NCBI RefSeq assembly: GCF_018069895.1
Contig: NZ_JAGQDH010000002.1
Span: forward strand, 186,001-250,000
DNA length: 64,000 nucleotides
From: Roseovarius autotrophicus
GTDB lineage: Bacteria; Pseudomonadota; Alphaproteobacteria; Rhodobacterales; Rhodobacteraceae
Direction of reading: 5' to 3'
Below, piece after piece: positions 1-64,000 of this stretch (positions are counted from its first letter, which is position 1; each line of letters begins with the position of its first letter). A program made the position numbers and the translations under genes. The notes beneath the pieces were generated by a model. The model was not told where the DNA came from, did no database searches, and worked only from the letters and a program-made list of their open reading frames with translations.

Positions 1-217
1 CGGGATAGATGCCTGCATTGCAGATCAGCAGATCGACCGGACGCGCGCCGACATGCGCGGCGAGTGCCGTGAATTCCTCGGGCCGCGTCACGTCGAGCGC
101 CACAAGATCGCCGCCGCCCCTGCGCCCGGTGCCGGTGACCTCGTGGCCCTCTGCGCGGAAGCGCGCCGCAAGTTCCGCGCCGATGCCGCGCGACGCGCCG
201 GTGATGACGATATGCAT
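1..217 (-). CDS. Short-chain dehydrogenase/reductase, N-terminal fragment
   Basis: Partial gene running off the left edge; about 72 residues are visible. The protein opens with the Rossmann strand and the nucleotide-binding motif GASRGIG (residues 7-13), and has the SDR NAG motif near residue 68, so NAD(P)-dependent oxidoreductase activity is likely. The ATG at 217 is preceded by a GAGAGG Shine-Dalgarno sequence on the minus strand. It begins 8 bp after the stop of the DUF1178 gene on the same strand, so the two are probably co-transcribed. The catalytic Ser-Tyr-Lys part lies outside the window, and the substrate cannot be predicted. Confidence 0.85.
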   Translation of the reverse strand, partial: MHIVITGASRGIGAELAARFRAEGHEVTGTGRRGGGDLVALDVTRPEEFTALAAHVGARPVDLLICNAGIYP

Positions 218-225
218 GGAACCTC

Positions 226-642
226 TCAGTTCGACCTGCGACGGGGGGTGAAGGGCAGCCTTGCCACCGGCACGCCATCCTCGATCAGGCGGCGCGCCTC
301 GTCAGGGCGCGCCTCGCCATAGATCGCGCGTTCGGGAATAAGGCCTTCGTGCATGTCGCGCGCCTCGCGGGCGAACCGGGGCCCGACATAATCTGCCTTT
401 TCCTCGACCCGGCGGCGCAGTTCGGCCAGCGCCTGTTCGGCGGGGTGGGGGGTGGTTTGCACGTCAGTATCCGCGCGGCCGTGCTGCACCTGCGGGGTCA
501 TAAGCGCCTTGTCCACCGCGCCCGAACCGCAGACCGCGCAGGCGAGCATCCCCGACGCGCAGAGCTTGTCAAAGGCCCCGGCGGATTGAAACCAACTGTC
601 AAAGCGATGGCCCGCATCGCATTTCAGCGAAAACCGTATCAT
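226..642 (-). CDS. DUF1178 family protein
   Basis: A 138-residue protein matching the DUF1178 family of alpha- and betaproteobacteria by its opening MIRFSLKCDAGHRFDSWF and its cysteine pattern. Cysteines at residues 8, 28, 35 and 38 include a CxxC pair and look like a small zinc ribbon; metal binding is inferred, not proven. The C-terminal half is charged and probably helical. The biochemical function of the family is unknown. It is followed 8 bp later by an SDR gene on the same strand. The 282 bp upstream, to the YqeY stop, hold nothing I can recognise. Confidence 0.85.
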   Translation of the reverse strand: MIRFSLKCDAGHRFDSWFQSAGAFDKLCASGMLACAVCGSGAVDKALMTPQVQHGRADTDVQTTPHPAEQALAELRRRVEEKADYVGPRFAREARDMHEGLIPERAIYGEARPDEARRLIEDGVPVARLPFTPRRRSN

Positions 643-924
643 GCTTTTCTGCCCTGTTTCGAAAGGCCATAGTGATGCCTGCGGAGGGGAAGATCAAGCG
701 GGACACATCTGGCCGGAAGACTCGGGATCGACATGTCTGGGCGTTTCAATCGCAGGATCAAGGCCAAGACAAGCCGCCACGGTCAGCCCGGCAGGGCACG
801 CATATGAGGGTCGCCTCCTGTCCGCCCGCTCCCTGACATCAGGAGGCCCCGAGTGATCCGTGCCCGGACCGGACCCACCCTTGTTGCCGACGCCGCCTGT
901 CACAACGCCTGGCGCGGCGGCGCT

Positions 925-1392
925 TTACTGACCCTGGCCAAGCCGCGCCTTGATCTGGCCGCCGACGGCGCCGAAGTCCATCTGCCCGGCATGGCGCTCC
1001 TTGAGCTTGCCCATGATCTTGCCCATGTCGCGGATCGACGTGGCCCCCACATCGGCAATTGCCTTTTCGACGGCGACGCGCACCTGTGCCTCGTTGAGCT
1101 GACGCGGCAGGAATTCCTCGATCACCGCGATCTCGTCGCGCTCGCGCTCGGCGAGATCGAGTCGCCCGCCCTCTTCATAGGCGCGCACGCTTTCGTTGCG
1201 CTGCTTGGTCATCTTGGCGAGAATCGCCAGGATTTCGGGATCGCCCAGGGGGGCGGTATCCTCTGTGCCGCGCTGTGCGATCTCCTGATCCTTGATTGCC
1301 GCATTGACCAGCCGCAGCGTGGCGAGGCGGTTCTGGTCCTTGTCCTTCATGGCCTGTTTCAGGGCGTGGTTGACCCGGTCGCGCAAATCCAT
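925..1392 (-). CDS. GatB/YqeY domain-containing protein
   Basis: A 155-residue protein of the stand-alone YqeY family, which resembles the C-terminal tRNA-binding tail of the GatB amidotransferase subunit. The opening MDLRDRVNHALKQAMKDKD, the central EIAVIEEFLPRQL stretch and the C-terminal GKIMGKLKERHAGQMDFG block are family hallmarks. The exact role is unknown; an accessory function in tRNA-dependent amidation or a general tRNA-binding role has been proposed for the family. It is divergent from carA, an arrangement often seen in alphaproteobacteria, and the 152-bp gap should carry both promoters. Confidence 0.88.
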   Translation of the reverse strand: MDLRDRVNHALKQAMKDKDQNRLATLRLVNAAIKDQEIAQRGTEDTAPLGDPEILAILAKMTKQRNESVRAYEEGGRLDLAERERDEIAVIEEFLPRQLNEAQVRVAVEKAIADVGATSIRDMGKIMGKLKERHAGQMDFGAVGGQIKARLGQGQ

Positions 1393-1544
1393 CTGTCCAT
1401 CCCCATGGCGGTTAGCAAGGCACCGACACTAGACAATGTGCAGGCCCAAGGCAACCTGTCCGCAAGCGGCGCGGATCGCGCTTGACCCGGTCGGGGGCTG
1501 GCCCTAGGTATGCGCCGATTTGCCCAAGCCCGGAGACCCGCCCG

Positions 1545-2693
1545 ATGGCCCATGCTGCCAAACCCCGCCCGACCGCCTGCCTTGCCCTTGCCGATGGCTC
1601 GCTCTTTTACGGACAGGGGTTCGGCGCGATCGGCGAAACGGTTGCGGAACTGTGCTTCAACACCGCGATGACCGGTTATCAGGAGATCATGACCGACCCG
1701 TCCTATGCCGGGCAGATCGTGACCTTTACATTCCCGCATGTGGGAAATGTCGGCGTGAACGTCGAGGATGATGAGACCGCCGAGCCGGTGGCCGAGGGAA
1801 TGGTGGTCAAGTGGGACCCGACCGAGCCGTCGAACTGGCGCGCCGAGGAGCATCTGGCGCAGTGGCTGGCGCGGCGCGGGCGTATCGCCATCGGGGGTGT
1901 GGACACGCGGCGCCTGACGCGGGCGATCCGCCAGCAGGGCGCGCCGCATGTGGCGCTGGCGCATGATCCTTCGGGTAATTTCGACGTGGCGGGACTGGTG
2001 GCGCAGGCGCGTGGTTTTGCGGGGCTGGAGGGGATGGACCTTGCCCGACGCGTGACCTGCGCGCAATCCTATCGCTGGGACGAGATGAGATGGGCCTGGC
2101 CCGAGGGATATGCGCGCCAGACGCAAGCGCGCCACAAGGTCGTGGCGGTCGATTTCGGGGCCAAGCGCAATATCCTGCGGTGCCTTGCGAGCGCGGGCTG
2201 CGAGGTCACGGTTCTGCCTGCCACCGCCACTGCCGAGGAGGTGCTGGCACATCAGCCCGACGGGGTATTCCTGTCGAACGGTCCCGGCGATCCGGCGGCG
2301 ACGGGGGACTATGCCGTGCCGATGATCCGGGGTGTGCTCGACCGTGGCCTGCCGCTTTTCGGGATCTGTCTTGGTCATCAGATGCTGGCGCTGGCGCTTG
2401 GCGGCCGCACGGTCAAGATGAACCATGGCCATCACGGCGCGAACCACCCGGTCAAGGATCTGGAGACCGGCAAGGTCGAGATTACCTCGATGAACCACGG
2501 CTTTGCCGTCGATGCCCAGACCCTGCCCGCGGGGGTGATCGAGACGCATGTGTCGCTCTTCGACGGTTCGAATTGCGGTATCCGCCTCAACGATCGACCG
2601 GTTTTCTCGGTGCAGCACCACCCCGAGGCCAGCCCAGGCCCACAGGACAGCTTTTACCTTTTCGAGCGGTTCGCGGCCTCGATGGTGCGCTGA
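1545..2693 (+). CDS. carA: Carbamoyl-phosphate synthase small chain
   Basis: A 382-residue glutamine amidotransferase subunit that releases ammonia from glutamine for carbamoyl phosphate, the entry point to pyrimidine and arginine synthesis. The N-terminal CarA domain ([13 protein letters not shown]) is followed by a class I amidotransferase domain with nucleophile Cys275 in GICLGHQ and the His359/Glu361 pair in HHPEA. I chose the ATG at 1545 because the in-frame upstream extension has no family similarity. carB is not adjacent; instead a glycosyltransferase follows, so the large chain must be elsewhere. pyrC and pyrE lie near the other end of the window. Confidence 0.97.
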
Positions 2694-2714
2694 GCACAGG
2701 ATTCTTCCGATCCG

Positions 2715-2740
2715 TTAACCACCTGTTAAAACTTCATTAA
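2715..2740. promoter_or_regulatory. Tandem CtrA-type binding boxes (TTAA-N7-TTAA-N7-TTAA)
   Basis: Three TTAA half-sites begin at 2715, 2726 and 2737, each pair separated by exactly 7 nt. The first pair reads TTAACCACCTGTTAA, matching the CtrA consensus TTAA-N7-TTAA. TTAA is rare in this GC-rich DNA. The site lies 47 bp before the glycosyltransferase ATG and 22 bp after the carA stop, so it should control the glycosyltransferase gene. CtrA binding is inferred from the motif only. Confidence 0.6.
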
Positions 2741-2786
2741 CCATCCGCCCGATAGCCTATCCGAAGGGACAGGTTGGAGCGACGGA

Positions 2787-4709
2787 ATGGGTATTTCCGA
2801 ATTGCGCCAGATCGGCCATGGTGCTGGCGGTGAGGGGCTCGACAAGGTCGGGCGTGATCTGGTCCGGCACGGCATGCTCAGCCGTGCCGATGCCGCGCGC
2901 GCGGGGCTGGTGAAGCGGCAATGCGACACCTCGCTTGACCGTATCCTTCTGGCCGAAGGGCTGGCGCAGGAGGATGACCTGCTTGCCCTCCATGCCCGCC
3001 GCCTTGCCAGTCGGCGGCTTGAGGACGCGGCGATTGCAAGCGCCGAGGAGATCGAGACCGGGCTTGATCCCCGCCTTTTGCTCAAGCACGGCGCGCTGGT
3101 GCTGCGCGATGAGGCTGGTCTGCCCTGCATTGCCAGCGATGGCGCCGACAGCCTGCGCGTTTTCCGCAGCCTGCTGCCTGCGGATCTGGCGCGGGCGCGG
3201 CAGGTGATCGCCTCGCGTGCGGCGGTGCAGGCGCGGGTGGCCTCGCTGCACCGCGACGCGCTACGCGACATGGCGGCGACGCGCACGCCCGAAGCCGAAA
3301 GCTGCCGCACCTGGGCCGCGCGCCCTGGTCGGCGTCTGCGCCTGACCTGCGCGGCGCTGTTGGTCGTATGCACGTTCTGCGTCCTGTTCCCGGTCGCCGT
3401 GTTCGGCGTGCTGGCGGTCTGGGCTGGGATCACGCTGATCGTGGCGGCGGGGCTGAAGGTGGCGGCCTTCGTCGCGGCGATGGCGGGCCGGGACACAGAG
3501 CCGTCCGCGCCGGTCACCGCGCCCTTGCCGCGCGTGTCGATTCTTGTTCCGCTGTTTCGCGAGACCGAGATCGCCCATGCCCTTGTCGCCCGCCTTTCTC
3601 GGCTGACCTATCCGAAATGCCTGCTCGACGTGATCCTCGTGCTGGAGGAGGAGGATCATCTGACCCGCGACACCCTTGCCAGCATCGACCTGCCGCCCTG
3701 GGTGCGCCCCGTGGTGGTGCCCGACGGTCAGCCCCGCACCAAGCCACGCGCGATGAATTACGCGCTCGATTTCTGCCAGGGCGAGATCATCGGCATTTTC
3801 GATGCCGAGGACGCGCCCGACCCCGACCAGATCACGCGGGTGGCGCGCCGTTTTCAGACCGCGCCGCGCGATGTGGGTTGCCTTCAGGGGGTGCTGGATT
3901 ACTACAACCCGCGCCAGAACTGGCTGGCGCGGTGTTTTACCATCGAATACGCGACCTGGTTCCGCACCATCATGCACGGCATGGCGCGGCTGGACCTTGC
4001 GCTGCCGCTTGGCGGCACGACGCTTTACATGCGCCGCGACGTGCTCGAAAGCCTCGGCGGCTGGGACGCGCATAACGTGACCGAGGATGCCGATCTGGGC
4101 TTTCGCCTCGCCCGGCACGGCTGGCGCACCGAGATGATCGATACCGTGACCGAAGAAGAGGCCAATTGCCGGCCCTGGGCCTGGGTCAGGCAGCGCTCTC
4201 GCTGGCTCAAGGGCTACATGACCACATGGCTGGTGCACATGCGTGCGCCCCGGCTGCTATATGCGCAGCTCGGGCCGCGCCGGTTCTGGGGGTTTCAGGC
4301 GCATTTCATTTCGGCCCTCAGCCAGGTTCTGCTTGCGCCGGTGCTGTGGTCGTTCTGGCTGGTACTGTTGGGGCTGCCGCATCCGCTTGGGCCGTTCTTG
4401 CCGGGCGCGTTGCTTGCGGTGGTGTGCGGCCTGTTCCTGACGGTCGAGGCGCTGACTATCTGCATTCATGCCGTGACCGTCTCGACTCCAAGCCATCGCC
4501 ACCTTCTGCCCTGGGTGCCGACCATGCATTTCTATGCCCCGCTCGCGGCCATCGCCGCCTACAAGGCCGTTCATGAACTGGTGTTCAGGCCGTTCTTCTG
4601 GGACAAGACGGCGCATGGCCTTTCGGACACGGCGCGCGGGCGCTCCGCCTCAGACGGTGGATCTGAGCTCACCCGAGTCGAGCTTGAGGCGGGTCACGAA
4701 GGCCTTTGA
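2787..4709 (+). CDS. Membrane glycosyltransferase, family 2, with N-terminal T2SSE/MshEN-like domain
   Basis: A 640-residue processive-type glycosyltransferase. Residues 1-150 resemble the T2SSE N-terminal/MshEN-like fold (a segment like LDRILLAEGLAQEDDLLALHA), which in other proteins can bind cyclic di-GMP. Two membrane helices follow (about 185-230). The GT-A domain has DAED (from residue 339), TED (432-434) and QRSRW (469-473), matching the D,D,D-QxxRW pattern of cellulose-synthase-like enzymes. More helices lie at about 510-600. It probably polymerises or transfers a surface polysaccharide at the inner membrane; the sugar is unknown. The 3' end overlaps the convergent GntR gene by 60 bp. 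Upstream CtrA-type boxes suggest cell-cycle or motility-linked control. Confidence 0.9.
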   Translation: MGISELRQIGHGAGGEGLDKVGRDLVRHGMLSRADAARAGLVKRQCDTSLDRILLAEGLAQEDDLLALHARRLASRRLEDAAIASAEEIETGLDPRLLLKHGALVLRDEAGLPCIASDGADSLRVFRSLLPADLARARQVIASRAAVQARVASLHRDALRDMAATRTPEAESCRTWAARPGRRLRLTCAALLVVCTFCVLFPVAVFGVLAVWAGITLIVAAGLKVAAFVAAMAGRDTEPSAPVTAPLPRVSILVPLFRETEIAHALVARLSRLTYPKCLLDVILVLEEEDHLTRDTLASIDLPPWVRPVVVPDGQPRTKPRAMNYALDFCQGEIIGIFDAEDAPDPDQITRVARRFQTAPRDVGCLQGVLDYYNPRQNWLARCFTIEYATWFRTIMHGMARLDLALPLGGTTLYMRRDVLESLGGWDAHNVTEDADLGFRLARHGWRTEMIDTVTEEEANCRPWAWVRQRSRWLKGYMTTWLVHMRAPRLLYAQLGPRRFWGFQAHFISALSQVLLAPVLWSFWLVLLGLPHPLGPFLPGALLAVVCGLFLTVEALTICIHAVTVSTPSHRHLLPWVPTMHFYAPLAAIAAYKAVHELVFRPFFWDKTAHGLSDTARGRSASDGGSELTRVELEAGHEGL

Positions 4710-5321
4710 GATGTGATCGCGCAGGGCGCGCGCTGCCGCATCGCCATCGCGCGTTTCGATGGCACTGACAATGGCATCGTGTTCGGCCAACGCATCCTCG
4801 CCGCGCCCCTCGGCAGCCAGTGACGTGGTGGCCAGAAGCGCCATGGAGCGATGCACGAGGTCAAGCTGCTGTACCAGAAAACGGTTGTGCGAGGCGAGGT
4901 GAATCTGCTTGTGAAAGCGCCGGTTGGCGCGCGAAAGCTCTTGCGGATGGTCGAGCAGCGCGCGGTCGTCCTCGACCATGTCGCGCAGCACGCGCACTTC
5001 CTCTGGTGTGGCATGGCGCGCGGCAAGTTGCGCCGCCAGCCCCTCAAGCTCGGCGCGCACCACGTAAAGCTCGGCCAACTGGTTGTAATCGAGCGAGGCC
5101 ACGATCAGGCTGCGGCCGTCGCGCGTCAGCATGGATTGGGTCTCGAGCCGCTGAAGCGCCTCGCGAATGGGTGTGCGCGAGACGCCGAAGCGTTCGGCCA
5201 GGTCGCTTTCCACTAGGCGGTCGCCGGGTTTGAACACACCCATGTCGATCGCTTCGAGGATGAGCGTGTAGGCATCCGTTGTCGGGGGCTTCATCAGCGC
5301 GTCCGTCCGTTTTCGTGTCAT
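4650..5321 (-). CDS. GntR family transcriptional regulator (FCD domain)
   Basis: A 223-residue regulator with a GntR winged-helix domain at residues 15-75, including SDLAERFGVSRTPIREALQRLE, and a C-terminal all-helical FCD ligand-binding domain. FadR/FCD regulators usually bind acids or sugar acids and often control adjacent catabolic genes. No such operon is adjacent here, so the target is unknown. The gene is divergent from the HAD phosphatase gene and converges on the glycosyltransferase gene with a 60-bp overlap of coding ends. The start MTRKRTDALMKPP fits the family length. Confidence 0.93.
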   Translation of the reverse strand: MTRKRTDALMKPPTTDAYTLILEAIDMGVFKPGDRLVESDLAERFGVSRTPIREALQRLETQSMLTRDGRSLIVASLDYNQLAELYVVRAELEGLAAQLAARHATPEEVRVLRDMVEDDRALLDHPQELSRANRRFHKQIHLASHNRFLVQQLDLVHRSMALLATTSLAAEGRGEDALAEHDAIVSAIETRDGDAAARALRDHISKAFVTRLKLDSGELRSTV

Positions 5322-5401
5322 GGCGCGACCTTACGCGCTTTGGCCCGGTGATCAACCCCGACCCGATTGCGCGCAATGTCGCGCTGGCCTATGGTCCGGC
5401 C

Positions 5402-6046
5402 ATGAAGAAACAGGATTTTGCCCATGTGACCACATGGGTTTTCGATCTCGACAACACGCTTTATCCGCCCGAGGCGCGTCTTTTCGATCAGATCGAGGCG
5501 CGAATGACGGCCTTTGTGCAGGGCTTTCTGAAGGTGAGTGCCGCCGAGGCTGACCGTATCCGCCATGACTACTGGCGCGAGCATGGCACGACGCTGGCGG
5601 GGCTGATGCGCTGTCATGACCTCGATCCGGGCCCCTATCTGCAAGAGGTCCACGATATCTCGCTTGGCCACCTGACGCCCGATCCGGGCTTGCGCGCGTC
5701 CATTGCGCGCCTGCCGGGTCGGCGGATCGTCCATACCAACGGCTCGGGCGACTATGCCGCGCGGGTGGTGGCGGCGCGCGGCCTTGCGGGCGTGTTTGAC
5801 GCGATCTACGGCGTGGAACATGCGGGGTTTCGCCCCAAGCCCGAGGCCGGGGCCTTTGCCGCCGTGCTCGAGCGCGACGGATCAGAGGCGGGGCGTGCGG
5901 CGATGTTCGAGGACGATCCGCGCAACCTTGCGGCACCTCACGCCATGGGGATGCGCACCGTCCATGTCGCCCCCGCGCCGGTCGCGGCCGCGCATATCCA
6001 TCACCATACCGATGATCTGGGCCGCTTTCTCGCGCGACTGATCTGA
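5402..6046 (+). CDS. HAD-family hydrolase, pyrimidine 5'-nucleotidase type
   Basis: A 214-residue haloacid-dehalogenase-like phosphatase. Motif I is FDLDNTLY with nucleophile Asp15 and general acid Asp17. Motif II is the Thr in RIVHTNGSG, motif III a Lys in FRPKPEAGAF, and motif IV the acidic FEDDPRN. The NTLYPP and HTNG wording matches the SDT1-like pyrimidine 5'-nucleotidase group, which dephosphorylates UMP/CMP. I chose the ATG at 5402 because the upstream in-frame extension is GC-rich filler overlapping the divergent GntR start. Confidence 0.9.
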   Translation: MKKQDFAHVTTWVFDLDNTLYPPEARLFDQIEARMTAFVQGFLKVSAAEADRIRHDYWREHGTTLAGLMRCHDLDPGPYLQEVHDISLGHLTPDPGLRASIARLPGRRIVHTNGSGDYAARVVAARGLAGVFDAIYGVEHAGFRPKPEAGAFAAVLERDGSEAGRAAMFEDDPRNLAAPHAMGMRTVHVAPAPVAAAHIHHHTDDLGRFLARLI

Positions 6047-6133
6047 GAGCCTGCGGCGGAACGTCCCTTTGAAGCGCGCGGTTCGGCGCCTTACCTGAGT
6101 CACGGATTCAGCTATTGCAAAAGGAGCGCCCCG

Positions 6134-6340
6134 ATGAGCCTTGCCAACACCCACGCCGCCCCGCGCGCCTCCGCCAAGGGCGAAGCCGCGACCGTGCTGC
6201 GCATCCTGCTGAGCGTGGCCGTCTTTGTCGCAGGTTGGGCGACAAGCGTTGCGATCTGGGGGATTCCGGGGCTTTATATTCCTGCGCTGGCCTTGGTCCC
6301 TGTGATCTGGGCGGCGCTTCTGATCATTTCGCGCGGGTAG
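6134..6340 (+). CDS. Small predicted membrane protein
   Basis: A 68-residue protein with a charged, Ala-rich N-terminus and two hydrophobic segments (about residues 22-43 and 45-65). The ATG is preceded by AGGAG at good spacing, which supports real translation. It ends 21 bp before the start of the UbiH-type hydroxylase gene on the same strand, so the two are likely co-transcribed. I do not recognise a family. It could be a partner of the neighbouring membrane-associated quinone enzyme, but that rests only on position. Confidence 0.65.
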   Translation: MSLANTHAAPRASAKGEAATVLRILLSVAVFVAGWATSVAIWGIPGLYIPALALVPVIWAALLIISRG

Positions 6341-6361
6341 CGTGTGACGAAAGGCGGGGAC

Positions 6362-7564
6362 ATGACGGGCGAGAGCGTCGATATCCTGATATCGGGTGGC
6401 GGTGTGGCGGGGCTGACAGCGGCGACGATCTTTGGCCGCGCGGGCTTTTGCGTGCTCTGCGTAGATCCCACCCCCCCTGTGATTGCGCGCGATGCCGAGG
6501 GCTCGGACCTGCGCACCACCGCCTTTCTGCAACCCTCGCAGGCGCTGCTGGAGCGCGCGGGGTTGTGGGGGCGTCTTGCCCCCCATGCCGCGCCCTTGCA
6601 GATCATGCGCGTGGTCGATGCTGGCGGCGAGACGCCAGAGCCGCGCATTGTCAAGGATTTCAACGCCGCCGACATCTCCGAGCGGCCATTCGGGTGGAAC
6701 CTGCCCAACTGGCTCTTGCGGCGCGAGATGGTGGCACATCTGGAGGGGCTGCCCAACGTCACCTTCCGCCCCGGCACGGCGACTACCACGCTCTTTACCC
6801 GCGAGGCGGAGGCGCGCGTGGGGCTGTCGGATGGTTCCCGCGTGCGCGCGCGGTTGGTGATCGCCGCCGACGGGCGCAATTCGCCGATCCGGGAAGCCGC
6901 AGGCATCCGGGTGAAAACGATCCGCTACGGGCAGAAGGCGCTCGCCTTCGCCGTCACCCACCCGATCCCGCATGAAAATGTCTCGACCGAGATCCATCGT
7001 TCGGGCGGCCCGTTCACGCTGGTGCCGCTGCCGGATCACGAGGGGCGGCCATCTTCGGCAATCGTCTGGATGGAGGAAGGGCCGGAGGTGGCGCGCCTTG
7101 CCGCATTGCCGGTCGATGCGTTCGAAGCGGCGATGAACGCGCGCTCGTGCCACCTTTTCGGGCCACTCACGCTTGCCTCGCGGCGGACGGTCTGGCCGAT
7201 CATCAGCCAGATCGCGGACAGGATGTGGGCCGAGCGCGTGGCGCTCGTGGCCGAGGCGGCGCATGTGGTGCCGCCCATCGGGGCGCAGGGGCTGAACATG
7301 AGCCTTGCCGACATGCGCGTGCTGGCCGATCTGGCCGAGGCCGCGCCCGAGCGGCTGGGCGAGCGCGCCATGCTGGAGACCTATCACCGCAAGCGCCACT
7401 GGGAGGTGGCGGCGCGGGTGCGCGGCATCGACCTGCTTAACCGCGCCTCGATGCTGTCGGCACCGCCCTTGCGCGACGCGCGTGCCAGTGCGCTCAATGC
7501 GCTCTATTCGCTCGCGCCGGTGCGCAAGACGCTGATGCAGATGGGGCTTGGCGCGTGGGGGTGA
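6362..7564 (+). CDS. UbiH/UbiF-family FAD-dependent monooxygenase
   Basis: A 400-residue flavoprotein of the ubiquinone hydroxylase group (UbiH/UbiF/UbiL). It has the FAD dinucleotide motif SGGGVAG (residues 11-17), the DG motif AADGRNSPIREAAGI, and a second FAD motif reading AEAAHVVPPIGAQGLN. Most relatives have GDAAH or GDSAH at the start of this last motif, so AEAAH is unusual. The likely reaction is ring hydroxylation of a ubiquinone precursor at the inner membrane; the position is not assignable. I chose the ATG at 6362 over the in-frame GTG at 6344 because AAGGCGGGG lies just before it. Confidence 0.88.
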   Translation: MTGESVDILISGGGVAGLTAATIFGRAGFCVLCVDPTPPVIARDAEGSDLRTTAFLQPSQALLERAGLWGRLAPHAAPLQIMRVVDAGGETPEPRIVKDFNAADISERPFGWNLPNWLLRREMVAHLEGLPNVTFRPGTATTTLFTREAEARVGLSDGSRVRARLVIAADGRNSPIREAAGIRVKTIRYGQKALAFAVTHPIPHENVSTEIHRSGGPFTLVPLPDHEGRPSSAIVWMEEGPEVARLAALPVDAFEAAMNARSCHLFGPLTLASRRTVWPIISQIADRMWAERVALVAEAAHVVPPIGAQGLNMSLADMRVLADLAEAAPERLGERAMLETYHRKRHWEVAARVRGIDLLNRASMLSAPPLRDARASALNALYSLAPVRKTLMQMGLGAWG

Positions 7565-7597
7565 GTGGGTGGTTTTGGGCTGAAGCGGACGTTCGAA

Positions 7598-7704
7598 GCC
7601 GCCGCACAGTGCCCGACCGGGGGCGGTCGGGCACTGTGCGGCGGCGCGTTCCGCGCCTTGATTCCGCGCATTGGCACCAGGCTCCCAACGTCCGCGCCAG
7701 GCCA
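7598..7704. repeat. Dispersed palindromic element, copy A
   Basis: A perfect 21-bp inverted repeat (7598-7618 with 7625-7645, 6-nt loop) is followed by a GC-rich tail. Positions 7638-7674 are identical over 37 bp to 19815-19851, and weaker similarity continues to the AGGCCA at about 7704. On the minus strand both copies can encode the peptide MRGIKARNAPP. The element lies between the UbiH-type gene and the convergent aminotransferase gene, where it could also act as a transcription barrier. No T-tract follows, so it is not a classical terminator. Confidence 0.8.
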
Positions 7705-7724
7705 GTCGCGTCCTGTCCCCGCCG

Positions 7725-8852
7725 TCACAACACCCGGTCGAGCACCGTCTCCAGCCGTCCGAGGGCGCTCTCTACATCATAGAGCTTGTCCAACCCGAAC
7801 AACCCCAGCCGGAAGGTGCGAAAGCCCTCCGGCTCTCCCACCTGCAAGGGCACGCCGGCGGCGATCTGCATCCCTTCGGCGGCGAATTTCTTGCCGTTCT
7901 GGATGTCGGGGTCATCCGTATAGCTGACCACCACGCCCGGCGCGCCAAAGCCCTCGGCGGCAACCGAGGTCACGCCGCGCGCGGCCAGCATGGCGCGCAC
8001 GCCGTTGCCCAGTTCCCATTGCGCGTCGCGCAGCCGCTCGAACCCGTAATCGCGCGTCTCTACCATCGTGTCGCGGAAGGCGCGCAGCGCATCGGTGGGC
8101 ATGGTGGCGTGATAGGCGTGGCCGCCGCCCTCATAGGCTGCCATGATCGCGCGCCATTTCTTGAGATCGAGCGCGAAACTGTCCGATGTGGTCTCTTCCA
8201 GCCGCGCCACGGCGCGCGCCGAGAGCATCACGAGGCCCGCGCAGGGCGAGGCCGACCAGCCCTTTTGCGGCGCGGAAATCAACACATCGACGCCGGTGGC
8301 CTGCATGTCCACCCAGGCACAACCGGAAGCGATGCAATCCAGCACCATCAGCGCGCCCACCTCATGCGCGGCCTCTGCCAGCGCGGTCACGTAATCGTCG
8401 GGCAGGATCAACCCGGCGGACGTCTCGACATGCGGGGCAAAGACAACATCCGGTCTTGCCTCGCGGATCTTCGCCGTGACCTCCTCGATGGGGGCGGGCG
8501 CAAAGGGCGTGGTCGCGCCATTGCCGGTCTGGCGGGCCATGCAGACGGTTGTATCGGCGGTGAACTGACCGGCATCGAAAATCTGGCTCCAGCGGAACGA
8601 GAACCAGCCGTTGCGCACGATCAACGCATGCGATCCGCGCCCGAACTGCCGCGCCACGGATTCCATCGCGTAGGATCCGCCCCCGGGGATCACCGCCACG
8701 GCGTCGGCCTTGTAGACCTCCTTCAGCATGGCGGAAATGTCGCGCATGACCTCCTGAAAGGCCGCGGACATGTGATTGAGCGAACGGTCGGTGAAGACCA
8801 CCGAATATTCAAGAAGGCCGTCGGGATCGACCGAGTCGAGAAGGGCGGGCAT
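7725..8852 (-). CDS. Pyridoxal-phosphate aminotransferase, class V (serine/alanine-glyoxylate type)
   Basis: A 375-residue class V aminotransferase. The PLP Schiff-base lysine is Lys197 in SAPQKGWSASP, and Asp172 in LDCIASG should contact the pyridine nitrogen. GGGSYAMES near residue 57-65 fits the phosphate-binding loop. Relatives interconvert serine, alanine or glycine with glyoxylate or pyruvate. The precise donor is unclear, and 2-aminoethylphosphonate transaminases share much of the pattern. There is no gene nearby to fix the pathway. The stop codon lies about 20 bp beyond the dispersed palindromic element. Confidence 0.9.
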   Translation of the reverse strand: MPALLDSVDPDGLLEYSVVFTDRSLNHMSAAFQEVMRDISAMLKEVYKADAVAVIPGGGSYAMESVARQFGRGSHALIVRNGWFSFRWSQIFDAGQFTADTTVCMARQTGNGATTPFAPAPIEEVTAKIREARPDVVFAPHVETSAGLILPDDYVTALAEAAHEVGALMVLDCIASGCAWVDMQATGVDVLISAPQKGWSASPCAGLVMLSARAVARLEETTSDSFALDLKKWRAIMAAYEGGGHAYHATMPTDALRAFRDTMVETRDYGFERLRDAQWELGNGVRAMLAARGVTSVAAEGFGAPGVVVSYTDDPDIQNGKKFAAEGMQIAAGVPLQVGEPEGFRTFRLGLFGLDKLYDVESALGRLETVLDRVL

Positions 8853-8924
8853 GGGGGACTCCTGATGCTGTGTCGCCCGCCAGATTGCGCAACGGCCGCG
8901 GCAATGTCCACGCCTCTCTTGGTC

Positions 8925-9800
8925 TTACCAGCCCTTCCACCAGCTCTGCCAGCGGCGGGCAAGGGCCTTTGGCTCTTCGACAAAGAGCCGCTCCCCGAGC
9001 GCGAGCGCCTCGGCCTCGATCCGTGCCATCTCTGCCGCGACGGGGGCCTGCATCGCCGCGACCGTCCAGGGCGGGAAATCCCCCTCTGTCAGATGCGCGC
9101 GCATGTCATGCAGATCGTGATGATCGCCCAGCACCTCTCCCAGGGCCTTGGCGAGATCGCGTTGCGGATCGATCCGCCGGGGCCGGATCGGACGCAGGAT
9201 TTGCGCGTGATACCAGTGATACTTTACCGGCTTGCGCCAGTCGTGGAACGCCTCTGGCGCACTGCTTGACTGTGCGCGCTCCAGCCCGCGCCGCCCCTGT
9301 GCATAGGTCTTTTCCAGCCCCTTGCGCGCGGGAGTAAAGCCTTTGGCGGTCAGCCGCCAGCCCGCGATCCGCGCGCGTGCATCGGTCAATGTCGCGCGGA
9401 ACGTGGCGATATCGGCGACGCGGTCGGTGGCGAGGTGGGGCAGGGCCTCGGCCGTAAATACCGCACGGATCGCGGCCAGAGCGTCCGTATCCAGCCCTTC
9501 GGGCACGGCCCCGGCCAGCCGGTCCAGTGTCTCCAGCCCCGCCCCGCCAGCGCGCAGGGATTCAAGTGCCTTGGCGGCATCGCGAAACGCCGCGTTCTCT
9601 GTGTCGAAGGTGGCAAAGGCGGGGCGCACGAGGCGAATGAGGCCGCGCAGCCGCTTGCAGCGGGCGCGTGCCTCGTGGATGCCGCGCACGTTCTCGCCGG
9701 GGCGACCGACAGCGACCAGCGCACCGTCGATCTGCGCGCGCGCGATCCGGCGAAGGGCCGCAGCCAGAGACTTGTCGGATCTTTTCAGTCGAAAGGCCAT
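8925..9800 (-). CDS. CHAD domain-containing protein
   Basis: A 291-residue helical protein rich in conserved His, Arg and Lys, matching the CHAD family (conserved histidine alpha-helical domain). Signature pieces are GIHEARARCKRLRGLIRLVRPAF near residues 40-62, FHDWRKPVKYHWYHAQIL and GDHHDLHDMRAHL. CHAD domains bind inorganic polyphosphate through these basic residues and are often found with CYTH triphosphatases or polyphosphate kinase; neither is visible here. A regulatory or structural polyphosphate-binding role is inferred. No signal peptide or membrane helix is present. Confidence 0.9.
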   Translation of the reverse strand: MAFRLKRSDKSLAAALRRIARAQIDGALVAVGRPGENVRGIHEARARCKRLRGLIRLVRPAFATFDTENAAFRDAAKALESLRAGGAGLETLDRLAGAVPEGLDTDALAAIRAVFTAEALPHLATDRVADIATFRATLTDARARIAGWRLTAKGFTPARKGLEKTYAQGRRGLERAQSSSAPEAFHDWRKPVKYHWYHAQILRPIRPRRIDPQRDLAKALGEVLGDHHDLHDMRAHLTEGDFPPWTVAAMQAPVAAEMARIEAEALALGERLFVEEPKALARRWQSWWKGW

Positions 9801-9842
9801 CCTAGTGAAAATAAGCCGAAACCGCGCCCACGCAAGCCCGCC

Positions 9843-10301
9843 TCAACCGATCGGGCCGGGGCGTCGTTCTTCGGACAAAAGCACATTGGCCTCGACATTG
9901 CCCACGCCGGGCAGGGTCATGATCCGCCGGCGCAGCACACGTTCGAAATCGGAGATGTCGCGCGCCACCACGCGCAGCCGATAATCGTAAAGCCCGAGGA
10001 TATGCTCGACCGTCTGCACCTCGGGAATGGCTGTCACCGCGCGCTCGAAATCCTCAAGGCTGACGCGACCCTTGGTAGCAAGTTTCACGCCAAGGAACAC
10101 CGTCACCCCAAAGCCCAGCTTTTCGTGATTGAGATCAAGCCGTTGCCCCTTGATCACCCCCGCCTCGTGCAGCCGCCGGATGCGCCGCCAGGTGGCGGGC
10201 TGCGACAGGCCAAGCGCGCGCCCGATAGCGGTGGCGCTTTGGGTCGCGTCCTCTGTGAGCGCGCGCAGGATCTGCCGGTCGATGGTATCGAGTGCGATCA
10301 C
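9843..10301 (-). CDS. Lrp/AsnC family transcriptional regulator (distal of a pair)
   Basis: A 152-residue regulator with an N-terminal AsnC-type helix-turn-helix (about residues 4-60, AIGRALGLSQPATWRRIRRLHEAGVI) and a C-terminal ligand-binding RAM domain (about 70-145). Such proteins form dimers or octamers and sense amino acids. Its ATG overlaps the stop of the preceding Lrp gene by 4 bp (ATGA), so both should be made together, perhaps as a heteromer as known for some Lrp pairs. The pair is divergent from ilvC, which suggests control of branched-chain amino acid synthesis. Confidence 0.93.
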   Translation of the reverse strand: MIALDTIDRQILRALTEDATQSATAIGRALGLSQPATWRRIRRLHEAGVIKGQRLDLNHEKLGFGVTVFLGVKLATKGRVSLEDFERAVTAIPEVQTVEHILGLYDYRLRVVARDISDFERVLRRRIMTLPGVGNVEANVLLSEERRPGPIG

Positions 10302-10753
10302 AGCGGCAGCGCCTCGTCGGACTTGATCCGCGCCACATGCATCAGCGCCTCGATATCGGCGATATGCGGCAGGGTCAGAATGGCGCTGCGATAGAGGCCT
10401 TGATAATGCGCCATGTCGCGCGCGATGATCGAGAGGCGAAGATCGACTCGGCCAAGAAATGTCTGTATTTCAATGACCTCCGGGACGTTTCTTGCGGCAG
10501 AGATGAATTCGTCAAAGGCGCGTGGCTGCGTCTTGTCGAGCGCGATGCGCAAGCTTACCTCGACCGCGTAGCCAAGCGCGCGCCAGTCGATCACCGCGCG
10601 ATTGGCGCGGATGATGCCCGTGCTGCGCAGCCGTTCCAGCCGCCGTGCGCAGGTGGCCGGGGCCAGCCCCGCACGCAGCGCCAGCTCCGCCGGGCCAAGA
10701 TCGGGCGCGTGCTGGTATTGGCGCAAGAGCCGCCGGTCGATGTCGTCGAGCAT
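10298..10753 (-). CDS. Lrp/AsnC family transcriptional regulator (proximal of a pair)
   Basis: A 151-residue protein of the same family as its downstream neighbour, with an N-terminal helix-turn-helix (LDDIDRRLLRQYQHAPDLGPAELALRAGLAPATCARRLERL) and a C-terminal RAM domain. The two share layout but differ widely in sequence, so they are old paralogues rather than a recent copy. It starts 133 bp from the divergent ilvC gene. This intergenic region is relatively AT-rich near 10770-10800 and is the obvious place for an Lrp-type operator, although I see no clear palindrome. Confidence 0.93.
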   Translation of the reverse strand: MLDDIDRRLLRQYQHAPDLGPAELALRAGLAPATCARRLERLRSTGIIRANRAVIDWRALGYAVEVSLRIALDKTQPRAFDEFISAARNVPEVIEIQTFLGRVDLRLSIIARDMAHYQGLYRSAILTLPHIADIEALMHVARIKSDEALPL

Positions 10754-10850
10754 GATATTCTCACCATAGCTTCACTGTTCGAATAAATACTCAATAATAC
10801 GCCGGAATCCATGCAAAACAACACGGGCCATTCCGGGCACACCGGATTAG

Positions 10851-11909
<1,059 letters not shown>

Positions 11910-11930
11910 ACCATCTGATATCAATAAGAA

Positions 11931-11957
11931 AAGGGCACCCTTCAGGGTGCCCTTTTT
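11931..11957 (+). terminator. Rho-independent terminator of ilvC
   Basis: A perfect 10-bp stem (AAGGGCACCC at 11931-11940 with its complement at 11945-11954) closes a TTCA loop and runs into a T-tract. It lies 21 bp after the ilvC stop. The stem's A/T ends would let it also act on the opposite strand. Confidence 0.9.
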
Positions 11958-12077
11958 GCATTCCGATGCATGATCGGGTGTGTTGTCTTGGGAAAAAGGT
12001 CATAAAAGTTGAAAAAAGACAACATTACTGGCATAGCCGTGGATATTATGCACGTTAAAATTGATAAACGACAATCA

Positions 12078-13088
12078 CTATCGGGGCGCGGTGAAGGTAA
12101 CGGCCTGCCACATGTCACGCGCGGCACGGGTTTCGGCCACGTCATGCACGCGCAGGATCTGCGTTCCTTGCGCCATAGCCATCACCGCGGCGGCCAGCGA
12201 TCCAGGGACGCGGTCGGCGGCCACGGGCGTGCCGGTCAGATCACCGATGAAGCGTTTGCGCGAGGCACCAAGGAGCACCGGACAGCCGATCCCGTGGAAA
12301 AGCGAAAGGTTCTGCAAGAGCCGCAGGTTATGGCCTTGCGTCTTGCCAAAGCCGATGCCGGGATCGACGGCGATGCGCGCGCGCGGGATTCCAAGCGCGG
12401 TCAACGCCTCGACGCGCGTTGAAAGCCAGTCATAAACATCGAGCAGCACATCGTCATAGCGCGGATCCTGCTGCATCGTTTCGGGCGTGCCTTGGGCGTG
12501 CATGACGCAGACCGGCAGCGCGTGCGCGGCGGTGAATGGCGCGAGGTCGGGATCAAAGGTAAACCCCGCCACGTCGTTGACGAGGGTGGCGCCTGCGCGG
12601 GTGGCTGCGCGCGCCACGGGTGTCTTGCGGGTGTCGATGGAAATGGGAATGCCAAGTTCGGCGCGAATGGCGGCTATCACGGGCGCGGTGCGCGCGATTT
12701 CCTCGTTCATCGGAACAGGGGCGGCACCGGGGCGGGTGGATTCACCGCCCACGTCGAGAATGGCGGCCCCCGCGGCGGCCATGGCGCGGGCGTGCATGAG
12801 CGCCTGCGCGGGGTCGAAATGACGGCCACCATCGGAAAAGCTGTCGGGGGTCACGTTGAGAATGCCCATGATCTGCGGCGCGCCCATGTCGAGACCAGCC
12901 AGAGCCACACGCGGCGCGGTCAGGCGGGCAAGCATCTCGGGGGGCATGTCGGCCGCGGGCAGGAGGCAGGGCGGCGCGTCGCGCGACAGCACCTCGACAC
13001 TATCGAACCAGCACCAGCCGCCGGCAAGCGGCAGGGCATCGGGGCTGCGGGCGGCATCGGTGCGGGGAACGGGGCGATAGTAGCGCAT
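12078..13088 (-). CDS. folP: Dihydropteroate synthase
   Basis: A 336-residue folate enzyme that joins the pterin pyrophosphate to p-aminobenzoate; the target of sulfonamides. The TIM-barrel signature GILNVTPDSFSDGG sits at about residues 75-88, DVGGESTRPGA follows, and SRKRFIGDLTG near the C-terminus contains the Ser-Arg-Lys involved in substrate binding. The N-terminal 70 residues are an extension before the barrel, longer than in E. coli. I chose the ATG at 13088, which shares one base with the folB stop (TGATG), indicating translational coupling. Confidence 0.96.
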   Translation of the reverse strand: MRYYRPVPRTDAARSPDALPLAGGWCWFDSVEVLSRDAPPCLLPAADMPPEMLARLTAPRVALAGLDMGAPQIMGILNVTPDSFSDGGRHFDPAQALMHARAMAAAGAAILDVGGESTRPGAAPVPMNEEIARTAPVIAAIRAELGIPISIDTRKTPVARAATRAGATLVNDVAGFTFDPDLAPFTAAHALPVCVMHAQGTPETMQQDPRYDDVLLDVYDWLSTRVEALTALGIPRARIAVDPGIGFGKTQGHNLRLLQNLSLFHGIGCPVLLGASRKRFIGDLTGTPVAADRVPGSLAAAVMAMAQGTQILRVHDVAETRAARDMWQAVTFTAPR

Positions 13089-14014
13089 CAAAGACCCGAG
13101 CGGGCGATATCCTGAAGCAATACCGGCACGCGGCTGGCGGCAGGTGGCGCCTCACCGATCAGAAGCAGGTCAGACGCCTCGATATAGCCCGCGAACCAGG
13201 CGGCAAGATCGACCGGGCTCTCGGGGCCGGTGCGTGGTCCGTCCACCGCGTCGAGCACGATCTTGGAAGGGGCCCAGACGCTGATCTGGCCGTGCTTCAT
13301 GGCCCAGTCAAGCTCGGTCCTTGTGGCGACGACCACGCAACGGTCATCGCGTCCGGCCAGCACCCAGGCGTTCTGTTCGAGCGCCAGCAGGTCCACCCGA
13401 CGCTGGGTCATGCGGTGACCGGTGTGGGGCGCGGGCGTATCGGGATGCCCCACGCAGAGGATCACCGGCTCGGCGCGCGCCTGAAGCTGATCGAGCCAGC
13501 GCCCGAGATTGGCCGAGCGAACCGCTTCATTGCTCAGAAACACCACATGCGGGCGCGGCGTCGTGTCGGGCAGGGGCGTGGCGCGGGTCGCCAGATCGGC
13601 CACCGAGCGCACGATCTCGACGCCAAGCGCGCCGGGGCCGCGGTCGAGCTTTTCAATCCGCACGAAACAGCGCATGGCCTGCGGCTCCCACAGGATGCGC
13701 TCGGCGATACGCTCGGCGAGTGTCTCAAGCAGGTTGAGCCGTTCCTCGGCGAGCGCGGCGGCAATTGCCTCGGTCACGCGGTCATAGGACAGGATGCGGT
13801 CCACATCGTCGGAAAGCGGGGCCTCGGGCGGGCGCACCTCGACAACGATGTTGAAGCAGACCCGCTGCGTGGTCCCGCGCTCGGCCTGAAAGGCGCCGAT
13901 CTCGACCTCGACCACATGATCGCGCACGGAAATGCGATCGAGCGGACCCTCGGGCGCGGTGGCGCGGGCGCGGGCGGCGGGATGCTCGAAGGCAAGACGG
14001 ATTTCGTGGCTCAT
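13088..14014 (-). CDS. folB: Dihydroneopterin aldolase with C-terminal extension
   Basis: A 308-residue protein. Residues about 27-145 match FolB (RISVRDHVVEVEIGAFQAERG, LNLLETLAERIAERIL), which cleaves dihydroneopterin to hydroxymethyl-dihydropterin and glycolaldehyde. Residues about 155-308 are an extra alpha/beta domain (PHVVFLSNEAVRSANLGRWL and onward) absent from the 120-residue E. coli enzyme and of unknown function. The start at 14014 gives MSHEIRLAFEHPAAR; the upstream in-frame sequence lacks similarity. It is the first gene of a folB-folP pair, overlapping folP by 1 bp of start/stop. Confidence 0.88.
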   Translation of the reverse strand: MSHEIRLAFEHPAARARATAPEGPLDRISVRDHVVEVEIGAFQAERGTTQRVCFNIVVEVRPPEAPLSDDVDRILSYDRVTEAIAAALAEERLNLLETLAERIAERILWEPQAMRCFVRIEKLDRGPGALGVEIVRSVADLATRATPLPDTTPRPHVVFLSNEAVRSANLGRWLDQLQARAEPVILCVGHPDTPAPHTGHRMTQRRVDLLALEQNAWVLAGRDDRCVVVATRTELDWAMKHGQISVWAPSKIVLDAVDGPRTGPESPVDLAAWFAGYIEASDLLLIGEAPPAASRVPVLLQDIARSGL

Positions 14015-14124
14015 CGCGGCGGTCCTGATGCGGGTCTTGGGCCATTGGGTAGCACGGGGGGCGGGGCGCGGGAAACCTGGAAAACGACCCATGGGCACGG
14101 GCGAGCGGCAGGGGCCGGAAGCAC

Positions 14125-14152
14125 AAAGGCCCCGGCTTTTCCCGGGGCCTTT
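14125..14152 (-). terminator. Hairpin terminator downstream of ctaD
   Basis: An 11-bp perfect stem (AAAGGCCCCGG at 14125-14135 and its complement at 14142-14152) with a 6-nt loop lies 23 bp beyond the ctaD stop. On the minus strand it ends in a short T-run, so it is a weak-to-moderate rho-independent terminator separating ctaD from folB. Confidence 0.75.
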
Positions 14153-14174
14153 GGTGGTTCGTGTCAGCCGTGGC

Positions 14175-15848
14175 TCAGTGCGCGGGCTGCTTGTCCCAGT
14201 CCTCGCGCTTGGGGAGCGTTTCGAACGTGTGCTCGGGCGGCGGTGAGGGCAACGTCCATTCCAGCGTGTCGGCATATTCGTTCCACGGGTTGGGCCGCGT
14301 CTCGCGCGCGCCGCGCAGCAGCGCATAGATCACCACGCCGAAGAAGAACACGAAGCTGGCGAAGGAGATGAAAGCCCCGATCGACGACCAGTAATTCCAG
14401 ACAGCAAAGGCCTCGGGATAGTCGATATAGCGGCGCGGCATGCCCTGACGACCCAGAAAGTGCTGCGGGAAGAAGGTCAGGTTGGCACCGATGAACATCG
14501 CCCAGAAATGCAGCTTGCCCATCCATTCGGGGATCATGCGCCCGGTCATCTTGGGGAAGTAGAAATAGATCCCCGCAAAGATCGCGAACACCGCGCCCAG
14601 GCTCATCACATAGTGGAAATGCGCCACGACATAATAGGTGTCGTGATAGGCGCGGTCCACGGCGGCCTGGCTGAGGACAATGCCGGTGACGCCGCCCACG
14701 GTGAACAGGAACAGGAACCCGAAGGCCCAGAGCATCGGCGTGCGGAACTCGATCGAGCCGCCCCACATGGTGGCGATCCAGGAGAACACCTTGACCCCGG
14801 TGGGGACCGCGATGACCATCGTGGCCAGCATGAAATAGCTTTGCTGGGTGAGGCTCATGCCGACCGTATACATGTGGTGCGCCCAGACGATGAAGCCCAG
14901 GAACCCGATGGCGATCATCGCCCAGACCATCGGCAGATAGCCGAAGATCGGTTTGCGCGAGAAGGTCGCGATCACATGGCTGATGATGCCGAAGCCGGGG
15001 ATGATGATGATATATACTTCCGGGTGGCCAAAGAACCACAGGATGTGCTGATAGAGGATCGGATCACCGCCACCCGCCGGATCAAAGAAGGTGGTGCCGA
15101 AATTGCGGTCGGTGAGCAGCATGGTGATCGCCCCCGCCAAAACCGGCAGCGCCAGCAGGATCATCCAGGCGGTAACGAAAATCGACCACGAGAACAGCGG
15201 CACCTTGAACAGCGTCATGCCCGGCGCGCGCATGTTGAGGAAGGTCGTGATCATGTTGATCGCGCCCAGGATCGAGCTTGCCCCCGAGACGTGGACGGCA
15301 AAGATCGCCAGATCCATCGACATGCCACCCTCGGTGGTGGAGAGCGGCGGATAGAGCACCCAGCCCACACCCGAGCCAAGCTGCCCGTTGCCACCCGGTG
15401 CCAACAGCGAGGCCACGCCAAGCGAGGTGCCGGCCACGAACAGCCAGTAGGACAGGTTGTTCATGCGCGGAAACGCCATGTCCGGCGCGCCGATCTGGAG
15501 CGGCATGAAGTAGTTGCCGAATCCGCCGAACAGCGCCGGAATCACCACGAAGAACATCATCAGCACGCCATGATAGGTGATCATGACGTTCCACAGATGC
15601 CCGTTGGGGGTGCAGTCGGCGACATCGGAGGCAATGAAACGCGCGCCTTCCATGCACATGTATTGCACGCCCGGCTCCATCAACTCCATCCGCATGTAGA
15701 CGGTGAAGAGAACCGAGATGAGACCGACGATCGCCGATGTGATCAGGTAGAGGATACCGATATCCTTGTGGTTCGTGGACATGAACCACCGGGTGAAGAA
15801 CCCGCGCTGATCTTCGTGCTCGTGGCCGTGAATGGCTGCGTCTGCCAT
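14175..15848 (-). CDS. ctaD: Cytochrome c oxidase subunit I (aa3 type)
   Basis: A 557-residue, 12-helix catalytic subunit of the aa3 oxidase, which carries heme a and the heme a3-CuB centre and pumps protons while reducing oxygen. The [18 protein letters not shown] segment holds the crosslinked His-Tyr pair, WAHHMYTVG holds two CuB histidines, and HFHYVMSLG holds the heme a3 and heme a ligands. The NxxxxxxxN D-channel ([25 protein letters not shown]) is also seen. It stands alone; ctaC/ctaE are not adjacent, while ctaA for heme A lies at 46.9 kb. An FNR-type box lies 108 bp upstream. Confidence 0.98.
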
Positions 15849-16296
15849 TGGATGCCTCCTGCTGGTGTTGACTACGGGCGGGAAAACCTGACTCTCACAC
15901 CCACGTGATCTTTTCGGGTTTTAGAATGTCCCGGGGGGGGCGGCAATGCGCGAATTTGATGCAGATCAAAGAATTTTGTCGCACCCCTGAAGGGCACGGG
16001 GCGGCAAACCGGCCTGTCCGCCATGCCGGGCCCTTCTCTTTGCAGGGCAGGGGCACGGGATCTTGTGCGTGCGGGCGGCGACGATGATTCGCCGTTCACC
16101 GCCCCAAGGCCGGGTGCGGCCACAGCGGTGGTTCGCGCTGATGGCACCAGGGCGCGCGCCTGTCGCTGCGAATGCGGCCCCTTGCGGCTGGCGGATCGGA
16201 CGGCCGCCGGGCCGGTGCCGAAAATCGAGGAAGATTCTGCAAAATCCCTCTTGCGCCCCGCCGCGGATTTTCATACTCACCCTCCACGCCAAGCAA
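15849..16296. other. Intergenic region between ctaD and tRNA-Glu
   Basis: About 450 bp without a supported gene. It holds the ctaD promoter region near 15918-15946 (minus strand TTGCCG, then a TCTAAAA stretch), an FNR-type palindrome at 15956-15969 and a G8 run at 15933-15940. At the right end CATACT at 16272-16277 with TTGCGC upstream is a possible promoter for the tRNA. Several short frames exist, but none has a ribosome site or family resemblance. Confidence 0.6.
15956..15969. promoter_or_regulatory. FNR/FnrL-type box upstream of ctaD
   Basis: TTGATGCAGATCAA is a perfect match to the FNR consensus TTGAT-N4-ATCAA. It lies 108 bp before the ctaD start, just upstream of a plausible minus-strand promoter. 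FnrL in Rhodobacteraceae senses oxygen through an iron-sulfur cluster; control of the low-affinity aa3 oxidase by oxygen would make sense. The direction of the effect cannot be read from position alone. Confidence 0.65.
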
Positions 16297-16371
16297 GGCC
16301 CGTTCGTCTATCGGTTAGGACGCCAGGTTTTCAACCTGGAAAGAGGGGTTCGATTCCCCTACGGGCTGCCA
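16297..16371 (+). tRNA. tRNA-Glu (anticodon TTC)
   Basis: A 75-nt cloverleaf with encoded CCA. The acceptor GGCCCGT pairs with ACGGGCT (G-U at the first pair). The D-arm contains the GGTTAGGA loop. The anticodon stem CCAGG/CCTGG closes loop TTTTCAA with anticodon TTC (16330-16332). The T-arm is AGGGG-TTCGATT-CCCCT. It decodes GAA and GAG and also supplies Glu-tRNA for heme synthesis by the C5 route where that exists. Confidence 0.97.
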
Positions 16372-16588
16372 CTTCCCCTTGTTTTCAGAATTTTGCGGGT
16401 TGGCCGTCGGACGCGTTCCGGGTGTCCGTGCTGGGTTGTCGCGTGTCTTGCCCGTTCGGAATCTTGCCCGCGCCATTGTCTCGTCTCAATGCCGCTTGGC
16501 CAACGGGTGTCCTTGCGGGCTGTTTCCGCGAACGGTGATCGCCCTGGGGCGTGCCGGCTGCCAGCGCGCATGACGCTGATCCGCGCCG

Positions 16589-17680
16589 CTACAGAAGATG
16601 CCCGGATTTCGTGGCCTTGGTCGCCAGATAGGCCCGATTATGTGCCGTTTCGCCAAGTTTCAGCGGCACGCGTTCCGTCACCGTGATCCCGTTCTGCTGC
16701 ATCATTGCAATCTTGGCGGGATTGTTGGTCAGAAGGCGCACCGCCGAAAACCCCATCCGTTTGAGGATCTCGGCACCGATGCGGAAATCGCGCTCGTCAT
16801 CCTCGAAACCAAGGCGATGATTGGCCTCGACCGTGTCAAACCCCTGATCCTGCAACGAATAGGCGCGCATCTTGTTGGCAAGGCCGATGCCGCGCCCCTC
16901 CTGATTGAGATAGAGCAGCACGCCCGCGCCCTCTGCCCCCATCTGCGCCAGCGCGCCGCGCAGTTGCGGGCCGCAATCGCATTTGAGCGAGCCCATGAGG
17001 TCGCCGGTGAAACAGGCCGAATGCAGCCGCGCCAGCACCGGGGCTGTGCGATCGGGCTGGCCGATCTCGATGGCGTAATGTTCCTCGCCGCCATCTTCGG
17101 GGCGAAAGATATGGAGACGTCCGGCCTCGGACACCGCAAGCGGCAGGCGCGCGCTCACCACCGGGTTGAGCGGGCTGGTCCCGGTGAGGCGGGGCAGGGC
17201 CGCGGTGGCGTCGATGACCGTCAGGCCATGCGTGGCGGCAAAGCCCGCGCCATCGGCCAGATAAAGCACGAGCGCCGCGGGCAGAAGGCGCGCGGTTTTG
17301 GCCAACAGGATCGCCAACCGGTGCAGATGCGCCGCCCCCTCGCGCACCGAGGTAAGCGGACCCTTCATTGGCACGCGCAGATCATCCGCCGGATCGGCCA
17401 CGGCGAGAACCCAGGAGAGTCGCGCGTCGGGCGGAAGCGCCACCCGCGCCAGATCGCCGTCATAGGCGCGCGCCTTCAATGTCGCCGCGCGCCGCGCGGT
17501 GATGGCAAGGACCGGCGCGCCGCCAAGCGCCTGAAGGTCCGCGAGCCGCTGCGCGTCAAGCGTCTCGGCGGCCAGAACCAGCGCCGCGCAGTCCCCGTCC
17601 CGGAGCACAACGGGCACGCCCATGCGCAGATCGGCCCGCGCGCGGGCAAGGATTTCGGTGGTATCTGGGGAAAATCCCAT
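16589..17680 (-). CDS. ribA: GTP cyclohydrolase II with degenerate N-terminal domain
   Basis: A 363-residue riboflavin-pathway enzyme. Residues about 175-345 are GTP cyclohydrolase II: zinc ligands Cys223, Cys234 and Cys236 in [15 protein letters not shown], the NQEGRGIGL motif (259-267) and [18 protein letters not shown]. It opens GTP to the diaminopyrimidine precursor. The N-terminal 165 residues occupy the place of DHBP synthase in RibBA fusions but lack its acidic active-site motif, so only the GTP reaction is expected. The ATG at 17680 was chosen because upstream frames look non-coding. It is divergent from the response regulator gene; ribE lies at 34.4 kb. Confidence 0.92.
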
Positions 17681-17835
17681 GCGTTTTCTCCGCGATATGG
17701 CCAAACCCTTAGCGTATCGTGTAATGAATTGAAAGAAACGCTCGCGCGGCAACACGTGGGCGTGAAGGGTATGTCGTGCCCCTTGCCCGCGCGATATCTC
17801 TTGCGCATCTTGACGCGCAGGAAGAGGAACGCACC

Positions 17836-18522
17836 ATGGCACAAGTCAAGAAGATACTTCTGGTAGACGATGACGACGACCTGCGCGAGGCGCTGGGCGA
17901 ACAGCTTGTCATGACCGAGGATTTCGACGTGTTCGAGGCTGGCTCGGGCACAGGCGCGATGGCCAAGATCAAGGACATGATCTACGATCTCGTGATCCTT
18001 GATGTGGGCCTGCCCGATACCGACGGGCGCGAGTTGTGTCGGCTGATGCGCAAGCAGGGGGTCAAGTCACCCATCCTGATGCTCACCGGCCATGATGGCG
18101 ACGCCGACACGATTCTCGGGCTTGATGCGGGCGCGAACGACTATATCACCAAGCCGTTCAAGTTTCCGGTGCTGCTCGCGCGCATCCGCGCGCAACTGCG
18201 CCAGCACGAACAATCCGAGGACGCGGTGTTCCAGCTTGGCCCCTACACGTTCAAGCCCGCGATGAAGATGCTGGTGACCGAGGACGAGCGCAAGGTGCGC
18301 CTGACCGAGAAGGAAACCAATATCCTCAAGTTTCTCTATCGTGCGCCAGAAGGTGTGGTGCCGCGCGATGTGCTGTTGCACGAGGTCTGGGGCTATAACG
18401 CGGGGGTGACGACCCACACGCTCGAGACCCATATCTACCGCCTGCGCCAGAAGATCGAGCCCGATCCCGGCAACGCTCGCCTTCTGGTCACCGAATCGGG
18501 TGGTTATCGCCTTGTGGTTTAA
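17836..18522 (+). CDS. OmpR/PhoB-family response regulator (CenR-like)
   Basis: A 228-residue two-component regulator. The receiver domain (residues 5-120) has the acidic pocket DDDDD from residue 11, phosphoacceptor Asp56 in LDVGLPD, and the conserved Lys in YITKPF. The C-terminal winged-helix domain ends with the expected [35 protein letters not shown]. The wording LREALGEQL and [28 protein letters not shown] recalls alphaproteobacterial CenR, an essential envelope regulator, but I hold that assignment only moderately. No histidine kinase gene is adjacent. The start at 17836 follows AGGAACG. Confidence 0.93.
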
Positions 18523-18535
18523 TAGTCACGCTCGC

Positions 18536-18549
18536 TTGACCAAGATCAA
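18536..18549 (+). promoter_or_regulatory. FNR-type box for a candidate small RNA
   Basis: TTGACCAAGATCAA matches TTGAT-N4-ATCAA at 9 of 10 positions. Its centre (18542.5) lies 41.5 bp before 18584, the geometry of a class II FNR-activated promoter, and TAATGT at 18572-18577 is correctly placed for a -10 element. It follows the response regulator stop by 14 bp. No protein gene lies downstream on this strand before the terminator. Confidence 0.5.
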
Positions 18550-18583
18550 AGTCGTATCTGCGTTTCAGGATTAATGTGGTATC

Positions 18584-18652
18584 GTTCACTTACGGTTATA
18601 GTGAACCTCCCTGTTGGACTGGCCCCGGCATCGCCCGGGGCCTTTTTCTTTT
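18584..18652 (+). ncRNA. Candidate FNR-regulated small RNA
   Basis: The predicted transcript of about 67-69 nt has three parts. A 5' hairpin has a perfect 7-bp stem (GTTCACT 18584-18590 with AGTGAAC 18600-18606). A single-stranded CCTCCCTGTTGGACT linker follows. A strong terminator hairpin with a T-rich tail ends the transcript. The CCUCCC stretch is complementary to Shine-Dalgarno sequences, a feature of several alphaproteobacterial trans-acting sRNAs. An FNR-type box sits at the expected distance from the predicted 5' end. It could instead be the 3' UTR of the response regulator mRNA; the upstream promoter elements argue for an independent RNA, not proven. Confidence 0.45.
18621..18652 (+). 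terminator. Strong rho-independent terminator
   Basis: Stem GGCCCCGG (18621-18628) pairs with CCGGGGCC (18635-18642), followed by TTTTTCTTTT. It is oriented for plus-strand transcription and ends the candidate sRNA and any read-through from the response regulator gene. It lacks a T-tract on the minus strand, so it does not serve speB. Confidence 0.92.
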
Positions 18653-18659
18653 CAAGGGC

Positions 18660-19619
18660 TTACCTTGCCGCAGCGTAAAGCGCGAGCAGATCGCAGGCGA
18701 GGGTCGCTGCCGCGAGCGCGGTGATTTCCGAGACGTCATAGGCGGGGGCCACCTCGACCACGTCCATACCCTTGAGTGCTACGCCCTCCAGCCCGCGCAG
18801 GATCTCCTGCGCCTGAAAGGTGGTTAGCCCGCCGATGACCGGCGTGCCGGTGCCCGGTGCCATCGACGGGTCAAGCGCGTCGATGTCGAAGGTCAGGTAA
18901 CAGGGCCGGTCGCCCACGATGGCGCGCACCTTTGCCGCCACCGCCTCGGGGCCGCTCAGGTGGACCTCGCGCGCGTCGATCACATGCACGCCCAAGGGGT
19001 CGGGGTTGTGGGTGCGGATGCCCACCTGCACCGAGGCCTCCGGGATCACCAGCCCCTCGCGCACCGCGTGCCAGAGCATCGTGCCGTGGTCGATGCGGCC
19101 CGGCTCGTCCTCCCAGGTGTCGGAATGCGCGTCGATCTGGATAAGGGCGAGGGGGCCATGTTTTTCGGCATGGGCCTTCAGCAGGGGCCAGGTGATGAAG
19201 TGATCGCCCCCCAGCGTCAGAAGTGCTGTGTCGGTGGCCAGCACGTCGCGGGCGGCCTGCGCGATGGTCTCTGGGATCTGCGCGGGATAGCCGTGGTCGA
19301 AAAAGCAATCGCCGTAATCGACGATGGACAGCCGCTCGAACGGATCAAAGGCCCAGGGCCAGGGCGCGGACCAGGCGATATGCGCAGACGCCGCGCGGAC
19401 CGCGCGCGGGCCAAGGCGTGTGCCCGACCGCCCCGACACCGACATGTCGAACGGCACGCCCATCACCGCCACATCGGCCCCGCCCAGATCCTTGGTATAG
19501 CGGCGACGCATGAAGCTGAGGGCGCCGGCATAGGCGGGTTCGGCAAGGGTGCCGCGGGTCTCGGGCCGGGTAAAGGCAAGGTCGGTGGCGGTCGGGTTGA
19601 CGCTGGTGGTGTCGGTCAT
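18660..19619 (-). CDS. speB: Agmatinase / ureohydrolase family
   Basis: A 319-residue ureohydrolase with a binuclear manganese site: His140 in GGDHF, then Asp163, His165 and Asp167 in DAHSDTW, and the DIDALDP block near residue 245. Agmatinase makes putrescine and urea from agmatine. Close relatives acting on guanidinobutyrate share all these residues, so the substrate is inferred. The start at 19619 follows AAAAGGACACCC, a good ribosome site, and gives MTDTTSVNPTATDLAF. It is divergent from xth and converges on the candidate sRNA. Confidence 0.93.
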   Translation of the reverse strand: MTDTTSVNPTATDLAFTRPETRGTLAEPAYAGALSFMRRRYTKDLGGADVAVMGVPFDMSVSGRSGTRLGPRAVRAASAHIAWSAPWPWAFDPFERLSIVDYGDCFFDHGYPAQIPETIAQAARDVLATDTALLTLGGDHFITWPLLKAHAEKHGPLALIQIDAHSDTWEDEPGRIDHGTMLWHAVREGLVIPEASVQVGIRTHNPDPLGVHVIDAREVHLSGPEAVAAKVRAIVGDRPCYLTFDIDALDPSMAPGTGTPVIGGLTTFQAQEILRGLEGVALKGMDVVEVAPAYDVSEITALAAATLACDLLALYAAAR

Positions 19620-19701
19620 GGGTGTCCTTTTCGGAAATGTGTGTGCCCGGAGAGTGCCTCCGGCTTCGACGGGTGTAAACCTCAAGCGCGGCGTGGTGCC
19701 C

Positions 19702-19730
19702 GCCCGGAGGGGGTATTTCTGTTCGGGCGC
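19702..19730. repeat. Degenerate GG-TATTT intergenic motif
   Basis: GGAGGGGGTATTTCTG resembles the short motif found at 26231, 29661, 55220 and 61765 (GG or GA, then TATTT or ATTT, often followed 8-9 nt later by ATGAAG-like bases). This copy lacks the ATGAAG end. It lies in the 349-bp speB-xth gap. Confidence 0.4.
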
Positions 19731-19776
19731 GCCGAGGGCAAGTCGGGATTTGGCCTGTTGCCGACGTTGGAGGAGA

Positions 19777-19881
19777 GCCGCGCATCGCCGTGCCGGGCGG
19801 TGGCCCGGCGATGCGCGGCGGCGCGTTCCGCGCCTTGATTCCGCGCATTGGTGCCAAGTGCTGAGCGTCAGCGACAGGCCA
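19777..19881. repeat. Dispersed palindromic element, copy B
   Basis: Second copy of the element at 7598-7704. The 14-bp perfect stem (GCCGCGCATCGCCG at 19777-19790 with its complement at 19806-19819) has a sequence different from copy A yet remains self-complementary. The 37-bp core 19815-19851 is identical to 7638-7674, and partial similarity continues to AGGCCA at about 19880. The minus strand again spells MRGIKARNAPP. It occupies the speB-xth intergenic region, which otherwise holds their promoters and a TATTT motif. Confidence 0.8.
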
Positions 19882-19968
19882 CACCTGCGCTTTCACCGGA
19901 TTTCTGCTTGCCCTTGCCCGTGCCCTGCGGTCATTTGCGCCCGAGCCCCCCCACACCCCGGAGTGCCC

Positions 19969-20757
19969 ATGCCCTTTACCCTTGCCACCTGGAACATCAA
20001 CTCTGTGCGGCTGCGCGCGGGCCTTGTCGCGCGGCTTCTGCGCGAAGAGGGGCCGGATATCCTGTGCCTTCAGGAATGCAAGAGCCCGGTCGAAAAGATC
20101 CCCACCGAGATCTTCGCAGCCCTTGGCTACCCGCACATGATCGCGCGCGGCGAGAAGGGCTATAACGGCGTGGCGATCCTGTCGCGCCTGCCCATCGAGG
20201 AGGCGGGCAGCCTTGATCTGGCCGAACTGGGTCACGCGCGTCATATCGCCGGGCGGCTGGAGAACGGCGTGGTGATCCACAATTTCTATGTGCCAGCCGG
20301 AGGGGATGTGCCGGACCGCGATGTGAATGTGAAATTCGGCCAGAAGCTCGATTACCTAACCGACATGCGCGATGTCTTCCGCGAGAGCCGCCCCGAACGC
20401 GCGATCCTCGTAGGCGATCTCAACATCGCCCCGCGCGAGGATGACGTGTGGTCGCACAAGCAGCTTCTGAAGATCGTCAGTCACACGCCGGTCGAGGTCG
20501 AACATCTCGGCGATGCGATGGAGGCGGGGAAATGGTGCGACATCACCCGTCAGGACATCCCCGAGGGGCAGCTTTACAGCTGGTGGAGCTACCGCGCCCG
20601 CGACTGGGACGAGGCCGACAAGGGCCGTCGTCTCGATCACATCTGGGCCAGCGCCGATATTGCCGCCTCGGGCCACGATTCTCGTATCCTGCGCGCTGCG
20701 CGCGGCTGGGAACAGCCAAGCGACCACGCGCCGGTTTTCGCAACTTTTGATCTTTGA
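19969..20757 (+). CDS. xth: Exodeoxyribonuclease III
   Basis: A 262-residue AP endonuclease/3'-exonuclease of base-excision repair. Conserved residues are Asn9 in TWNINSVR, Glu36 in LQECKSP (metal ligand), GDLNIAPREDDVW with the catalytic Asp-Asn pair, and the C-terminal SDHAPVFATF with the catalytic His. It cuts 5' of abasic sites and removes 3' blocks. Start chosen at 19969 (MPFTLATWN). Downstream, a thioredoxin-TPR gene begins after 54 bp and may share its transcript. Confidence 0.96.
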   Translation: MPFTLATWNINSVRLRAGLVARLLREEGPDILCLQECKSPVEKIPTEIFAALGYPHMIARGEKGYNGVAILSRLPIEEAGSLDLAELGHARHIAGRLENGVVIHNFYVPAGGDVPDRDVNVKFGQKLDYLTDMRDVFRESRPERAILVGDLNIAPREDDVWSHKQLLKIVSHTPVEVEHLGDAMEAGKWCDITRQDIPEGQLYSWWSYRARDWDEADKGRRLDHIWASADIAASGHDSRILRAARGWEQPSDHAPVFATFDL

Positions 20758-20811
20758 CAGGGCGCGCGGCGCTCACATATACCGGGCAACCGGATGAAGG
20801 GGAGAGACGAC

Positions 20812-21726
20812 ATGCTGGAACTGGGCAAGACGACCGGCCCCGCCGCCGCCGATCTGGTGCGCGACGTGACCGAGGCGGATTTCATGGCCGAGGTGGTCGA
20901 TGCCTCGATGAGCGTGCCGGTGATCGTCGATTTCTGGGCGCCCTGGTGCGGGCCGTGCAAGACGCTTGGCCCCGCGCTTGAGGCGGCGGTGATCAAGGCC
21001 AAAGGCGCGGTGCGCATGGCCAAGGTCGATGTGGACCAGAACCAGATGATCGCGGGGCAACTCAGGGTGCAGTCGATTCCGACGGTCTATGCCTTCTGGC
21101 AGGGCCAGCCGATCGACGGCTTTCAGGGCGCCTTGCCCCCCTCGGAGATCGAGGCGTTCGTCGCGCGCGTGGTGCAGGCAGCAGGCGGCGACGCAAGCGG
21201 CGGGCTTGACGAGGCGCTTGACGCCGCCGACGAGATGCTGGAGGCGGGTGCGCTGTCGGACGCCATGCAGACCTATGCGGCGGTGGTGCAGGAAGACCCT
21301 GAAAATGCGCGCGGCTTTGCCGGCATGGCGCGGGTGCAGATCGCGCTTGGCGATCTTGATCGCGCCGAATCGGTGCTTAACGGCGCCCCCGCCACCATCA
21401 CCGGCAAGGCCGAGATCGAGGCGGTTCACGCCCAGATCGCCCTTGCCCGGCAGGCGCAGAATGCGGGCCCCGTGGCCGAATTGCGCGCCGCGGTCGAGGC
21501 CGATCCGGCCAACAACCAGGCGCGGTTCGATCTTGCACAGGCGCTTTATGCAGAGGGACAGGCGCAGGAGGCCGTTGACGAATTGCTGGAACTGTTCCGC
21601 CGCGACCGGGAATGGAACGAAGGCGCCGCACGCGCACAGCTTTTCACCATTTTCGACGCGATGAAGCCCAATGATCCGGTGCTTCTGAACGGGCGGCGCA
21701 AGCTCTCGTCGATGATATTTGCCTGA
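20812..21726 (+). CDS. Thioredoxin-TPR protein (CnoX/YbbN family)
   Basis: A 304-residue cytosolic protein with an N-terminal thioredoxin domain (about 20-125, active site WCGPCK with Cys46 and Cys49) and a C-terminal TPR-like region (about 135-300). The layout equals CnoX (YbbN), a holdase that protects proteins from hypochlorite damage and hands them to GroEL or DnaK. E. coli YbbN lacks a full CxxC pair, whereas this protein keeps it, so redox activity is likely. The ATG at 20812 was preferred to the in-frame 20794 because AAGGGGAGA lies between them. It is the first of three closely spaced genes. Confidence 0.92.
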   Translation: MLELGKTTGPAAADLVRDVTEADFMAEVVDASMSVPVIVDFWAPWCGPCKTLGPALEAAVIKAKGAVRMAKVDVDQNQMIAGQLRVQSIPTVYAFWQGQPIDGFQGALPPSEIEAFVARVVQAAGGDASGGLDEALDAADEMLEAGALSDAMQTYAAVVQEDPENARGFAGMARVQIALGDLDRAESVLNGAPATITGKAEIEAVHAQIALARQAQNAGPVAELRAAVEADPANNQARFDLAQALYAEGQAQEAVDELLELFRRDREWNEGAARAQLFTIFDAMKPNDPVLLNGRRKLSSMIFA

Positions 21727-21752
21727 GTGGCGCGGCGGGCTAGCTCTGCTCC

Positions 21753-22397
21753 ATGACACTCAAGCACGATCTTCCCGAGATCATTCCGGTTTTCCCGCTG
21801 CCCGGCGCGGTGCTTTTGCCGCGCACGCGGCTACCGCTGCACCTGTTCGAGCCGCGCTACCTTGCCATGCTCGACGATGCGCTCAAGACGCCCGAGCGGG
21901 TGATCGGCATGATCCAGCCCAACCGCGTGCCGGGGCGCGAGGGGCACGGGCTTTACGCCATCGGCTGCGTGGGGCGCGTGACGCAGTTTTCCGAGACCGA
22001 GGACGGGCGCTACATGATTACGCTCGCGGGTCTCTCGCGCTATCGCGTGATCGAGGAGGTGGAGGGCTTTAGCCCCTATCGTCGGGCGCGCGTGAGCTGG
22101 GCTGGGTTCGAGCGCGATCTGGGGCCGGTCGAGACCGATCCCGGCTTTGACCGCCTGCGCTTCATGGCGCTTCTGGCGCGGTATTTCGAGACCCGCGGCT
22201 TGCAAACCGACTGGGACTCGCTCAAGGAAGCGGAGGACGAGTTGCTGATCAATTCGCTCTCGATGCTTCTGGGATTTGACCCGGAGGAGAAGCAGGCGCT
22301 GCTCGAGGCGCCTTCTCTGCGGACGCGGCGCGAGACATTGGTCACGCTGATCGAATACGCCCTGCGCGGCGGCGATAACGAGGACATCATGCAATGA
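21753..22397 (+). CDS. LON peptidase substrate-binding domain protein
   Basis: A 214-residue protein consisting of the LON N-terminal (substrate-binding) domain without ATPase or protease parts. [35 protein letters not shown] at residues 10-45 is the family hallmark. It may recognise misfolded proteins or act as a regulator; the role is not established. It follows the thioredoxin-TPR chaperone gene by 26 bp and overlaps the Trm112-like gene by 4 bp, suggesting a protein-quality transcription unit. Confidence 0.93.
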
Positions 22398-22582
22398 ATG
22401 ACGCACCTGCCCCCATCTTTGACCGCCGCATGCTCGAGGCGCTGATCTGTCCGCAGACCCACGGCCCGCTAGACTATGACGCCGAGCGGCAGGAACTGGT
22501 AAGCCGCCGCGCGGGCCTTGCCTTTCCGATTCGCAACGGGATTCCGGTCATGCTGATCGATGAGGCGCGCGCGTTGGAGTGA
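22394..22582 (+). CDS. Trm112-like zinc-ribbon protein
   Basis: A 62-residue protein of the Trm112/YcaR family. The core [17 protein letters not shown] and the C-terminal [18 protein letters not shown] match the family. It keeps only one cysteine of the classical zinc pairs (ICPQTHGP), so metal binding is doubtful. In eukaryotes Trm112 activates methyltransferases; the bacterial role is unclear. Its start overlaps the LON-domain gene (ATGA). Confidence 0.9.
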
Positions 22583-22611
22583 CACAGGGCGCCAACGCCC
22601 GGCCGCACCGC

Positions 22612-23829
22612 TTACTCGCCCCCGCGTGTGGCCGTCAGATCGAAGGAAATCCGCACATCGAAGCCGAGCGATCCGACGTCCTGGGTGCCCATGCCGATGG
22701 CGAAGTCGCGCCGGTCCACGGTCAGGCCGCCCTGGGCGCGCGCGGTGCCGTTCTCGATGGCCAGCGTGAATGGCATTTCGACCGGCACGCTCGCTCCCTT
22801 GATGTGCAGCGTGCCGCGCGCGATCTGCCCATCCTCTGCAGCCATGAGATCGGCGGTGAAGGTTGCGGTTGGGTGTTCTTCGGCGTTGAAGAAGTCCTTG
22901 CCCATGGCCTGGGTCGTGACCGCCCCGAGCGATAGCGACGGGATCGCCACCACCACCTCGACCGATCCGTGCCTCCCCTCGGCATCTGGTGCCTCGGCGT
23001 AGGAAATATCGGCGGTCCAGTCGGCGAAGCTGCCGGTGACCTCCGAGCCCAGTTGGCGGATGCGGATTTGCAGGCTGCCATCCCGAACCCCCCATTCCGA
23101 TTGCACCGTGGCTAGCCGCTCGCCGCCCGTGTCCGCGCGCGTCCCGAACCAGCCGAGCGCAGCCGCCCCGCTCAGCACCGCGCCCCAGAGGGCGAGCGCC
23201 GTCACGAATGGCAGGACGTGGCCGGGCTGTCGTGTGGTCGGCTGGCCCGGTGCGGCACCAGGCAGCATCCGGCGCAAGGTCGCATCGCCGTCGATGATGT
23301 GATGCTTGAGTGCGCCCGCGATATGGGCGGCAAGCGCGCCCGCGAGGACCAGAACGAAGAGAAGGTGCAGCGTTCTGGCAATCTCCGACACCGCCTCGGA
23401 TTTCGGCACGAAGGGCAGGTCCTGCCCGAACGGTCCCCAGATCGGCGCAAAGCCGGTGGTCGCCGCGTGATGCACCCATCCCGAGAGCGGCACCAGAACG
23501 AGCGAGCCGTAAAGTAGCCAGTGCACCGTCTCCGCCGCCCAGGCCTCGAACGCGCGATCACCGTTGAGAAGGCCGGGCTTGGGCTGCGACACGGCCCACA
23601 GGATGCGCCCGAGCGCGACGAAAAACACCGCGACGCCGGTCGTCTTGTGGATCGAGAAGATCAGCGCCGCGCGGGCGATGACCGCATCGGAACCCGTCTG
23701 CTGTGCCTGTTCGGCCAGGTCGGCCGCCGTCAAGCCAAGCGGCAGGTTGACAAAGATCAGTAGCGCGGTGAGCCAGTGAAAGGTCTTGGTGACGGCGCCG
23801 TAGGTGGTGGCGGCATTGGTCAGCGGCAT
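22612..23829 (-). CDS. Cytochrome b561 - YceI fusion protein
   Basis: A 405-residue inner-membrane protein. Residues about 1-190 form a four-helix cytochrome b561 domain with heme-ligand histidines (TKTFHWLTALLIF, FSIHKTTGVAVF, HLLFVLVLAGALAAHIAGALKHH). A further helix at about 205-225 leads to a periplasmic YceI domain (about 235-400, FDVRISFDLTATRGG end), a lipocalin-like fold that binds isoprenoids or quinones. The fusion suggests electron transfer between a quinone and heme b in the periplasm. I chose the ATG at 23829 (MPLTNAATTYGAV). It is divergent from fabD. Confidence 0.9.
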   Translation of the reverse strand: MPLTNAATTYGAVTKTFHWLTALLIFVNLPLGLTAADLAEQAQQTGSDAVIARAALIFSIHKTTGVAVFFVALGRILWAVSQPKPGLLNGDRAFEAWAAETVHWLLYGSLVLVPLSGWVHHAATTGFAPIWGPFGQDLPFVPKSEAVSEIARTLHLLFVLVLAGALAAHIAGALKHHIIDGDATLRRMLPGAAPGQPTTRQPGHVLPFVTALALWGAVLSGAAALGWFGTRADTGGERLATVQSEWGVRDGSLQIRIRQLGSEVTGSFADWTADISYAEAPDAEGRHGSVEVVVAIPSLSLGAVTTQAMGKDFFNAEEHPTATFTADLMAAEDGQIARGTLHIKGASVPVEMPFTLAIENGTARAQGGLTVDRRDFAIGMGTQDVGSLGFDVRISFDLTATRGGE

Positions 23830-23986
23830 TGCGCAGGCTCCTGATTTGAGTCTCGCCCAATCTAGCCGTAACGCCCCGCCCGACAATCGCCCCTTGCGCA
23901 CAGCCCTCGTGCATGCACGCGGAAACCACGTTGCCTTGGGACGCGCTCCGATGTATCGGGGGGCGATTTTCGCGGGAGGAGAGCAG

Positions 23987-24925
23987 ATGAGCCGGGCATT
24001 CGTTTTTCCGGGACAGGGCGCGCAGGTGATCGGCATGGGCGCGGATCTCGCCGCTGCCTATCCGGCGGCGAAGGCGGTGTTCGACGAGGTGGACGAGGCG
24101 CTTGGGCAAAGCCTGTCGACGCTCGTCTGGGAGGGTGAGCAGGAGGTGCTTACGCTCACGCAGAATGCACAGCCCGCGCTCATGGCCACCTCGCTTGCCG
24201 CGTTGCGCGCGCTTCAGGCCGAGGGCGTGGGCATCGACGCGGCTGCCTTCGTGGCCGGTCACTCGCTCGGAGAATATTCCGCGCTTGCCGCCGCGGGCGC
24301 CCTGAGCGTGGCCGATTGCGCGCGGCTTCTGCGCATCCGTGGCCGTGCCATGCAGGAGGCCGTGCCGGTGGGCCTGGGCGCGATGGCCGCCCTTCTGGGC
24401 CTCGATTTCGACACCGCGCGCAAAGTCGCCGAAGAGGCCGCACAGGGCGAGGTCTGCCAGGCCGCCAATGACAACGATCCCGGTCAGGTCGTGGTTTCTG
24501 GTCACAAGGGCGCGGTGGAGCGCGCGGTCGAGATCGCCAGGGCGCGCGGGGCGAAACGGGCGGTGATGCTGCCCGTCAGTGCACCCTTTCACTGCGCGCT
24601 GATGCAGCCCGCCGCAGAGGTCATGGCGCAGGCGCTGTCGGAGGTCGAGATCACCGCCCTCGCCGTGCCGCTGGTCGCCAATGTTCGCGCCGGCGCGGTG
24701 CGCGATCCGGCAGACATTCGCGCGCTGCTGGTCGAGCAGGTCACCGGCTCTGTGCGTTGGCGCGAGTCGGTGCAGTTCATGGGCGCGCAAGGCGTCACCG
24801 AGATCTGGGAGATCGGCGCGGGAAAGGCGCTTTCGGGCATGGTCCGGCGCATCGACCGCGAAATTGCCTGTCGGGCCATCGGCACGGCGGCAGAGGTTCA
24901 GGAGGCTGCCGCCTCGCTTGGCTGA
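23987..24925 (+). CDS. fabD: Malonyl-CoA:ACP transacylase
   Basis: A 312-residue enzyme that loads malonyl units onto ACP. The motifs FPGQGAQ (7-13), QNAQPAL (59-65) and GHSLGEYSAL with nucleophile Ser93 are all present; the catalytic His is in SAPFHCALM. The start at 23987 follows GGGAGGAGAG. It is the first gene of the run fabD, fabG, acpP, hisA-like, fabF, mltG on one strand, which should provide most of the type II fatty acid cycle. Confidence 0.97.
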   Translation: MSRAFVFPGQGAQVIGMGADLAAAYPAAKAVFDEVDEALGQSLSTLVWEGEQEVLTLTQNAQPALMATSLAALRALQAEGVGIDAAAFVAGHSLGEYSALAAAGALSVADCARLLRIRGRAMQEAVPVGLGAMAALLGLDFDTARKVAEEAAQGEVCQAANDNDPGQVVVSGHKGAVERAVEIARARGAKRAVMLPVSAPFHCALMQPAAEVMAQALSEVEITALAVPLVANVRAGAVRDPADIRALLVEQVTGSVRWRESVQFMGAQGVTEIWEIGAGKALSGMVRRIDREIACRAIGTAAEVQEAAASLG

Positions 24926-24955
24926 GCGGCTATGTAGAAAGGAAATGGGGGTCAC

Positions 24956-25693
24956 ATGTTCGATCTGACGGGAAAATCCGCGCTCATCACCGGCGCTTCG
25001 GGGGGGATCGGCGCGGCTATCGCGCGCGCTCTGCATGGGGCTGGCGCCACGGTCGGGCTGTCGGGCACGCGGGTCGCGCCGCTTGAGGCGCTGGCAGGCG
25101 AGCTGGGCGATCGCGCCCATGTCCTGCCCTGCAACCTGTCCGATCCGCAGGCGGTCGAGGCCCTGCCCAAGGAGTCCATCGCCGCCATGGGCAGCCTTGA
25201 TATTCTGGTGAACAATGCCGGGATCACCCGCGACCAGTTGTTCATGCGGATGTCGGACGAGGACTGGCTGGACGTGCTCAACGTCAACCTGACCTCGGCG
25301 ATGCGGCTCTGCCGCGCGGCCGTGCGCCCGATGATGAAGGCCCGCTGGGGCCGCATCGTCAATATCGGCTCGGTTGTGGGGGCAAGCGGCAATCCTGGTC
25401 AGGTGAACTATGCCGCCGCCAAGGCGGGGCTGGTGGGGATGACCAAATCCATCGCCTGCGAGGTCGCCTCGCGCAACATCACCGCCAATGTGGTGGCGCC
25501 CGGATTCATAGCCACGCCGATGACCGACAAGCTGACCGAGGATCAGAAAACCACGCTCTACGCCAAGATCCCGGCCGGGCGCATGGGCACGCCAGAAGAG
25601 GTGGCCGCCGCCGCGCTTTATCTTTCCAGTCCCGAGGCGGCTTATGTCACCGGCGCCACGCTGCATGTGAATGGCGGCATGGCGATGGTCTGA
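24956..25693 (+). CDS. fabG: 3-oxoacyl-ACP reductase
   Basis: A 245-residue SDR enzyme that reduces 3-oxoacyl-ACP with NADPH. It has TGASGGIG (12-19), NNAG (86-89) and the catalytic Ser139, Tyr152 and Lys156 (YAAAK). The ending GATLHVNGGMAMV is typical of FabG. It lies 30 bp after fabD and before acpP, which supports the fatty acid role over other SDR functions. Confidence 0.97.
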   Translation: MFDLTGKSALITGASGGIGAAIARALHGAGATVGLSGTRVAPLEALAGELGDRAHVLPCNLSDPQAVEALPKESIAAMGSLDILVNNAGITRDQLFMRMSDEDWLDVLNVNLTSAMRLCRAAVRPMMKARWGRIVNIGSVVGASGNPGQVNYAAAKAGLVGMTKSIACEVASRNITANVVAPGFIATPMTDKLTEDQKTTLYAKIPAGRMGTPEEVAAAALYLSSPEAAYVTGATLHVNGGMAMV

Positions 25694-25733
25694 GGCAGGG
25701 GATTTCCGCCGCAATCGCGCTTTGGGAAAGCAT

Positions 25734-25761
25734 TTGCCATTGCCATTCTGTGTGCTATAGG
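25734..25761 (+). promoter_or_regulatory. Possible sigma-70 promoter of acpP
   Basis: TTGCCA (25734-25739) and TATAGG (25756-25761) are 16 bp apart in a locally AT-richer stretch after fabG. This would give acpP its own promoter and a leader of about 155 nt, consistent with the usual very high expression of ACP. The assignment is by eye only. Confidence 0.4.
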
Positions 25762-25821
25762 CCACGGCAGCTTTGGCCGGAGGGGCGCGGTTTCCTTCGG
25801 TGGCCTGAGAAGTTCAGGCAG

Positions 25822-25926
25822 ATGCAAGCCGCCCGCGACGGGCACCAACCACAGCCGCTTCCCGGCGAGGGCGGGGGCAGACCACTGGGCAAAGACGCCC
25901 GCGACAATATGAGGAACGAGACATGA
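25822..25926 (+). CDS. Possible short leader ORF overlapping the acpP start
   Basis: An ORF of 34 codons starts at 25822 ([15 protein letters not shown]) and ends with a TGA that overlaps the acpP ATG in the sequence ATGA. It is hydrophilic, rich in Gly, Pro and Arg, and has only a weak AGG before its start. Exact ATGA overlap is how translationally coupled genes are arranged in this genome (for example at 10298 and 22394). It could equally be a chance frame in a structured leader. Confidence 0.3.
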
Positions 25927-26156
25927 GCGATATCGCTGACCGCGTGAAGAAGATCGTGGTGGAACATCTGGGCGTCGAGGAAGACAAGGTCGTGGAAAAG
26001 GCCTCGTTCATCGACGATCTGGGCGCCGACAGCCTTGATACGGTCGAACTGGTGATGGCGTTCGAGGAAGAGTTCGGCATCGAGATCCCCGATGACGCCG
26101 CCGACACCATCCAGACGGTCGGTGACGCGGTGAAATTCATCACCGAAGCTTCCTGA
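25923..26156 (+). CDS. acpP: Acyl carrier protein
   Basis: A 77-residue acidic protein; the phosphopantetheine attachment serine is Ser37 in [19 protein letters not shown]. It carries the growing acyl chain for FabD, FabG and FabF encoded alongside, and for lipid A and phospholipid acyltransferases. AGGAACGAG precedes the start. A hairpin terminator follows 26 bp after the stop, so acpP may form its own short transcript. Confidence 0.98.
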
Positions 26157-26181
26157 GTTTCGCCTCCTTGAGGTGAGAGAA

Positions 26182-26207
26182 GGCCCCGCCACCCGGCGGG
26201 GTCTTTT
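26182..26207 (+). terminator. Terminator after acpP
   Basis: GGCCCCGCC (26182-26190) pairs with GGCGGGGTC (26195-26203), with one G-U pair, and is followed by TTTT. It lies 26 bp beyond the acpP stop and would partly separate acpP from the hisA-like gene. Confidence 0.8.
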
Positions 26208-26230
26208 GCATTTGGGGCGGTTGGAGGCGC

Positions 26231-26275
26231 TGCCTCCGCCGCGCCTCCCCCGGAAGATTTAGGCCGGGATGAAGC
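26231..26275. repeat. Short intergenic GG-ATTT-ATGAAG motif
   Basis: CCGGAAGATTTAGGCCGGGATGAAG with a preceding CCTCC resembles the motif at 29661, 55220 and 61765. It lies between acpP and the hisA-like gene, in non-coding DNA. Confidence 0.45.
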
Positions 26276-26400
26276 CGCCCCCGCGCGACGGCGACGGGAT
26301 TTGCTGTTATCATGCCGATTTGGGACCAGACCCGGCGCGCGCGGGCGGGCAAGCATGGCGTGTCCGGTTCGCAGGCCGGGAACCTCAAGGGAGCGCGTCC

Positions 26401-27144
26401 ATGATCATCTATCCGACCCTGGAAATTCTTGGCGGCAAATGCGTGAGCCTCACGCGCGGGCGGCTCGACGAGCCGGTGATCTGGCATGTGGACCCGGTCG
26501 AGACCGCGCGTGCCCATGTCCGTGCCGGTGCCGAGTGGATGCATCTGACCGACATGGACGGGCTCAGTGGCGGCAATGGGAACTCGGCGCTGATCGAGGA
26601 GATCATCCGCGCTGTGGGCATCCCGGTGCAGCTTGGCGGCGGGTTCCGCTCGCGCGAGGTCGTCACCCGCTGGATCGACAAGGGGGCAGGGCGGATCGTG
26701 GTCGGCACGCTTGCCGTGCAAGACCCCGAGACGGTGCGGGCACTGGCGAAATACCACCCCGATCAGATCGTGGTGGCGGTCGATGTATGGCGCGGTCAGC
26801 TCATGACCCATGGCTGGCAGAACCCGAGCGCGATTGCCGCCGGGGATTTCATCGCCGCCTTCGAGGGCGTGCCGCTTGCGGGGATCATCATCACCGATAT
26901 CGACGCTGATATCGAGGAGAGCGACGGCAGCCTCGGCCTCATCTCCGGTCTGGCCGCCAAGACGCGCCATCCGGTGATCGCGCGCGGCACGGTGCGCGGC
27001 GTGGATGACGTGGCACGTCTGAGGTATATTCCCAACATCGCAGGCGCGATGATCGGGCGCGCGCTTATGGCGCGCGACATCGATCTGGCCGAGGCGCTCG
27101 CGGTGGCGCGGCCCGCGCCCGAGGCACGGGCAGAGTTCCTCTGA
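26401..27144 (+). CDS. HisA/HisF-family paralogue in the fatty-acid cluster
   Basis: A 247-residue TIM-barrel protein of the HisA/HisF family. True HisA isomerises the ProFAR intermediate of histidine synthesis using two aspartates. Here the first is replaced by Glu8 (PTLEIL instead of AxDL), while Asp128 in VAVDVWRG is kept. The second phosphate-binding glycine pair reads IARGTVRG instead of AxGG. The N-terminal half keeps LGGGFRS. These changes and its place between acpP and fabF argue that it is not the housekeeping HisA. Function unknown; automatic annotation will probably call it hisA. Start at 26401 (MIIYPTLEI). Confidence 0.8.
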   Translation: MIIYPTLEILGGKCVSLTRGRLDEPVIWHVDPVETARAHVRAGAEWMHLTDMDGLSGGNGNSALIEEIIRAVGIPVQLGGGFRSREVVTRWIDKGAGRIVVGTLAVQDPETVRALAKYHPDQIVVAVDVWRGQLMTHGWQNPSAIAAGDFIAAFEGVPLAGIIITDIDADIEESDGSLGLISGLAAKTRHPVIARGTVRGVDDVARLRYIPNIAGAMIGRALMARDIDLAEALAVARPAPEARAEFL

Positions 27145-27225
27145 TGCGTGCCCCGTGACGCTCTTGCCCCTTTGCCCCAAGAAGGGGTAAGAGCGGCGGA
27201 AGCGAAGCAGGGAAAGGGCAGCATC

Positions 27226-28485
27226 ATGCGGCGTGTCGTTGTCACGGGGTTGGGTCTGGTGACCCCGCTTGCCGATGGGGTGGAACTGAGCTGGAGCCGT
27301 CTGCTGGCGGGCAAGTCCTGCGGGGCGACGATCACCCGTTTCGATCCCGTGAACGTGGTCACGAAGTATGCCTGCGAAATTCCGCTTGGCGACGGCAGCG
27401 ACGGCACTTTTCTGGCAGACCGCTACATGGAGCCGAAAGAGCGCCGCAAGGTTGATGATTTCATCCTCTATGGCGTCGCCGCCGCGCAGCAGGCGGTCGA
27501 GGATTCGGGCTGGATGCCCGAGGACGATGCGGCGCGCGAGCGCACCGGCGTCATCATTGGCTCCGGTATCGGCGGGCTGCGCTCGATCGAGGAGACGGCC
27601 AATCTGGTGCGCGACAAGGGCGTGCGGCGGGTCTCGCCCTTCTTCATTCCCGGCGCGCTGATCAATCTCATCTCGGGGCAGGTCAGCATCCGGCACGGCT
27701 TCAAGGGGCCGAACCATTCGGTCGTGACCGCCTGCGCCACGGGCGCGCACGCGATCGGAGACGCCGCGCGGCTGATCATGTTCGGCGATGCCGATGTGAT
27801 GGTCGCGGGCGGTGCCGAGGCGTCGATCTGCGAGTTGGGCATCGCCGGGTTCAACGCCTGCAAGGCGCTTTCGAGCAAGCGCGCCGACAGCCCCCATGCG
27901 GCAAGCCGTCCCTATGACGCCGATCGCGACGGCTTTGTCATGGGCGAGGGCGCGGGCGTGGTTGTTCTGGAAGAGTATGAACATGCCAAGGCAAGGGGTG
28001 CGAAGATCTATGCCGAGATCCTCGGCTATGGCCTGTCGGGCGACGCCTATCACATCACCGCGCCCGCCGAGGATGGCGACGGGGGGTTGCGTGCCATGCG
28101 TGCGGCGCTGCGCAACGCGGGGCTGGAGCCGTCGGATATCGACTATGTCAACGCGCATGGCACCTCGACCATGGCCGATGTGATCGAATTGCGCGCGGTC
28201 GAGCGGCTTCTGGGCGATGCGGCAGCGGGCGTCACCATGTCCTCGACCAAATCCTCGACCGGGCATCTTCTGGGCGCGGCGGGCGCGGTCGAGGCGATCT
28301 TTTCCATCCTGGCGGTGCGCGATCAGGTGGCCCCGCCCACCATCAACCTTGACAATCCGGCGGTGGAGACGGTGCTTGACCTCGCACCTAATGTCAGGCG
28401 CGAACGCAAGATCGACGTGGCGCTGTCGAACAGCTTCGGCTTTGGCGGCACCAACGCGGCGCTGCTGGTTGGCAAGGTGCGCTGA
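27226..28485 (+). CDS. fabF: 3-oxoacyl-ACP synthase II
   Basis: A 419-residue condensing enzyme that elongates acyl-ACP with malonyl-ACP and is important for cis-vaccenate formation. The catalytic triad is Cys170 in VVTACATGAHAIGDA plus two histidines in NAHGTST and STGHLLGAAG. The C-terminal NSFGFGGTNAALL is typical. I chose the ATG at 27226 (MRRVVVTGLGLVTPL), preceded by GGGAAAGGG. Its stop shares a base with the mltG start (TGATG). Confidence 0.97.
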   Translation: MRRVVVTGLGLVTPLADGVELSWSRLLAGKSCGATITRFDPVNVVTKYACEIPLGDGSDGTFLADRYMEPKERRKVDDFILYGVAAAQQAVEDSGWMPEDDAARERTGVIIGSGIGGLRSIEETANLVRDKGVRRVSPFFIPGALINLISGQVSIRHGFKGPNHSVVTACATGAHAIGDAARLIMFGDADVMVAGGAEASICELGIAGFNACKALSSKRADSPHAASRPYDADRDGFVMGEGAGVVVLEEYEHAKARGAKIYAEILGYGLSGDAYHITAPAEDGDGGLRAMRAALRNAGLEPSDIDYVNAHGTSTMADVIELRAVERLLGDAAAGVTMSSTKSSTGHLLGAAGAVEAIFSILAVRDQVAPPTINLDNPAVETVLDLAPNVRRERKIDVALSNSFGFGGTNAALLVGKVR

Positions 28486-29642
28486 TGTGGCGCCATATCG
28501 TTTCGAATGTCCTGACGCTGCTGGTGGTGGCGGTATTCCTGCTGGGCGGGGCGATCCTCTGGGGGCAGTCGCAATACAAGGCCGCCGGCCCGCTGGAAGA
28601 GGCGATCTGCCTGCGCGTAGCACCCGGCAGCACGATGCGGCGGGTTTCGCGGCAGCTTGAGGAAGACGGAGCGGTAACAAGCGGCGCGATCTTTCGCATC
28701 GGGGCCGATTATGCCGACCGCAACGATGATCTCAAGGCGGGAAGCTGGCTTATCCCCGAGCGCGCCAGCATGGCCCAGATCACCGACATCATTACCCGTG
28801 GTGGCGCGAGCACCTGCGGCACCGAGATCGTCTGGCGCATCGGGGTGACGGCGGCGGATGTGACCGTGCGCGAGCTTGACCCGGCAACGGGGCGTTTCGA
28901 GGAGCGCGCGCGCTTTGACCCGCTGTCGGACGAGGCCCGCCCTGCAGTCTACGATACCATGCGCGCAAGGGCCGACACGCGGTTTCGCGTGGGCTTTGCC
29001 GAGGGGCTGACAAGCTGGCAGGCGGTCGAGGGGCTGAAGGCCGTCGAGGTGTTGACCGGTGACGTGGACGAGATTCCGACCGAGGGAAGCCTTGCGCCCG
29101 ACAGTTATGAGGTGCGCGCGGGCGACACGCGGCAAAACGTGCTGGCGCGGATGACCGCAGCGCAGGAGGCGATCCTGACTGCCGCCTGGGAGGAGCGTAT
29201 GGACGGGCTGCCGATCAACAGCCCCGAGGAGGCGCTGATCCTTGCCTCGATCATCGAGAAGGAAACCGGCGTGCCCGAGGAGCGGCGCCAGGTGGCGAGC
29301 GTGTTCGTCAACCGCCTCCGGCAGGGGATGCGTCTTCAGACCGACCCGACGGTGATCTATGGCGTGACCGAGGGGCGCGGTGTGCTCGGGCGCGGGCTAC
29401 GACAGAGCGAATTGCGCCGCGAGACACCGTGGAACACCTATGTGATCGACGGGCTACCACCCACGCCGATCGCCAATCCGGGCCGCGCAAGCATCGAGGC
29501 GGCGCTCAACCCCGATGAGACGGGATACCTGTTCTTCGTGGCTGACGGCACTGGTGGGCACGCTTTTGCCGAGACACTGGCCGAGCATAACCGCAACGTC
29601 GCGCGCTGGCGGCAGATCGAGGCCGAGCGCGGCGGGAACTGA
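28485..29642 (+). CDS. mltG: Endolytic murein transglycosylase
   Basis: A 385-residue single-pass membrane enzyme. A membrane helix at residues 8-26 anchors a periplasmic LysM-like region and the YceG catalytic domain. The active-site glutamate is Glu258 in SIIEKETG, and the region LQTDPTVIYGVTEGRG and NTYVIDGLPPTPIANPG is well conserved. It cuts nascent glycan strands and sets their length. It is translationally coupled to fabF; fabF-mltG linkage is common in proteobacteria. Confidence 0.95.
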   Translation: MWRHIVSNVLTLLVVAVFLLGGAILWGQSQYKAAGPLEEAICLRVAPGSTMRRVSRQLEEDGAVTSGAIFRIGADYADRNDDLKAGSWLIPERASMAQITDIITRGGASTCGTEIVWRIGVTAADVTVRELDPATGRFEERARFDPLSDEARPAVYDTMRARADTRFRVGFAEGLTSWQAVEGLKAVEVLTGDVDEIPTEGSLAPDSYEVRAGDTRQNVLARMTAAQEAILTAAWEERMDGLPINSPEEALILASIIEKETGVPEERRQVASVFVNRLRQGMRLQTDPTVIYGVTEGRGVLGRGLRQSELRRETPWNTYVIDGLPPTPIANPGRASIEAALNPDETGYLFFVADGTGGHAFAETLAEHNRNVARWRQIEAERGGN

Positions 29643-29660
29643 GCGGCGCGCAGGCTGGCG

Positions 29661-29696
29661 GGTCGGGAAAATGAGTATTTGCGGAACGATGAAACC
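29661..29696. repeat. Short intergenic GA-GTATTT-ATGAAA motif
   Basis: AATGAGTATTTGCGGAACGATGAAA fits the dispersed motif also seen at 26231, 55220 and 61765. It lies in the 57-bp gap between the convergent mltG and kpsC genes. Confidence 0.5.
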
Positions 29697-29699
29697 TGC

Positions 29700-31703
29700 T
29701 CAGCGCCAGAGCCGGGTGTGGGTCGCGAGCGCGCCTTGCAGTTTGGCCAGCGCCCGGTTGGTGCGGCCGGGGCGCGGCAGCGGCCCATGGGCGAGGCGCT
29801 CGGCCACCACCTCGACCGGGCAGGGCAGGCCGGAGACGGGATCGCGGTAGCGCGGATAGTCGATGAGCGTGGCATGGACAAGACCCGTGAGCGTGGGGCG
29901 GGCGGTGCGGCGGGTGGGGACCGCGCCCAGATCGCGGGTGAGGCCCCAGCCCGCGTAGAAGGGCGCGCCGGTGGTGGTCACGCGCACCCCGCGCAAAAGC
30001 GCCTCGAACCCCAGAAGCGATGTCATCGTCCAGACCTCATCGACCAGCGGCAAAAGGGGTGCGGGATCGGTGCCGGGCAGGGCCATATCCACCAGCCCCG
30101 CGAGCGTCTCGGGCGCGATCGCGCCGGGGCGCAGCCCCGCCTCCACATCTGGGTGGGGTTTGTAGAGGATTACCGCGCCGGGATTGGCCGCGCGCACCTT
30201 GCGGATCAGGGCCAGATTGGTGGCGGTCTCTCCCGCGCCCAATCGGATGGAGGCGTCATCCTCGACCTGACCGGGCACAAGGATGCGGTAGCCCTGCGGC
30301 AGGTCGGGGGCGGTCGCGCCGAGGTTGTATTTGCTCAGGGCGTGGTGGGTGAGCGTGGCGATGAGCGCCTCGGCGCGAGCGGCCTGATCGGGGCGCAGCC
30401 GCGCGCGCGCGGCAATCAGGTGTTCAAGGCGGCTCTCGCGCGTCGGATCATAATAGATGCCCATATCGTCGAGCACGAGCGACAAGGGCGGCACAAGATC
30501 GGCCCCGAGGCCCCGCGAACGCAGGAACCCGTCCTCTGCCAGCACCGCGCCCTCGGGGAGGGGCGTGCGCGCGGAGGCCCAGACCATCGTCGGGCGGTCG
30601 GGGGCGTCGCGCCCGAAGATCACGCGGCGGTGGCGCCCGAAGAAGTCTTGCAGCGGCGCGCGTTTCCAAAGCCGCATTCCCTGCGCGCGCCAGCCGTGGC
30701 GATCCTCGCGCCAGGCGCGGGTCTCGGCCTCGAAGGTGTTGAGCGCGGTTTCCAGATTGCAGAGCCGGTCGCGGCAGGGGTCATACCATTTGGGGTAGAG
30801 GATCATCGCACCGGCGAAAAGCTGCGCGCGGGTGAGCGCGCGCCCGCGTCGGGGCAGGGGCGCGGGGTGGCGATCCTCGGTCAGGCCCCAGCCGACATAG
30901 AAGGGCTGACCGAAAACATTGGGCCGGTGCCCGGCAAGGATCGCCTCGAAGCCCATTTGCGACGAGACGGTATAGACCGCGATGGCCCCTTCGAGCAGGT
31001 GCCATGGGCTGACCGGCTCGGTGATCAGGCGCACACGGTCAGTGGCGTCTGAAGCGGTGAAATGGCCCGCGCGGTGGCCCTGCGCCGTCTCGGGGTGGGT
31101 CTTGATGAGCACGGGGGCGTGCGGGTGCTCGACCTGAGCCGACACCAGCATGTCGCGGAAGGTGGCCGGATCCGCGCCGCCATACCGCACCGAGGCATCG
31201 CCGTGCGTCTGGTCGATCACCAGCACATAGCCCGGCGCGGGGCAGGGCAGGCCGGGATCGGTGCCCGAATACTTGGACAGATGTGCCTCGCGCATCCGCG
31301 CCATGGCGCCGCGCGCGCGATCCAGAAGCGGGGTTTCGTCGAGCGGGTGGCGGGCGAGGATCCCTTCAAGGTCGGAAGGCGAAGAGGCGTCGAAATGCAC
31401 GCCCTGCCGGTCGATCAGCAGGCCAAGCGGCGGTGCGCCGCTGCGCCCCGGCAGGACCGAGCGCAGAAAGGCATCCTCGATCCGCAAGAGCCCCGCGCCG
31501 GTGCGCGCCGCCACCGCCTCGCCGCGCGCGGCGTAGGGCGATCGGCCCCAGACGGCGACGAGGTCCCCGGGCGCAGGCCAGCCAAGCCGCAGGTCATGGC
31601 CCGCAAGCGCGAGGATGCGGCGCAAGCGGCGTTGCCAAAGAAACCCGCCGTTGAAATGGAAAACCCGCCGGGAAGTGTCTCCGGCGGGTTCCTCTGCGTG
31701 CAT
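29700..31703 (-). CDS. kpsC: Capsular polysaccharide transferase, KpsC-like
   Basis: A 667-residue cytoplasmic protein with two tandem related halves, as in KpsC, which adds beta-Kdo residues to build the lipid-anchored linker of group 2 capsules. Each half has an EDAFLRS/EDGFLRS motif, an LSKY/LSKYN motif, a VKxHP-type motif (LIKTHPE, LYKPHPD) and a glycine-rich FYVGWGLTEDR/FYAGWGLTRDL motif. E. coli KpsC is of similar length. The start at 31703 lies 5 bp after the stop of the wza-like gene. It is the last gene of kpsS, wza-like, kpsC. Confidence 0.9.
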   Translation of the reverse strand: MHAEEPAGDTSRRVFHFNGGFLWQRRLRRILALAGHDLRLGWPAPGDLVAVWGRSPYAARGEAVAARTGAGLLRIEDAFLRSVLPGRSGAPPLGLLIDRQGVHFDASSPSDLEGILARHPLDETPLLDRARGAMARMREAHLSKYSGTDPGLPCPAPGYVLVIDQTHGDASVRYGGADPATFRDMLVSAQVEHPHAPVLIKTHPETAQGHRAGHFTASDATDRVRLITEPVSPWHLLEGAIAVYTVSSQMGFEAILAGHRPNVFGQPFYVGWGLTEDRHPAPLPRRGRALTRAQLFAGAMILYPKWYDPCRDRLCNLETALNTFEAETRAWREDRHGWRAQGMRLWKRAPLQDFFGRHRRVIFGRDAPDRPTMVWASARTPLPEGAVLAEDGFLRSRGLGADLVPPLSLVLDDMGIYYDPTRESRLEHLIAARARLRPDQAARAEALIATLTHHALSKYNLGATAPDLPQGYRILVPGQVEDDASIRLGAGETATNLALIRKVRAANPGAVILYKPHPDVEAGLRPGAIAPETLAGLVDMALPGTDPAPLLPLVDEVWTMTSLLGFEALLRGVRVTTTGAPFYAGWGLTRDLGAVPTRRTARPTLTGLVHATLIDYPRYRDPVSGLPCPVEVVAERLAHGPLPRPGRTNRALAKLQGALATHTRLWR

Positions 31704-31708
31704 CGGCG

Positions 31709-32857
31709 TCAAAAGTCCCCGGAGAGGGTGCCCGAGGCGGTCGAGACCGAGCCGACCGCGCCAAGCGTGCCGGTCAGCGCCGCAATGACCTTGGCCCATT
31801 GTGCGAACGGCGCCTCGGTCACATAGATCGTGTCGGCGTCGCGAATGGAAAAATCACGGGCCATGAACATGCCGTTGGGTTGGGTGAGATCAAGCACATA
31901 GACCATGCGCTGCGCGCCCGAGAGATCGTCGCGCCCGAGCACCATGTTGGCAATCTCGGCCGGTTCGTTGCGCAGCACGAAAACGCCCGTCGGATCGGCC
32001 GCCGCCACACTGAGGCCACCCACCTGTGCGATACCTTCGAGCGCAGAGAGCGTCTGGGTCTGAAAGGTCACGCGCGCCTGCGCGCCGGTCGCGCCGAGCG
32101 CGGTGTAGGAGCGGGTGTCTGATTCCACCAGAATGCGGTCGCCGCCGCGCAGCGGGATGTCGAATTGCGGATACTTGAACAGATCCTGGAACCAGACCTT
32201 GGCCTGCCTGTCACCGCGAATGACGGTGATCTGCGCCACTTCGGGGGTGATCGAGATGCCCCCCGCCGCCGAGATCATCGCCGACAGCCGCCGCGTGGGC
32301 GCCTCGATCGGATAGACGCCCTGACCGCCGACCGCGCCGCTGACCGAGACGGTGGAGCCGTTGCCCGCCACGCGGCGCACCTCGACCTGCGGATCGGGGG
32401 TTTGCTGTTCGAGGCGTTCGGTGATCACCCGTCGCACGCCCTCGGGCGTGTTGCCCGCCGCCTTGATCCGGCCCGCATAGGGCACGAAGATGAAGCCTGC
32501 GCCATCGACCTGCACTTCTTCCAGAATGGTCTGGTTCGACGTGGCCCCGGCCAGCAGCCCGTCATCGACGTTTTCCCAGATCGTCAGGCCAAGCGTGTCA
32601 CCAGGGCTGATGATGTCCGACCCGAGAAGCCCTGCATTGAGAAAATCGTCGGTAAAGCCAAGCGCGGGCTGAACGGCGGTGGCGCGGGTGACGCGGTCAT
32701 TGACCGCGACGACGAAGGCATCGCCCTGCTTCTGCACGGATCCGGCGTAGATCTCGCGCTTGTTGGGGCCCATGCGCGGCAAACCACACCCCGCGACGAT
32801 CATCAGGATCACCAATGCTGCGACAGGTCTGACCCATCGGGTTGTGGGGATTGTCAC
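31709..32857 (-). CDS. Polysaccharide export outer-membrane lipoprotein (Wza/KpsD family)
   Basis: A 382-residue lipoprotein. The GTG start at 32857 follows GAGGAGACC and gives a short basic N-terminus, a hydrophobic stretch and a lipobox ending at Cys24 (MIVAGC). A polysaccharide export domain (SPGDTLGLTIWENVDDG, VDGAGFIFVPYAGRIKAAG) is followed by SLBB-like repeats (VSVSGAVGGQGVYPI, ARVTFQTQTLSALEGIAQVGG). It should form the outer-membrane channel for capsule or exopolysaccharide. The longer frame up to 33001 overlaps kpsS and lacks signal features. No ABC transporter genes (kpsM/T) are present nearby. Confidence 0.9.
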   Translation of the reverse strand: MTIPTTRWVRPVAALVILMIVAGCGLPRMGPNKREIYAGSVQKQGDAFVVAVNDRVTRATAVQPALGFTDDFLNAGLLGSDIISPGDTLGLTIWENVDDGLLAGATSNQTILEEVQVDGAGFIFVPYAGRIKAAGNTPEGVRRVITERLEQQTPDPQVEVRRVAGNGSTVSVSGAVGGQGVYPIEAPTRRLSAMISAAGGISITPEVAQITVIRGDRQAKVWFQDLFKYPQFDIPLRGGDRILVESDTRSYTALGATGAQARVTFQTQTLSALEGIAQVGGLSVAAADPTGVFVLRNEPAEIANMVLGRDDLSGAQRMVYVLDLTQPNGMFMARDFSIRDADTIYVTEAPFAQWAKVIAALTGTLGAVGSVSTASGTLSGDF

Positions 32858-32955
32858 TGCTCGGTCTCCTCGACCCGTTCTTGTTCTGCCTCGGGTATTT
32901 TTCCGGCAAGCTACCGCAGGGGTAGAGAAAAATCCAGCGTTTCCTGATTCGAGGA

Positions 32956-34248
32956 TCAGGGAACAAGGCGCAACTGTTGCCGTGGTGCCGCAGTGCCGCA
33001 TCGTAGCGCGTCATAGGGATCGTCGGGGGCGAGCATCATGTCCACCACCTGCCGCAGCACCTGACGGCGGCCGCGCGTGGAATAGAACCCGCCGGGAAGC
33101 TGGCTGGTTTCGAGAAGAAAGCGACGGTAATCGGCATAGGCGCGGCGGTCGGGGCGCTCGGCACGGGCAAAGAACGCGGGCAGGGGCAAGGTCGAGACGA
33201 ACTCGGGCTTGGCATAGACAGCCGCGCCGAAGGTCCGCAGCGGAATGCCGCGCCACAGCACCTGCTGCGCGGCGGTGGAATTCACGGTGACGGCGCTGCG
33301 TGCCTCGTTGAGCAGATGCGCCAGCTTGCCGCCGCGCAGGTAGTGGACGCGGCCGCGCAGGCCATGGGCGGCGGTCAGGCGGCGCAGCGTCGCGCGAATG
33401 GGTGCGCGCCCATCCTCGAGCGGATGGTCCTTGATGACAAGGTGATGATGCGCAGGCGCGCCACGGGCAAAGCCGTCGAGCACCACTTCGAGAAATTCGG
33501 TCATCGACGCGAATGGTGAATGGGCCCGGAACGAGGCGTCATGTTCCAGTTGCAAAAGCGCGACGTGATAGGGAAAGCCGCCGGTGCGCACGCGCCAGGT
33601 GGCGATGCGCCGTTCCAGCGACTGAAACGGCATGAAGCACAGCCGCCCGAGATAGAGCGCGAATTCCTGCCCGACGCTGAGGGTGCGATGCGGGCGAAAG
33701 CGGCGGTAATTCCGGTTCAGGAAAAGGACAAAGCTGTGATAGAGCGCGCCATAGAAGATGTGGTGGCGCATGTCGCCCCAGCTTGCGGGTGGCAGGGCGG
33801 TGTCCATGTCGGACTGCGCGAGCGCGGCGCGCATCTCGGCCACGCTCATCTCCATCAGGCGGGAATGACCGTTACTGCCGCCGCGCTCGTAGGTGATCCA
33901 GTAGGGGCGCATGTAGCCTTCCTCGAACACATGCACGTTCAGCCCTGCCGCGCGGGCGATGGCCACCGCTTCGGCGTGGACGGGGCGGGTATCGCCATAA
34001 AGCACCAGATCGGTGACGGCGTGGTCGGCGATGAGGCGGCGCAGCGTCTCGGGCCACAGATCGGGCGCGTCGCGGAAGGGGATGTAGCTTGCGCGCTCGG
34101 GCCAGAACGCCCGGTCGCCGGCGTTGAACCCCACCCTGTGCACCCGCGCGCCCGCCCGTCGCAGCATTTGTCCGAGCCGCCAGAAGAACGGCCCGTGCGG
34201 TCCCTGAAGGAACAGGAAGGTGCGGGTGGAGGCGGGGGGCTGGATCAT
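32956..34248 (-). CDS. kpsS: Capsule polysaccharide biosynthesis protein, KpsS-like
   Basis: A 430-residue cytoplasmic protein of the capsule synthesis family. KpsS adds the first beta-Kdo to the phosphatidylglycerol anchor, after which KpsC extends it. Supporting motifs are FLQGPHGPFFWRLGQMLRRAGARVHRVGFNAGD at the start, VFEEGYMRPYWITYERGG, HHHLVIKDHPLEDGR and TVNSTAAQQVLWRGIPL. It is the first gene of the three-gene capsule cluster, and the divergent ribE lies on its other side. It is about 40 residues longer than E. coli KpsS. Confidence 0.9.
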   Translation of the reverse strand: MIQPPASTRTFLFLQGPHGPFFWRLGQMLRRAGARVHRVGFNAGDRAFWPERASYIPFRDAPDLWPETLRRLIADHAVTDLVLYGDTRPVHAEAVAIARAAGLNVHVFEEGYMRPYWITYERGGSNGHSRLMEMSVAEMRAALAQSDMDTALPPASWGDMRHHIFYGALYHSFVLFLNRNYRRFRPHRTLSVGQEFALYLGRLCFMPFQSLERRIATWRVRTGGFPYHVALLQLEHDASFRAHSPFASMTEFLEVVLDGFARGAPAHHHLVIKDHPLEDGRAPIRATLRRLTAAHGLRGRVHYLRGGKLAHLLNEARSAVTVNSTAAQQVLWRGIPLRTFGAAVYAKPEFVSTLPLPAFFARAERPDRRAYADYRRFLLETSQLPGGFYSTRGRRQVLRQVVDMMLAPDDPYDALRCGTAAPRQQLRLVP

Positions 34249-34385
34249 CGGAAAGCGGCTTCGATCTGTTGAACTCAGATCCTGTTAGACCGAAAAGCCG
34301 ACGAGACTAAGCACTTTTGCGGGCCGGGCCTTGTCTTGGTGCCTGCGCGGGGCTAGGCCATGTCCGACACAGCGGAGGGCGGGCC

Positions 34386-34973
34386 ATGTTCACGGGCATC
34401 ATCACCGATATCGGGCGCATCGCCTCGGTTGCGCGGCGCGGCGACATGCATGCGCGCATCGCGACGGGCTATGATACCGGGCGGATCGAGATCGGCGCCT
34501 CGATCGCCTGCGATGGCGTGTGCCTGACGGTGGTGGCGCTCGGGGCGGGATGGTTCGACGTGGACATCTCGGCCGAGACGCTGTCGAAAACCAATCTCGG
34601 GGATTGGGCCGAGGGGCGGCAGGTGAATCTGGAGCGCGCGCTGCGCGTTGGCGACGAGCTGGGCGGGCATATCGTCTCGGGGCATGTGGACGGGCTGGCC
34701 GAGGTGATCGCGCGGCGCGACGAGGGCGAGAGCACGCGCCTCACCTTTCGCGCGCCTGCGGCGCTGGCAAGGTTCATCGCGCCGAAAGGGTCGGTCGCGC
34801 TCAACGGCACATCGCTGACGGTGAACGAGGTTTCGGGCGACACGTTCGGCGTCAATCTTATCCCGCATACGCAGACGGTGACGACATGGGGCGCGGTCGC
34901 GGTGGGTGACCGGATCAACCTGGAGATCGACACGCTGGCGCGCTATGTGGCGCGGCTGGCCGAGGCGGGTTGA
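34386..34973 (+). CDS. ribE: Riboflavin synthase, alpha subunit
   Basis: A 195-residue enzyme that dismutates two lumazine molecules to riboflavin and the pyrimidine. It opens with MFTGIITDIGRI and consists of two lumazine-binding repeats (about 1-87 and 97-185), each with a GxSIACDGVCLTV- or GSVALNGTSLTVNEV-type block. FTGII and SGHVDG are conserved. Start chosen at 34386. No FMN riboswitch is seen upstream. ribA is 17 kb away, so the pathway is dispersed. Confidence 0.97.
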   Translation: MFTGIITDIGRIASVARRGDMHARIATGYDTGRIEIGASIACDGVCLTVVALGAGWFDVDISAETLSKTNLGDWAEGRQVNLERALRVGDELGGHIVSGHVDGLAEVIARRDEGESTRLTFRAPAALARFIAPKGSVALNGTSLTVNEVSGDTFGVNLIPHTQTVTTWGAVAVGDRINLEIDTLARYVARLAEAG

Positions 34974-35264
34974 ACACGATGCGTCCTGCCGGGGATGCGC
35001 GGCGGCGGCTGCGTGGGGCTGAGGCGGTTTTCGACAAGACCACGGCGCGCGCCGCCGGATAATCCCTTTGGATAGCGGCGATTTATCGCCCGCCTGCGGC
35101 CTGTGAGCCCTGTGTGTGGTATCTGCGCAACATTCGCCACGGGAACGGCATGACGCGGGGGGGGCTTCGTTGACTCAGGGGGCGGGGTTGGCGCATTCCA
35201 TGTCCAAGCCGTGTCAATGACTGGTGCGGCGGTTACGAAATCTTGCTTCTGAGGAGGGACACCC

Positions 35265-36407
35265 TTGAAAAAGCATCTTCTGAGCACCAGCGCGATCGCA
35301 CTCGGCGTCGCCATGGCTGCACCGGCTTCGGCCCAGGAATGGAACATGAAGTGGGGCGGGTTCTACAACGTCCACGTTGGCTACAGCGATGTCGATGATG
35401 TCTCCGGTTCGACCGCTGACTTCGACGGCGTGAACATCTATACCAACGCCGAAATCATCTTCCGTCCGTCCGTCACGCTTGACAACGGCCTGACCTTCGG
35501 CGCCGAAGTGCAGCTTGAGGCCATGAACACCGGCGGCGCGCGCGTCGACGAATCGTTTGTGTCGATCTACAGCGACACGCTTGGCCGTATCGACCTCGGT
35601 TCCGAGAACTCGGCCGGTTACAAGATGATGGTGACCGCGCCCGGTATCGGTATTGGCATCAACTCGCCGTCCGTCTCGGCCTTTATCCCGGTATCGAATG
35701 CCGTAGGGATGCGGTTCCGTCGCGCCATGATCTCGGCCTATACCGAGGTTGCCGGCAACAACGACGTGCAGCGCATCACCTACTACACCCCGTCCTTCAA
35801 CGGTCTGACCCTCGGTGTCTCCTACGCACCCGGTGCGGGCGGAAACGTTCCGGTTAGCATAAACGGTACGAGTGGCACCGGAACTGGCAATAGCGGTGCG
35901 GTGAACATCGCCCCGATCGATTTTAACACGATCGATCTTCAGGACATCTGGGATTTCGGTCTGGCCTATAACCAGTCGTTCAACGGCGTTGATCTCTCGC
36001 TCTCGGCCCGCTACGGCACCGGCGACAGCAACATTGCTAATCAGGACGATCCGGACACCTGGGGCATCGGCGCCAGCGTCAGCGTCAGCGGCTGGACCAT
36101 CGGTGGCCACTATGCCGAGAACGACGAAGGCAATGCCGGCGGCCTTGGCGATGAAGAAGGCTGGGCGCTTGGCGTGGCCTATGACATCCCCGGCCCCTGG
36201 CGCGTGGCGTTCGACACCTTCCAGGGTGAGCGCAAAATCGCTGGCGGCAAGGAAGAATACACAGCCTATCAGCTTGGCGCGCGTCGCACGCTGGGCAAGG
36301 GCGTCGCATGGCAAGTTTACGCTGTCTATGCCGAAGGTGAAGACAAAGTCGCCGGCGACAAGGTCGATGGCACCGTCATCGCGACCTCGATCAACCTGTC
36401 GTTCTGA
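35265..36407 (+). CDS. Outer-membrane porin (Rhodobacter type)
   Basis: A 380-residue beta-barrel protein with a TTG start preceded by GAGGAGGGA. The signal peptide (MKKHLLSTSAIALGVAMAAPASA) is cleaved before Gln24. The mature protein is acidic, with alternating strands such as EWNMKWGGFYNVHVGYSDV and LDNGLTFGAEVQLEAM, and ends with the C-terminal phenylalanine (SINLSF) needed for barrel assembly. It resembles the general porins of Rhodobacter, which form trimers for small solutes. A terminator follows, so it is monocistronic. GC content and codon use look slightly lower than in neighbours, as common for abundant proteins. Confidence 0.93.
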   Translation: MKKHLLSTSAIALGVAMAAPASAQEWNMKWGGFYNVHVGYSDVDDVSGSTADFDGVNIYTNAEIIFRPSVTLDNGLTFGAEVQLEAMNTGGARVDESFVSIYSDTLGRIDLGSENSAGYKMMVTAPGIGIGINSPSVSAFIPVSNAVGMRFRRAMISAYTEVAGNNDVQRITYYTPSFNGLTLGVSYAPGAGGNVPVSINGTSGTGTGNSGAVNIAPIDFNTIDLQDIWDFGLAYNQSFNGVDLSLSARYGTGDSNIANQDDPDTWGIGASVSVSGWTIGGHYAENDEGNAGGLGDEEGWALGVAYDIPGPWRVAFDTFQGERKIAGGKEEYTAYQLGARRTLGKGVAWQVYAVYAEGEDKVAGDKVDGTVIATSINLSF

Positions 36408-36428
36408 TCGACCGGTTGCAGTTATCGG

Positions 36429-36463
36429 CGGCGGGGGGTATCCATCCCCCGCCGTTTCCTTTT
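36429..36463 (+). terminator. Terminator after the porin gene
   Basis: CGGCGGGGG (36429-36437) pairs perfectly with CCCCCGCCG (36446-36454) around an 8-nt loop, followed by TTTCCTTTT. It lies 22 bp after the porin stop. Confidence 0.88.
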
Positions 36464-36500
36464 GCGGCGGCCCTTATCCTGATCTGACGCCGGAGCGCGC

Positions 36501-37331
36501 ATGAAACGAAGCATCGTCTGGCTCGCCTCTTATCCGAAATCGGGCAATACCTGGCTGCGGATCTTTCTGGCGAATTACCTGCTTGACGCGAAAGCGCCGC
36601 TGTCGATCAATCAGGTGCACAAGGTCGGCATGGGCGACACGGTCGCGCGCAGCTATCACATGGTGGCAGGGCGGCAGATCGACCTGACCGATCTGGGGCT
36701 GGTGTTGCGGCTGCGCGACCGGGTGTTGCAGGGCATCGTGGCCAACAACGCCGATATCAACCTGGTCAAGACCCACCACGCCCGCGTCTCGCCCGACCGT
36801 GTCCCGCTGATCCCCGACCGATACACGCGCTCGGCCATCTATATCCTGCGCAACCCGCTTGACATGGTGCTGTCCTATGCGCGCCATTACGGTATCGACC
36901 CGCAAGAGGCGGTGACGCTTGTCACCCATCCCGACAACGCCAACGCGCCGACCGCCACGTCTGCGGCGCAGTATCTGGGCAGCTGGTCGGACCATGTCAA
37001 AAGCTGGATGGCCTATGCGCCCTGGCCCCGGCTTCTGCTGCGCTATGAGGACATGCTGGATACGCCGGAAGAGACCTTTGGCAAGGCGCTGGCGCATCTC
37101 GGCGTGCCGGTCGATCCCGAACGTCTGGCCCGCGCGATCCGGTTTTCCAGCTTTGACGAGGTGTCGCAGCAGGAAGCGCGCGACGGGTTCATCGAGCGAC
37201 CCGAGCAAAGCGCGAAATTCTTTGGCAAGGGCCAGAAGGATCAGTGGAAAACCGATCTCGACCCGGCGCTGGCCGAGCGGATCGTGGCGGAGTTTGGTGA
37301 CACGATGAAACGATACGGGTATCTGGAATGA
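36501..37331 (+). CDS. PAPS-dependent sulfotransferase family protein (1)
   Basis: A 276-residue cytosolic sulfotransferase. The 5'-phosphosulfate loop YPKSGNTW is at residues 11-18; VKTHHA with probable catalytic His92 follows. The 3'-phosphate binding segment YILRNPLDMVLSYARHYG contains Arg117 and Ser125. Such enzymes transfer sulfate from PAPS to hydroxyls of sugars, lipids or peptides. The acceptor is unknown; the capsule genes nearby make a glycan plausible. Its stop overlaps the start of a second sulfotransferase gene (ATGA). Confidence 0.9.
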   Translation: MKRSIVWLASYPKSGNTWLRIFLANYLLDAKAPLSINQVHKVGMGDTVARSYHMVAGRQIDLTDLGLVLRLRDRVLQGIVANNADINLVKTHHARVSPDRVPLIPDRYTRSAIYILRNPLDMVLSYARHYGIDPQEAVTLVTHPDNANAPTATSAAQYLGSWSDHVKSWMAYAPWPRLLLRYEDMLDTPEETFGKALAHLGVPVDPERLARAIRFSSFDEVSQQEARDGFIERPEQSAKFFGKGQKDQWKTDLDPALAERIVAEFGDTMKRYGYLE

Positions 37332-38197
37332 GCGATCTGCGCCGCATCATCTGGCTGGCAAGTTATCCGAAATCGGGCAACACCTGGTTGCGCAGCTTGC
37401 TGGCGCATTACTTCATGCCGCCGGGAAAGGCGCCGGATATCAACAACCTGCGCCAATTCACCACCGGCGATACGCGGCAGGATTTCTTTGATGCGGCGGC
37501 GGGCGGGGCCTATCGCGGCGCCGATCTGGAGGAATGGATGCGTGTGCGCGGCCGCGCGCTGCGCCTGATCGCGGCCTCCAAGCCCGACCACCATTTCGTC
37601 AAGACCCACTGCCAGCCGATTCGCGTCTTCGATCAGGACGTGATCCCCGCCGAAGTGACGGCGGCGGCGGTCTATATCCTGCGCAACCCGTTCGATCTGG
37701 CCCCCTCTTTCGCGCGGCATCAATCCTGCGATATCGACAGCGCCATCGACCGGATGCTGAACCCCGACACGATCATGGGCACGCCTTCGGGGATTTACGA
37801 TCTGCTGGGCCGCTGGGACGATCATATCGGCGCCTGGACCGGCGCGCCGGGCCTGCCGCATCATGTGCTGCGTTACGAGGACATGCTGGCCAATCCCGGC
37901 AAGACAATGCGCGCGCTGCTGGAGAAGTTCCTGCGCGTCAAGGTGGACGGCCCGAAACTGGCGCGCGCGATCAAGGCGACCAGTTTCGAGGCGTTGAAGA
38001 AGCAGGAAGAGACGCTTGGATTTGGCGAGAAACCGGCCGGGATGACAGCGTTCTTTGCCAAGGGGCAGGCGGGCGTCTGGCGCGAGGATCTGACGCCCGC
38101 GCAGGTGGCGCGGCTGCGCGAGGGGTTCCTGCCGACGCTGGAGCGCTGGTATCCCGAAATGCTGAAGGAAACCGCCGAAGTGGCCGCTCACGCCTGA
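37328..38197 (+). CDS. PAPS-dependent sulfotransferase family protein (2)
   Basis: A 289-residue paralogue of the preceding gene, with YPKSGNTW at residues 13-20, FVKTHCQP and YILRNPFDLAPSFARHQS. The C-terminal LGFGEKPAGMTAFFAKGQAGVWREDL region, rich in the GxxxxW signature, matches the first copy (FGKGQKDQWKTDL). The two differ in many positions, so they arose by an old tandem duplication and may act on different acceptors or as a pair. Translationally coupled to copy 1. Confidence 0.9.
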   Translation: MSDLRRIIWLASYPKSGNTWLRSLLAHYFMPPGKAPDINNLRQFTTGDTRQDFFDAAAGGAYRGADLEEWMRVRGRALRLIAASKPDHHFVKTHCQPIRVFDQDVIPAEVTAAAVYILRNPFDLAPSFARHQSCDIDSAIDRMLNPDTIMGTPSGIYDLLGRWDDHIGAWTGAPGLPHHVLRYEDMLANPGKTMRALLEKFLRVKVDGPKLARAIKATSFEALKKQEETLGFGEKPAGMTAFFAKGQAGVWREDLTPAQVARLREGFLPTLERWYPEMLKETAEVAAHA

Positions 38198-38282
38198 TCA
38201 CGGCTGTGTGTTCCGGTGTGTAAACACTGGTGCCGCGCGGGCGATACGGGTTTCTCTGGGGCAGTCACCAGAGGAGAGCACC

Positions 38283-38771
38283 TTGAAACGCCTGCGATTT
38301 TTCCTGCCCCTGCTGCTCGGCGCCTGCGCCCTGACCGCGCCCGCGCCGACCGCCCTGCTTGGCCCTGATCCGGTAATGGCGCGCGGCGTCTACAATACCG
38401 GCGGTGGCATCACCGTGGCGGTTGACCTGCGCGAGCATGACGGGCGGGTGATGGTCTGTGGCGTCTGGTCGGAAAGCGACGATCAGTCCGGCCTGACCCA
38501 TGGCGGCCCCAAGATGGAGGTGCTGGGCGCGTCCTCGATCTATCTTGACGGAAAGGTGCTGGCGCGGGGACTGCTGTTCCTGCGCAAGGTGCCCGGGGCC
38601 GAGAGATACGCGGGCGCGCTGGCGGGCTGCGAGATCACGTCGCGCCCCTGGCAGGCTCGCCACGCCACGGCCCGCCCGGTGATAAGTTTTCCAAGCGTCC
38701 AGATCTACCTGGATGCGACGGATGTGGGGGCGGACATGGTGGAATTCGGCCCCGAAGTAACGCCTCGGTGA
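38283..38771 (+). CDS. Small predicted lipoprotein (paralogue 1)
   Basis: A 162-residue protein with a TTG start preceded by GAGGAGAG. The N-terminus MKRLRFFLPLLLGAC has a lipobox with Cys15, so it should be a lipoprotein. The mature part shares with the next gene the blocks GVYNTGGGITVAVDLREHDGR, VCGVWSES and LDGKVLARGLLFLRKVP, and a central Cys in LAGCEI. I do not recognise the family. It lies after two sulfotransferase genes. Confidence 0.75.
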   Translation: MKRLRFFLPLLLGACALTAPAPTALLGPDPVMARGVYNTGGGITVAVDLREHDGRVMVCGVWSESDDQSGLTHGGPKMEVLGASSIYLDGKVLARGLLFLRKVPGAERYAGALAGCEITSRPWQARHATARPVISFPSVQIYLDATDVGADMVEFGPEVTPR

Positions 38772-38840
38772 ACGCGGGTGGGATGCCATGGCTGCCTGCG
38801 CATGCTATGATCCGAGGGTCCGGCGTGAAGGAGGTTCGCG

Positions 38841-39335
38841 ATGAAACCCTGGCATGTTTTCTCTGTCCTCGCCCTTGCGGGCTGCGGCGTGGCCTTTGGC
38901 CCGGTCGTCCTGGCCAGCCTTGGCCCGTCCCCGGTGGTGTCGGGTGGCTATTACACCTCGGGCGGCGGCATCGACGTGGCGGTTGACCTGCGCGAGCGCG
39001 ATGGCCGCACCCTGCTGTGCGGTGCCTGGTCGCAGAGCGCGCGCCAGTCGATTCTGACGGCCGGGGTGGTGCCGGGTCTGCTTGGCAGCGGGTCGGTTTT
39101 TGTCGATGGTCGGGCCTTGGTGCGGGGCCTGAATTTCATGTCCGAGGTGCCGCCCCGCCAAGATTACGCGGGTGTCGAGGCGCGCTGTGTGCTCACCGAA
39201 CGGCCATGGCGCGCAGGCGACGAGGCGCGCCGCCCGGTGGTGCGCATTCCGCGGCAGATCGTTCGCGTCGATGCCGACGATGGCGGCCGCGTGGTCGTGT
39301 ATTTCATACAGAGCGGCCCGAGCGCCTTGCGTTGA
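38841..39335 (+). CDS. Small predicted lipoprotein (paralogue 2)
   Basis: A 164-residue paralogue of the preceding protein. MKPWHVFSVLALAGC gives a lipobox with Cys15. Shared blocks are GYYTSGGGIDVAVDLRERDGR, LCGAWSQS and VDGRALVRGLNFMSEVP. AAGGAGG precedes the start. Both copies keep one cysteine in the first strand (VCGVW/LCGAW) and one later (GCEI/RCVL), which could form a disulfide in the periplasm. Function unknown. Confidence 0.75.
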   Translation: MKPWHVFSVLALAGCGVAFGPVVLASLGPSPVVSGGYYTSGGGIDVAVDLRERDGRTLLCGAWSQSARQSILTAGVVPGLLGSGSVFVDGRALVRGLNFMSEVPPRQDYAGVEARCVLTERPWRAGDEARRPVVRIPRQIVRVDADDGGRVVVYFIQSGPSALR

Positions 39336-39401
39336 AAGCGATCAGCGTGGGGCAATGAGCCCAAGGTTATCGGGGCGCGCGCGGCGGCGCCCCCTCGTCG
39401 T

Positions 39402-41411
39402 TCAGAGCATGGCCTTGACCTTGGCCGCCACGGCCTGCGCCGTGATGCCGAATTTCTCGTAAAGCACCTCGGCTGGGGCGGAGGCGCCGAAATCGTGCAT
39501 GCCGACGAAATCGCCCTTCTCGCGGCGGCCGCGCTCGCCATAGAGCCAGCGATCCCAGCCAAAGCGGATGCCCGCCTCGACGGCCACGCGCACGGGACCT
39601 GCGGGCAGAACGCGGCGGCGATAGCTGTCGTCCTGCTCCTCGAACAGCTCCCAGCAGGGCATGGAAACGACGCGCGTGCCGATCCCCTCGGCCTGCAACA
39701 GATCGCGCGCGGCCATGGCGATCTCGACCTCCGAGCCGGTGGCCATGAGAATCGCCTGCCGCTTGCCCTCCGCGTCCGCAAGAACGTATGCGCCTTGCGC
39801 AGTGAGGTTCTTCGTCTTGTGCTCGCGGCGCAGCGTCGGCAGGTTCTGGCGCGTGAGCGACAGGACCGAAGGGGTTTCCTTGGTGCTGAACGCCAGTTCC
39901 CAGGCCTCGGCGGTCTCGACCGTGTCGCAGGGGCGGAACACCCAGGTGTTGGGGGTGGCGCGGGAAATCGCCAGATGTTCAACCGGCTGATGAGTCGGGC
40001 CATCCTCGCCCAGACCGATGCTGTCATGGGTCATGACGAACACGGTCGGGATTTTCATCAGTGCTGCCAGACGCATGGCGGGCCGGGCGTAATCGGTAAA
40101 GCACATGAAGGTGCCGCCATAGGGGCGGATGCCGCCATGCAGCGCCATGCCGTTCATCGCGGCGGCCATGCCATGTTCGCGGATGCCCCAGTGGATATAG
40201 CGGCCCTTGCGGTTATCGACGTCAAAGACGGTCATGTCGCCCGAGCGGGTGTTGTTCGACCCCGACAGGTCTGCCGAGCCGCCGATGGTCTCGGGCAGGA
40301 TCGGGTTGACGACTTCGAGCACCATTTCGCTTGATTTGCGGGTGGCAACCTTGGGGGCCTCCTCGCTGATCTGTTTCTTGAGCGCGCGGATTCGGGCCGA
40401 GAGCTTCGTGGGAATCTCGCGGGCGAAGATGCGGGCGATCTCGGCCTTCTTGGGTGAGGCGGCAAGCCGCGTCTGCCACTCTGCATGGGCCGCAGCGCCG
40501 CGGCGGCCGATGGCCTCCCAGGCGGTTTTCACCTCTGCCGGGATCTCGAAAGGACCATAGGGCCAGCCATAGGCGTCCTTGGCCGCCTGAAGCTGCGCGG
40601 CATCGGTCAGCGCGCCGTGCCCCTTGGAGGTGTCCTGCGCCGCATGGCCAAGGGCGATATGGGTCTTGCAGGCGATCATCGTGGGCGCATCGCTTTGTTT
40701 CGCCACCGTGAGGGCGTCGTCGATGGCCTCGGGGTCATGCCCGTCGATCTCGATCACCTCCCAGCCCGAGGCGCGGAAGCGCGCCACCTGATCGGTGCGG
40801 TCCGCAAGATCAACGGTGCCGTCGATTGTGATGTTGTTGTTGTCCCAGAGCACGATGAGGCGTGAGAGCTTGTGCCGCCCGGCCAGCCCGATCGCCTCCT
40901 GACTCACACCCTCCATGAGACAGCCGTCGCCGGCGATCACGTAAGTATGGTGATCCATCAACTTTGCCCCGAAACGCGCGCGCAAGGATTCCTCGGCCAT
41001 GGCAAAGCCGACCGCGTTGGAAATCCCCTGACCGAGTGGGCCGGTGGTGGTCTCGATGCCCTTGGCATGGCCATATTCCGGGTGGCCTGCCGTCTTCGCG
41101 CCCCATTGGCGGAAGTTGCGGATCTGCTCGATCGTCATGTCGGCATAGCCGGTCAGGTGCAGCAGCGAATAAAGCAGCATCGAGCCATGCCCCGCCGACA
41201 GGATGAAGCGGTCACGATCCGGCCAGTCGGGATTGGCCGCGTCGAATTTCAGGTGCTTTTCAAACAGCACTGTGGCCGCATCGGCCATGCCCATCGGCAT
41301 ACCGGAATGGCCGGAATTGGCGGCGGCGACCGCGTCTAGGGTGAGCGCGCGGATGGCGGCGGCCTTCATCCAGTGATCGGGGTGCGCTTGGCGCAGGGCG
41401 GCGATATCCAA
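39402..41411 (-). CDS. tkt: Transketolase
   Basis: A 669-residue thiamine-diphosphate enzyme of the pentose phosphate and Calvin cycles that moves two-carbon units between sugar phosphates. The TPP motif [38 protein letters not shown] is in the N-terminal domain, the pyrimidine domain has [21 protein letters not shown], and family-typical length is kept. It is a single gene here without cbb genes, so a housekeeping role is likely. It is divergent from the coiled-coil-zapA genes. Confidence 0.97.
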
Positions 41412-41615
41412 GGGGAGCGTCCTTTGAGTGTGGCTGCGGTTGCCCCGTTCAATACCAGCCCGGCGCGGAAGTTCAAGCGTGCCGCCCCCCGATCCGCCGT
41501 TGGGGGGCGCATTTGGCCGATGAACGGGCTAGACTTGCGCAAAACCGGACTGCCTGTTGATTCGTCGCAGGTTTGGCCTCAGAAAAGCAAGGCAGGAAAG
41601 CGAGGGATCGGGAAA

Positions 41616-42329
41616 ATGAGCCAGATCGACGAGTTGCAGGCGCGGATCATGGAGGCGCTCGATCGGATCGGACGTAGCGTCGAGACGCACGCGGCGACGG
41701 GTGGCACCGACGAGGGCGGGCTTGAGGCGGCGCTGGCCGAGGCCGAGGCCCGCACTGAGGCGGCGGAGGCAGCAAGGACCGAGGCCGAGGCGCGTCTGGC
41801 CGCCATGCATGAGGCTAGATCGGAGGCCGAAGCCCGCGCGAGTGCGGCGGAAGAAGCCCGTGCCGAGGCCGAGGCGCGGCTTGCTGCGGCGGAGGCGGCG
41901 CGCTCGGGGGGCACGGACGAGACCTCTGAGGATAGCGCCGAGGCCGAGGGGCTGCGGCAGGCGCTTGACGAGGAAAAACTCGCCAATGCCCAGCTCGAGG
42001 AGCGGGTCAGGGTGCTTCATGCGCGGCTCGAGGCCCTCGAGGCCGAGCGCGCGGCAACCGAAGGCGACCATGCCGGGACGCTGCTTCGTCTGGATTCCGA
42101 TCTGCAATCGCTGCGCAAGGCCAACGCGCAATTGCGCGAGAGCAACGCGGCGCTGCGCGCGGCCCATGAGGCGGGTGTGGCCGACCCGCATCTGATCAAC
42201 AAGGCGATGATGGCCGAACTTGAAGCCTTGCGCGCCGCGCGTGCGGTCGAGCAGGGCGAGGTGGCGCTGGTGCTGGCCGAGATCGACCGGGTGGTTGCCG
42301 GAAGCGCAAACGAGACGGAGGACGCGTAA
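41616..42329 (+). CDS. Coiled-coil protein upstream of zapA
   Basis: A 237-residue protein made almost wholly of heptad-like Ala/Glu/Arg-rich helix (about 28-190), with repeated AEARxxAAEAAR units. I recognise no catalytic domain. It starts at 41616 after GGGATCGGG, and its stop overlaps the zapA start (TAATG). In Rhodobacteraceae such proteins are found with ZapA, so a role in division-ring organisation is possible, but this is inference from position only. Confidence 0.75.
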   Translation: MSQIDELQARIMEALDRIGRSVETHAATGGTDEGGLEAALAEAEARTEAAEAARTEAEARLAAMHEARSEAEARASAAEEARAEAEARLAAAEAARSGGTDETSEDSAEAEGLRQALDEEKLANAQLEERVRVLHARLEALEAERAATEGDHAGTLLRLDSDLQSLRKANAQLRESNAALRAAHEAGVADPHLINKAMMAELEALRAARAVEQGEVALVLAEIDRVVAGSANETEDA

Positions 42330-42703
42330 TGCCCGAGGTAAAGATCGAGATCGGCGGCCGCGCTTTCGAGGTGGCCTGCCAGGCGGGAGAGGAGCCCTTT
42401 CTGCACAGCGCGGCGAAGATGCTCGACGAGGAGGCGGCCGTTCTGGCAGCGCAGATCGGGCGCATCCCGGAGGCGCGGATGCTTCTGATGGCGGGGCTGA
42501 TGCTGGCGGACAAGACCGCCAACCTTCAGGACCGGCTGGCGCAGGCCGAGGCGGACCTGGCCGAGTTGCGCGGCACGCCCGCGCCCGAGGCGCAGCGCGT
42601 CGAGGTGCCTGTGGTGCCCGATGCGGTGATCGACACCCTGGCCGAGATCGCCGCCCGCGCCGAGGCACTGGCCGACACGTTCGACCGGGCCGAGGCCTCC
42701 TGA
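42329..42703 (+). CDS. zapA: Cell division protein ZapA
   Basis: A 124-residue FtsZ-associated protein. MPEVKIEIGGRAFEVACQAGEEPFLHSAAKMLDEE is the ZapA globular head, followed by a coiled-coil tail (about 55-85). It crosslinks FtsZ filaments at mid-cell. It is coupled to the upstream coiled-coil gene by a TAATG overlap, and DUF1499 follows after 4 bp. The 6S RNA that often lies next to zapA is not here. Confidence 0.92.
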   Translation: MPEVKIEIGGRAFEVACQAGEEPFLHSAAKMLDEEAAVLAAQIGRIPEARMLLMAGLMLADKTANLQDRLAQAEADLAELRGTPAPEAQRVEVPVVPDAVIDTLAEIAARAEALADTFDRAEAS

Positions 42704-42707
42704 GCCG

Positions 42708-43112
42708 ATGGCGAGGGTGGTCGCGCTTGCGCTGCTGATCGGCGCCGTCGCTCTTGTGGTCTTCATCCGGCTGGCGCCTTCGGACCCGCTGCGCTGGCAT
42801 CAGATGCCCGGCGCGATCACCAACCGCGATCTTGAGGGCGGCGCGATGCGCCGGGTGACGGGCGATCTGGTCGCGCTCGACGCCATCGCGCGCGCAACGC
42901 CGCACACGCGGGTTCTGGCAGGTTCGGTCAGCGAGGGGATGATCACCTATGTGACGCGCTCGCGCCTCATGGGTTTTCCCGACTACACCACCGTTCGGCA
43001 GGCGGGCGACACGCTGGAGATTTTCGCGCGCCTGCGCTTTGGCCGCTCAGATCTGGGCGTCAACGCCGCCCGCGTCGATGGCTGGCTCGTGCGGCTCGCC
43101 GAGGCTCGATGA
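42708..43112 (+). CDS. DUF1499 family protein
   Basis: A 134-residue protein with an N-terminal membrane segment (residues 4-22) and a DUF1499 domain (about 45-130: [39 protein letters not shown]). The family function is unknown. It lies 4 bp after zapA on the same strand. Its last 66 bp overlap the convergent small secreted-protein gene. Confidence 0.88.
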   Translation: MARVVALALLIGAVALVVFIRLAPSDPLRWHQMPGAITNRDLEGGAMRRVTGDLVALDAIARATPHTRVLAGSVSEGMITYVTRSRLMGFPDYTTVRQAGDTLEIFARLRFGRSDLGVNAARVDGWLVRLAEAR

Positions 43113-43334
43113 CAGGCAGCCGTCGCTGACCTTGCGCCAGATCGGCACGTTGAGCGACATGGAACACTGGGCCATGAACATCTTGCCATCGACATGCAGG
43201 CAGATCGTCTCGCCCATCTCGACCCGCGCGCCGGTGCTGTCTGTGCAATAGCATTCCACCGTCTTGCCGCCGATGGTGGCGTCAGACAGCGCGGGTGTGG
43301 CCGCGATCAGAAGAAGGGGCAGGATCGCTTTCAT
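43047..43334 (-). CDS. Small secreted cysteine-containing protein
   Basis: A 95-residue protein with a signal peptide ([17 protein letters not shown]). The mature part has four cysteines ([25 protein letters not shown]), arranged as if for disulfides. The ATG at 43334 has GAGGG directly before it, which is unusually close. It overlaps the end of DUF1499 by 66 bp on the opposite strand, so the C-terminus ([17 protein letters not shown]) may be constrained by that gene. I do not recognise the family. Confidence 0.65.
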
Positions 43335-43399
43335 CCCTCATATATAACAACGGATGCGCCCTTGACCAAGCCCCGAGTATGGGACACAGGATCGCACCC

Positions 43400-44446
43400 A
43401 TGGTGCCCCTGGACAGATTGCAGCAGATTGCCGAACGCTTCGAGTTCATCGAGGCGCAGATGGCGGCGGGCGGTGGCGATATCGCGCGGCTCGGGCGCGA
43501 ATATGCCGAGTTGCGCCCCGTGGTCGAGGAAATCCGCGCCTATCGGCAGGCTCTGGACGATCTCGATGCGGCGCGGGCGTTGCTCGACGATCCGGAAATG
43601 CGCGAACTGGCCGAGGGCGAGGTGGCCGAAATCGAAGCGCGCCTGCCCGACATGGAGCGCGCTTTGCAACTGGTGCTCTTGCCACGCGATGCCGCTGATG
43701 CCCGGCCCGCCATCCTCGAAATCCGTCCCGGAACGGGGGGTGAGGAGGCGGCGCTTTTCGCTGCTGACCTCATGCGCATGTATCAGCGCCACGCCGAGGC
43801 ACGTGGCTGGTCCTTCGAGGTGATCGAGGAACAGACCAGCGAATTGGGCGGCATCCGCGAGCTTGTGGCGCGGGTCAAGGGTGAGGGGGTTTTCGCGCGC
43901 CTCAAGTTCGAATCGGGTGTGCACCGGGTGCAGCGCGTGCCCGAGACCGAAAGCGGCGGACGCATCCACACCTCGGCGGCAACGGTGGCGGTTCTGCCCG
44001 AGGCGGAGGCGGTGGATATCGTGATCGACCCCGCCGATTTGCGAATTGACACGATGCGGTCCTCGGGCGCGGGGGGCCAGCATGTGAACACCACCGATTC
44101 GGCGGTGCGGATCACGCATATCCCCACCGGCCTTGTGGTCACGAGCAGCCAGAAATCCCAACACCGCAACCGCGAGATCGCCATGGAGGTGCTGCGCGCG
44201 CGGCTTTTCGACATGGAGCGGCAAAAGGCGCATGGCGTGCGCTCTGCGGAGCGGGCGGCGCAGGTCGGCACCGGCGATCGGTCCGAGCGCATCCGCACCT
44301 ATAATTTCCCGCAAGGTCGCGTGACCGACCACCGCATCGGTCTCACGCTCTACAAGCTCGATCAGGTGATGCAGGGCGATCTCGATGATCTGACCGACGC
44401 GCTGATTGCGGATGCGCAGGCGCGGCTTCTGGCCGAGATGACATGA
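43400..44446 (+). CDS. prfA: Peptide chain release factor 1
   Basis: A 348-residue factor recognising UAA and UAG. The GGQ motif is at residues 225-227 ([16 protein letters not shown]), and the codon-recognition tripeptide region reads PET (181-183). It starts with [16 protein letters not shown]. The next gene, prmC, methylates the GGQ glutamine, and its ATG overlaps the prfA stop by 4 bp, so enzyme and substrate are co-translated. Confidence 0.97.
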
Positions 44447-45288
44447 CCGGGGCCGATGCGCTTCGGGAAGCCGCGCGCAGGCTGGTGGCTGCCGGCATCG
44501 AGGGCGCGGGCGGGGATGCGCGCGCGCTTCTGGCCGAGGCGATGGGGGTGGCGCGCGACCGGCTTACGCTGCATCTGAATGAGGAATTGGACGCCGGGAC
44601 ACAGGCGCGGCTGGCGTCGATGCTCGCGCGGCGCGCGGCGCGTGAGCCGGTCGCGCGCATTCTCGGGCGTCGGCTGTTCTGGGGGCGGGAGTTCACCGTG
44701 ACACCCGATGTGCTTGACCCGCGCCCCGAAACCGAATGCCTGATCGCGGCGGCGCTGAGGGGGGCGGAACCCGCGCGCCTCATCGACCTTGGCACCGGCA
44801 CGGGCTGTATCGCGGTGACGCTTCTGGCGGAATGGCCCGGCGCGCGCGGCGTGGCGAGCGATCTGTCACCCGACGCGCTTGGCGTCGCGCGGAGCAATGC
44901 CGAGCGGCACGGCGTGGCGGGGCGGCTCGATCTGGTGGAAAGCGACTGGTTCGCCGCGACCCGTGGCCGGTTCGACCTGATCCTGTCGAACCCGCCCTAT
45001 ATCGCCGAGGCCGAAATCGCGGGACTTGCCCCCGAGGTGCTCGGCCACGATCCTCGCATGGCGCTTGGCGATGGAGGCGACGGGCTTTCGGCCTATCGCG
45101 CGCTGGCGCGGGGGGCGGTGACGCATCTCGTGCCGGGGGGGCGCGTCCTTGTCGAAATCGGCTGGAGGCAGGGTGCGGCGGTGGCCGAGATATTCGCCGC
45201 CGCAGGGCTGGCGGGTATCAGCGTTCTGCCCGATCTCGACGGGCGCGACCGGGTGGTTTGCGCGCTTTTGCCCGACAGAATTGTGTGA
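44443..45288 (+). CDS. prmC: Release-factor glutamine methyltransferase
   Basis: A 281-residue SAM-dependent methyltransferase. [14 protein letters not shown] (115-128) binds SAM, and NPPY (183-186) is the catalytic motif typical of N-methylation of glutamine. An N-terminal helical domain (1-75) recognises the release factor. It modifies the GGQ glutamine of RF1 and RF2. Translationally coupled to prfA. Confidence 0.97.
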
Positions 45289-45505
45289 GCGAGGCGAAAA
45301 ACCGCGCGCCGCACCGGAATATGCGCGCTTTTCGCTTGTCAGGGGGCGAGCGGCGTGGTTAGTGAGGATATCGCGCAGGCGGAGGCCTTGACCGGCATCC
45401 CGCGCGAGGATCAAGCCAATTCATGTCCGATCCGGTAGACAAAGGCGCAAGAGCGCACAGCCCGGATCAAGCGGCACTCAGACCACAAGGCTGGACTGCA
45501 AACTC

Positions 45506-46105
45506 ATGAGACCATCGAAGTCACGTTCGCGCAACAAGTCGAACCGCAATCGCTCTGTCGGCAATGTCGTCAATCGGGTGTTCGACAGTTCCGGCCCCGA
45601 GGGCAAGGTGCGCGGCACACCGCAGCAGATCATCGAGAAGTACAATCAGCTTGCCCGTGACGCGCAGCTTTCGGGCGACCGGGTAGCGACCGAGAACTTC
45701 CAGCAGCATGCCGAGCATTATCAGCGCATGCTCAACGAGGCGCAGCGCGAGCAGGAGATGCGGCGCGAGGAGCACGAGCGCCAGAACCGTGACCGCCAGT
45801 CGGACCGTGATCGTGACCGTGATCGCGCGCAAGGCGGACGTTCCGAAGAGGGCGAGCGGCTGGATCCCTCGCAGACGCCCCAACCCGACGTCTTGGCGCC
45901 GGTCGCGGACGAGGACAGCGGCCTTGTCGAGACGCCCGAGAGCAGGGCAGAGCCGCAGGCCGAGACGATTCCGCCGACAGACGCCCCCGCGCCGAAGAAA
46001 CCCGCCCGCAGGCCGCGCAAGCCCAGGCCCAAGCCCGAAGGCGGCGGCAATGGCGAGGGCGGCGGCCCCGACCTTTCCGCCGGGCCCGCCGAAGCGGCCG
46101 AGTGA
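45506..46105 (+). CDS. DUF4167 family protein
   Basis: A 199-residue protein. Residues 1-75 are the DUF4167 domain of alphaproteobacteria (RNKSNRNRSVGNVVNRVFDSSGPEGKVRGTPQQIIEKYNQLARDAQLSGDRVATENFQQHAEHYQRML). The rest is low complexity: an Arg/Asp run (about 95-107), then a Pro/Lys/Glu-rich tail. The basic N-terminus suggests RNA or DNA contact; the function is unknown. It follows prmC after 217 bp of non-coding DNA and precedes trmJ. Confidence 0.9.
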   Translation: MRPSKSRSRNKSNRNRSVGNVVNRVFDSSGPEGKVRGTPQQIIEKYNQLARDAQLSGDRVATENFQQHAEHYQRMLNEAQREQEMRREEHERQNRDRQSDRDRDRDRAQGGRSEEGERLDPSQTPQPDVLAPVADEDSGLVETPESRAEPQAETIPPTDAPAPKKPARRPRKPRPKPEGGGNGEGGGPDLSAGPAEAAE

Positions 46106-46129
46106 GCAAATCACGCAGCTGATTTCACC

Positions 46130-46876
46130 ATGACCGAGCCTGCGCCAAGCCAGCCCGCCTTCGTGCTCGTGCGCCCGCAGATGGGCGAGAATATCGGCGC
46201 GGCGGCGCGGGCGATGTGGAATTTCGGTCTTGACCGGATGCGTCTTGTCGCGCCACGCGACGGCTGGCCCAACCCGGCGGCCGGTGCGATGGCCAGCGGG
46301 GCAGGGCGGCTTCTGGATCAGGCGGGGCTTTTCGACGATCTGGGCGGCGCGATTGCCGATTGTACCTATGTGATGGCAACGACCGCGCGGACGCGCGGTC
46401 TGACCAAGCCCGTGTTTTCCCCCCAGCACGCCATGGCCGAGGCCGCCGCCCGCATAGCGCGTGGCGAGCGCGTGGCGGTGCTGTTCGGGCCTGAGCGCGC
46501 GGGGCTGGAAAACGAGGACGTGGCGCGCGCCAATACCCTCATCTCCGTGCCGGTGAACCCCGAATTTCCAAGCCTCAACCTTGCGCAATGCGTGCTGCTC
46601 TGCGCCTATGACTGGCGGCGGGTGACGGCGGAGGTGGTGGCCGAGCGCGTGGACATGGCCGGTGCGGACTGGGCCGAGTTGGCCGAGATCGAGCGGCTGG
46701 CGGATCACTACGAGGAGCGGCTGGAGGCGGCTGGGTTCTTCTTTCCCGAGGACAAGGTCGCGCGGATGAAGACCAACCTGCGCAACCTCTGGAGCCGGAT
46801 GCCGCTGACGCGCGCCGATGTGCGGATGCTGCACGGGGTGATGCGGCAGATGGTCCGCTGGTCGGGGCGCGGTTGA
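46130..46876 (+). CDS. trmJ: tRNA 2'-O-methyltransferase TrmJ
   Basis: A 248-residue SPOUT methyltransferase that methylates the ribose at position 32 of some tRNAs. The start FVLVRPQMGENIGAAARAMWNFG, the GPERAGLENEDV and NPEFPSLNLAQCVLLCAYDW blocks form the trefoil-knot SAM site. A C-terminal helical extension (about 175-248) is present as in TrmJ. It begins 24 bp after DUF4167. Confidence 0.95.
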   Translation: MTEPAPSQPAFVLVRPQMGENIGAAARAMWNFGLDRMRLVAPRDGWPNPAAGAMASGAGRLLDQAGLFDDLGGAIADCTYVMATTARTRGLTKPVFSPQHAMAEAAARIARGERVAVLFGPERAGLENEDVARANTLISVPVNPEFPSLNLAQCVLLCAYDWRRVTAEVVAERVDMAGADWAELAEIERLADHYEERLEAAGFFFPEDKVARMKTNLRNLWSRMPLTRADVRMLHGVMRQMVRWSGRG

Positions 46877-46928
46877 AGGCGGGCGGGGCGCGGCCTAATC
46901 TCTGGTGCGATCAGGAATGAGGCAGGAC

Positions 46929-48068
46929 ATGGCCGGAAAACGCAGCATTTTCGAGGAGGTGGGCGCGCGCGCCCCGAAATCCGCGCCGCAGGCCGGGCTG
47001 ATCGACGCAGGCAGGCGCGGCGCACGGCGGGGCATTCGTCTGTGGCTCATGGCGATTTTCGCGCTTGTGGTGGTGATGATTGCAGTGGGGGGGCTGACGC
47101 GGCTTACCGACAGCGGCCTGTCGATCACCGAATGGCGCCCCGTGACCGGCGCGCTGCCGCCCATGTCCGAGGCCCATTGGCAGGTGGAATTCGACAAGTA
47201 TCGCGCGATCCCGCAATACGAACTTATGAACAAGGGCATGTCGCTGGACGAATTCAAGGTCATTTACTGGTGGGAATGGGGCCATCGGCAGCTGGGCCGC
47301 GTGATCGGCCTTGTATGGGCGCTTGGTTTCTTTGGCTTTCTCGTCACGCGGCAGATCCCCAAGGGCTGGGCCGGGCGGCTGTTGCTTCTGGGCGCGCTTG
47401 GGGGCATGCAGGGGGCGATCGGCTGGTGGATGGTGGCCTCTGGCCTGAATGAGGGGATGGTGGCTGTGGCCTCTTACCGGCTGGCCACACATCTGGGCCT
47501 TGCCTTCGTCATTCTCGGCCTTCTCGCCTGGTATGTTTTTGCCCTTGGCCGCGAGGAACGCGAGTTGATACAGGCGCGGCGCGGGCGTGAGGCCAGGCTT
47601 TTCAGCCTCTCCACGGGTCTCATGCATTTCGCCTTCCTGCAAATCCTGCTGGGCGCGCTGGTGGCGGGGATCGACGCCGGGCGCAGCTATACCGACTGGC
47701 CGCTGATGGCCGCGGGCTTCCTTCCGCCCGACATGATGGAGCTTTCGCCCTGGTGGCGCAATTTATTCGAGAATCCCGGCACGGTGCAGTTCATCCATCG
47801 CATGAGTGGTTATCTGCTCTTGGCCTTCGCCGTCGTTGTCTGGCTGAGGGGGCGGCGCAGCGCGCATGGCGCGACACGCGGGGCCTTTACCGCCATATTT
47901 GCGGTTCTGCTGTTGCAAATGCTGCTGGGAATCATGACGGTGCTTTATATCGCACCCTGGCAACTGGCGATCGCGCATCAGTTTGTAGCGGTCGTGCTCT
48001 GGGTGCTCATCTTGCGCGCGCGCTTCCTGAGCCTTTATCCGCGCGCGCAGTCCATCCGGGGGGGATGA
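46929..48068 (+). CDS. ctaA: Heme A synthase (COX15/CtaA)
   Basis: A 379-residue, eight-helix membrane enzyme that oxidises heme O to heme A, the cofactor of the aa3 oxidase encoded by ctaD in this window. The heme-ligand histidines are in EWGHRQLGRVIG, RLATHLGLAF, QFIHRMSGYLLL and AIAHQFVAVV. GGLTRLTDSGLSITEWRPVTGALPP near residue 55 is highly typical. I chose the ATG at 46929 over an upstream in-frame ATG at 46917. The M32 peptidase gene begins 1 bp after the stop. Confidence 0.95.
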   Translation: MAGKRSIFEEVGARAPKSAPQAGLIDAGRRGARRGIRLWLMAIFALVVVMIAVGGLTRLTDSGLSITEWRPVTGALPPMSEAHWQVEFDKYRAIPQYELMNKGMSLDEFKVIYWWEWGHRQLGRVIGLVWALGFFGFLVTRQIPKGWAGRLLLLGALGGMQGAIGWWMVASGLNEGMVAVASYRLATHLGLAFVILGLLAWYVFALGREERELIQARRGREARLFSLSTGLMHFAFLQILLGALVAGIDAGRSYTDWPLMAAGFLPPDMMELSPWWRNLFENPGTVQFIHRMSGYLLLAFAVVVWLRGRRSAHGATRGAFTAIFAVLLLQMLLGIMTVLYIAPWQLAIAHQFVAVVLWVLILRARFLSLYPRAQSIRGG

Positions 48069-48069
48069 C

Positions 48070-49545
48070 ATGGCAGCCCATGACGATCTGATGGCGCGCG
48101 AGCGCGAGAGCGCGGCGCTGGCGCAGGTGGCGGGGCGTCTCGGCTGGGATCAGGAGACGATGATGCCGCGCGGCGCCGCCGATCAGCGGTCAGATGAGAT
48201 GGGCGCGATTCAGGCTGTCCTGCACGAGCGGCGCACCGATCCCGCGCGCGGATATCTGCTGGCCGAGGCGGAGGAGGAGGCCGAGACCGAGGACGCGCAG
48301 ACGCAGGCCGAATTGCGCCTTATCCGCCGCGATTACGAGCGTGCGACGCGCGTGCCCGCGCGTCTGGCCGTGGCGCTGGCGCGGCTGACAAGCCGCGCGC
48401 AGGGGGTCTGGGCCGAGGCGCGCGCCGCCGACGATTTCGCGGCCTTCGCGCCGACGCTGGCCGAGGTGCTGGAGTTGAAGCGCGAGGAGGCGGCGGCGGT
48501 CGCGGACGGTGGCGACGCCTATGACGCGCTTCTTGATGAATACGAGCCGGGGATGACGGCGGCGGCGCTGGACAGGCTTTTCGCCGAGATGCGCCCGCGT
48601 CTGGTGGCCTTGCGCGAGGCGGCGCTGGCCGCGGACTGGCCGCAGGTCTCGGCCCATTTCCCGCATGAGTCGCAGATGCGCCTTGCGCGCGAGGTGGCAC
48701 GCCGCTTTGGCTATGATTTCACGCGCGGGCGGCTCGATCTGGCGGTGCATCCGTTCTCGTCGGGCTCGGGCGACGATGTGCGCATAACCACGCGGGTGAG
48801 TGAGAGCGACCCGTTCAACTGCCTCTATTCCACGATCCACGAGACCGGGCATGCCTGTTACGAGCAGGGGATCGACCCGGATTATCGCCTGACGCCGCTG
48901 GGGCAGGGGGTCTCGATGGGCGTGCATGAAAGCCAGAGCCGGATTTACGAGAACCAGTTGGGGCGCAGCCGGGCGTTCTGCGGCTGGCTTTACGGGCGTA
49001 TGGTCGATGCCTTTGGCGATTTCGGGATCAAGGACGAGGCGGCGTTCTATCGCGCCGTCAACCGCGTGCATCCCGGCCATATCCGCACCGAGGCCGACGA
49101 GGTGCAGTATAACCTTCACATCATGTTGCGCTATGATCTGGAACGGGCGTTGATTGCTGGCGATCTGGGCGTGCGCGATCTGGAGGTGGCGTGGAGCGAC
49201 CGCTTCGTTGCGGATTTCGGCCATGACGTCGGGCGCGCTTCGGAGGGCGTGTTGCAGGATGTGCATTGGGCGGTGGGCCTGTTCGGCTATTTCCCGACCT
49301 ACAGCCTCGGCAATGTCTATGCGGGCTGCCTTCACGCGGCGCTGCGGGCGGACCTGCCCGATCTCGATGCGCGTCTGGCGGTCGGAGAGCCTGCCGTGGC
49401 GGGTGAATGGCTGCGCGAACGGGTGCAGCGCCATGGTGGGCTTTACCTGCCTGCCGATCTGATTGCCGAGGCCAGCGGCGCGCCGGTCAGCGCCGCGCCG
49501 CTGCTCGATTACCTCGACACGAAATTCGGCGCTCTGGTGGGGTAG
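48070..49545 (+). CDS. Metallocarboxypeptidase, family M32
   Basis: A 491-residue zinc carboxypeptidase like Thermus/Pyrococcus CPs. The zinc site HETGH has His257, Glu258 and His261, and the downstream HESQSR stretch supplies the third ligand. The conserved DPFNCLYSTIHETGHACYEQG and YNLHIMLRYDLERALI blocks are present. It trims C-terminal residues in the cytosol and probably serves peptide turnover. It starts 1 bp after ctaA and converges on the CapD-type gene. Confidence 0.95.
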   Translation: MAAHDDLMARERESAALAQVAGRLGWDQETMMPRGAADQRSDEMGAIQAVLHERRTDPARGYLLAEAEEEAETEDAQTQAELRLIRRDYERATRVPARLAVALARLTSRAQGVWAEARAADDFAAFAPTLAEVLELKREEAAAVADGGDAYDALLDEYEPGMTAAALDRLFAEMRPRLVALREAALAADWPQVSAHFPHESQMRLAREVARRFGYDFTRGRLDLAVHPFSSGSGDDVRITTRVSESDPFNCLYSTIHETGHACYEQGIDPDYRLTPLGQGVSMGVHESQSRIYENQLGRSRAFCGWLYGRMVDAFGDFGIKDEAAFYRAVNRVHPGHIRTEADEVQYNLHIMLRYDLERALIAGDLGVRDLEVAWSDRFVADFGHDVGRASEGVLQDVHWAVGLFGYFPTYSLGNVYAGCLHAALRADLPDLDARLAVGEPAVAGEWLRERVQRHGGLYLPADLIAEASGAPVSAAPLLDYLDTKFGALVG

Positions 49546-49558
49546 GGGGCGGCGGGTC

Positions 49559-51121
49559 TCAGCCTTCCTCGCGGAGGGCCTCGGGTTCGGTCTGCTCGAT
49601 CCATTGCCCGAGGATGCGCCGCAGCAGCGTCACGTCGCGCGTCTCGATCGCCTCGGAGAGCGATTTCAGCGCCTTGACCAGTTCGATCTCGGACAGGTGC
49701 CCCTCCTGTGCGCGCAGGATGCGTGGATGCGGCGTGGTCAGCATGTCGGAACCGATCAGAAGTTCCTCGTGCAGCTTCTCGCCGGGGCGCAGTCCGGTGA
49801 TGGTGATCTCGATATCACCGTCGGGATTTTCGGCGTCGCGCAAGGTCAGTCCTGACGCCTCGATCATGCGCAGCGCGATGTCGCGCACCTTGACCGGTGC
49901 CCCCATGTCGAGCACGAACACATCCCCCCCGCGCGCCAGGGTGCCGGCAAGCAGCACGAGGCGCACGGCTTCGGGGATGGTCATGAAATAGCGCGTGACC
50001 TCGGGATGGGTAAGGGTGATTGGTCCGCCGCGCGCGATCTGTTCGGCGAAGGTCGGGATGACCGAACCCGACGAGCCGAGCACATTGCCAAAGCGCACCA
50101 TGGAAAACCGGGTGCCGGGAGAGCGCGTGGCAAGATCTTGCACGATCATCTCTGCAAAGCGCTTGGAGGCCCCCATCACCGAGGTCGGCCGCACCGCCTT
50201 GTCGGTCGAGACGAGGATGAACCGCTCCACCCCCGCCTCGCGGGCGGCATGGGCTACGGTTCGGGTGCCGATCACGTTGTTGCGCATCCCCTCGATGGCG
50301 TTCAGTTCCACCATCGGCACATGTTTGTACGCGGCGGCATGGAGGACCACGTCGATCTTGCGTGCGCTCATCAGCACGTTGACAAGCGCCGCCTCGCAGA
50401 CCGAGCCGAGCACCGGCATGATCGCGACCTCGGGGGCGAGATCGCGCAACTCGCGCTCGATCTGAAACAGCGCATGTTCGCCATGGTCGAGCAACACCAG
50501 CGAGGCGGGCGTGCAGGTGACAAGCTGGCGGCACAATTCCGCCCCGATCGAGCCACCCGCCCCGGTGACGAGGATACGCCGCCCGGCATAGGCGCTTGTG
50601 ACGCCGGGCAGTTCACTTTCCAGCGCGTCGCGTCCAAGAAGCGAGGCCGGATCGATGGGACGGCTTTCATAGAGCGTGACGGCGCGGCCGGTGATGAGGT
50701 CAGCGAAAGAGGGCAGCGCGTGCACCTCGCAGCCGGTGTCGGCAAGGCGGCGGCTGAGGCGGGCGCGCGTGGCCTCGGTCGCGCTGGGCATGGAGAGGAT
50801 GACGCGGCCGATGCCGTGGCGGGCGATCAGCGCATCGATCTCGTCGGGGCCGTGGACGCGCAGCCCGACGATGGACAGCGCACGCAGGCGCGGTTCGTCA
50901 TCGACAAAGGCCACCGGGCGCAGTTGGTCATCGGTCAGAAGAGCGGCGGCAAGTTGCTGGCCGGTCTGCCCGGCACCGTAGATGAGCACGGGCAGGCGGG
51001 TGTCATCCGGCTGGATGGCGGCGGGCTGGGCAGGGGCGGACTGGGCAGGGGTGGGCTGGGCAGGGGAGGGCACAAGGCGCCCGCCGAGGCGGCGCAGGGC
51101 GTTCAGCAGGCTTCCGGGCAT
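49559..51121 (-). CDS. Nucleotide-sugar epimerase/dehydratase, CapD/WbpM family, without membrane helices
   Basis: A 520-residue protein. Residues about 40-165 form a CoA-binding-like Rossmann domain (PVLIYGAGQTGQQLAAALL), and about 175-505 the SDR domain with GAGGSIGAELCRQL and the catalytic region TDKAVRPTSVMGASKRFAE, in which Met replaces Tyr as in UDP-GlcNAc 4,6-dehydratases. Full-length PglF/WbpM relatives have four N-terminal helices; here residues 1-38 are only a Pro/Ala/Gln-rich segment. It probably supplies deoxy-sugars for surface glycans. Confidence 0.9.
   Translation of the reverse strand: MPGSLLNALRRLGGRLVPSPAQPTPAQSAPAQPAAIQPDDTRLPVLIYGAGQTGQQLAAALLTDDQLRPVAFVDDEPRLRALSIVGLRVHGPDEIDALIARHGIGRVILSMPSATEATRARLSRRLADTGCEVHALPSFADLITGRAVTLYESRPIDPASLLGRDALESELPGVTSAYAGRRILVTGAGGSIGAELCRQLVTCTPASLVLLDHGEHALFQIERELRDLAPEVAIMPVLGSVCEAALVNVLMSARKIDVVLHAAAYKHVPMVELNAIEGMRNNVIGTRTVAHAAREAGVERFILVSTDKAVRPTSVMGASKRFAEMIVQDLATRSPGTRFSMVRFGNVLGSSGSVIPTFAEQIARGGPITLTHPEVTRYFMTIPEAVRLVLLAGTLARGGDVFVLDMGAPVKVRDIALRMIEASGLTLRDAENPDGDIEITITGLRPGEKLHEELLIGSDMLTTPHPRILRAQEGHLSEIELVKALKSLSEAIETRDVTLLRRILGQWIEQTEPEALREEG
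51020..51064. repeat. Three 15-bp tandem repeats in the CapD-type gene
   Basis: The unit GGCGGGCTGGGCAGG occurs three times in a row with one or two changes, encoding PAQ-S/P-A/T pentapeptides at residues about 20-34 of the minus-strand protein. Unit length is a multiple of three, so copy changes keep the frame. Confidence 0.85.
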
Positions 51122-51242
51122 GGGTGGCTCCGTCCTCGCGCGCGCCGGTCATCGGCACTGTCATGCTACACTAGGAGTGTCACGGCGCGCGCGGCAATGG
51201 GTCTCACTATAGTGTGACCGTTTGTGGCAGGACGGGCGCTGC

Positions 51243-51788
51243 TCAGATATTGGCGAAGATGTTGCTCTCGTCCTCGTGGGCGGGGGCCGGGCGCGGGCGC
51301 CGGGATTGGGATTGGCTCGCCTTGTTATCGGGGCTGATGCGTCGCGGCTTGATCGCGCGTTGTGCGGCGATCCGGCGCATTCTGGCACGATGGGAAAAGA
51401 CCGAGGCCCTGCGCATGTTCCGCGCATCAAGCGTGAGATAGCTGAGCAGCACGCCGCAGGTCAGGGTCAGGTCATACCAGAAGGCCGACAGGTTCTCGGT
51501 CGGGACGGCAACGAAATTGGCAATGAAGCTTGAGGAAAGCACAAAAAGCGCGAGGCTGAGCGCGCCAAGGCGCAGCGACACCCCGAGCATGAACCAGATG
51601 GCGAGTGCAAGCAGGCTGACCGCGCCGATGACCTCGCCGGTGGGCGTGCCAAGCACCGGTCGGAAAAGAGCGGCCGGATCGAAGCCGTCAATAAGGTCCA
51701 GCGCGATGGCCATGAAGAATGTGCCGGTCACGATCCGCAAGAGATTGATGCCGACCTGATCGACGCCTGAGGTGGTTCCTGTTTTCAT
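51243..51788 (-). CDS. DoxX-like membrane protein
   Basis: A 181-residue protein with four predicted helices (about 12-30, 50-72, 74-95 and 103-118), the pattern of DoxX-like small membrane proteins. A basic, Arg-rich cytoplasmic tail (125-181) follows. DoxX relatives have been linked to respiration or redox stress; here the assignment rests on helix layout and wording such as LLRIVTGTFFMAIALDLIDGF. It lies downstream of gyrA on the same strand, 176 bp away. Confidence 0.6.
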   Translation of the reverse strand: MKTGTTSGVDQVGINLLRIVTGTFFMAIALDLIDGFDPAALFRPVLGTPTGEVIGAVSLLALAIWFMLGVSLRLGALSLALFVLSSSFIANFVAVPTENLSAFWYDLTLTCGVLLSYLTLDARNMRRASVFSHRARMRRIAAQRAIKPRRISPDNKASQSQSRRPRPAPAHEDESNIFANI

Positions 51789-51851
51789 CTTGGGTGGTCC
51801 TGTTCTCTGTTGGGGGAAAACAAGGATACCATCTACAACCTATGCGAAAGC

Positions 51852-51884
51852 ACGGGCCCGACTATCATCTGACAATCGGGCCGT
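51852..51884 (-). terminator. Possible terminator downstream of gyrA
   Basis: An imperfect inverted repeat (ACGGGCCCGA near 51852 with TCGGGCCGT near 51876, one bulged G) lies about 80 bp beyond the gyrA stop. The following minus-strand bases have only a short T-run, so efficiency is uncertain. Confidence 0.4.
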
Positions 51885-51964
51885 TTTCAGACCAATTCGT
51901 GGTTAATGCGGGCCGGGTCGGGCGGTGTCTGCCCACCTTCTGCCCATGTCTGCGCGCCCTGTGT

Positions 51965-54703
51965 TCAGCTTTCGGCGTCTTCCGTCTCGTCCGCCTGTTC
52001 GGCGATCCAGGCGACCGAGACCACCTCTTCACCCGCGCCGGTGTTGAAGACGCGTACGCCCCCCGCACTGCGCGAGCGGAACGAGATGCCCTCGACCGGA
52101 ACGCGAATTGATTGGCCGGTAGAGGTGGCGAGCATGATCTGATCTTCGCGGCTGACCGGGAACGAGGCCACGAGCGCACCACCGCGCATGGTCTTCTCGA
52201 TTGCTGTCACGCCCTGGCCACCGCGCCCGCGCACCGGATAATCATGCGAGGACGACAGCTTGCCCGTGCCGCGCGCGGTGATGGTGAGGATGAGATCCTG
52301 CGCGGCGAGCATCTCCTGATAGCGCGACTCGGGCAGGGCGGCATCGGCATTGCCGATGGCCTCGGGATCGGCGGTTTCTTCCTCGGGATCGGCGCCGAAT
52401 TCGCTGCGGAACCGCTTGAGGAAGGCCGCGCGCTCGTCTGGCGTTGCCTCGAAATGGCGGATCACGGACATCGACACCAGCCGGTCGCCGTTGAGCAGGC
52501 GGATGCCGCGCACGCCGGTGGACTTGCGACCCTTGAACACGCGCACATCGCTGACGGGAAAGCGGATCGCGCGGCCCGCATCGGTCACGAGCATCACGTC
52601 ATCCTCGTCCGAGCAGATGCGCGCATTGACCATCTCCACGCCCTCGGGGAGGTCCATGGCAATCTTGCCGTTGCGTTTGACGTTGACGAAATCCGACAGC
52701 GCATTGCGCCGCACGTCGCCGGCCGAAGTGGCAAAGACGATGTGCAGGTCGTCCCAGTCCTCTTCGGCGCGGTCCACAGGCAGAAGCGCCGCGATCGACA
52801 CGCCTGCCGGTATCGGCAGGATGTTGACGATGGCCTTGCCCTTGGACGTGCGTCCGCCCTGCGGCAGCCGCCATGTCTTGAGCTTGTAGACCATGCCATC
52901 GGTGGTGAAGACCAGAAGCGGCGTGTGGGTATTGGCGACGAAAAGCGAGGTGACCACGTCCTCGTCCTTGGTGGCCATGCTGCTGAGACCTTTGCCGCCG
53001 CGTTTCTGGGCGCGGAAATCGGCCAGCGCGGTGCGCTTGATATAGCCGCCCTGGGTGACGGTCACGACCATCTCCTCGCGCTCGATGAGGTCCTCGTCTT
53101 CCATGTCGCCGGACCAGTCCACGATCTCGGTGCGGCGGGGGACGGCGAACAATTCGCGCACCTCGCGCAACTCGGCCGAGATGATTTCCATGATCCGTTC
53201 GCGCGAGGCGAGGATGGCGAGGTATTCCTTGATCTTGCCAGCGAGATCCTGAAGCTCGTCCGTCACCTCCTTGACACCCAGTTGCGTGAGGCGTTGCAGG
53301 CGCAGATCGAGAATGGCGCGGGCCTGAATTTCGCTCAGGTTATAGGTGCCATCCTCATTGGCGCGATGGCTGGGATCGTCGATCAGCGCGATATAGGGCA
53401 GGATGTCGCCCGCAGGCCAGCGCCGCGTCATCAGCTTTACGCGCGCCTCGGCGGCGTCGGCTGAGGCACGGATCGTGGCTACAACCTCGTCCACGTTCGA
53501 GACCGCGACGGCCAGACCACAGAGGACATGGGCGCGCTCGCGGGCGCGGCGCAACTCAAAGGCGGTACGCCGCGCCACCACTTCCTCGCGGAACTGGATG
53601 AAAAGCGAGAGAAAGCGGTGCAGCGTCAGTTGCTCGGGCTTGCCGCCGTTCAGCGCCAGCATGTTGCAGCCGAACGAAGTCTGCATCGGCGTGAAGCGGT
53701 AAAGCTGGTTGAGCACCACTTCGGCGGTGGCGTCGCGCTTCAGTTCGACCACGACGCGCACGCCGTTGCGGTCGCTCTCGTCCTGCACATGGGCGATGCC
53801 CTCGATGCGCTTGTCGCGGGCGGCCTCGGCGATGCGCTCGATCATCGTGGCCTTGTTCACCTGATAGGGGATTTCGTCGATGACGATGGCGAAGCGGTCG
53901 CGGCGCAATTCCTCGACATGGGTCTTGGCACGGATGATGACGCTGCCGCGCCCCTCCAGATACGCCTTGCGTGCGCCGGACCGGCCCAGCATCAGCCCAC
54001 CGGTGGGAAAATCCGGGCCGGGGATGTAGCGGATCAGGTCTTCGCTCTCAAGCTCTGGATCGTCGATCAGCGCCAGCGTGGCGTCCACCACCTCGCCCAG
54101 ATTGTGCGGCGGGATATTGGTGGCCATGCCCACGGCGATGCCGCCCGCGCCGTTGACCAGCATGTTGGGAAAGCGGGAGGGCAGGACCGTGGGTTCGCGG
54201 TCCTTGCCGTCGTAATTGTCCTGAAAATCGACGGTGTCTTTCTCGATATCGGCCAAGAGATAGGCGGCCGGCTTGTCCATGCGCACCTCGGTATAGCGCA
54301 TGGCCGCCGCGTTATCGCCATCCATCGAGCCGAAATTGCCCTGCCCGTCGAGAAGGGGCAGCGACATCGAGAAATCCTGCGCCATCCGCACAAGCGCGTC
54401 ATAGATCGCAGAGTCGCCATGGGGGTGGTATTTGCCCATGACGTCGCCCACGGCGCGCGCCGACTTGCGGTAGGGCTTGTCATGGGTATTGCCGCCCTCG
54501 TGCATGGCATAAAGGATGCGGCGATGCACGGGTTTGAGCCCGTCGCGCAGATCGGGAATCGCGCGGCTTACGATCACGCTCATGGCGTAATCGAGATAGG
54601 AGGTCTTCATCTCCTGCGTGATCGAGATGTGAGGCCCGTGATGTGCGGGCGGCTCTGGCGGGGTTTCCCCTGTTATTTCAGGTGGTTGGGGCGTATCGCT
54701 CAC
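51965..54703 (-). CDS. gyrA: DNA gyrase subunit A
   Basis: A 912-residue type II topoisomerase subunit that breaks and rejoins DNA during supercoiling. The catalytic tyrosine is Tyr137 in [10 protein letters not shown]. The quinolone-determining region reads [20 protein letters not shown], with Ser98 and Asp102 at the E. coli 83 and 87 positions, the sensitive type. The GyrA box QKRGGKG is present in the C-terminal wrapping domain. The start [12 protein letters not shown] lies in an AT-rich 191-bp region shared with divergent usg. gyrB is not in the window. Confidence 0.98.
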
Positions 54704-54865
54704 GTTTTTATGGTCCTGTGATCTGCCGCTATATCTTGTTGGGCAGACTATAACAGTTCCATGATATAGGGTGCAATGGGGCTAGGGCGGCACATCTGGC
54801 AGCCCCGGATCACGAGTGATAACACACTGTTTTCATTGAAAAGTAATTTTTCGGTGGCACATTGG

Positions 54866-54886
54866 TCCTGTCAAGCAGTGACAGGA
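54866..54886 (+). promoter_or_regulatory. Hairpin covering the usg ribosome-binding site
   Basis: A perfect 8-bp stem TCCTGTCA (54866-54873) and TGACAGGA (54879-54886) closes a 5-nt loop. Its right arm includes most of the AGGAG Shine-Dalgarno sequence (54883-54887), 7 nt before the usg ATG. In RNA this would limit ribosome access unless melted or bound. Confidence 0.6.
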
Positions 54887-54894
54887 GCAGAAAA

Positions 54895-55164
54895 ATGGAG
54901 ATGTCAGAGACCGAACTCTTGCTGAAGGGCTATGGGCTGACCACGGCGGAATTCTTCTACCGGATGCCCGACTACCGCAACGTGCTCAACAGCTATCTGT
55001 GGCAGGAGTACGATATCGCGCCCGATCACCCCAAGCTGTTCGAGTTCGTCGAATTCTGGCAGCGTGAGATCGAGGGGCCGCTGCACTCGGTGCGCTTTAC
55101 CCATCGCAAGCTGATCGCGCCGGGCGAATGGCGCAACGTGACGGGTGAATTCACCCTGCATTGA
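54895..55164 (+). CDS. usg: Usg family protein
   Basis: An 89-residue protein of the Usg family, first noted upstream of the trp genes in Caulobacter. MEMSETELLLKGYGLTTAEFFYRMPDYRNVLNSYLWQEYDIAPDHPKLFEFVEFW is highly typical. The function is unknown; no trp genes are adjacent here. I chose the ATG at 54895, which has AGGAG 7 nt upstream, rather than the longer frame from 54862. The gene is divergent from gyrA. Confidence 0.9.
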   Translation: MEMSETELLLKGYGLTTAEFFYRMPDYRNVLNSYLWQEYDIAPDHPKLFEFVEFWQREIEGPLHSVRFTHRKLIAPGEWRNVTGEFTLH

Positions 55165-55171
55165 GCATAGG

Positions 55172-55219
55172 GTGGGGGCCAGCCCCCACACGCAGGGTCA
55201 AGTGGGGGCCAGCCCCCAC
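55172..55219. repeat. Duplicated palindrome after usg
   Basis: GTGGGGGCCAGCCCCCAC occurs twice (55172-55189 and 55202-55219), 30 bp apart. Each is an 8-bp perfect stem with a two-base centre. They start about 8 bp after the usg stop and are not followed by a T-tract, so they may block RNA decay or act as protein sites rather than as classic terminators. Confidence 0.75.
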
Positions 55220-55250
55220 ACCCCCGGGATATTTCAGGCCAGAAGAAACC
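55220..55250. repeat. Short intergenic GG-ATATTT-AAGAA motif
   Basis: CCGGGATATTTCAGGCCAGAAGAAA directly follows the duplicated palindrome and resembles the motifs at 26231, 29661 and 61765. All lie at gene ends. Confidence 0.5.
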
Positions 55251-55380
55251 GACCTGTCGGAGCACCATTGCGAGCGGACGACTGTGCCGCGCCAGAATAT
55301 GATTCCATTTCGCGGTTGAAAATGTGACTTGGCTGACGTTACTGCGCACGTGAGGCGTGCTAATCGGGATCGGCGAGGTC

Positions 55381-57156
55381 ATGACGCTCGAACAGATATT
55401 CATGCTGCTGCTGCTGGTGGCGGTCTTTGTCGGTTTCTTCAAGGAAATCTACCCGCCGGAGGTGACGGCGCTTGGGGCGTCGGCGCTTCTTCTGGCCACG
55501 GGGATCGTGGAGACGCGCGATTTTCTCAAGGTGTTCGGCTCTTCCGCCCCCATCACCATCGCCATGATGTTCATCATATCCGCCGCGCTCGAGCGCACCG
55601 GCGTGCTGGAGATGATCGGGGGCTTTCTGCGCAGGCAGGCGCGGGGCTCTTTCCTGCGCACGATCCTGTTCATGATGCTGGGCGCGATGGGGGCCTCGGC
55701 GTTCATGAACAACACGCCGGTGGTGATCCTGCTCACGCCGGTGATGATCTCGGTGGCCTCTTCGGTGGGTGTGTCGTCATCCAAGCTGCTTATTCCGCTG
55801 AGTTTCTCGGCTATTTTCGGCGGCACGCTGACGCTGGTGGGCACCTCGACCAACATCCTGATGAGCGGGGTGGCGCGTGACGCGGGCCAGCCACCGATCA
55901 CCATGTTCGAGATGACGCTGCCGGGCTTGATCTTTTCCGCCGTGGGGCTGATCTACATGATTTTTGCGGGGCGGTATCTCTTGCCTGACCGCGCCTCGCT
56001 CGCCAGCGTGCTGGGGCAGGAGAGCAAGCGCAAGTTCCTTGCCCGCCTGCTCATTCCGCACGAGTCGAAGTATATCGGCAAGAAGCTGGAGGATCTGCCC
56101 TTCAACCGCGCCGGCGCGCGCATCCTCGACGTGGTGCGTGGCGAAGTCTCGATGCGCCGCCACCTCAAGGATATCGTGCTCGAGGCGGGCGACCGGGTGG
56201 TGATCAAGACCGATACGGGTGAAATCCTTGGCCTCAAGGAGAATGGCGAAATCGAGTTTCGCGGCATGGACGACAGCGGATTCGAGCCGGTGACGGCGGA
56301 TCGCACGATCACCATGGAGGCCAGTGTCGGGCCCAATTCGCACCTGCGCGGGCGCGCCATCAAGGATCTCAAGCTGCGTCGCAAATATGGCGTCTACCTG
56401 ATGGCCGTGCACCGGCAGGAGCAGAATATCAGTCAGGATCTGCCCGAGGTGCGGCTGCAATTCGCGGACACACTGCTTCTGGAGGGGCCACCCGAGGGTA
56501 TCCAGCGGTTGATGGAGGATGGCGGTATCGTCAACCTGACCGCGCCCTCGGAACAGGCAATGCGCCGGTCCAAGGCACCGATTGCCATTCTGACGATCAT
56601 GGGGGTCATGGGTCTTGCGGCGGTGAATGTCATGCCGATTGCGGGGCTGGCCGTGATCGGCGCGGTGGTGGTGATGATGACTCGCTGCGTCGACCCCGAA
56701 GAGGCGTTCGAGGCGATCGACTGGCGGATCCTTTTCCTGATCTTCGGGATGCTGGGGGTGAGCCTCGGGATGCAGGAGACGGGCACGGCGCGGCTCATCA
56801 TCGAGACGGTGGTGGGCGCGGTAAAGAATGTCGGCCCGATTGCCATTCTGGCGGCGGTCTATGTTCTGACCAGCGTGCTGACCGAGATGGTCACGAACAA
56901 CGCCGTGGCGATCCTCCTCGGCCCCATCGTGATCGGGATGGCGACGCAGTTGGGCTATGATCCGCGCCCCTTCATCATGGCGGTGATGTTCGCGGCCTCG
57001 GCGAGTTTTGCCACCCCCATCGGTTATCAGACCAACACCTTCGTCTACAGCGCGGGCGGCTACAAGTTCCGCGATTTCCTCGTCGTGGGTTTGCCGCTCA
57101 ACGTGATCTTTGCGATGGTGGCAGTGCTGGTCATCCCGCTTTTCTTTCCATTCTGA
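55381..57156 (+). CDS. SLC13/DASS-type permease with TrkA-C domains
   Basis: A 591-residue membrane protein. Helices at about 5-20, 25-50 and 60-190 and again 395-590 resemble the Na+/dicarboxylate or sulfate symporter family, with the NNTPVVILLTP and TNNAVAILLGP repeats that line the site. Between them two TrkA-C (RCK-C) domains (about 205-290 and 305-385) form a cytoplasmic regulatory insert, as in SLC13-type sulfate/anion permeases. The anion is unknown; sulfate would suit the sulfotransferases, but that is speculation. I chose the ATG at 55381; a GTG at 55357 is the alternative. Confidence 0.9.
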   Translation: MTLEQIFMLLLLVAVFVGFFKEIYPPEVTALGASALLLATGIVETRDFLKVFGSSAPITIAMMFIISAALERTGVLEMIGGFLRRQARGSFLRTILFMMLGAMGASAFMNNTPVVILLTPVMISVASSVGVSSSKLLIPLSFSAIFGGTLTLVGTSTNILMSGVARDAGQPPITMFEMTLPGLIFSAVGLIYMIFAGRYLLPDRASLASVLGQESKRKFLARLLIPHESKYIGKKLEDLPFNRAGARILDVVRGEVSMRRHLKDIVLEAGDRVVIKTDTGEILGLKENGEIEFRGMDDSGFEPVTADRTITMEASVGPNSHLRGRAIKDLKLRRKYGVYLMAVHRQEQNISQDLPEVRLQFADTLLLEGPPEGIQRLMEDGGIVNLTAPSEQAMRRSKAPIAILTIMGVMGLAAVNVMPIAGLAVIGAVVVMMTRCVDPEEAFEAIDWRILFLIFGMLGVSLGMQETGTARLIIETVVGAVKNVGPIAILAAVYVLTSVLTEMVTNNAVAILLGPIVIGMATQLGYDPRPFIMAVMFAASASFATPIGYQTNTFVYSAGGYKFRDFLVVGLPLNVIFAMVAVLVIPLFFPF

Positions 57157-57229
57157 AGCGCCGCGGTCTTTGACCGCTTTCGCGCAGGCGCCATCCGGCC
57201 TATGCCGTGGGTAAAAGGGAGGGCCAGCC

Positions 57230-59359
57230 ATGCTGTCGCACACCGTGCCGCTGAGCCGCGATCTGGTGCTGATCGGGGGCGGGCATGCCCATGCGCTGGT
57301 GCTCCGGATGTGGGGGATGCGGCCGCTGGCGGGGGTGCGGGTGACGGTGATCGACCCGAACCCTGTCGCGCCCTATTCGGGGATGCTGCCGGGGATGGTG
57401 GCCGGCCATTACCGGCAATCGGATCTGGAGATTGACCTTGTGCGGCTGGCGCGGTTTGCCGGCGCGCGGCTGATCGTGGGGGCGGTCACGGGGATCGATG
57501 CGCGCGCGGGGCGGATCATGGTCGGCACGCGCGCGGTGGCATTCGATGTGGCCTCGGTCGATGTCGGCATTCATTCGGCCATGCCCGACCTGCCCGGATT
57601 TGCGGAACACGCCGTGGCGGCCAAGCCCCTTGGCCCTTTTGCCGCGCGTTGGGAAGGGTTCGTCGCGCGGGTGGCGGCGGGCGAGGAAGCGCCGCAGGTG
57701 GCGGTGATCGGCGGCGGCATCGCCGGGGTGGAACTGGCCATGGCGATGGCGCACCGGTTGGGGGCTGGGGCGGAGGTGAGCCTCATCGAGCGCGCGGCCG
57801 AGATCGCGCCTGAAGGCCCGGTGCTGCGTCCGCGCCTGATGCGCGCACTGGCGGGGCATGGTGTGCGGATGCTGATCGGTGCCGAAGTCGAGGAGGTGTG
57901 CGAGGGTGCGCTGCGCCTTGCCGGGGGCGCGGCGGTGCCGTCGCGCCTGACCGTCGGGGCGGCGGGGGCACGGGCACATGGCTGGCTTGCGCGAACCGGC
58001 CTGCCGGTGACGGAGGGCGGGTTCCTGCGCGTGGGGGCCGATCTGCGGGTGGAGGGGCAGGCGTCGCTTTTCGCCGCCGGGGATTGTGCGCATCTTTCAC
58101 ACGCGCCGCGCCCCAAGGCCGGGGTGTTCGCCGTGCGCGCGGCACCTGTGCTGTACCACAACCTGCGCGCGGTGCTTTCGGGGGGGCGTTTGCGCCCGTT
58201 TCATCCGCAGCGCGACTATCTCAAGCTAATCTCGCTGGGTGGCAAGGTGGCGCTGGCGGAAAAGCTGGGGCTGGCCTTTTCCGGCCCTCTTCTGTGGCGT
58301 TGGAAGGACCGGATCGACCGCGGTTTCATGGCGAAATTCGACCCGCTGCCCGCCATGCCCGCGTCAAATCTGCCGCGTGAGCGGGCGTTGACGGAGGAGA
58401 AGGTGCCCGATCCGATGTGCGGTGGTTGCGGGGCCAAGGTCGCGCCCGGGGTGCTGCGCGACGCGATTTCAGGGACGGGCGAAGATGCCGCGGTGATCGA
58501 TACGGGCGGCGCAGCGCAAGCGCTGAGCATCGACCACTTGCGCGCCTTTGTCGAGGATCCGGCGCTGATGGCGCGCATCGCGGCGTTGCACGCGCTGGGC
58601 GATATCTGGGCTATGGGGGCGCGCCCGCAGGCGGCGCTTGTCTCGATCACGCTGCCGCGCATGACCGAGACGTTGCAGGCCCGCACCATGGCCGAGATCA
58701 TGGGCGCGGCGCGCGAGGTGTTTGCCGGGGCGGGGGCGGCAATTGTCGGTGGTCATTCGAGCATGGGCGCCGAGATGAGCCTCGGCTTTGCGCTCACGGG
58801 CCTGCTGGAGCGCGCGGCGATCACGCTCGGGGGCGCGCGGGCGGGCGATGTGCTGATCCTGACGCGCGGCATCGGGTCGGGCACGCTGCTGGCGGCCGAG
58901 ATGAGGGGGCAGGCATCAGGACACGACATGGCGGCGCTTTATGCGCTTCTGGCGCGGCCACAGGGGGACGCGGCGGCGATTCTCGCTCAGGCCCATGCCA
59001 TGACCGACGTGACCGGCTTTGGCCTGGCCGGGCATCTTGGCAATATCTGCCGCGCCTCGGGGCTTGCGGCCCGGCTCGATCTGGCGGAGGTGCCGGTCTT
59101 GCCGGGGGCCGAGTCACTGGCCGCGCAGGGTATCCGCTCGACCATCTGGGAGGCCAATCGTCGTGCCGCGCCCGTCATCGGCGCGGGCCCGGACCCGCGC
59201 GCCGTGTTGCTTCACGATCCGCAAACGGCGGGGGGGCTGCTGGCGGCGGTGGCCCCGGAAGCGGCCACGCGGTTACTGGCCGCCTTGCAGGCCGCAGGGC
59301 ATGGCGCGGCCATAATCGGGCAGATGGAGGCGGGCGAACCGGGCGTGGCGGTCGTCTAG
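57230..59359 (+). CDS. selD: FAD-dependent oxidoreductase - selenide water dikinase fusion
   Basis: A 709-residue two-domain protein. Residues 1-380 resemble NDH-2-like pyridine nucleotide-disulfide oxidoreductases (LIGGGHAHALVLRMWG, VIGGGIAGVELAMAMA, LFAAGDCAHL). Residues 390-709 are SelD, which makes selenophosphate from selenide and ATP. The active site reads MCGGCGAK, with Cys400 and Lys403 at the catalytic positions. Selenophosphate feeds 2-selenouridine in tRNA or selenocysteine; no selA, selB or selU gene is visible here. The stop overlaps the convergent dnaB stop region by 4 bp. Confidence 0.94.
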   Translation: MLSHTVPLSRDLVLIGGGHAHALVLRMWGMRPLAGVRVTVIDPNPVAPYSGMLPGMVAGHYRQSDLEIDLVRLARFAGARLIVGAVTGIDARAGRIMVGTRAVAFDVASVDVGIHSAMPDLPGFAEHAVAAKPLGPFAARWEGFVARVAAGEEAPQVAVIGGGIAGVELAMAMAHRLGAGAEVSLIERAAEIAPEGPVLRPRLMRALAGHGVRMLIGAEVEEVCEGALRLAGGAAVPSRLTVGAAGARAHGWLARTGLPVTEGGFLRVGADLRVEGQASLFAAGDCAHLSHAPRPKAGVFAVRAAPVLYHNLRAVLSGGRLRPFHPQRDYLKLISLGGKVALAEKLGLAFSGPLLWRWKDRIDRGFMAKFDPLPAMPASNLPRERALTEEKVPDPMCGGCGAKVAPGVLRDAISGTGEDAAVIDTGGAAQALSIDHLRAFVEDPALMARIAALHALGDIWAMGARPQAALVSITLPRMTETLQARTMAEIMGAAREVFAGAGAAIVGGHSSMGAEMSLGFALTGLLERAAITLGGARAGDVLILTRGIGSGTLLAAEMRGQASGHDMAALYALLARPQGDAAAILAQAHAMTDVTGFGLAGHLGNICRASGLAARLDLAEVPVLPGAESLAAQGIRSTIWEANRRAAPVIGAGPDPRAVLLHDPQTAGGLLAAVAPEAATRLLAALQAAGHGAAIIGQMEAGEPGVAVV

Positions 59360-60837
59360 AACCCCTGATCCTGCTGCCAGGGCTTAACGAGGTTGCCGAA
59401 GCGGGTGAACTGTTCCTCGAAGCTCAGTTCGATCGTGCCGATGGGGCCGTGACGCTGCTTGCCGATGATGACCTCGGCCTTGCCATGCAGGCGCGCCATG
59501 GCCTCCTGCCAGTCGGCCATCTTGTCCAGCTCGTGCTCGCCCGGCTTCTCGCGTTCCTTGTAATAGACTTCGCGGAAGACGAACATCACCACGTCGGCAT
59601 CCTGCTCGATCGAGCCGGATTCGCGCAGGTCCGAGAGTTGCGGACGCTTGTCCTCGCGGTTTTCCACCTGCCGCGAAAGCTGCGAGAGGGCGATCACGGG
59701 GATGTTTAGCTCCTTGGCGATGGCCTTGAGACCCATGGAAATCTCGCCGATTTCCTGCACCCGGTTCTCGGCGGTGCCGCGCACAAGCTGGAGATAGTCC
59801 ACGATCAGCAGGTCAAGCCCGTGCGTCCGCTTGAGCCGCCGCGCGCGCGCGGCGATCTGGCTGATCGGGATGGCGGCGGTGTCGTCGATGAAAAGCGGGC
59901 AGGATTCGAGCGATTTCGCCGCCTCGACAAAGCGGCGGAATTCGCCCTCGTCCATGTCGCCGCGGCGGATCTTGTGCGAGGGGATTTCCGAGGCCTCGGC
60001 AAGGATCCGGCCGGCAAGCTGCTCGGCGCTCATTTCCAGCGAGAAGAACCCCACCACGCCACCATCCACCGCGCCCTCGGTGCCGTCAGGCAGCGTGCCG
60101 CGCTTGTAAGCCCTGGCGACGTTGAAGGCGATGTTGGTGGCAAGCGAGGTCTTGCCCATCGAGGGGCGACCGGCGAGAATCAGCAGGTCGGATTTGTGCA
60201 ACCCTCCCAGTTTCTGGTCCATGTCGGTGAGGCCGGTGGCGACGCCCGCCAGCCCGCCCTCGCGCTGATAGGCGGCGTTGGCCACGTCCACCGCATCCTT
60301 GACTGCCTTGAGAAAGCTCTGGAAACCACTGTCGGTCTTGCCCTGTTCGGCCAGCTGGTAAAGCTGCTGCTCGGCTTCGACGATCTGATCCCTCGGCTCG
60401 CTTGCCACCTCGACGCGGGCGGCCTTGGCGGCAATCTCGTGGCCAAGCGCGATCAACTCTCGCCGGATCGCGAGATCATAGATCATCTGCGCGTAATCGC
60501 GCGCGGCATAGGTCGAGATCGCGGCGCCCGCGAGTTTCACCAGATAGGCCGGGCCGCCCAGTTCCTTGAGCCCGGCGTCATCCTCGAGAAAGGCGCGCAG
60601 CGTGACCGGCGAGGCCAGCGCATTGCGCGCGATGCGCGCGGCGGCGGTCTCGTAGATGCGGGCATGAACCGGGTCGTAGAAATGCTTTGGGCCGATGATC
60701 GCGGCAACGCGGTCATAGATGTCGTTGTTGGTCAGGATCGCGCCAAGCAGCTGCTGTTCGGCCTCGATCGAATGGGGCACGGTTTCGGCGGCCTCGATTT
60801 CGGCTCCGGTGGGGTTGAATGCGCGGATCTCGTTCAT
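59356..60837 (-). CDS. dnaB: Replicative DNA helicase
   Basis: A 493-residue hexameric helicase. The N-terminal primase-interacting domain (about 20-130, PHSIEAEQQLLGAILTNND) is followed by the RecA-type core with Walker A GRPSMGKTS, Walker B LLIVDYLQL and the C-terminal RDEDR-like RHGPIGTIELSFEEQFTRF end. No intein is present. The start at 60837 (MNEIRAFNPTG) was preferred to the in-frame upstream ATG. A DnaA box lies 74 bp upstream. Confidence 0.97.
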   Translation of the reverse strand: MNEIRAFNPTGAEIEAAETVPHSIEAEQQLLGAILTNNDIYDRVAAIIGPKHFYDPVHARIYETAAARIARNALASPVTLRAFLEDDAGLKELGGPAYLVKLAGAAISTYAARDYAQMIYDLAIRRELIALGHEIAAKAARVEVASEPRDQIVEAEQQLYQLAEQGKTDSGFQSFLKAVKDAVDVANAAYQREGGLAGVATGLTDMDQKLGGLHKSDLLILAGRPSMGKTSLATNIAFNVARAYKRGTLPDGTEGAVDGGVVGFFSLEMSAEQLAGRILAEASEIPSHKIRRGDMDEGEFRRFVEAAKSLESCPLFIDDTAAIPISQIAARARRLKRTHGLDLLIVDYLQLVRGTAENRVQEIGEISMGLKAIAKELNIPVIALSQLSRQVENREDKRPQLSDLRESGSIEQDADVVMFVFREVYYKEREKPGEHELDKMADWQEAMARLHGKAEVIIGKQRHGPIGTIELSFEEQFTRFGNLVKPWQQDQGF

Positions 60838-60898
60838 GGCTTCTGTCCTGTTCTGTCCCTGACCCGACGGCATAGCGTCACGCCCGCGCGGGGGGCAG

Positions 60899-60919
60899 AT
60901 TGTATATGTCTGTGGATAA
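60899..60919 (-). promoter_or_regulatory. DnaA box in the dnaB promoter
   Basis: TTATCCACA on the minus strand (60919-60911) is a perfect DnaA box. Just downstream, TACAAT (60904-60899) is a good -10 element for dnaB, so the box sits in the promoter spacer. DnaA could therefore repress or tune dnaB transcription. No second perfect box is nearby, so this is not an origin. Confidence 0.6.
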
Positions 60920-61045
60920 GCCGTGCCGCGCGATTATCCCTTATCTTGCCATGGGAAATGGCTTTGGCGCAACATCTGGGGTTTCGGTGGCGGCCGCGTT
61001 GCATCCCTGCCGCAGACAAGCATTTTTCATGTGTGCCTGCGCGTC

Positions 61046-61723
61046 TCAGCCCCGATGCGCTGCCTGCCAGCCGCGCGGATCGTCGAGAAACGATTCGACC
61101 TCGGCCAGCGTCGCGGCGTCGAAGCTGCCTGCTGCGCGTGCCTCGGCCAGCACGTCGCGCCAGGTGCACAGATGATGCAGCCGCACGCCGTGATCGCCCA
61201 GCGTCTTTTCCGTCTCGGGGAAGATGCCGTAATAGAAGATCACTGCCGTATGTCCGCAGGTGGCCCCGGTCTCGCGGATGGCGTCTACAAAGCTCAGTTT
61301 CGATCCGCCATCGGTGGTCAGATCCTCGATCAGAAGCACCCGCTGGCCCTCGCTCATCGTGCCCTCTATGCGAGCGTTGCGGCCATAGCCCTTGGGCTTC
61401 TTGCGCACATAGGTCATGGGCAAGGCCATGCGTTCGGCCACCAGCGCGGCAAAGGGGATGCCCGCCGTCTCGCCGCCCGCGATATTGTCGAACGCCTCGA
61501 ACCCGGCCTCGCGCAGCACGGTGATGGTGAGAAAATCCATCAGCGTCGCGCGGATGCGCGGAAAGGAAATGAGGCGCCGGCAGTCGATATAGGTGGGGGA
61601 GGGCAGGCCGGAGGCCAGTGTGAAGGGCGTTTCAGCATTGAAATGCACCGCACCGATTTCCAGCAGCATCCGTGCGGTCAGCCGGGCGATTTCGTCCTTG
61701 GGGGGGTAGGTCGAGGGGATCAT
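61046..61723 (-). CDS. pyrE: Orotate phosphoribosyltransferase
   Basis: A 225-residue enzyme that joins orotate to PRPP to give OMP. The PRPP motif is [14 protein letters not shown], and [30 protein letters not shown] carries the lysines contacting the pyrophosphate. The length matches the alphaproteobacterial form. It follows pyrC on the same strand (77 bp gap), so steps three and five of pyrimidine synthesis are probably co-expressed. Confidence 0.96.
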
Positions 61724-61764
61724 CGGTCGGTCCTTCGTGTGGGGCGGTGCGCCGAAGAGATGTG

Positions 61765-61797
61765 ATGCCTCCGGCGGGAGTATTTGGCGAACGGTGA
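61765..61797. repeat. Short intergenic GGAGTATTT-TGAAG motif
   Basis: GCCTCCGGCGGGAGTATTTGGCGAACGGTGAAG is the clearest copy of the dispersed motif, with a preceding CCTCCGGCGG stem. It ends 4 bp from the pyrC stop, in the pyrC-pyrE gap. Confidence 0.5.
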
Positions 61798-61800
61798 AGC

Positions 61801-62838
61801 TCAGGTCACGCGCCAGTGGAGCGCAAAGCCGGGATCGAAGACCGTCACCGGGCCGTCGCCGGTCTTGATTTTCGCGGGGTAGGCGACGGGCGCGCCTTTG
61901 GTGAGGGTGATGTGCGTCTCGTTCGGCGGCAGGCCATAGAAGGCGGGGCCATGGAGCGAGGTGAAGCCTTCGAGGTTGTTCAGGGCACCCTCCTCCTCGA
62001 ACACATGGGCGAGGATCGAGAGCGTGTTGGGGGCGGTGAAGCAGCCCGCGCAGCCACAGGCGCCTTGCTTCAAAGGGTCGGTATGGGGCGCGCTGTCGGT
62101 GCCCAGGAAGAACCGCGCGTCGCCAGAGGTGGCGGCGAGGCGCAGGGCAAGGCGGTGTTCCTCGCGTTTGGCCACGGGCAGGCAGTAGTAATGCGGCCTG
62201 ATCCCGCCCGCGAGGATGTGGTTGCGGTTGATCACCAGATGATGCGTGGTGATCGTGGCGGCGAGGTCGCGCTCGTGCGCCGAGACATAGGCCACCGCGT
62301 CGGAGGTGGTGACATGTTCCATCACCACGCGCAGCCCCGGCGTGGCGCGGCGCAGGGGATCGAGCACGCGGTCGATGAACATCGCCTCGCGGTCGAAGAT
62401 GTCAACGGCGGGGTCCGTCACCTCGCCATGAACGCAGAGTGGCAGGCCGATCACGGCCATGCGTTCGAGGACAGGGCGCACCTTGTCGAAATCGCGCACG
62501 CCGGAGGCGGAATTGGTGGTGGCGCCTGCGGGATAGAGCTTGACCGCCGAGATGAGCCCATTGGCATGGGCGGCGGCCACATCCTCGGGATCGGTTTCCT
62601 CCGTCAGGTAGAGCGTCATCAGGGGGGTGAACGTCATGCCCTCGGGCAGCGCCGCCAGGATGCGGTTGCGATAGGCGCGGGCATCGACACCCGTCACCAC
62701 CGGCGGCACGAGGTTGGGCATGACGATGGCGCGGGCGAAGTGGCGCGCGCTATGGGGCAGGACGGCGGCCAGCATCGCACCATCGCGCAGGTGCAAGTGC
62801 CAGTCATCGGGGCGGCGGATGCTGAGGCTCTGGATCAT
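61801..62838 (-). CDS. pyrC: Dihydroorotase
   Basis: A 345-residue class II dihydroorotase that closes carbamoyl-aspartate to dihydroorotate. The zinc-binding HxH is His14/His16 in [10 protein letters not shown], the carboxylated-lysine region reads [17 protein letters not shown], further histidines are in LCVHGE and VVMEHVTT, and the catalytic Asp is in GTDSAPH. The ATG at 62838 was chosen; the TTG six bases earlier is an alternative. It leads pyrE. Confidence 0.96.
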
Positions 62839-62880
62839 GGCCAAAGCGCATACACAATCGCCGGGCGCTGCGCCAGAGGG

Positions 62881-63822
62881 CTATCCCCGGTGTCGTTCGA
62901 GGCGGGTTTCGGCAAGGCTCAGCGCCTTGCGGAAGCGCGGGCCGCCCTGCCTGCGTTCCAGCACGTTGCGGCAATGCTGCACGATCAGAAGGTCGCGCTG
63001 ATCGGCCATCAGCCGCCGCAGCAGGTTGAACAGATAGGGCGTATCGTCGCGCCGCGCGCGCCAGAGCCTGGCAAGGCTGAGTGTGCTCAGCTTGCCCGCG
63101 CTCAATTGCGCGAGGATGCGCGCGATGATGCCCATGCGGGCCAGCCGCTCCTCGATCTCATAGCCCAGGTAACGGGTGCGGAAGCGCAGCACGTTGCCCC
63201 GGTTGAAGAGCGCCGCGTGCATCGCGTCAAGTTCGACCTCTGGATCATAGACCACCACCGCCCGTTCGGCCGCATCCAGCATGTCGGGCGCATAGCCGTA
63301 GCGGTCTGTGAACGAGGTGCGGCGCATGGCGATGTAACGGTCGTCCCATTCCGTCACGCGCGGATCGAGCGTTGCCTGCGGGCGCAGCGCAAGAACCTTG
63401 GCACCCGGAGTGGCCACCGAGAAGGCCGCCGCCGCATAGCCGCAGGCACCCGCGCCGTAAAAGATCACCTCGTCGAACCCGTCGAAGAATCCGTCGTCGA
63501 TGAGCCGGTCGAAATAACCGTAGACGCGGCCATCGCGGAACCAGGTATCGCCTTCGCTCAGCAGGCACAGATGCGACCAGCCCAGGGCCTCGATCATCGA
63601 CCAGCCAAAGGGCTGTCCCTGATCCGAGATTGTCTCGAGCCGTTCGAAATTCTCGAAAGTCACCAGCAGCACTGGCTTGCGCTCGATCAGCAGCGCGGCG
63701 TGCCTGGGTCCGAGCGGCTGGCAATAGCCGTCCTCGCCCGCCAGTTCCCCTGCCCGCTCAAGCCATTCCTGCCAGTCGAGCCCGGAAAGATCGGTCTCGA
63801 AAATATCGCCGCTGTCCTGCAT
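62881..63822 (-). CDS. Uncharacterised conserved protein, hydrolase-like motif
   Basis: A 313-residue protein starting MQDSGDIFETDLSGLDWQEW. A central block EVIFYGAGACGYAAAAFSVATPGAKVLALRPQATLDPRV resembles the nucleophile-elbow strand of alpha/beta hydrolases, with Cys in the usual Ser place. WDDRYIAMRRTSFTDRYGYAPDMLDAAERAVVVYDPEVELDAMHAALF is also well formed. Similar proteins in Rhodobacteraceae have, to my memory, been labelled phosphoadenosine phosphosulfate reductase, but I see no PAPS-reductase motif. No signal peptide. It lies 42 bp upstream of pyrC on the same strand. Confidence 0.75.
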   Translation of the reverse strand: MQDSGDIFETDLSGLDWQEWLERAGELAGEDGYCQPLGPRHAALLIERKPVLLVTFENFERLETISDQGQPFGWSMIEALGWSHLCLLSEGDTWFRDGRVYGYFDRLIDDGFFDGFDEVIFYGAGACGYAAAAFSVATPGAKVLALRPQATLDPRVTEWDDRYIAMRRTSFTDRYGYAPDMLDAAERAVVVYDPEVELDAMHAALFNRGNVLRFRTRYLGYEIEERLARMGIIARILAQLSAGKLSTLSLARLWRARRDDTPYLFNLLRRLMADQRDLLIVQHCRNVLERRQGGPRFRKALSLAETRLERHRG

Positions 63823-63920
63823 GCGTATGCTGCCCTTTGTGCCTCGTGCGGATCTGTGCCCATCCGCTTTGGGGACACTGTCGCCGGATTGGGGCGAAAC
63901 TTTGAAGAAACCGGGGGGAT

Positions 63921-63938
63921 TTGCGACCAGGGTCGCAA
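63921..63938. repeat. Short palindrome near the right edge
   Basis: TTGCGACC (63921-63928) and GGTCGCAA (63931-63938) form a perfect 8-bp inverted repeat with a two-base centre. It lies in the divergent gap between the uncharacterised gene and a possible gene starting at 63938, and is a candidate operator. Confidence 0.5.
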
Positions 63939-64000
63939 TGCGCGGACTTGACCAGACCGGACCGGGCATGCAGTTCTGGGCCGGGAAATACCGGGAGGCC
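63938..64000 (+). CDS. Possible start of a gene cut by the window edge
   Basis: An open frame begins with ATG at 63938 (MRGLDQTGPG) or at the in-frame ATG 63968 (MQFWAGKYREA) and runs to the edge without a stop. No clear ribosome-binding site is seen, and only 11-21 residues are visible, so the product cannot be named. Confidence 0.3.
   Translation, partial: MRGLDQTGPGMQFWAGKYREA

What the first reader, a model, noticed from the sequence alone, without database searches (positions are those of the whole stretch)
18536..18652. Candidate FNR-activated small RNA with anti-Shine-Dalgarno linker
Between the response regulator stop and speB, a TTGACCAAGATCAA box (9/10 to FNR) lies exactly 41.5 bp before the start of a perfect hairpin, with TAATGT in the -10 place. 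The predicted 67-69-nt RNA has a 5' hairpin, a single-stranded CCUCCC linker and a strong terminator with U-tail: the layout of an Hfq-type, oxygen-regulated trans-acting sRNA. FnrL-controlled sRNAs are known in Rhodobacter (PcrZ), but I do not recognise this one.
Basis: partly seen in the sequence, partly recalled or inferred. Interest (0 to 1): 0.75.

Follow-up and report, generated by a model that had tools for sequence, protein, structure and literature searches.

The report
SorX small RNA with FNR-type promoter
Behind its usual regulator gene, this bacterium carries a relative of SorX, a small RNA already known from oxidative-stress defence in Rhodobacter, and in front of it lies a conserved site through which the oxygen sensor FnrL would likely switch the RNA on when oxygen runs low.

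Summary
In detail: an exact FNR box (18536-18549), a -10-like TAATGT 22 nt further on, a 5' hairpin, a CCUCCC linker and a terminator lie between an OmpR-type regulator gene and convergent speB. The RNA is not new. It matches Rfam SorX (RF02784) over the full model, E 1e-9, though 4 bits under the gathering score. It lies behind an OmpR-type gene, as SorX does in R. sphaeroides; 27 of 30 loci tested at that position, this copy among the misses, pass the score. The hairpin covaries strongly. The FNR part gains support: the box recurs in 35 of 86 SorX loci (16 of 59 among those fetched without the box in the query), with TAnnnT exactly 22 nt after it (class II, -41.5) far more often than in shuffles. 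The genome encodes FnrL. FnrL ChIP-seq in R. sphaeroides had already put a site at RSs2461 (= SorX), with no effect established (PMC4263372). New is the comparative evidence that part of the family, this genome included, likely gives SorX its own FnrL promoter besides 3'-UTR processing. Transcription, oxygen response and targets are untested.

The parts
17836..18522 (+). OmpR-type response regulator gene (228 aa); SorX lies in its 3' region; likely counterpart of ompR-1/RSP_0847
   Evidence: ORF; NCBIfam best hits are OmpR/PhoB-type models below their cut-offs; same gene upstream in 28 of 30 loci
18536..18549 (+). FNR-type box TTGACCAAGATCAA, centre 18542.5
   Evidence: exact match to TTGAYN4RTCAA; box in 35 of 86 SorX loci, 16 of 59 fetched without it in the query
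18572..18577 (+). -10-like TAATGT, 22 nt after the box (class II, -41.5)
   Evidence: TAnnnT at this offset in 22 of 32 box copies, 11 of 20 non-redundant vs 0.57 shuffled
18580..18585 (+). rival -10-like TATCGT (TG before it), 30 nt after the box
   Evidence: TAnnnT at this offset in 14 of 32 box copies, 5 of 20 non-redundant
18584..18652 (+). predicted SorX RNA, 69 nt; Rfam match spans 18579-18647
   Evidence: RF02784 SorX 42.6 bits, E 1e-9, model 1-73 of 73, gathering 46.6
18584..18606 (+). 5' hairpin, 7 bp, loop TACGGTTAT
   Evidence: fold; stem of 6 bp or more in 76 of 90 relatives vs 7 of 90 shuffled; covariation in 40 relatives
18606..18620 (+). linker CCTCCCTGTTGGACT (its first C also closes the hairpin), predicted pairing region
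   Evidence: unpaired in the centroid fold apart from the first base; exact in 29 of 30 loci fetched by whole-region similarity; in the SorX and SorY consensus
18621..18652 (+). intrinsic terminator with T tail
18660..19625 (-). speB (agmatinase), convergent neighbour, not part of the sRNA
   Evidence: NCBIfam agmatinase over cut-off; next to SorX in 6 of 30 loci

Best explanation
This is a homologue, and by gene position the likely orthologue, of the known small RNA SorX, and it is likely transcribed from its own class-II promoter that FnrL would activate at low oxygen. Shown: the sequence matches the SorX covariance model over its full length and lies behind the same kind of gene; hairpin, linker and terminator are conserved; an FNR box with TAnnnT 22 nt after it recurs in front of SorX in several genera. 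Inferred: FnrL binds at -41.5 and starts an RNA of about 69 nt near 18584, while read-through from the regulator gene plus RNase E cleavage may also yield SorX, as reported in R. sphaeroides. Inferred: the CCUCCC linker pairs with ribosome-binding sites and blocks translation, with the polyamine-uptake gene potA as precedent.
For: SorX match of the window copy; 27 of 30 loci tested behind this gene reach the SorX gathering score (11 of 12, 16 of 18). Covariation 7 of 7 pairs, score 0.624 vs 0.266 shuffled, 0 of 500. Exact box in 28 of 90 copies behind this gene vs 1 of 87 elsewhere; in copies fetched by the core alone 11 of 63, p 3e-4. TAnnnT at 22 nt: 11 of 20 non-redundant vs 0.57; core-only 6 of 10, 0 of 5000 shuffles. 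Box centre 40.5-43.5 nt before SorX model position 1 in 19 of 22 other loci. FnrL gene, 462 bits against a cut-off of 300. FnrL ChIP-seq site at RSs2461 in R. sphaeroides (PMC4263372 passages).
Against: The window copy is 4 bits under the SorX gathering score, and SorY-like copies elsewhere score 46.6-50.8 on the same model, above the window copy. The -10 is weak and has a rival 8 bp downstream that would start the RNA inside the stem. 51 of 86 loci lack the box. Measured to SorX model position 1 the window box is at -36.5, not -41.5. SorX in R. sphaeroides is reported as co-transcribed with RSP_0847 from an RpoHI/II promoter and processed, and the ChIP-seq paper could not establish an effect of FnrL on it. 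CrpK binds FnrL-like sites in R. sphaeroides. No target was found beyond chance.
Confidence: 0.72

Rival explanations
1. SorX here is made only by processing of the regulator mRNA's 3' end, as described in R. sphaeroides, and the box is a relic or is bound without effect.
For: Processing is the published route. 51 of 86 loci have no box and 10 of these have only 34-50 nt between gene end and linker. The window's -10 is weak.
Against: Box and -10 keep a fixed spacing across genera although the box-to-linker distance varies (56-70 nt for most); relics would drift.
Confidence: 0.17
2. The box is used by another Crp/Fnr-family regulator (CrpK-like or Nnr/Dnr-like), so the signal is not simply oxygen.
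For: CrpK and FnrL share sites in R. sphaeroides (PMC4263372 passages). The own genome has 7 matches over the HTH_Crp_2 cut-off.
Against: FnrL is the one clear equivalog of the two tested, and FnrL ChIP-seq hit RSs2461, while in the CrpK table passage seen only RSs0019 of the two sRNAs is listed.
Confidence: 0.08
3. An ordinary terminator of the regulator gene, with a chance FNR-like match and no sRNA.
For: The gene needs a terminator; shuffled sequence gives 0.8 terminator-like sites on average.
Against: Covariation of the 5' hairpin, conserved linker, SorX match.
Confidence: 0.02

Closest known systems
SorX (RSs2461, Rfam RF02784), Rhodobacter sphaeroides
   Same: Position behind an OmpR-type gene; 5' hairpin, ACCUCCCUGUUGGAC linker, terminator; 69 nt predicted here, 75 nt there; an FnrL ChIP-seq site at its putative promoter
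   Different: Described there as processed from the mRNA by an unknown nuclease and RNase E; here a conserved class-II FNR promoter is predicted. The window copy scores 42.6 bits against a gathering score of 46.6
SorY (Rfam RF02651), Rhodobacter sphaeroides
   Same: Same linker ACCUCCCUGUUGGACU and a terminator
   Different: Different 5' stem and gene position; the window copy scores 29.6 on SorY vs 42.6 on SorX. The own genome's second copy (L180) scores 49.8 on SorY and 46.6 on SorX
FnrS (E. coli) and PcrZ (R. sphaeroides)
   Same: Works like: sRNAs under FNR or FnrL control (FnrS in a passage of PMC4263372; FnrL control of PcrZ is recalled)
   Different: Neither name appears among the 6 Rfam matches up to E 5 in 18400-18800; PMC4263372 says RSs2461 shares no sequence similarity with FnrS

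Membership tests
SorX (RF02784) | Full-length match to the sequence-plus-structure model | tested here: met
   42.6 bits, E 1e-9, positions 1-73 of 73. The curated gathering score, 46.6, is not reached by this copy; 27 of 30 loci tested at this position (this copy's locus L001 included as a miss) reach it
SorX (RF02784) | Lies behind an OmpR-type response regulator gene | tested here: met
   Sequence identity of that gene with RSP_0847 not tested: R. sphaeroides DNA was not fetched
SorX (RF02784) | Made by RNase E processing, Hfq-dependent | not testable with these tools
   Reported for R. sphaeroides (PMC6238624, PMC9438474 passages)
SorX (RF02784) | Represses potA | tested here: inconclusive
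   Linker duplexes with candidate starts of the three potA-like genes over cut-off: -8.8 to -19.1 kcal/mol, against a median of -14.0 and best of -27.4 for 56 window gene starts; true start codons unknown
SorY (RF02651) | Match to the SorY model at its gathering score (111) | tested here: not met
   29.6 bits
FNR/FnrL class-II promoter | Box centred at -41.5 with a -10 element | tested here: met
   By sequence only: TAnnnT 22 nt after the box, here and in relatives; start site not mapped
FNR/FnrL class-II promoter | FnrL present in the genome | tested here: met
   NF045989 equivalog, 462 bits against 300
FNR/FnrL class-II promoter | Activation by FNR/FnrL at low oxygen | not testable with these tools

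The most novel reading that the evidence does not exclude
Across Rhodobacteraceae SorX switches between two ways of being made: cut from the end of a stress-regulator mRNA, or transcribed on its own from an FnrL class-II promoter gained or lost several times. The same RNA, with the pairing linker it shares with SorY, would thus be wired alternately to oxidative stress and to low oxygen.
Probability: 0.55. Interest if true: 0.65.

Novelty: new variant of a known kind. Interest (0 to 1): 0.5.

Why it matters
SorX serves in reviews as an example of a 3'-UTR-derived sRNA of oxidative-stress defence. If many relatives drive it from an FnrL promoter, polyamine uptake (its known target) or other targets would come under oxygen control too. 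The 2014 FnrL ChIP-seq site at this sRNA, left without an established effect, would gain a conserved box and a predicted start that one 5'-end mapping or reporter can test. It would also show how a processed 3'-UTR sRNA gains a promoter of its own.

Tried and rejected
Target search. AGTCCAACAGGGAGG with up to 3 mismatches in the own genome: 57 sites vs 65 for the reversed control, the two sRNA genes included. Exact AACAGGGAGG: 5 sites vs 2 for the reversed control: two are the sRNA genes, two stand 6 nt before an ATG (a TRAP-type binding protein, L209, and an indolepyruvate-oxidoreductase-like protein, L210; names from my reading of the translations), one does not. In 84 same-genus genomes CCAACAGGGAGGN{4,9}ATG is mostly the sRNA genes' own complement; what remains, 7 rows by eye, equals the 7 rows of the permuted control. 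L209 and L210 starts give -23.3 and -23.7 kcal/mol, within the range of 56 window starts (best -27.4). No regulon is claimed.

StsR/UpsM. I first suspected StsR and a pairing with the mraZ leader: no match with up to 3 mismatches there, and Rfam then gave SorX and SorY. Rejected.

Plain sigma-70 promoter with TTGACC as -35: none found. Rejected.

Pseudoknot. CCCG or CCCC before the hairpin could pair with CGGG or GGGG in its loop: four or more pairs in 53 of 90 copies, against a mean of 16 (maximum 24) with the flank shuffled and 31 (maximum 37) with flanks swapped. The window copy is not among the 53, so this is not part of the claim.

Bias noted. L001-L030 were fetched with the whole intergenic region, box included, so core-only counts are given apart. 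L061-L176 were fetched by the exact 15-mer, so its invariance in alignment A2 is partly by construction; the fair figure is 29 of 30 loci. The 88 'other' copies include a few chance matches in unrelated bacteria, and the one exact box among 87 of them belongs to a third copy behind the same regulator gene (L102). The covariation alignment used 40 of the 90 copies, picked for a common layout, without the window copy. Copies with 2 or more mismatches to the 15-mer (e.g. L007) are not. 5 of 86 genes were too short for the tree, which is a quick one. One search left out L018, which ends inside the terminator.

Full report
What is there. Between the stop of an OmpR-type response regulator gene and the convergent agmatinase gene speB lie TTGACCAAGATCAA (18536-18549), TAATGT (18572-18577), a 7-bp hairpin (18584-18606), the linker CCTCCCTGTTGGACT (18606-18620) and a GC-rich terminator with T tail (18621-18652). 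The predicted 69-nt RNA folds better than its shuffles, z -3.24. The box pattern occurs twice in the window against 0.11 expected.

What the RNA is. At gathering scores Rfam reports only a tRNA in the window. With the permissive search the segment matches SorX, RF02784, over the whole model: 42.6 bits, E 1e-9, gathering score 46.6; SorY, RF02651, follows at 29.6 bits. Loci in the same gene position pass the SorX score: 11 of 12 given (the miss is L001, this copy) and 16 of 18 (misses L023, L144). The model does not separate the two RNAs cleanly: six SorY-like copies from other positions score 46.6-50.8 on SorX, and the four of them scored on SorY reach 49.8-56.4 there, whereas this copy prefers SorX by 13 bits. 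Passages of PMC8625941, PMC5502269, PMC6238624, PMC3320616 and PMC9438474 say that SorX (RSs2461) is a 75-nt, Hfq-dependent sRNA cut from the 3' end of the OmpR-type gene RSP_0847, induced by singlet oxygen and superoxide, which lowers spermidine uptake through potA. The original paper (Peng 2016) is not held; only its title was seen, in reference lists. R. sphaeroides DNA was not fetched, so orthology of the regulator genes rests on family and position.

Conservation. The intergenic region finds a match in 73 of 84 genomes of the genus; 28 of 30 fetched loci lie behind the same gene. One genus contig equals a Roseovarius aestuariivivens contig in length (398,230) and in the sequence around the sRNA, so the genus is most likely Roseovarius. 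The linker plus terminator start (up to 3 mismatches) occurs in 257 of 395 genomes of the family. Of 179 copies in loci L001-L176, 91 lie behind this gene. A stem of 6 bp or more abuts the linker in 76 of 90 such copies against 7 of 90 shuffled. In 40 of the 90, chosen for a common layout and without the window copy, 7 of 7 pairs show changes on both sides, 95.2% of cells pair, and the covariation score is 0.624 against 0.266 shuffled, 0 of 500.

The promoter. The 10-position FNR pattern is exact in 28 of 90 copies behind this gene and in 1 of 87 elsewhere. Since L001-L030 were fetched with the box in the query (19 of those 27 loci have it), the fair figures are from the core-only fetch: 11 of 63 copies exact (p 3e-4) and 16 of 59 loci with at most one mismatch. 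In the 32 copies with a box 50-80 nt before the linker, TAnnnT stands exactly 22 nt after the box in 22; non-redundantly in 11 of 20 against 0.57 by shuffling, maximum 5 of 2000 rounds. Core-only it is 9 of 13, non-redundantly 6 of 10, reached in 0 of 5000 shuffles. A second peak, 30 nt after the box, holds 14 of 32 (5 of 20 non-redundant) and is present in the window too. Measured to SorX model position 1, the box centre lies at -41.5 in 9 and between -40.5 and -43.5 in 19 of 22 other loci. In the window it is -36.5 to that position and -41.5 to the first paired base. On a quick tree of 81 of the 86 regulator genes the box label needs 16 changes, at least 6 forced by well supported branches, against 26 for shuffled labels: the box is clustered, yet was gained or lost several times. 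The genome encodes FnrL.

What was known of this control. PMC4263372 (passages) reports FnrL ChIP-seq sites in the putative promoters of RSs0019 and RSs2461 and says the effect could not be established. The listings of my searches for SorX/FnrL/sRNA, D. shibae/FnrL/sRNA, Roseovarius/FNR/sRNA and SorX/SorY (partly capped) showed no title or abstract start that reports a SorX promoter of its own. Most subscription papers are not held.

How it likely works. FnrL, active at low oxygen, would bind at -41.5 and start SorX directly, in addition to any SorX cut from the regulator mRNA. The linker, unpaired in the fold apart from its first base, would pair with ribosome-binding sites. Targets were sought and not found beyond chance, so this second half rests on the R. 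sphaeroides precedent.

Against. The window copy is under the Rfam gathering score; its -10 is weak, with a rival 8 bp downstream that would start the RNA inside the stem; 51 of 86 loci have no box, 10 of them with the gene end only 34-50 nt from the linker, too little for such a promoter, so processing presumably makes the RNA there; a CrpK-like protein could use the site.

Verdict. A real, conserved sRNA gene, already known as SorX, with a likely FnrL promoter of its own that part of the family shares: a new variant of a known kind.

Noticed in passing
window 15956-15969: The only other exact FNR box of the window lies 107 nt before the start of the minus-strand ORF 14175-15848, by my reading of its translation cytochrome c oxidase subunit I; a plausible second FnrL target.
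   Followed up: partly
L180, G000:C83:89670-89684 (own genome): The own genome's second copy of the linker is a SorY-like sRNA (SorY 49.8 bits, gathering 111; SorX 46.6) between genes I read as gltA and gnd; no FNR box seen by eye.
   Followed up: partly
L069, L113, L130, L149: SorX/SorY-type copies outside the regulator locus lie behind a LysR-type gene in these 4 loci, before a purL-like gene in L069 and L149 (names from my reading), and many of that class carry CTTGA 72-74 nt before the linker (35 occurrences in 88 copies), perhaps an RpoH-type promoter.
   Followed up: partly
relatives, e.g. L050, L104, L031: The 5' domain may form a compact pseudoknot: CCCG or CCCC before the stem with CGGG or GGGG in its loop, 53 of 90 copies vs at most 37 with swapped flanks; not in the window copy.
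   Followed up: partly
L047, L102, L140, L157: Tandem SorX-like copies behind the same regulator gene; the box of L140 stands before its second copy.
   Followed up: no
window 18550-18560 and relatives: The stretch just after the box (AGTCGTATCTG here, AGTGATACTCTG-like in Ruegeria) is also conserved; TA at offset 5 in 23 of 32 box copies. Function unknown.
   Followed up: no
L001-L005, L007: SorX, which limits polyamine uptake in R. sphaeroides, has the agmatinase gene speB as neighbour in 6 of 30 genus loci.
   Followed up: no
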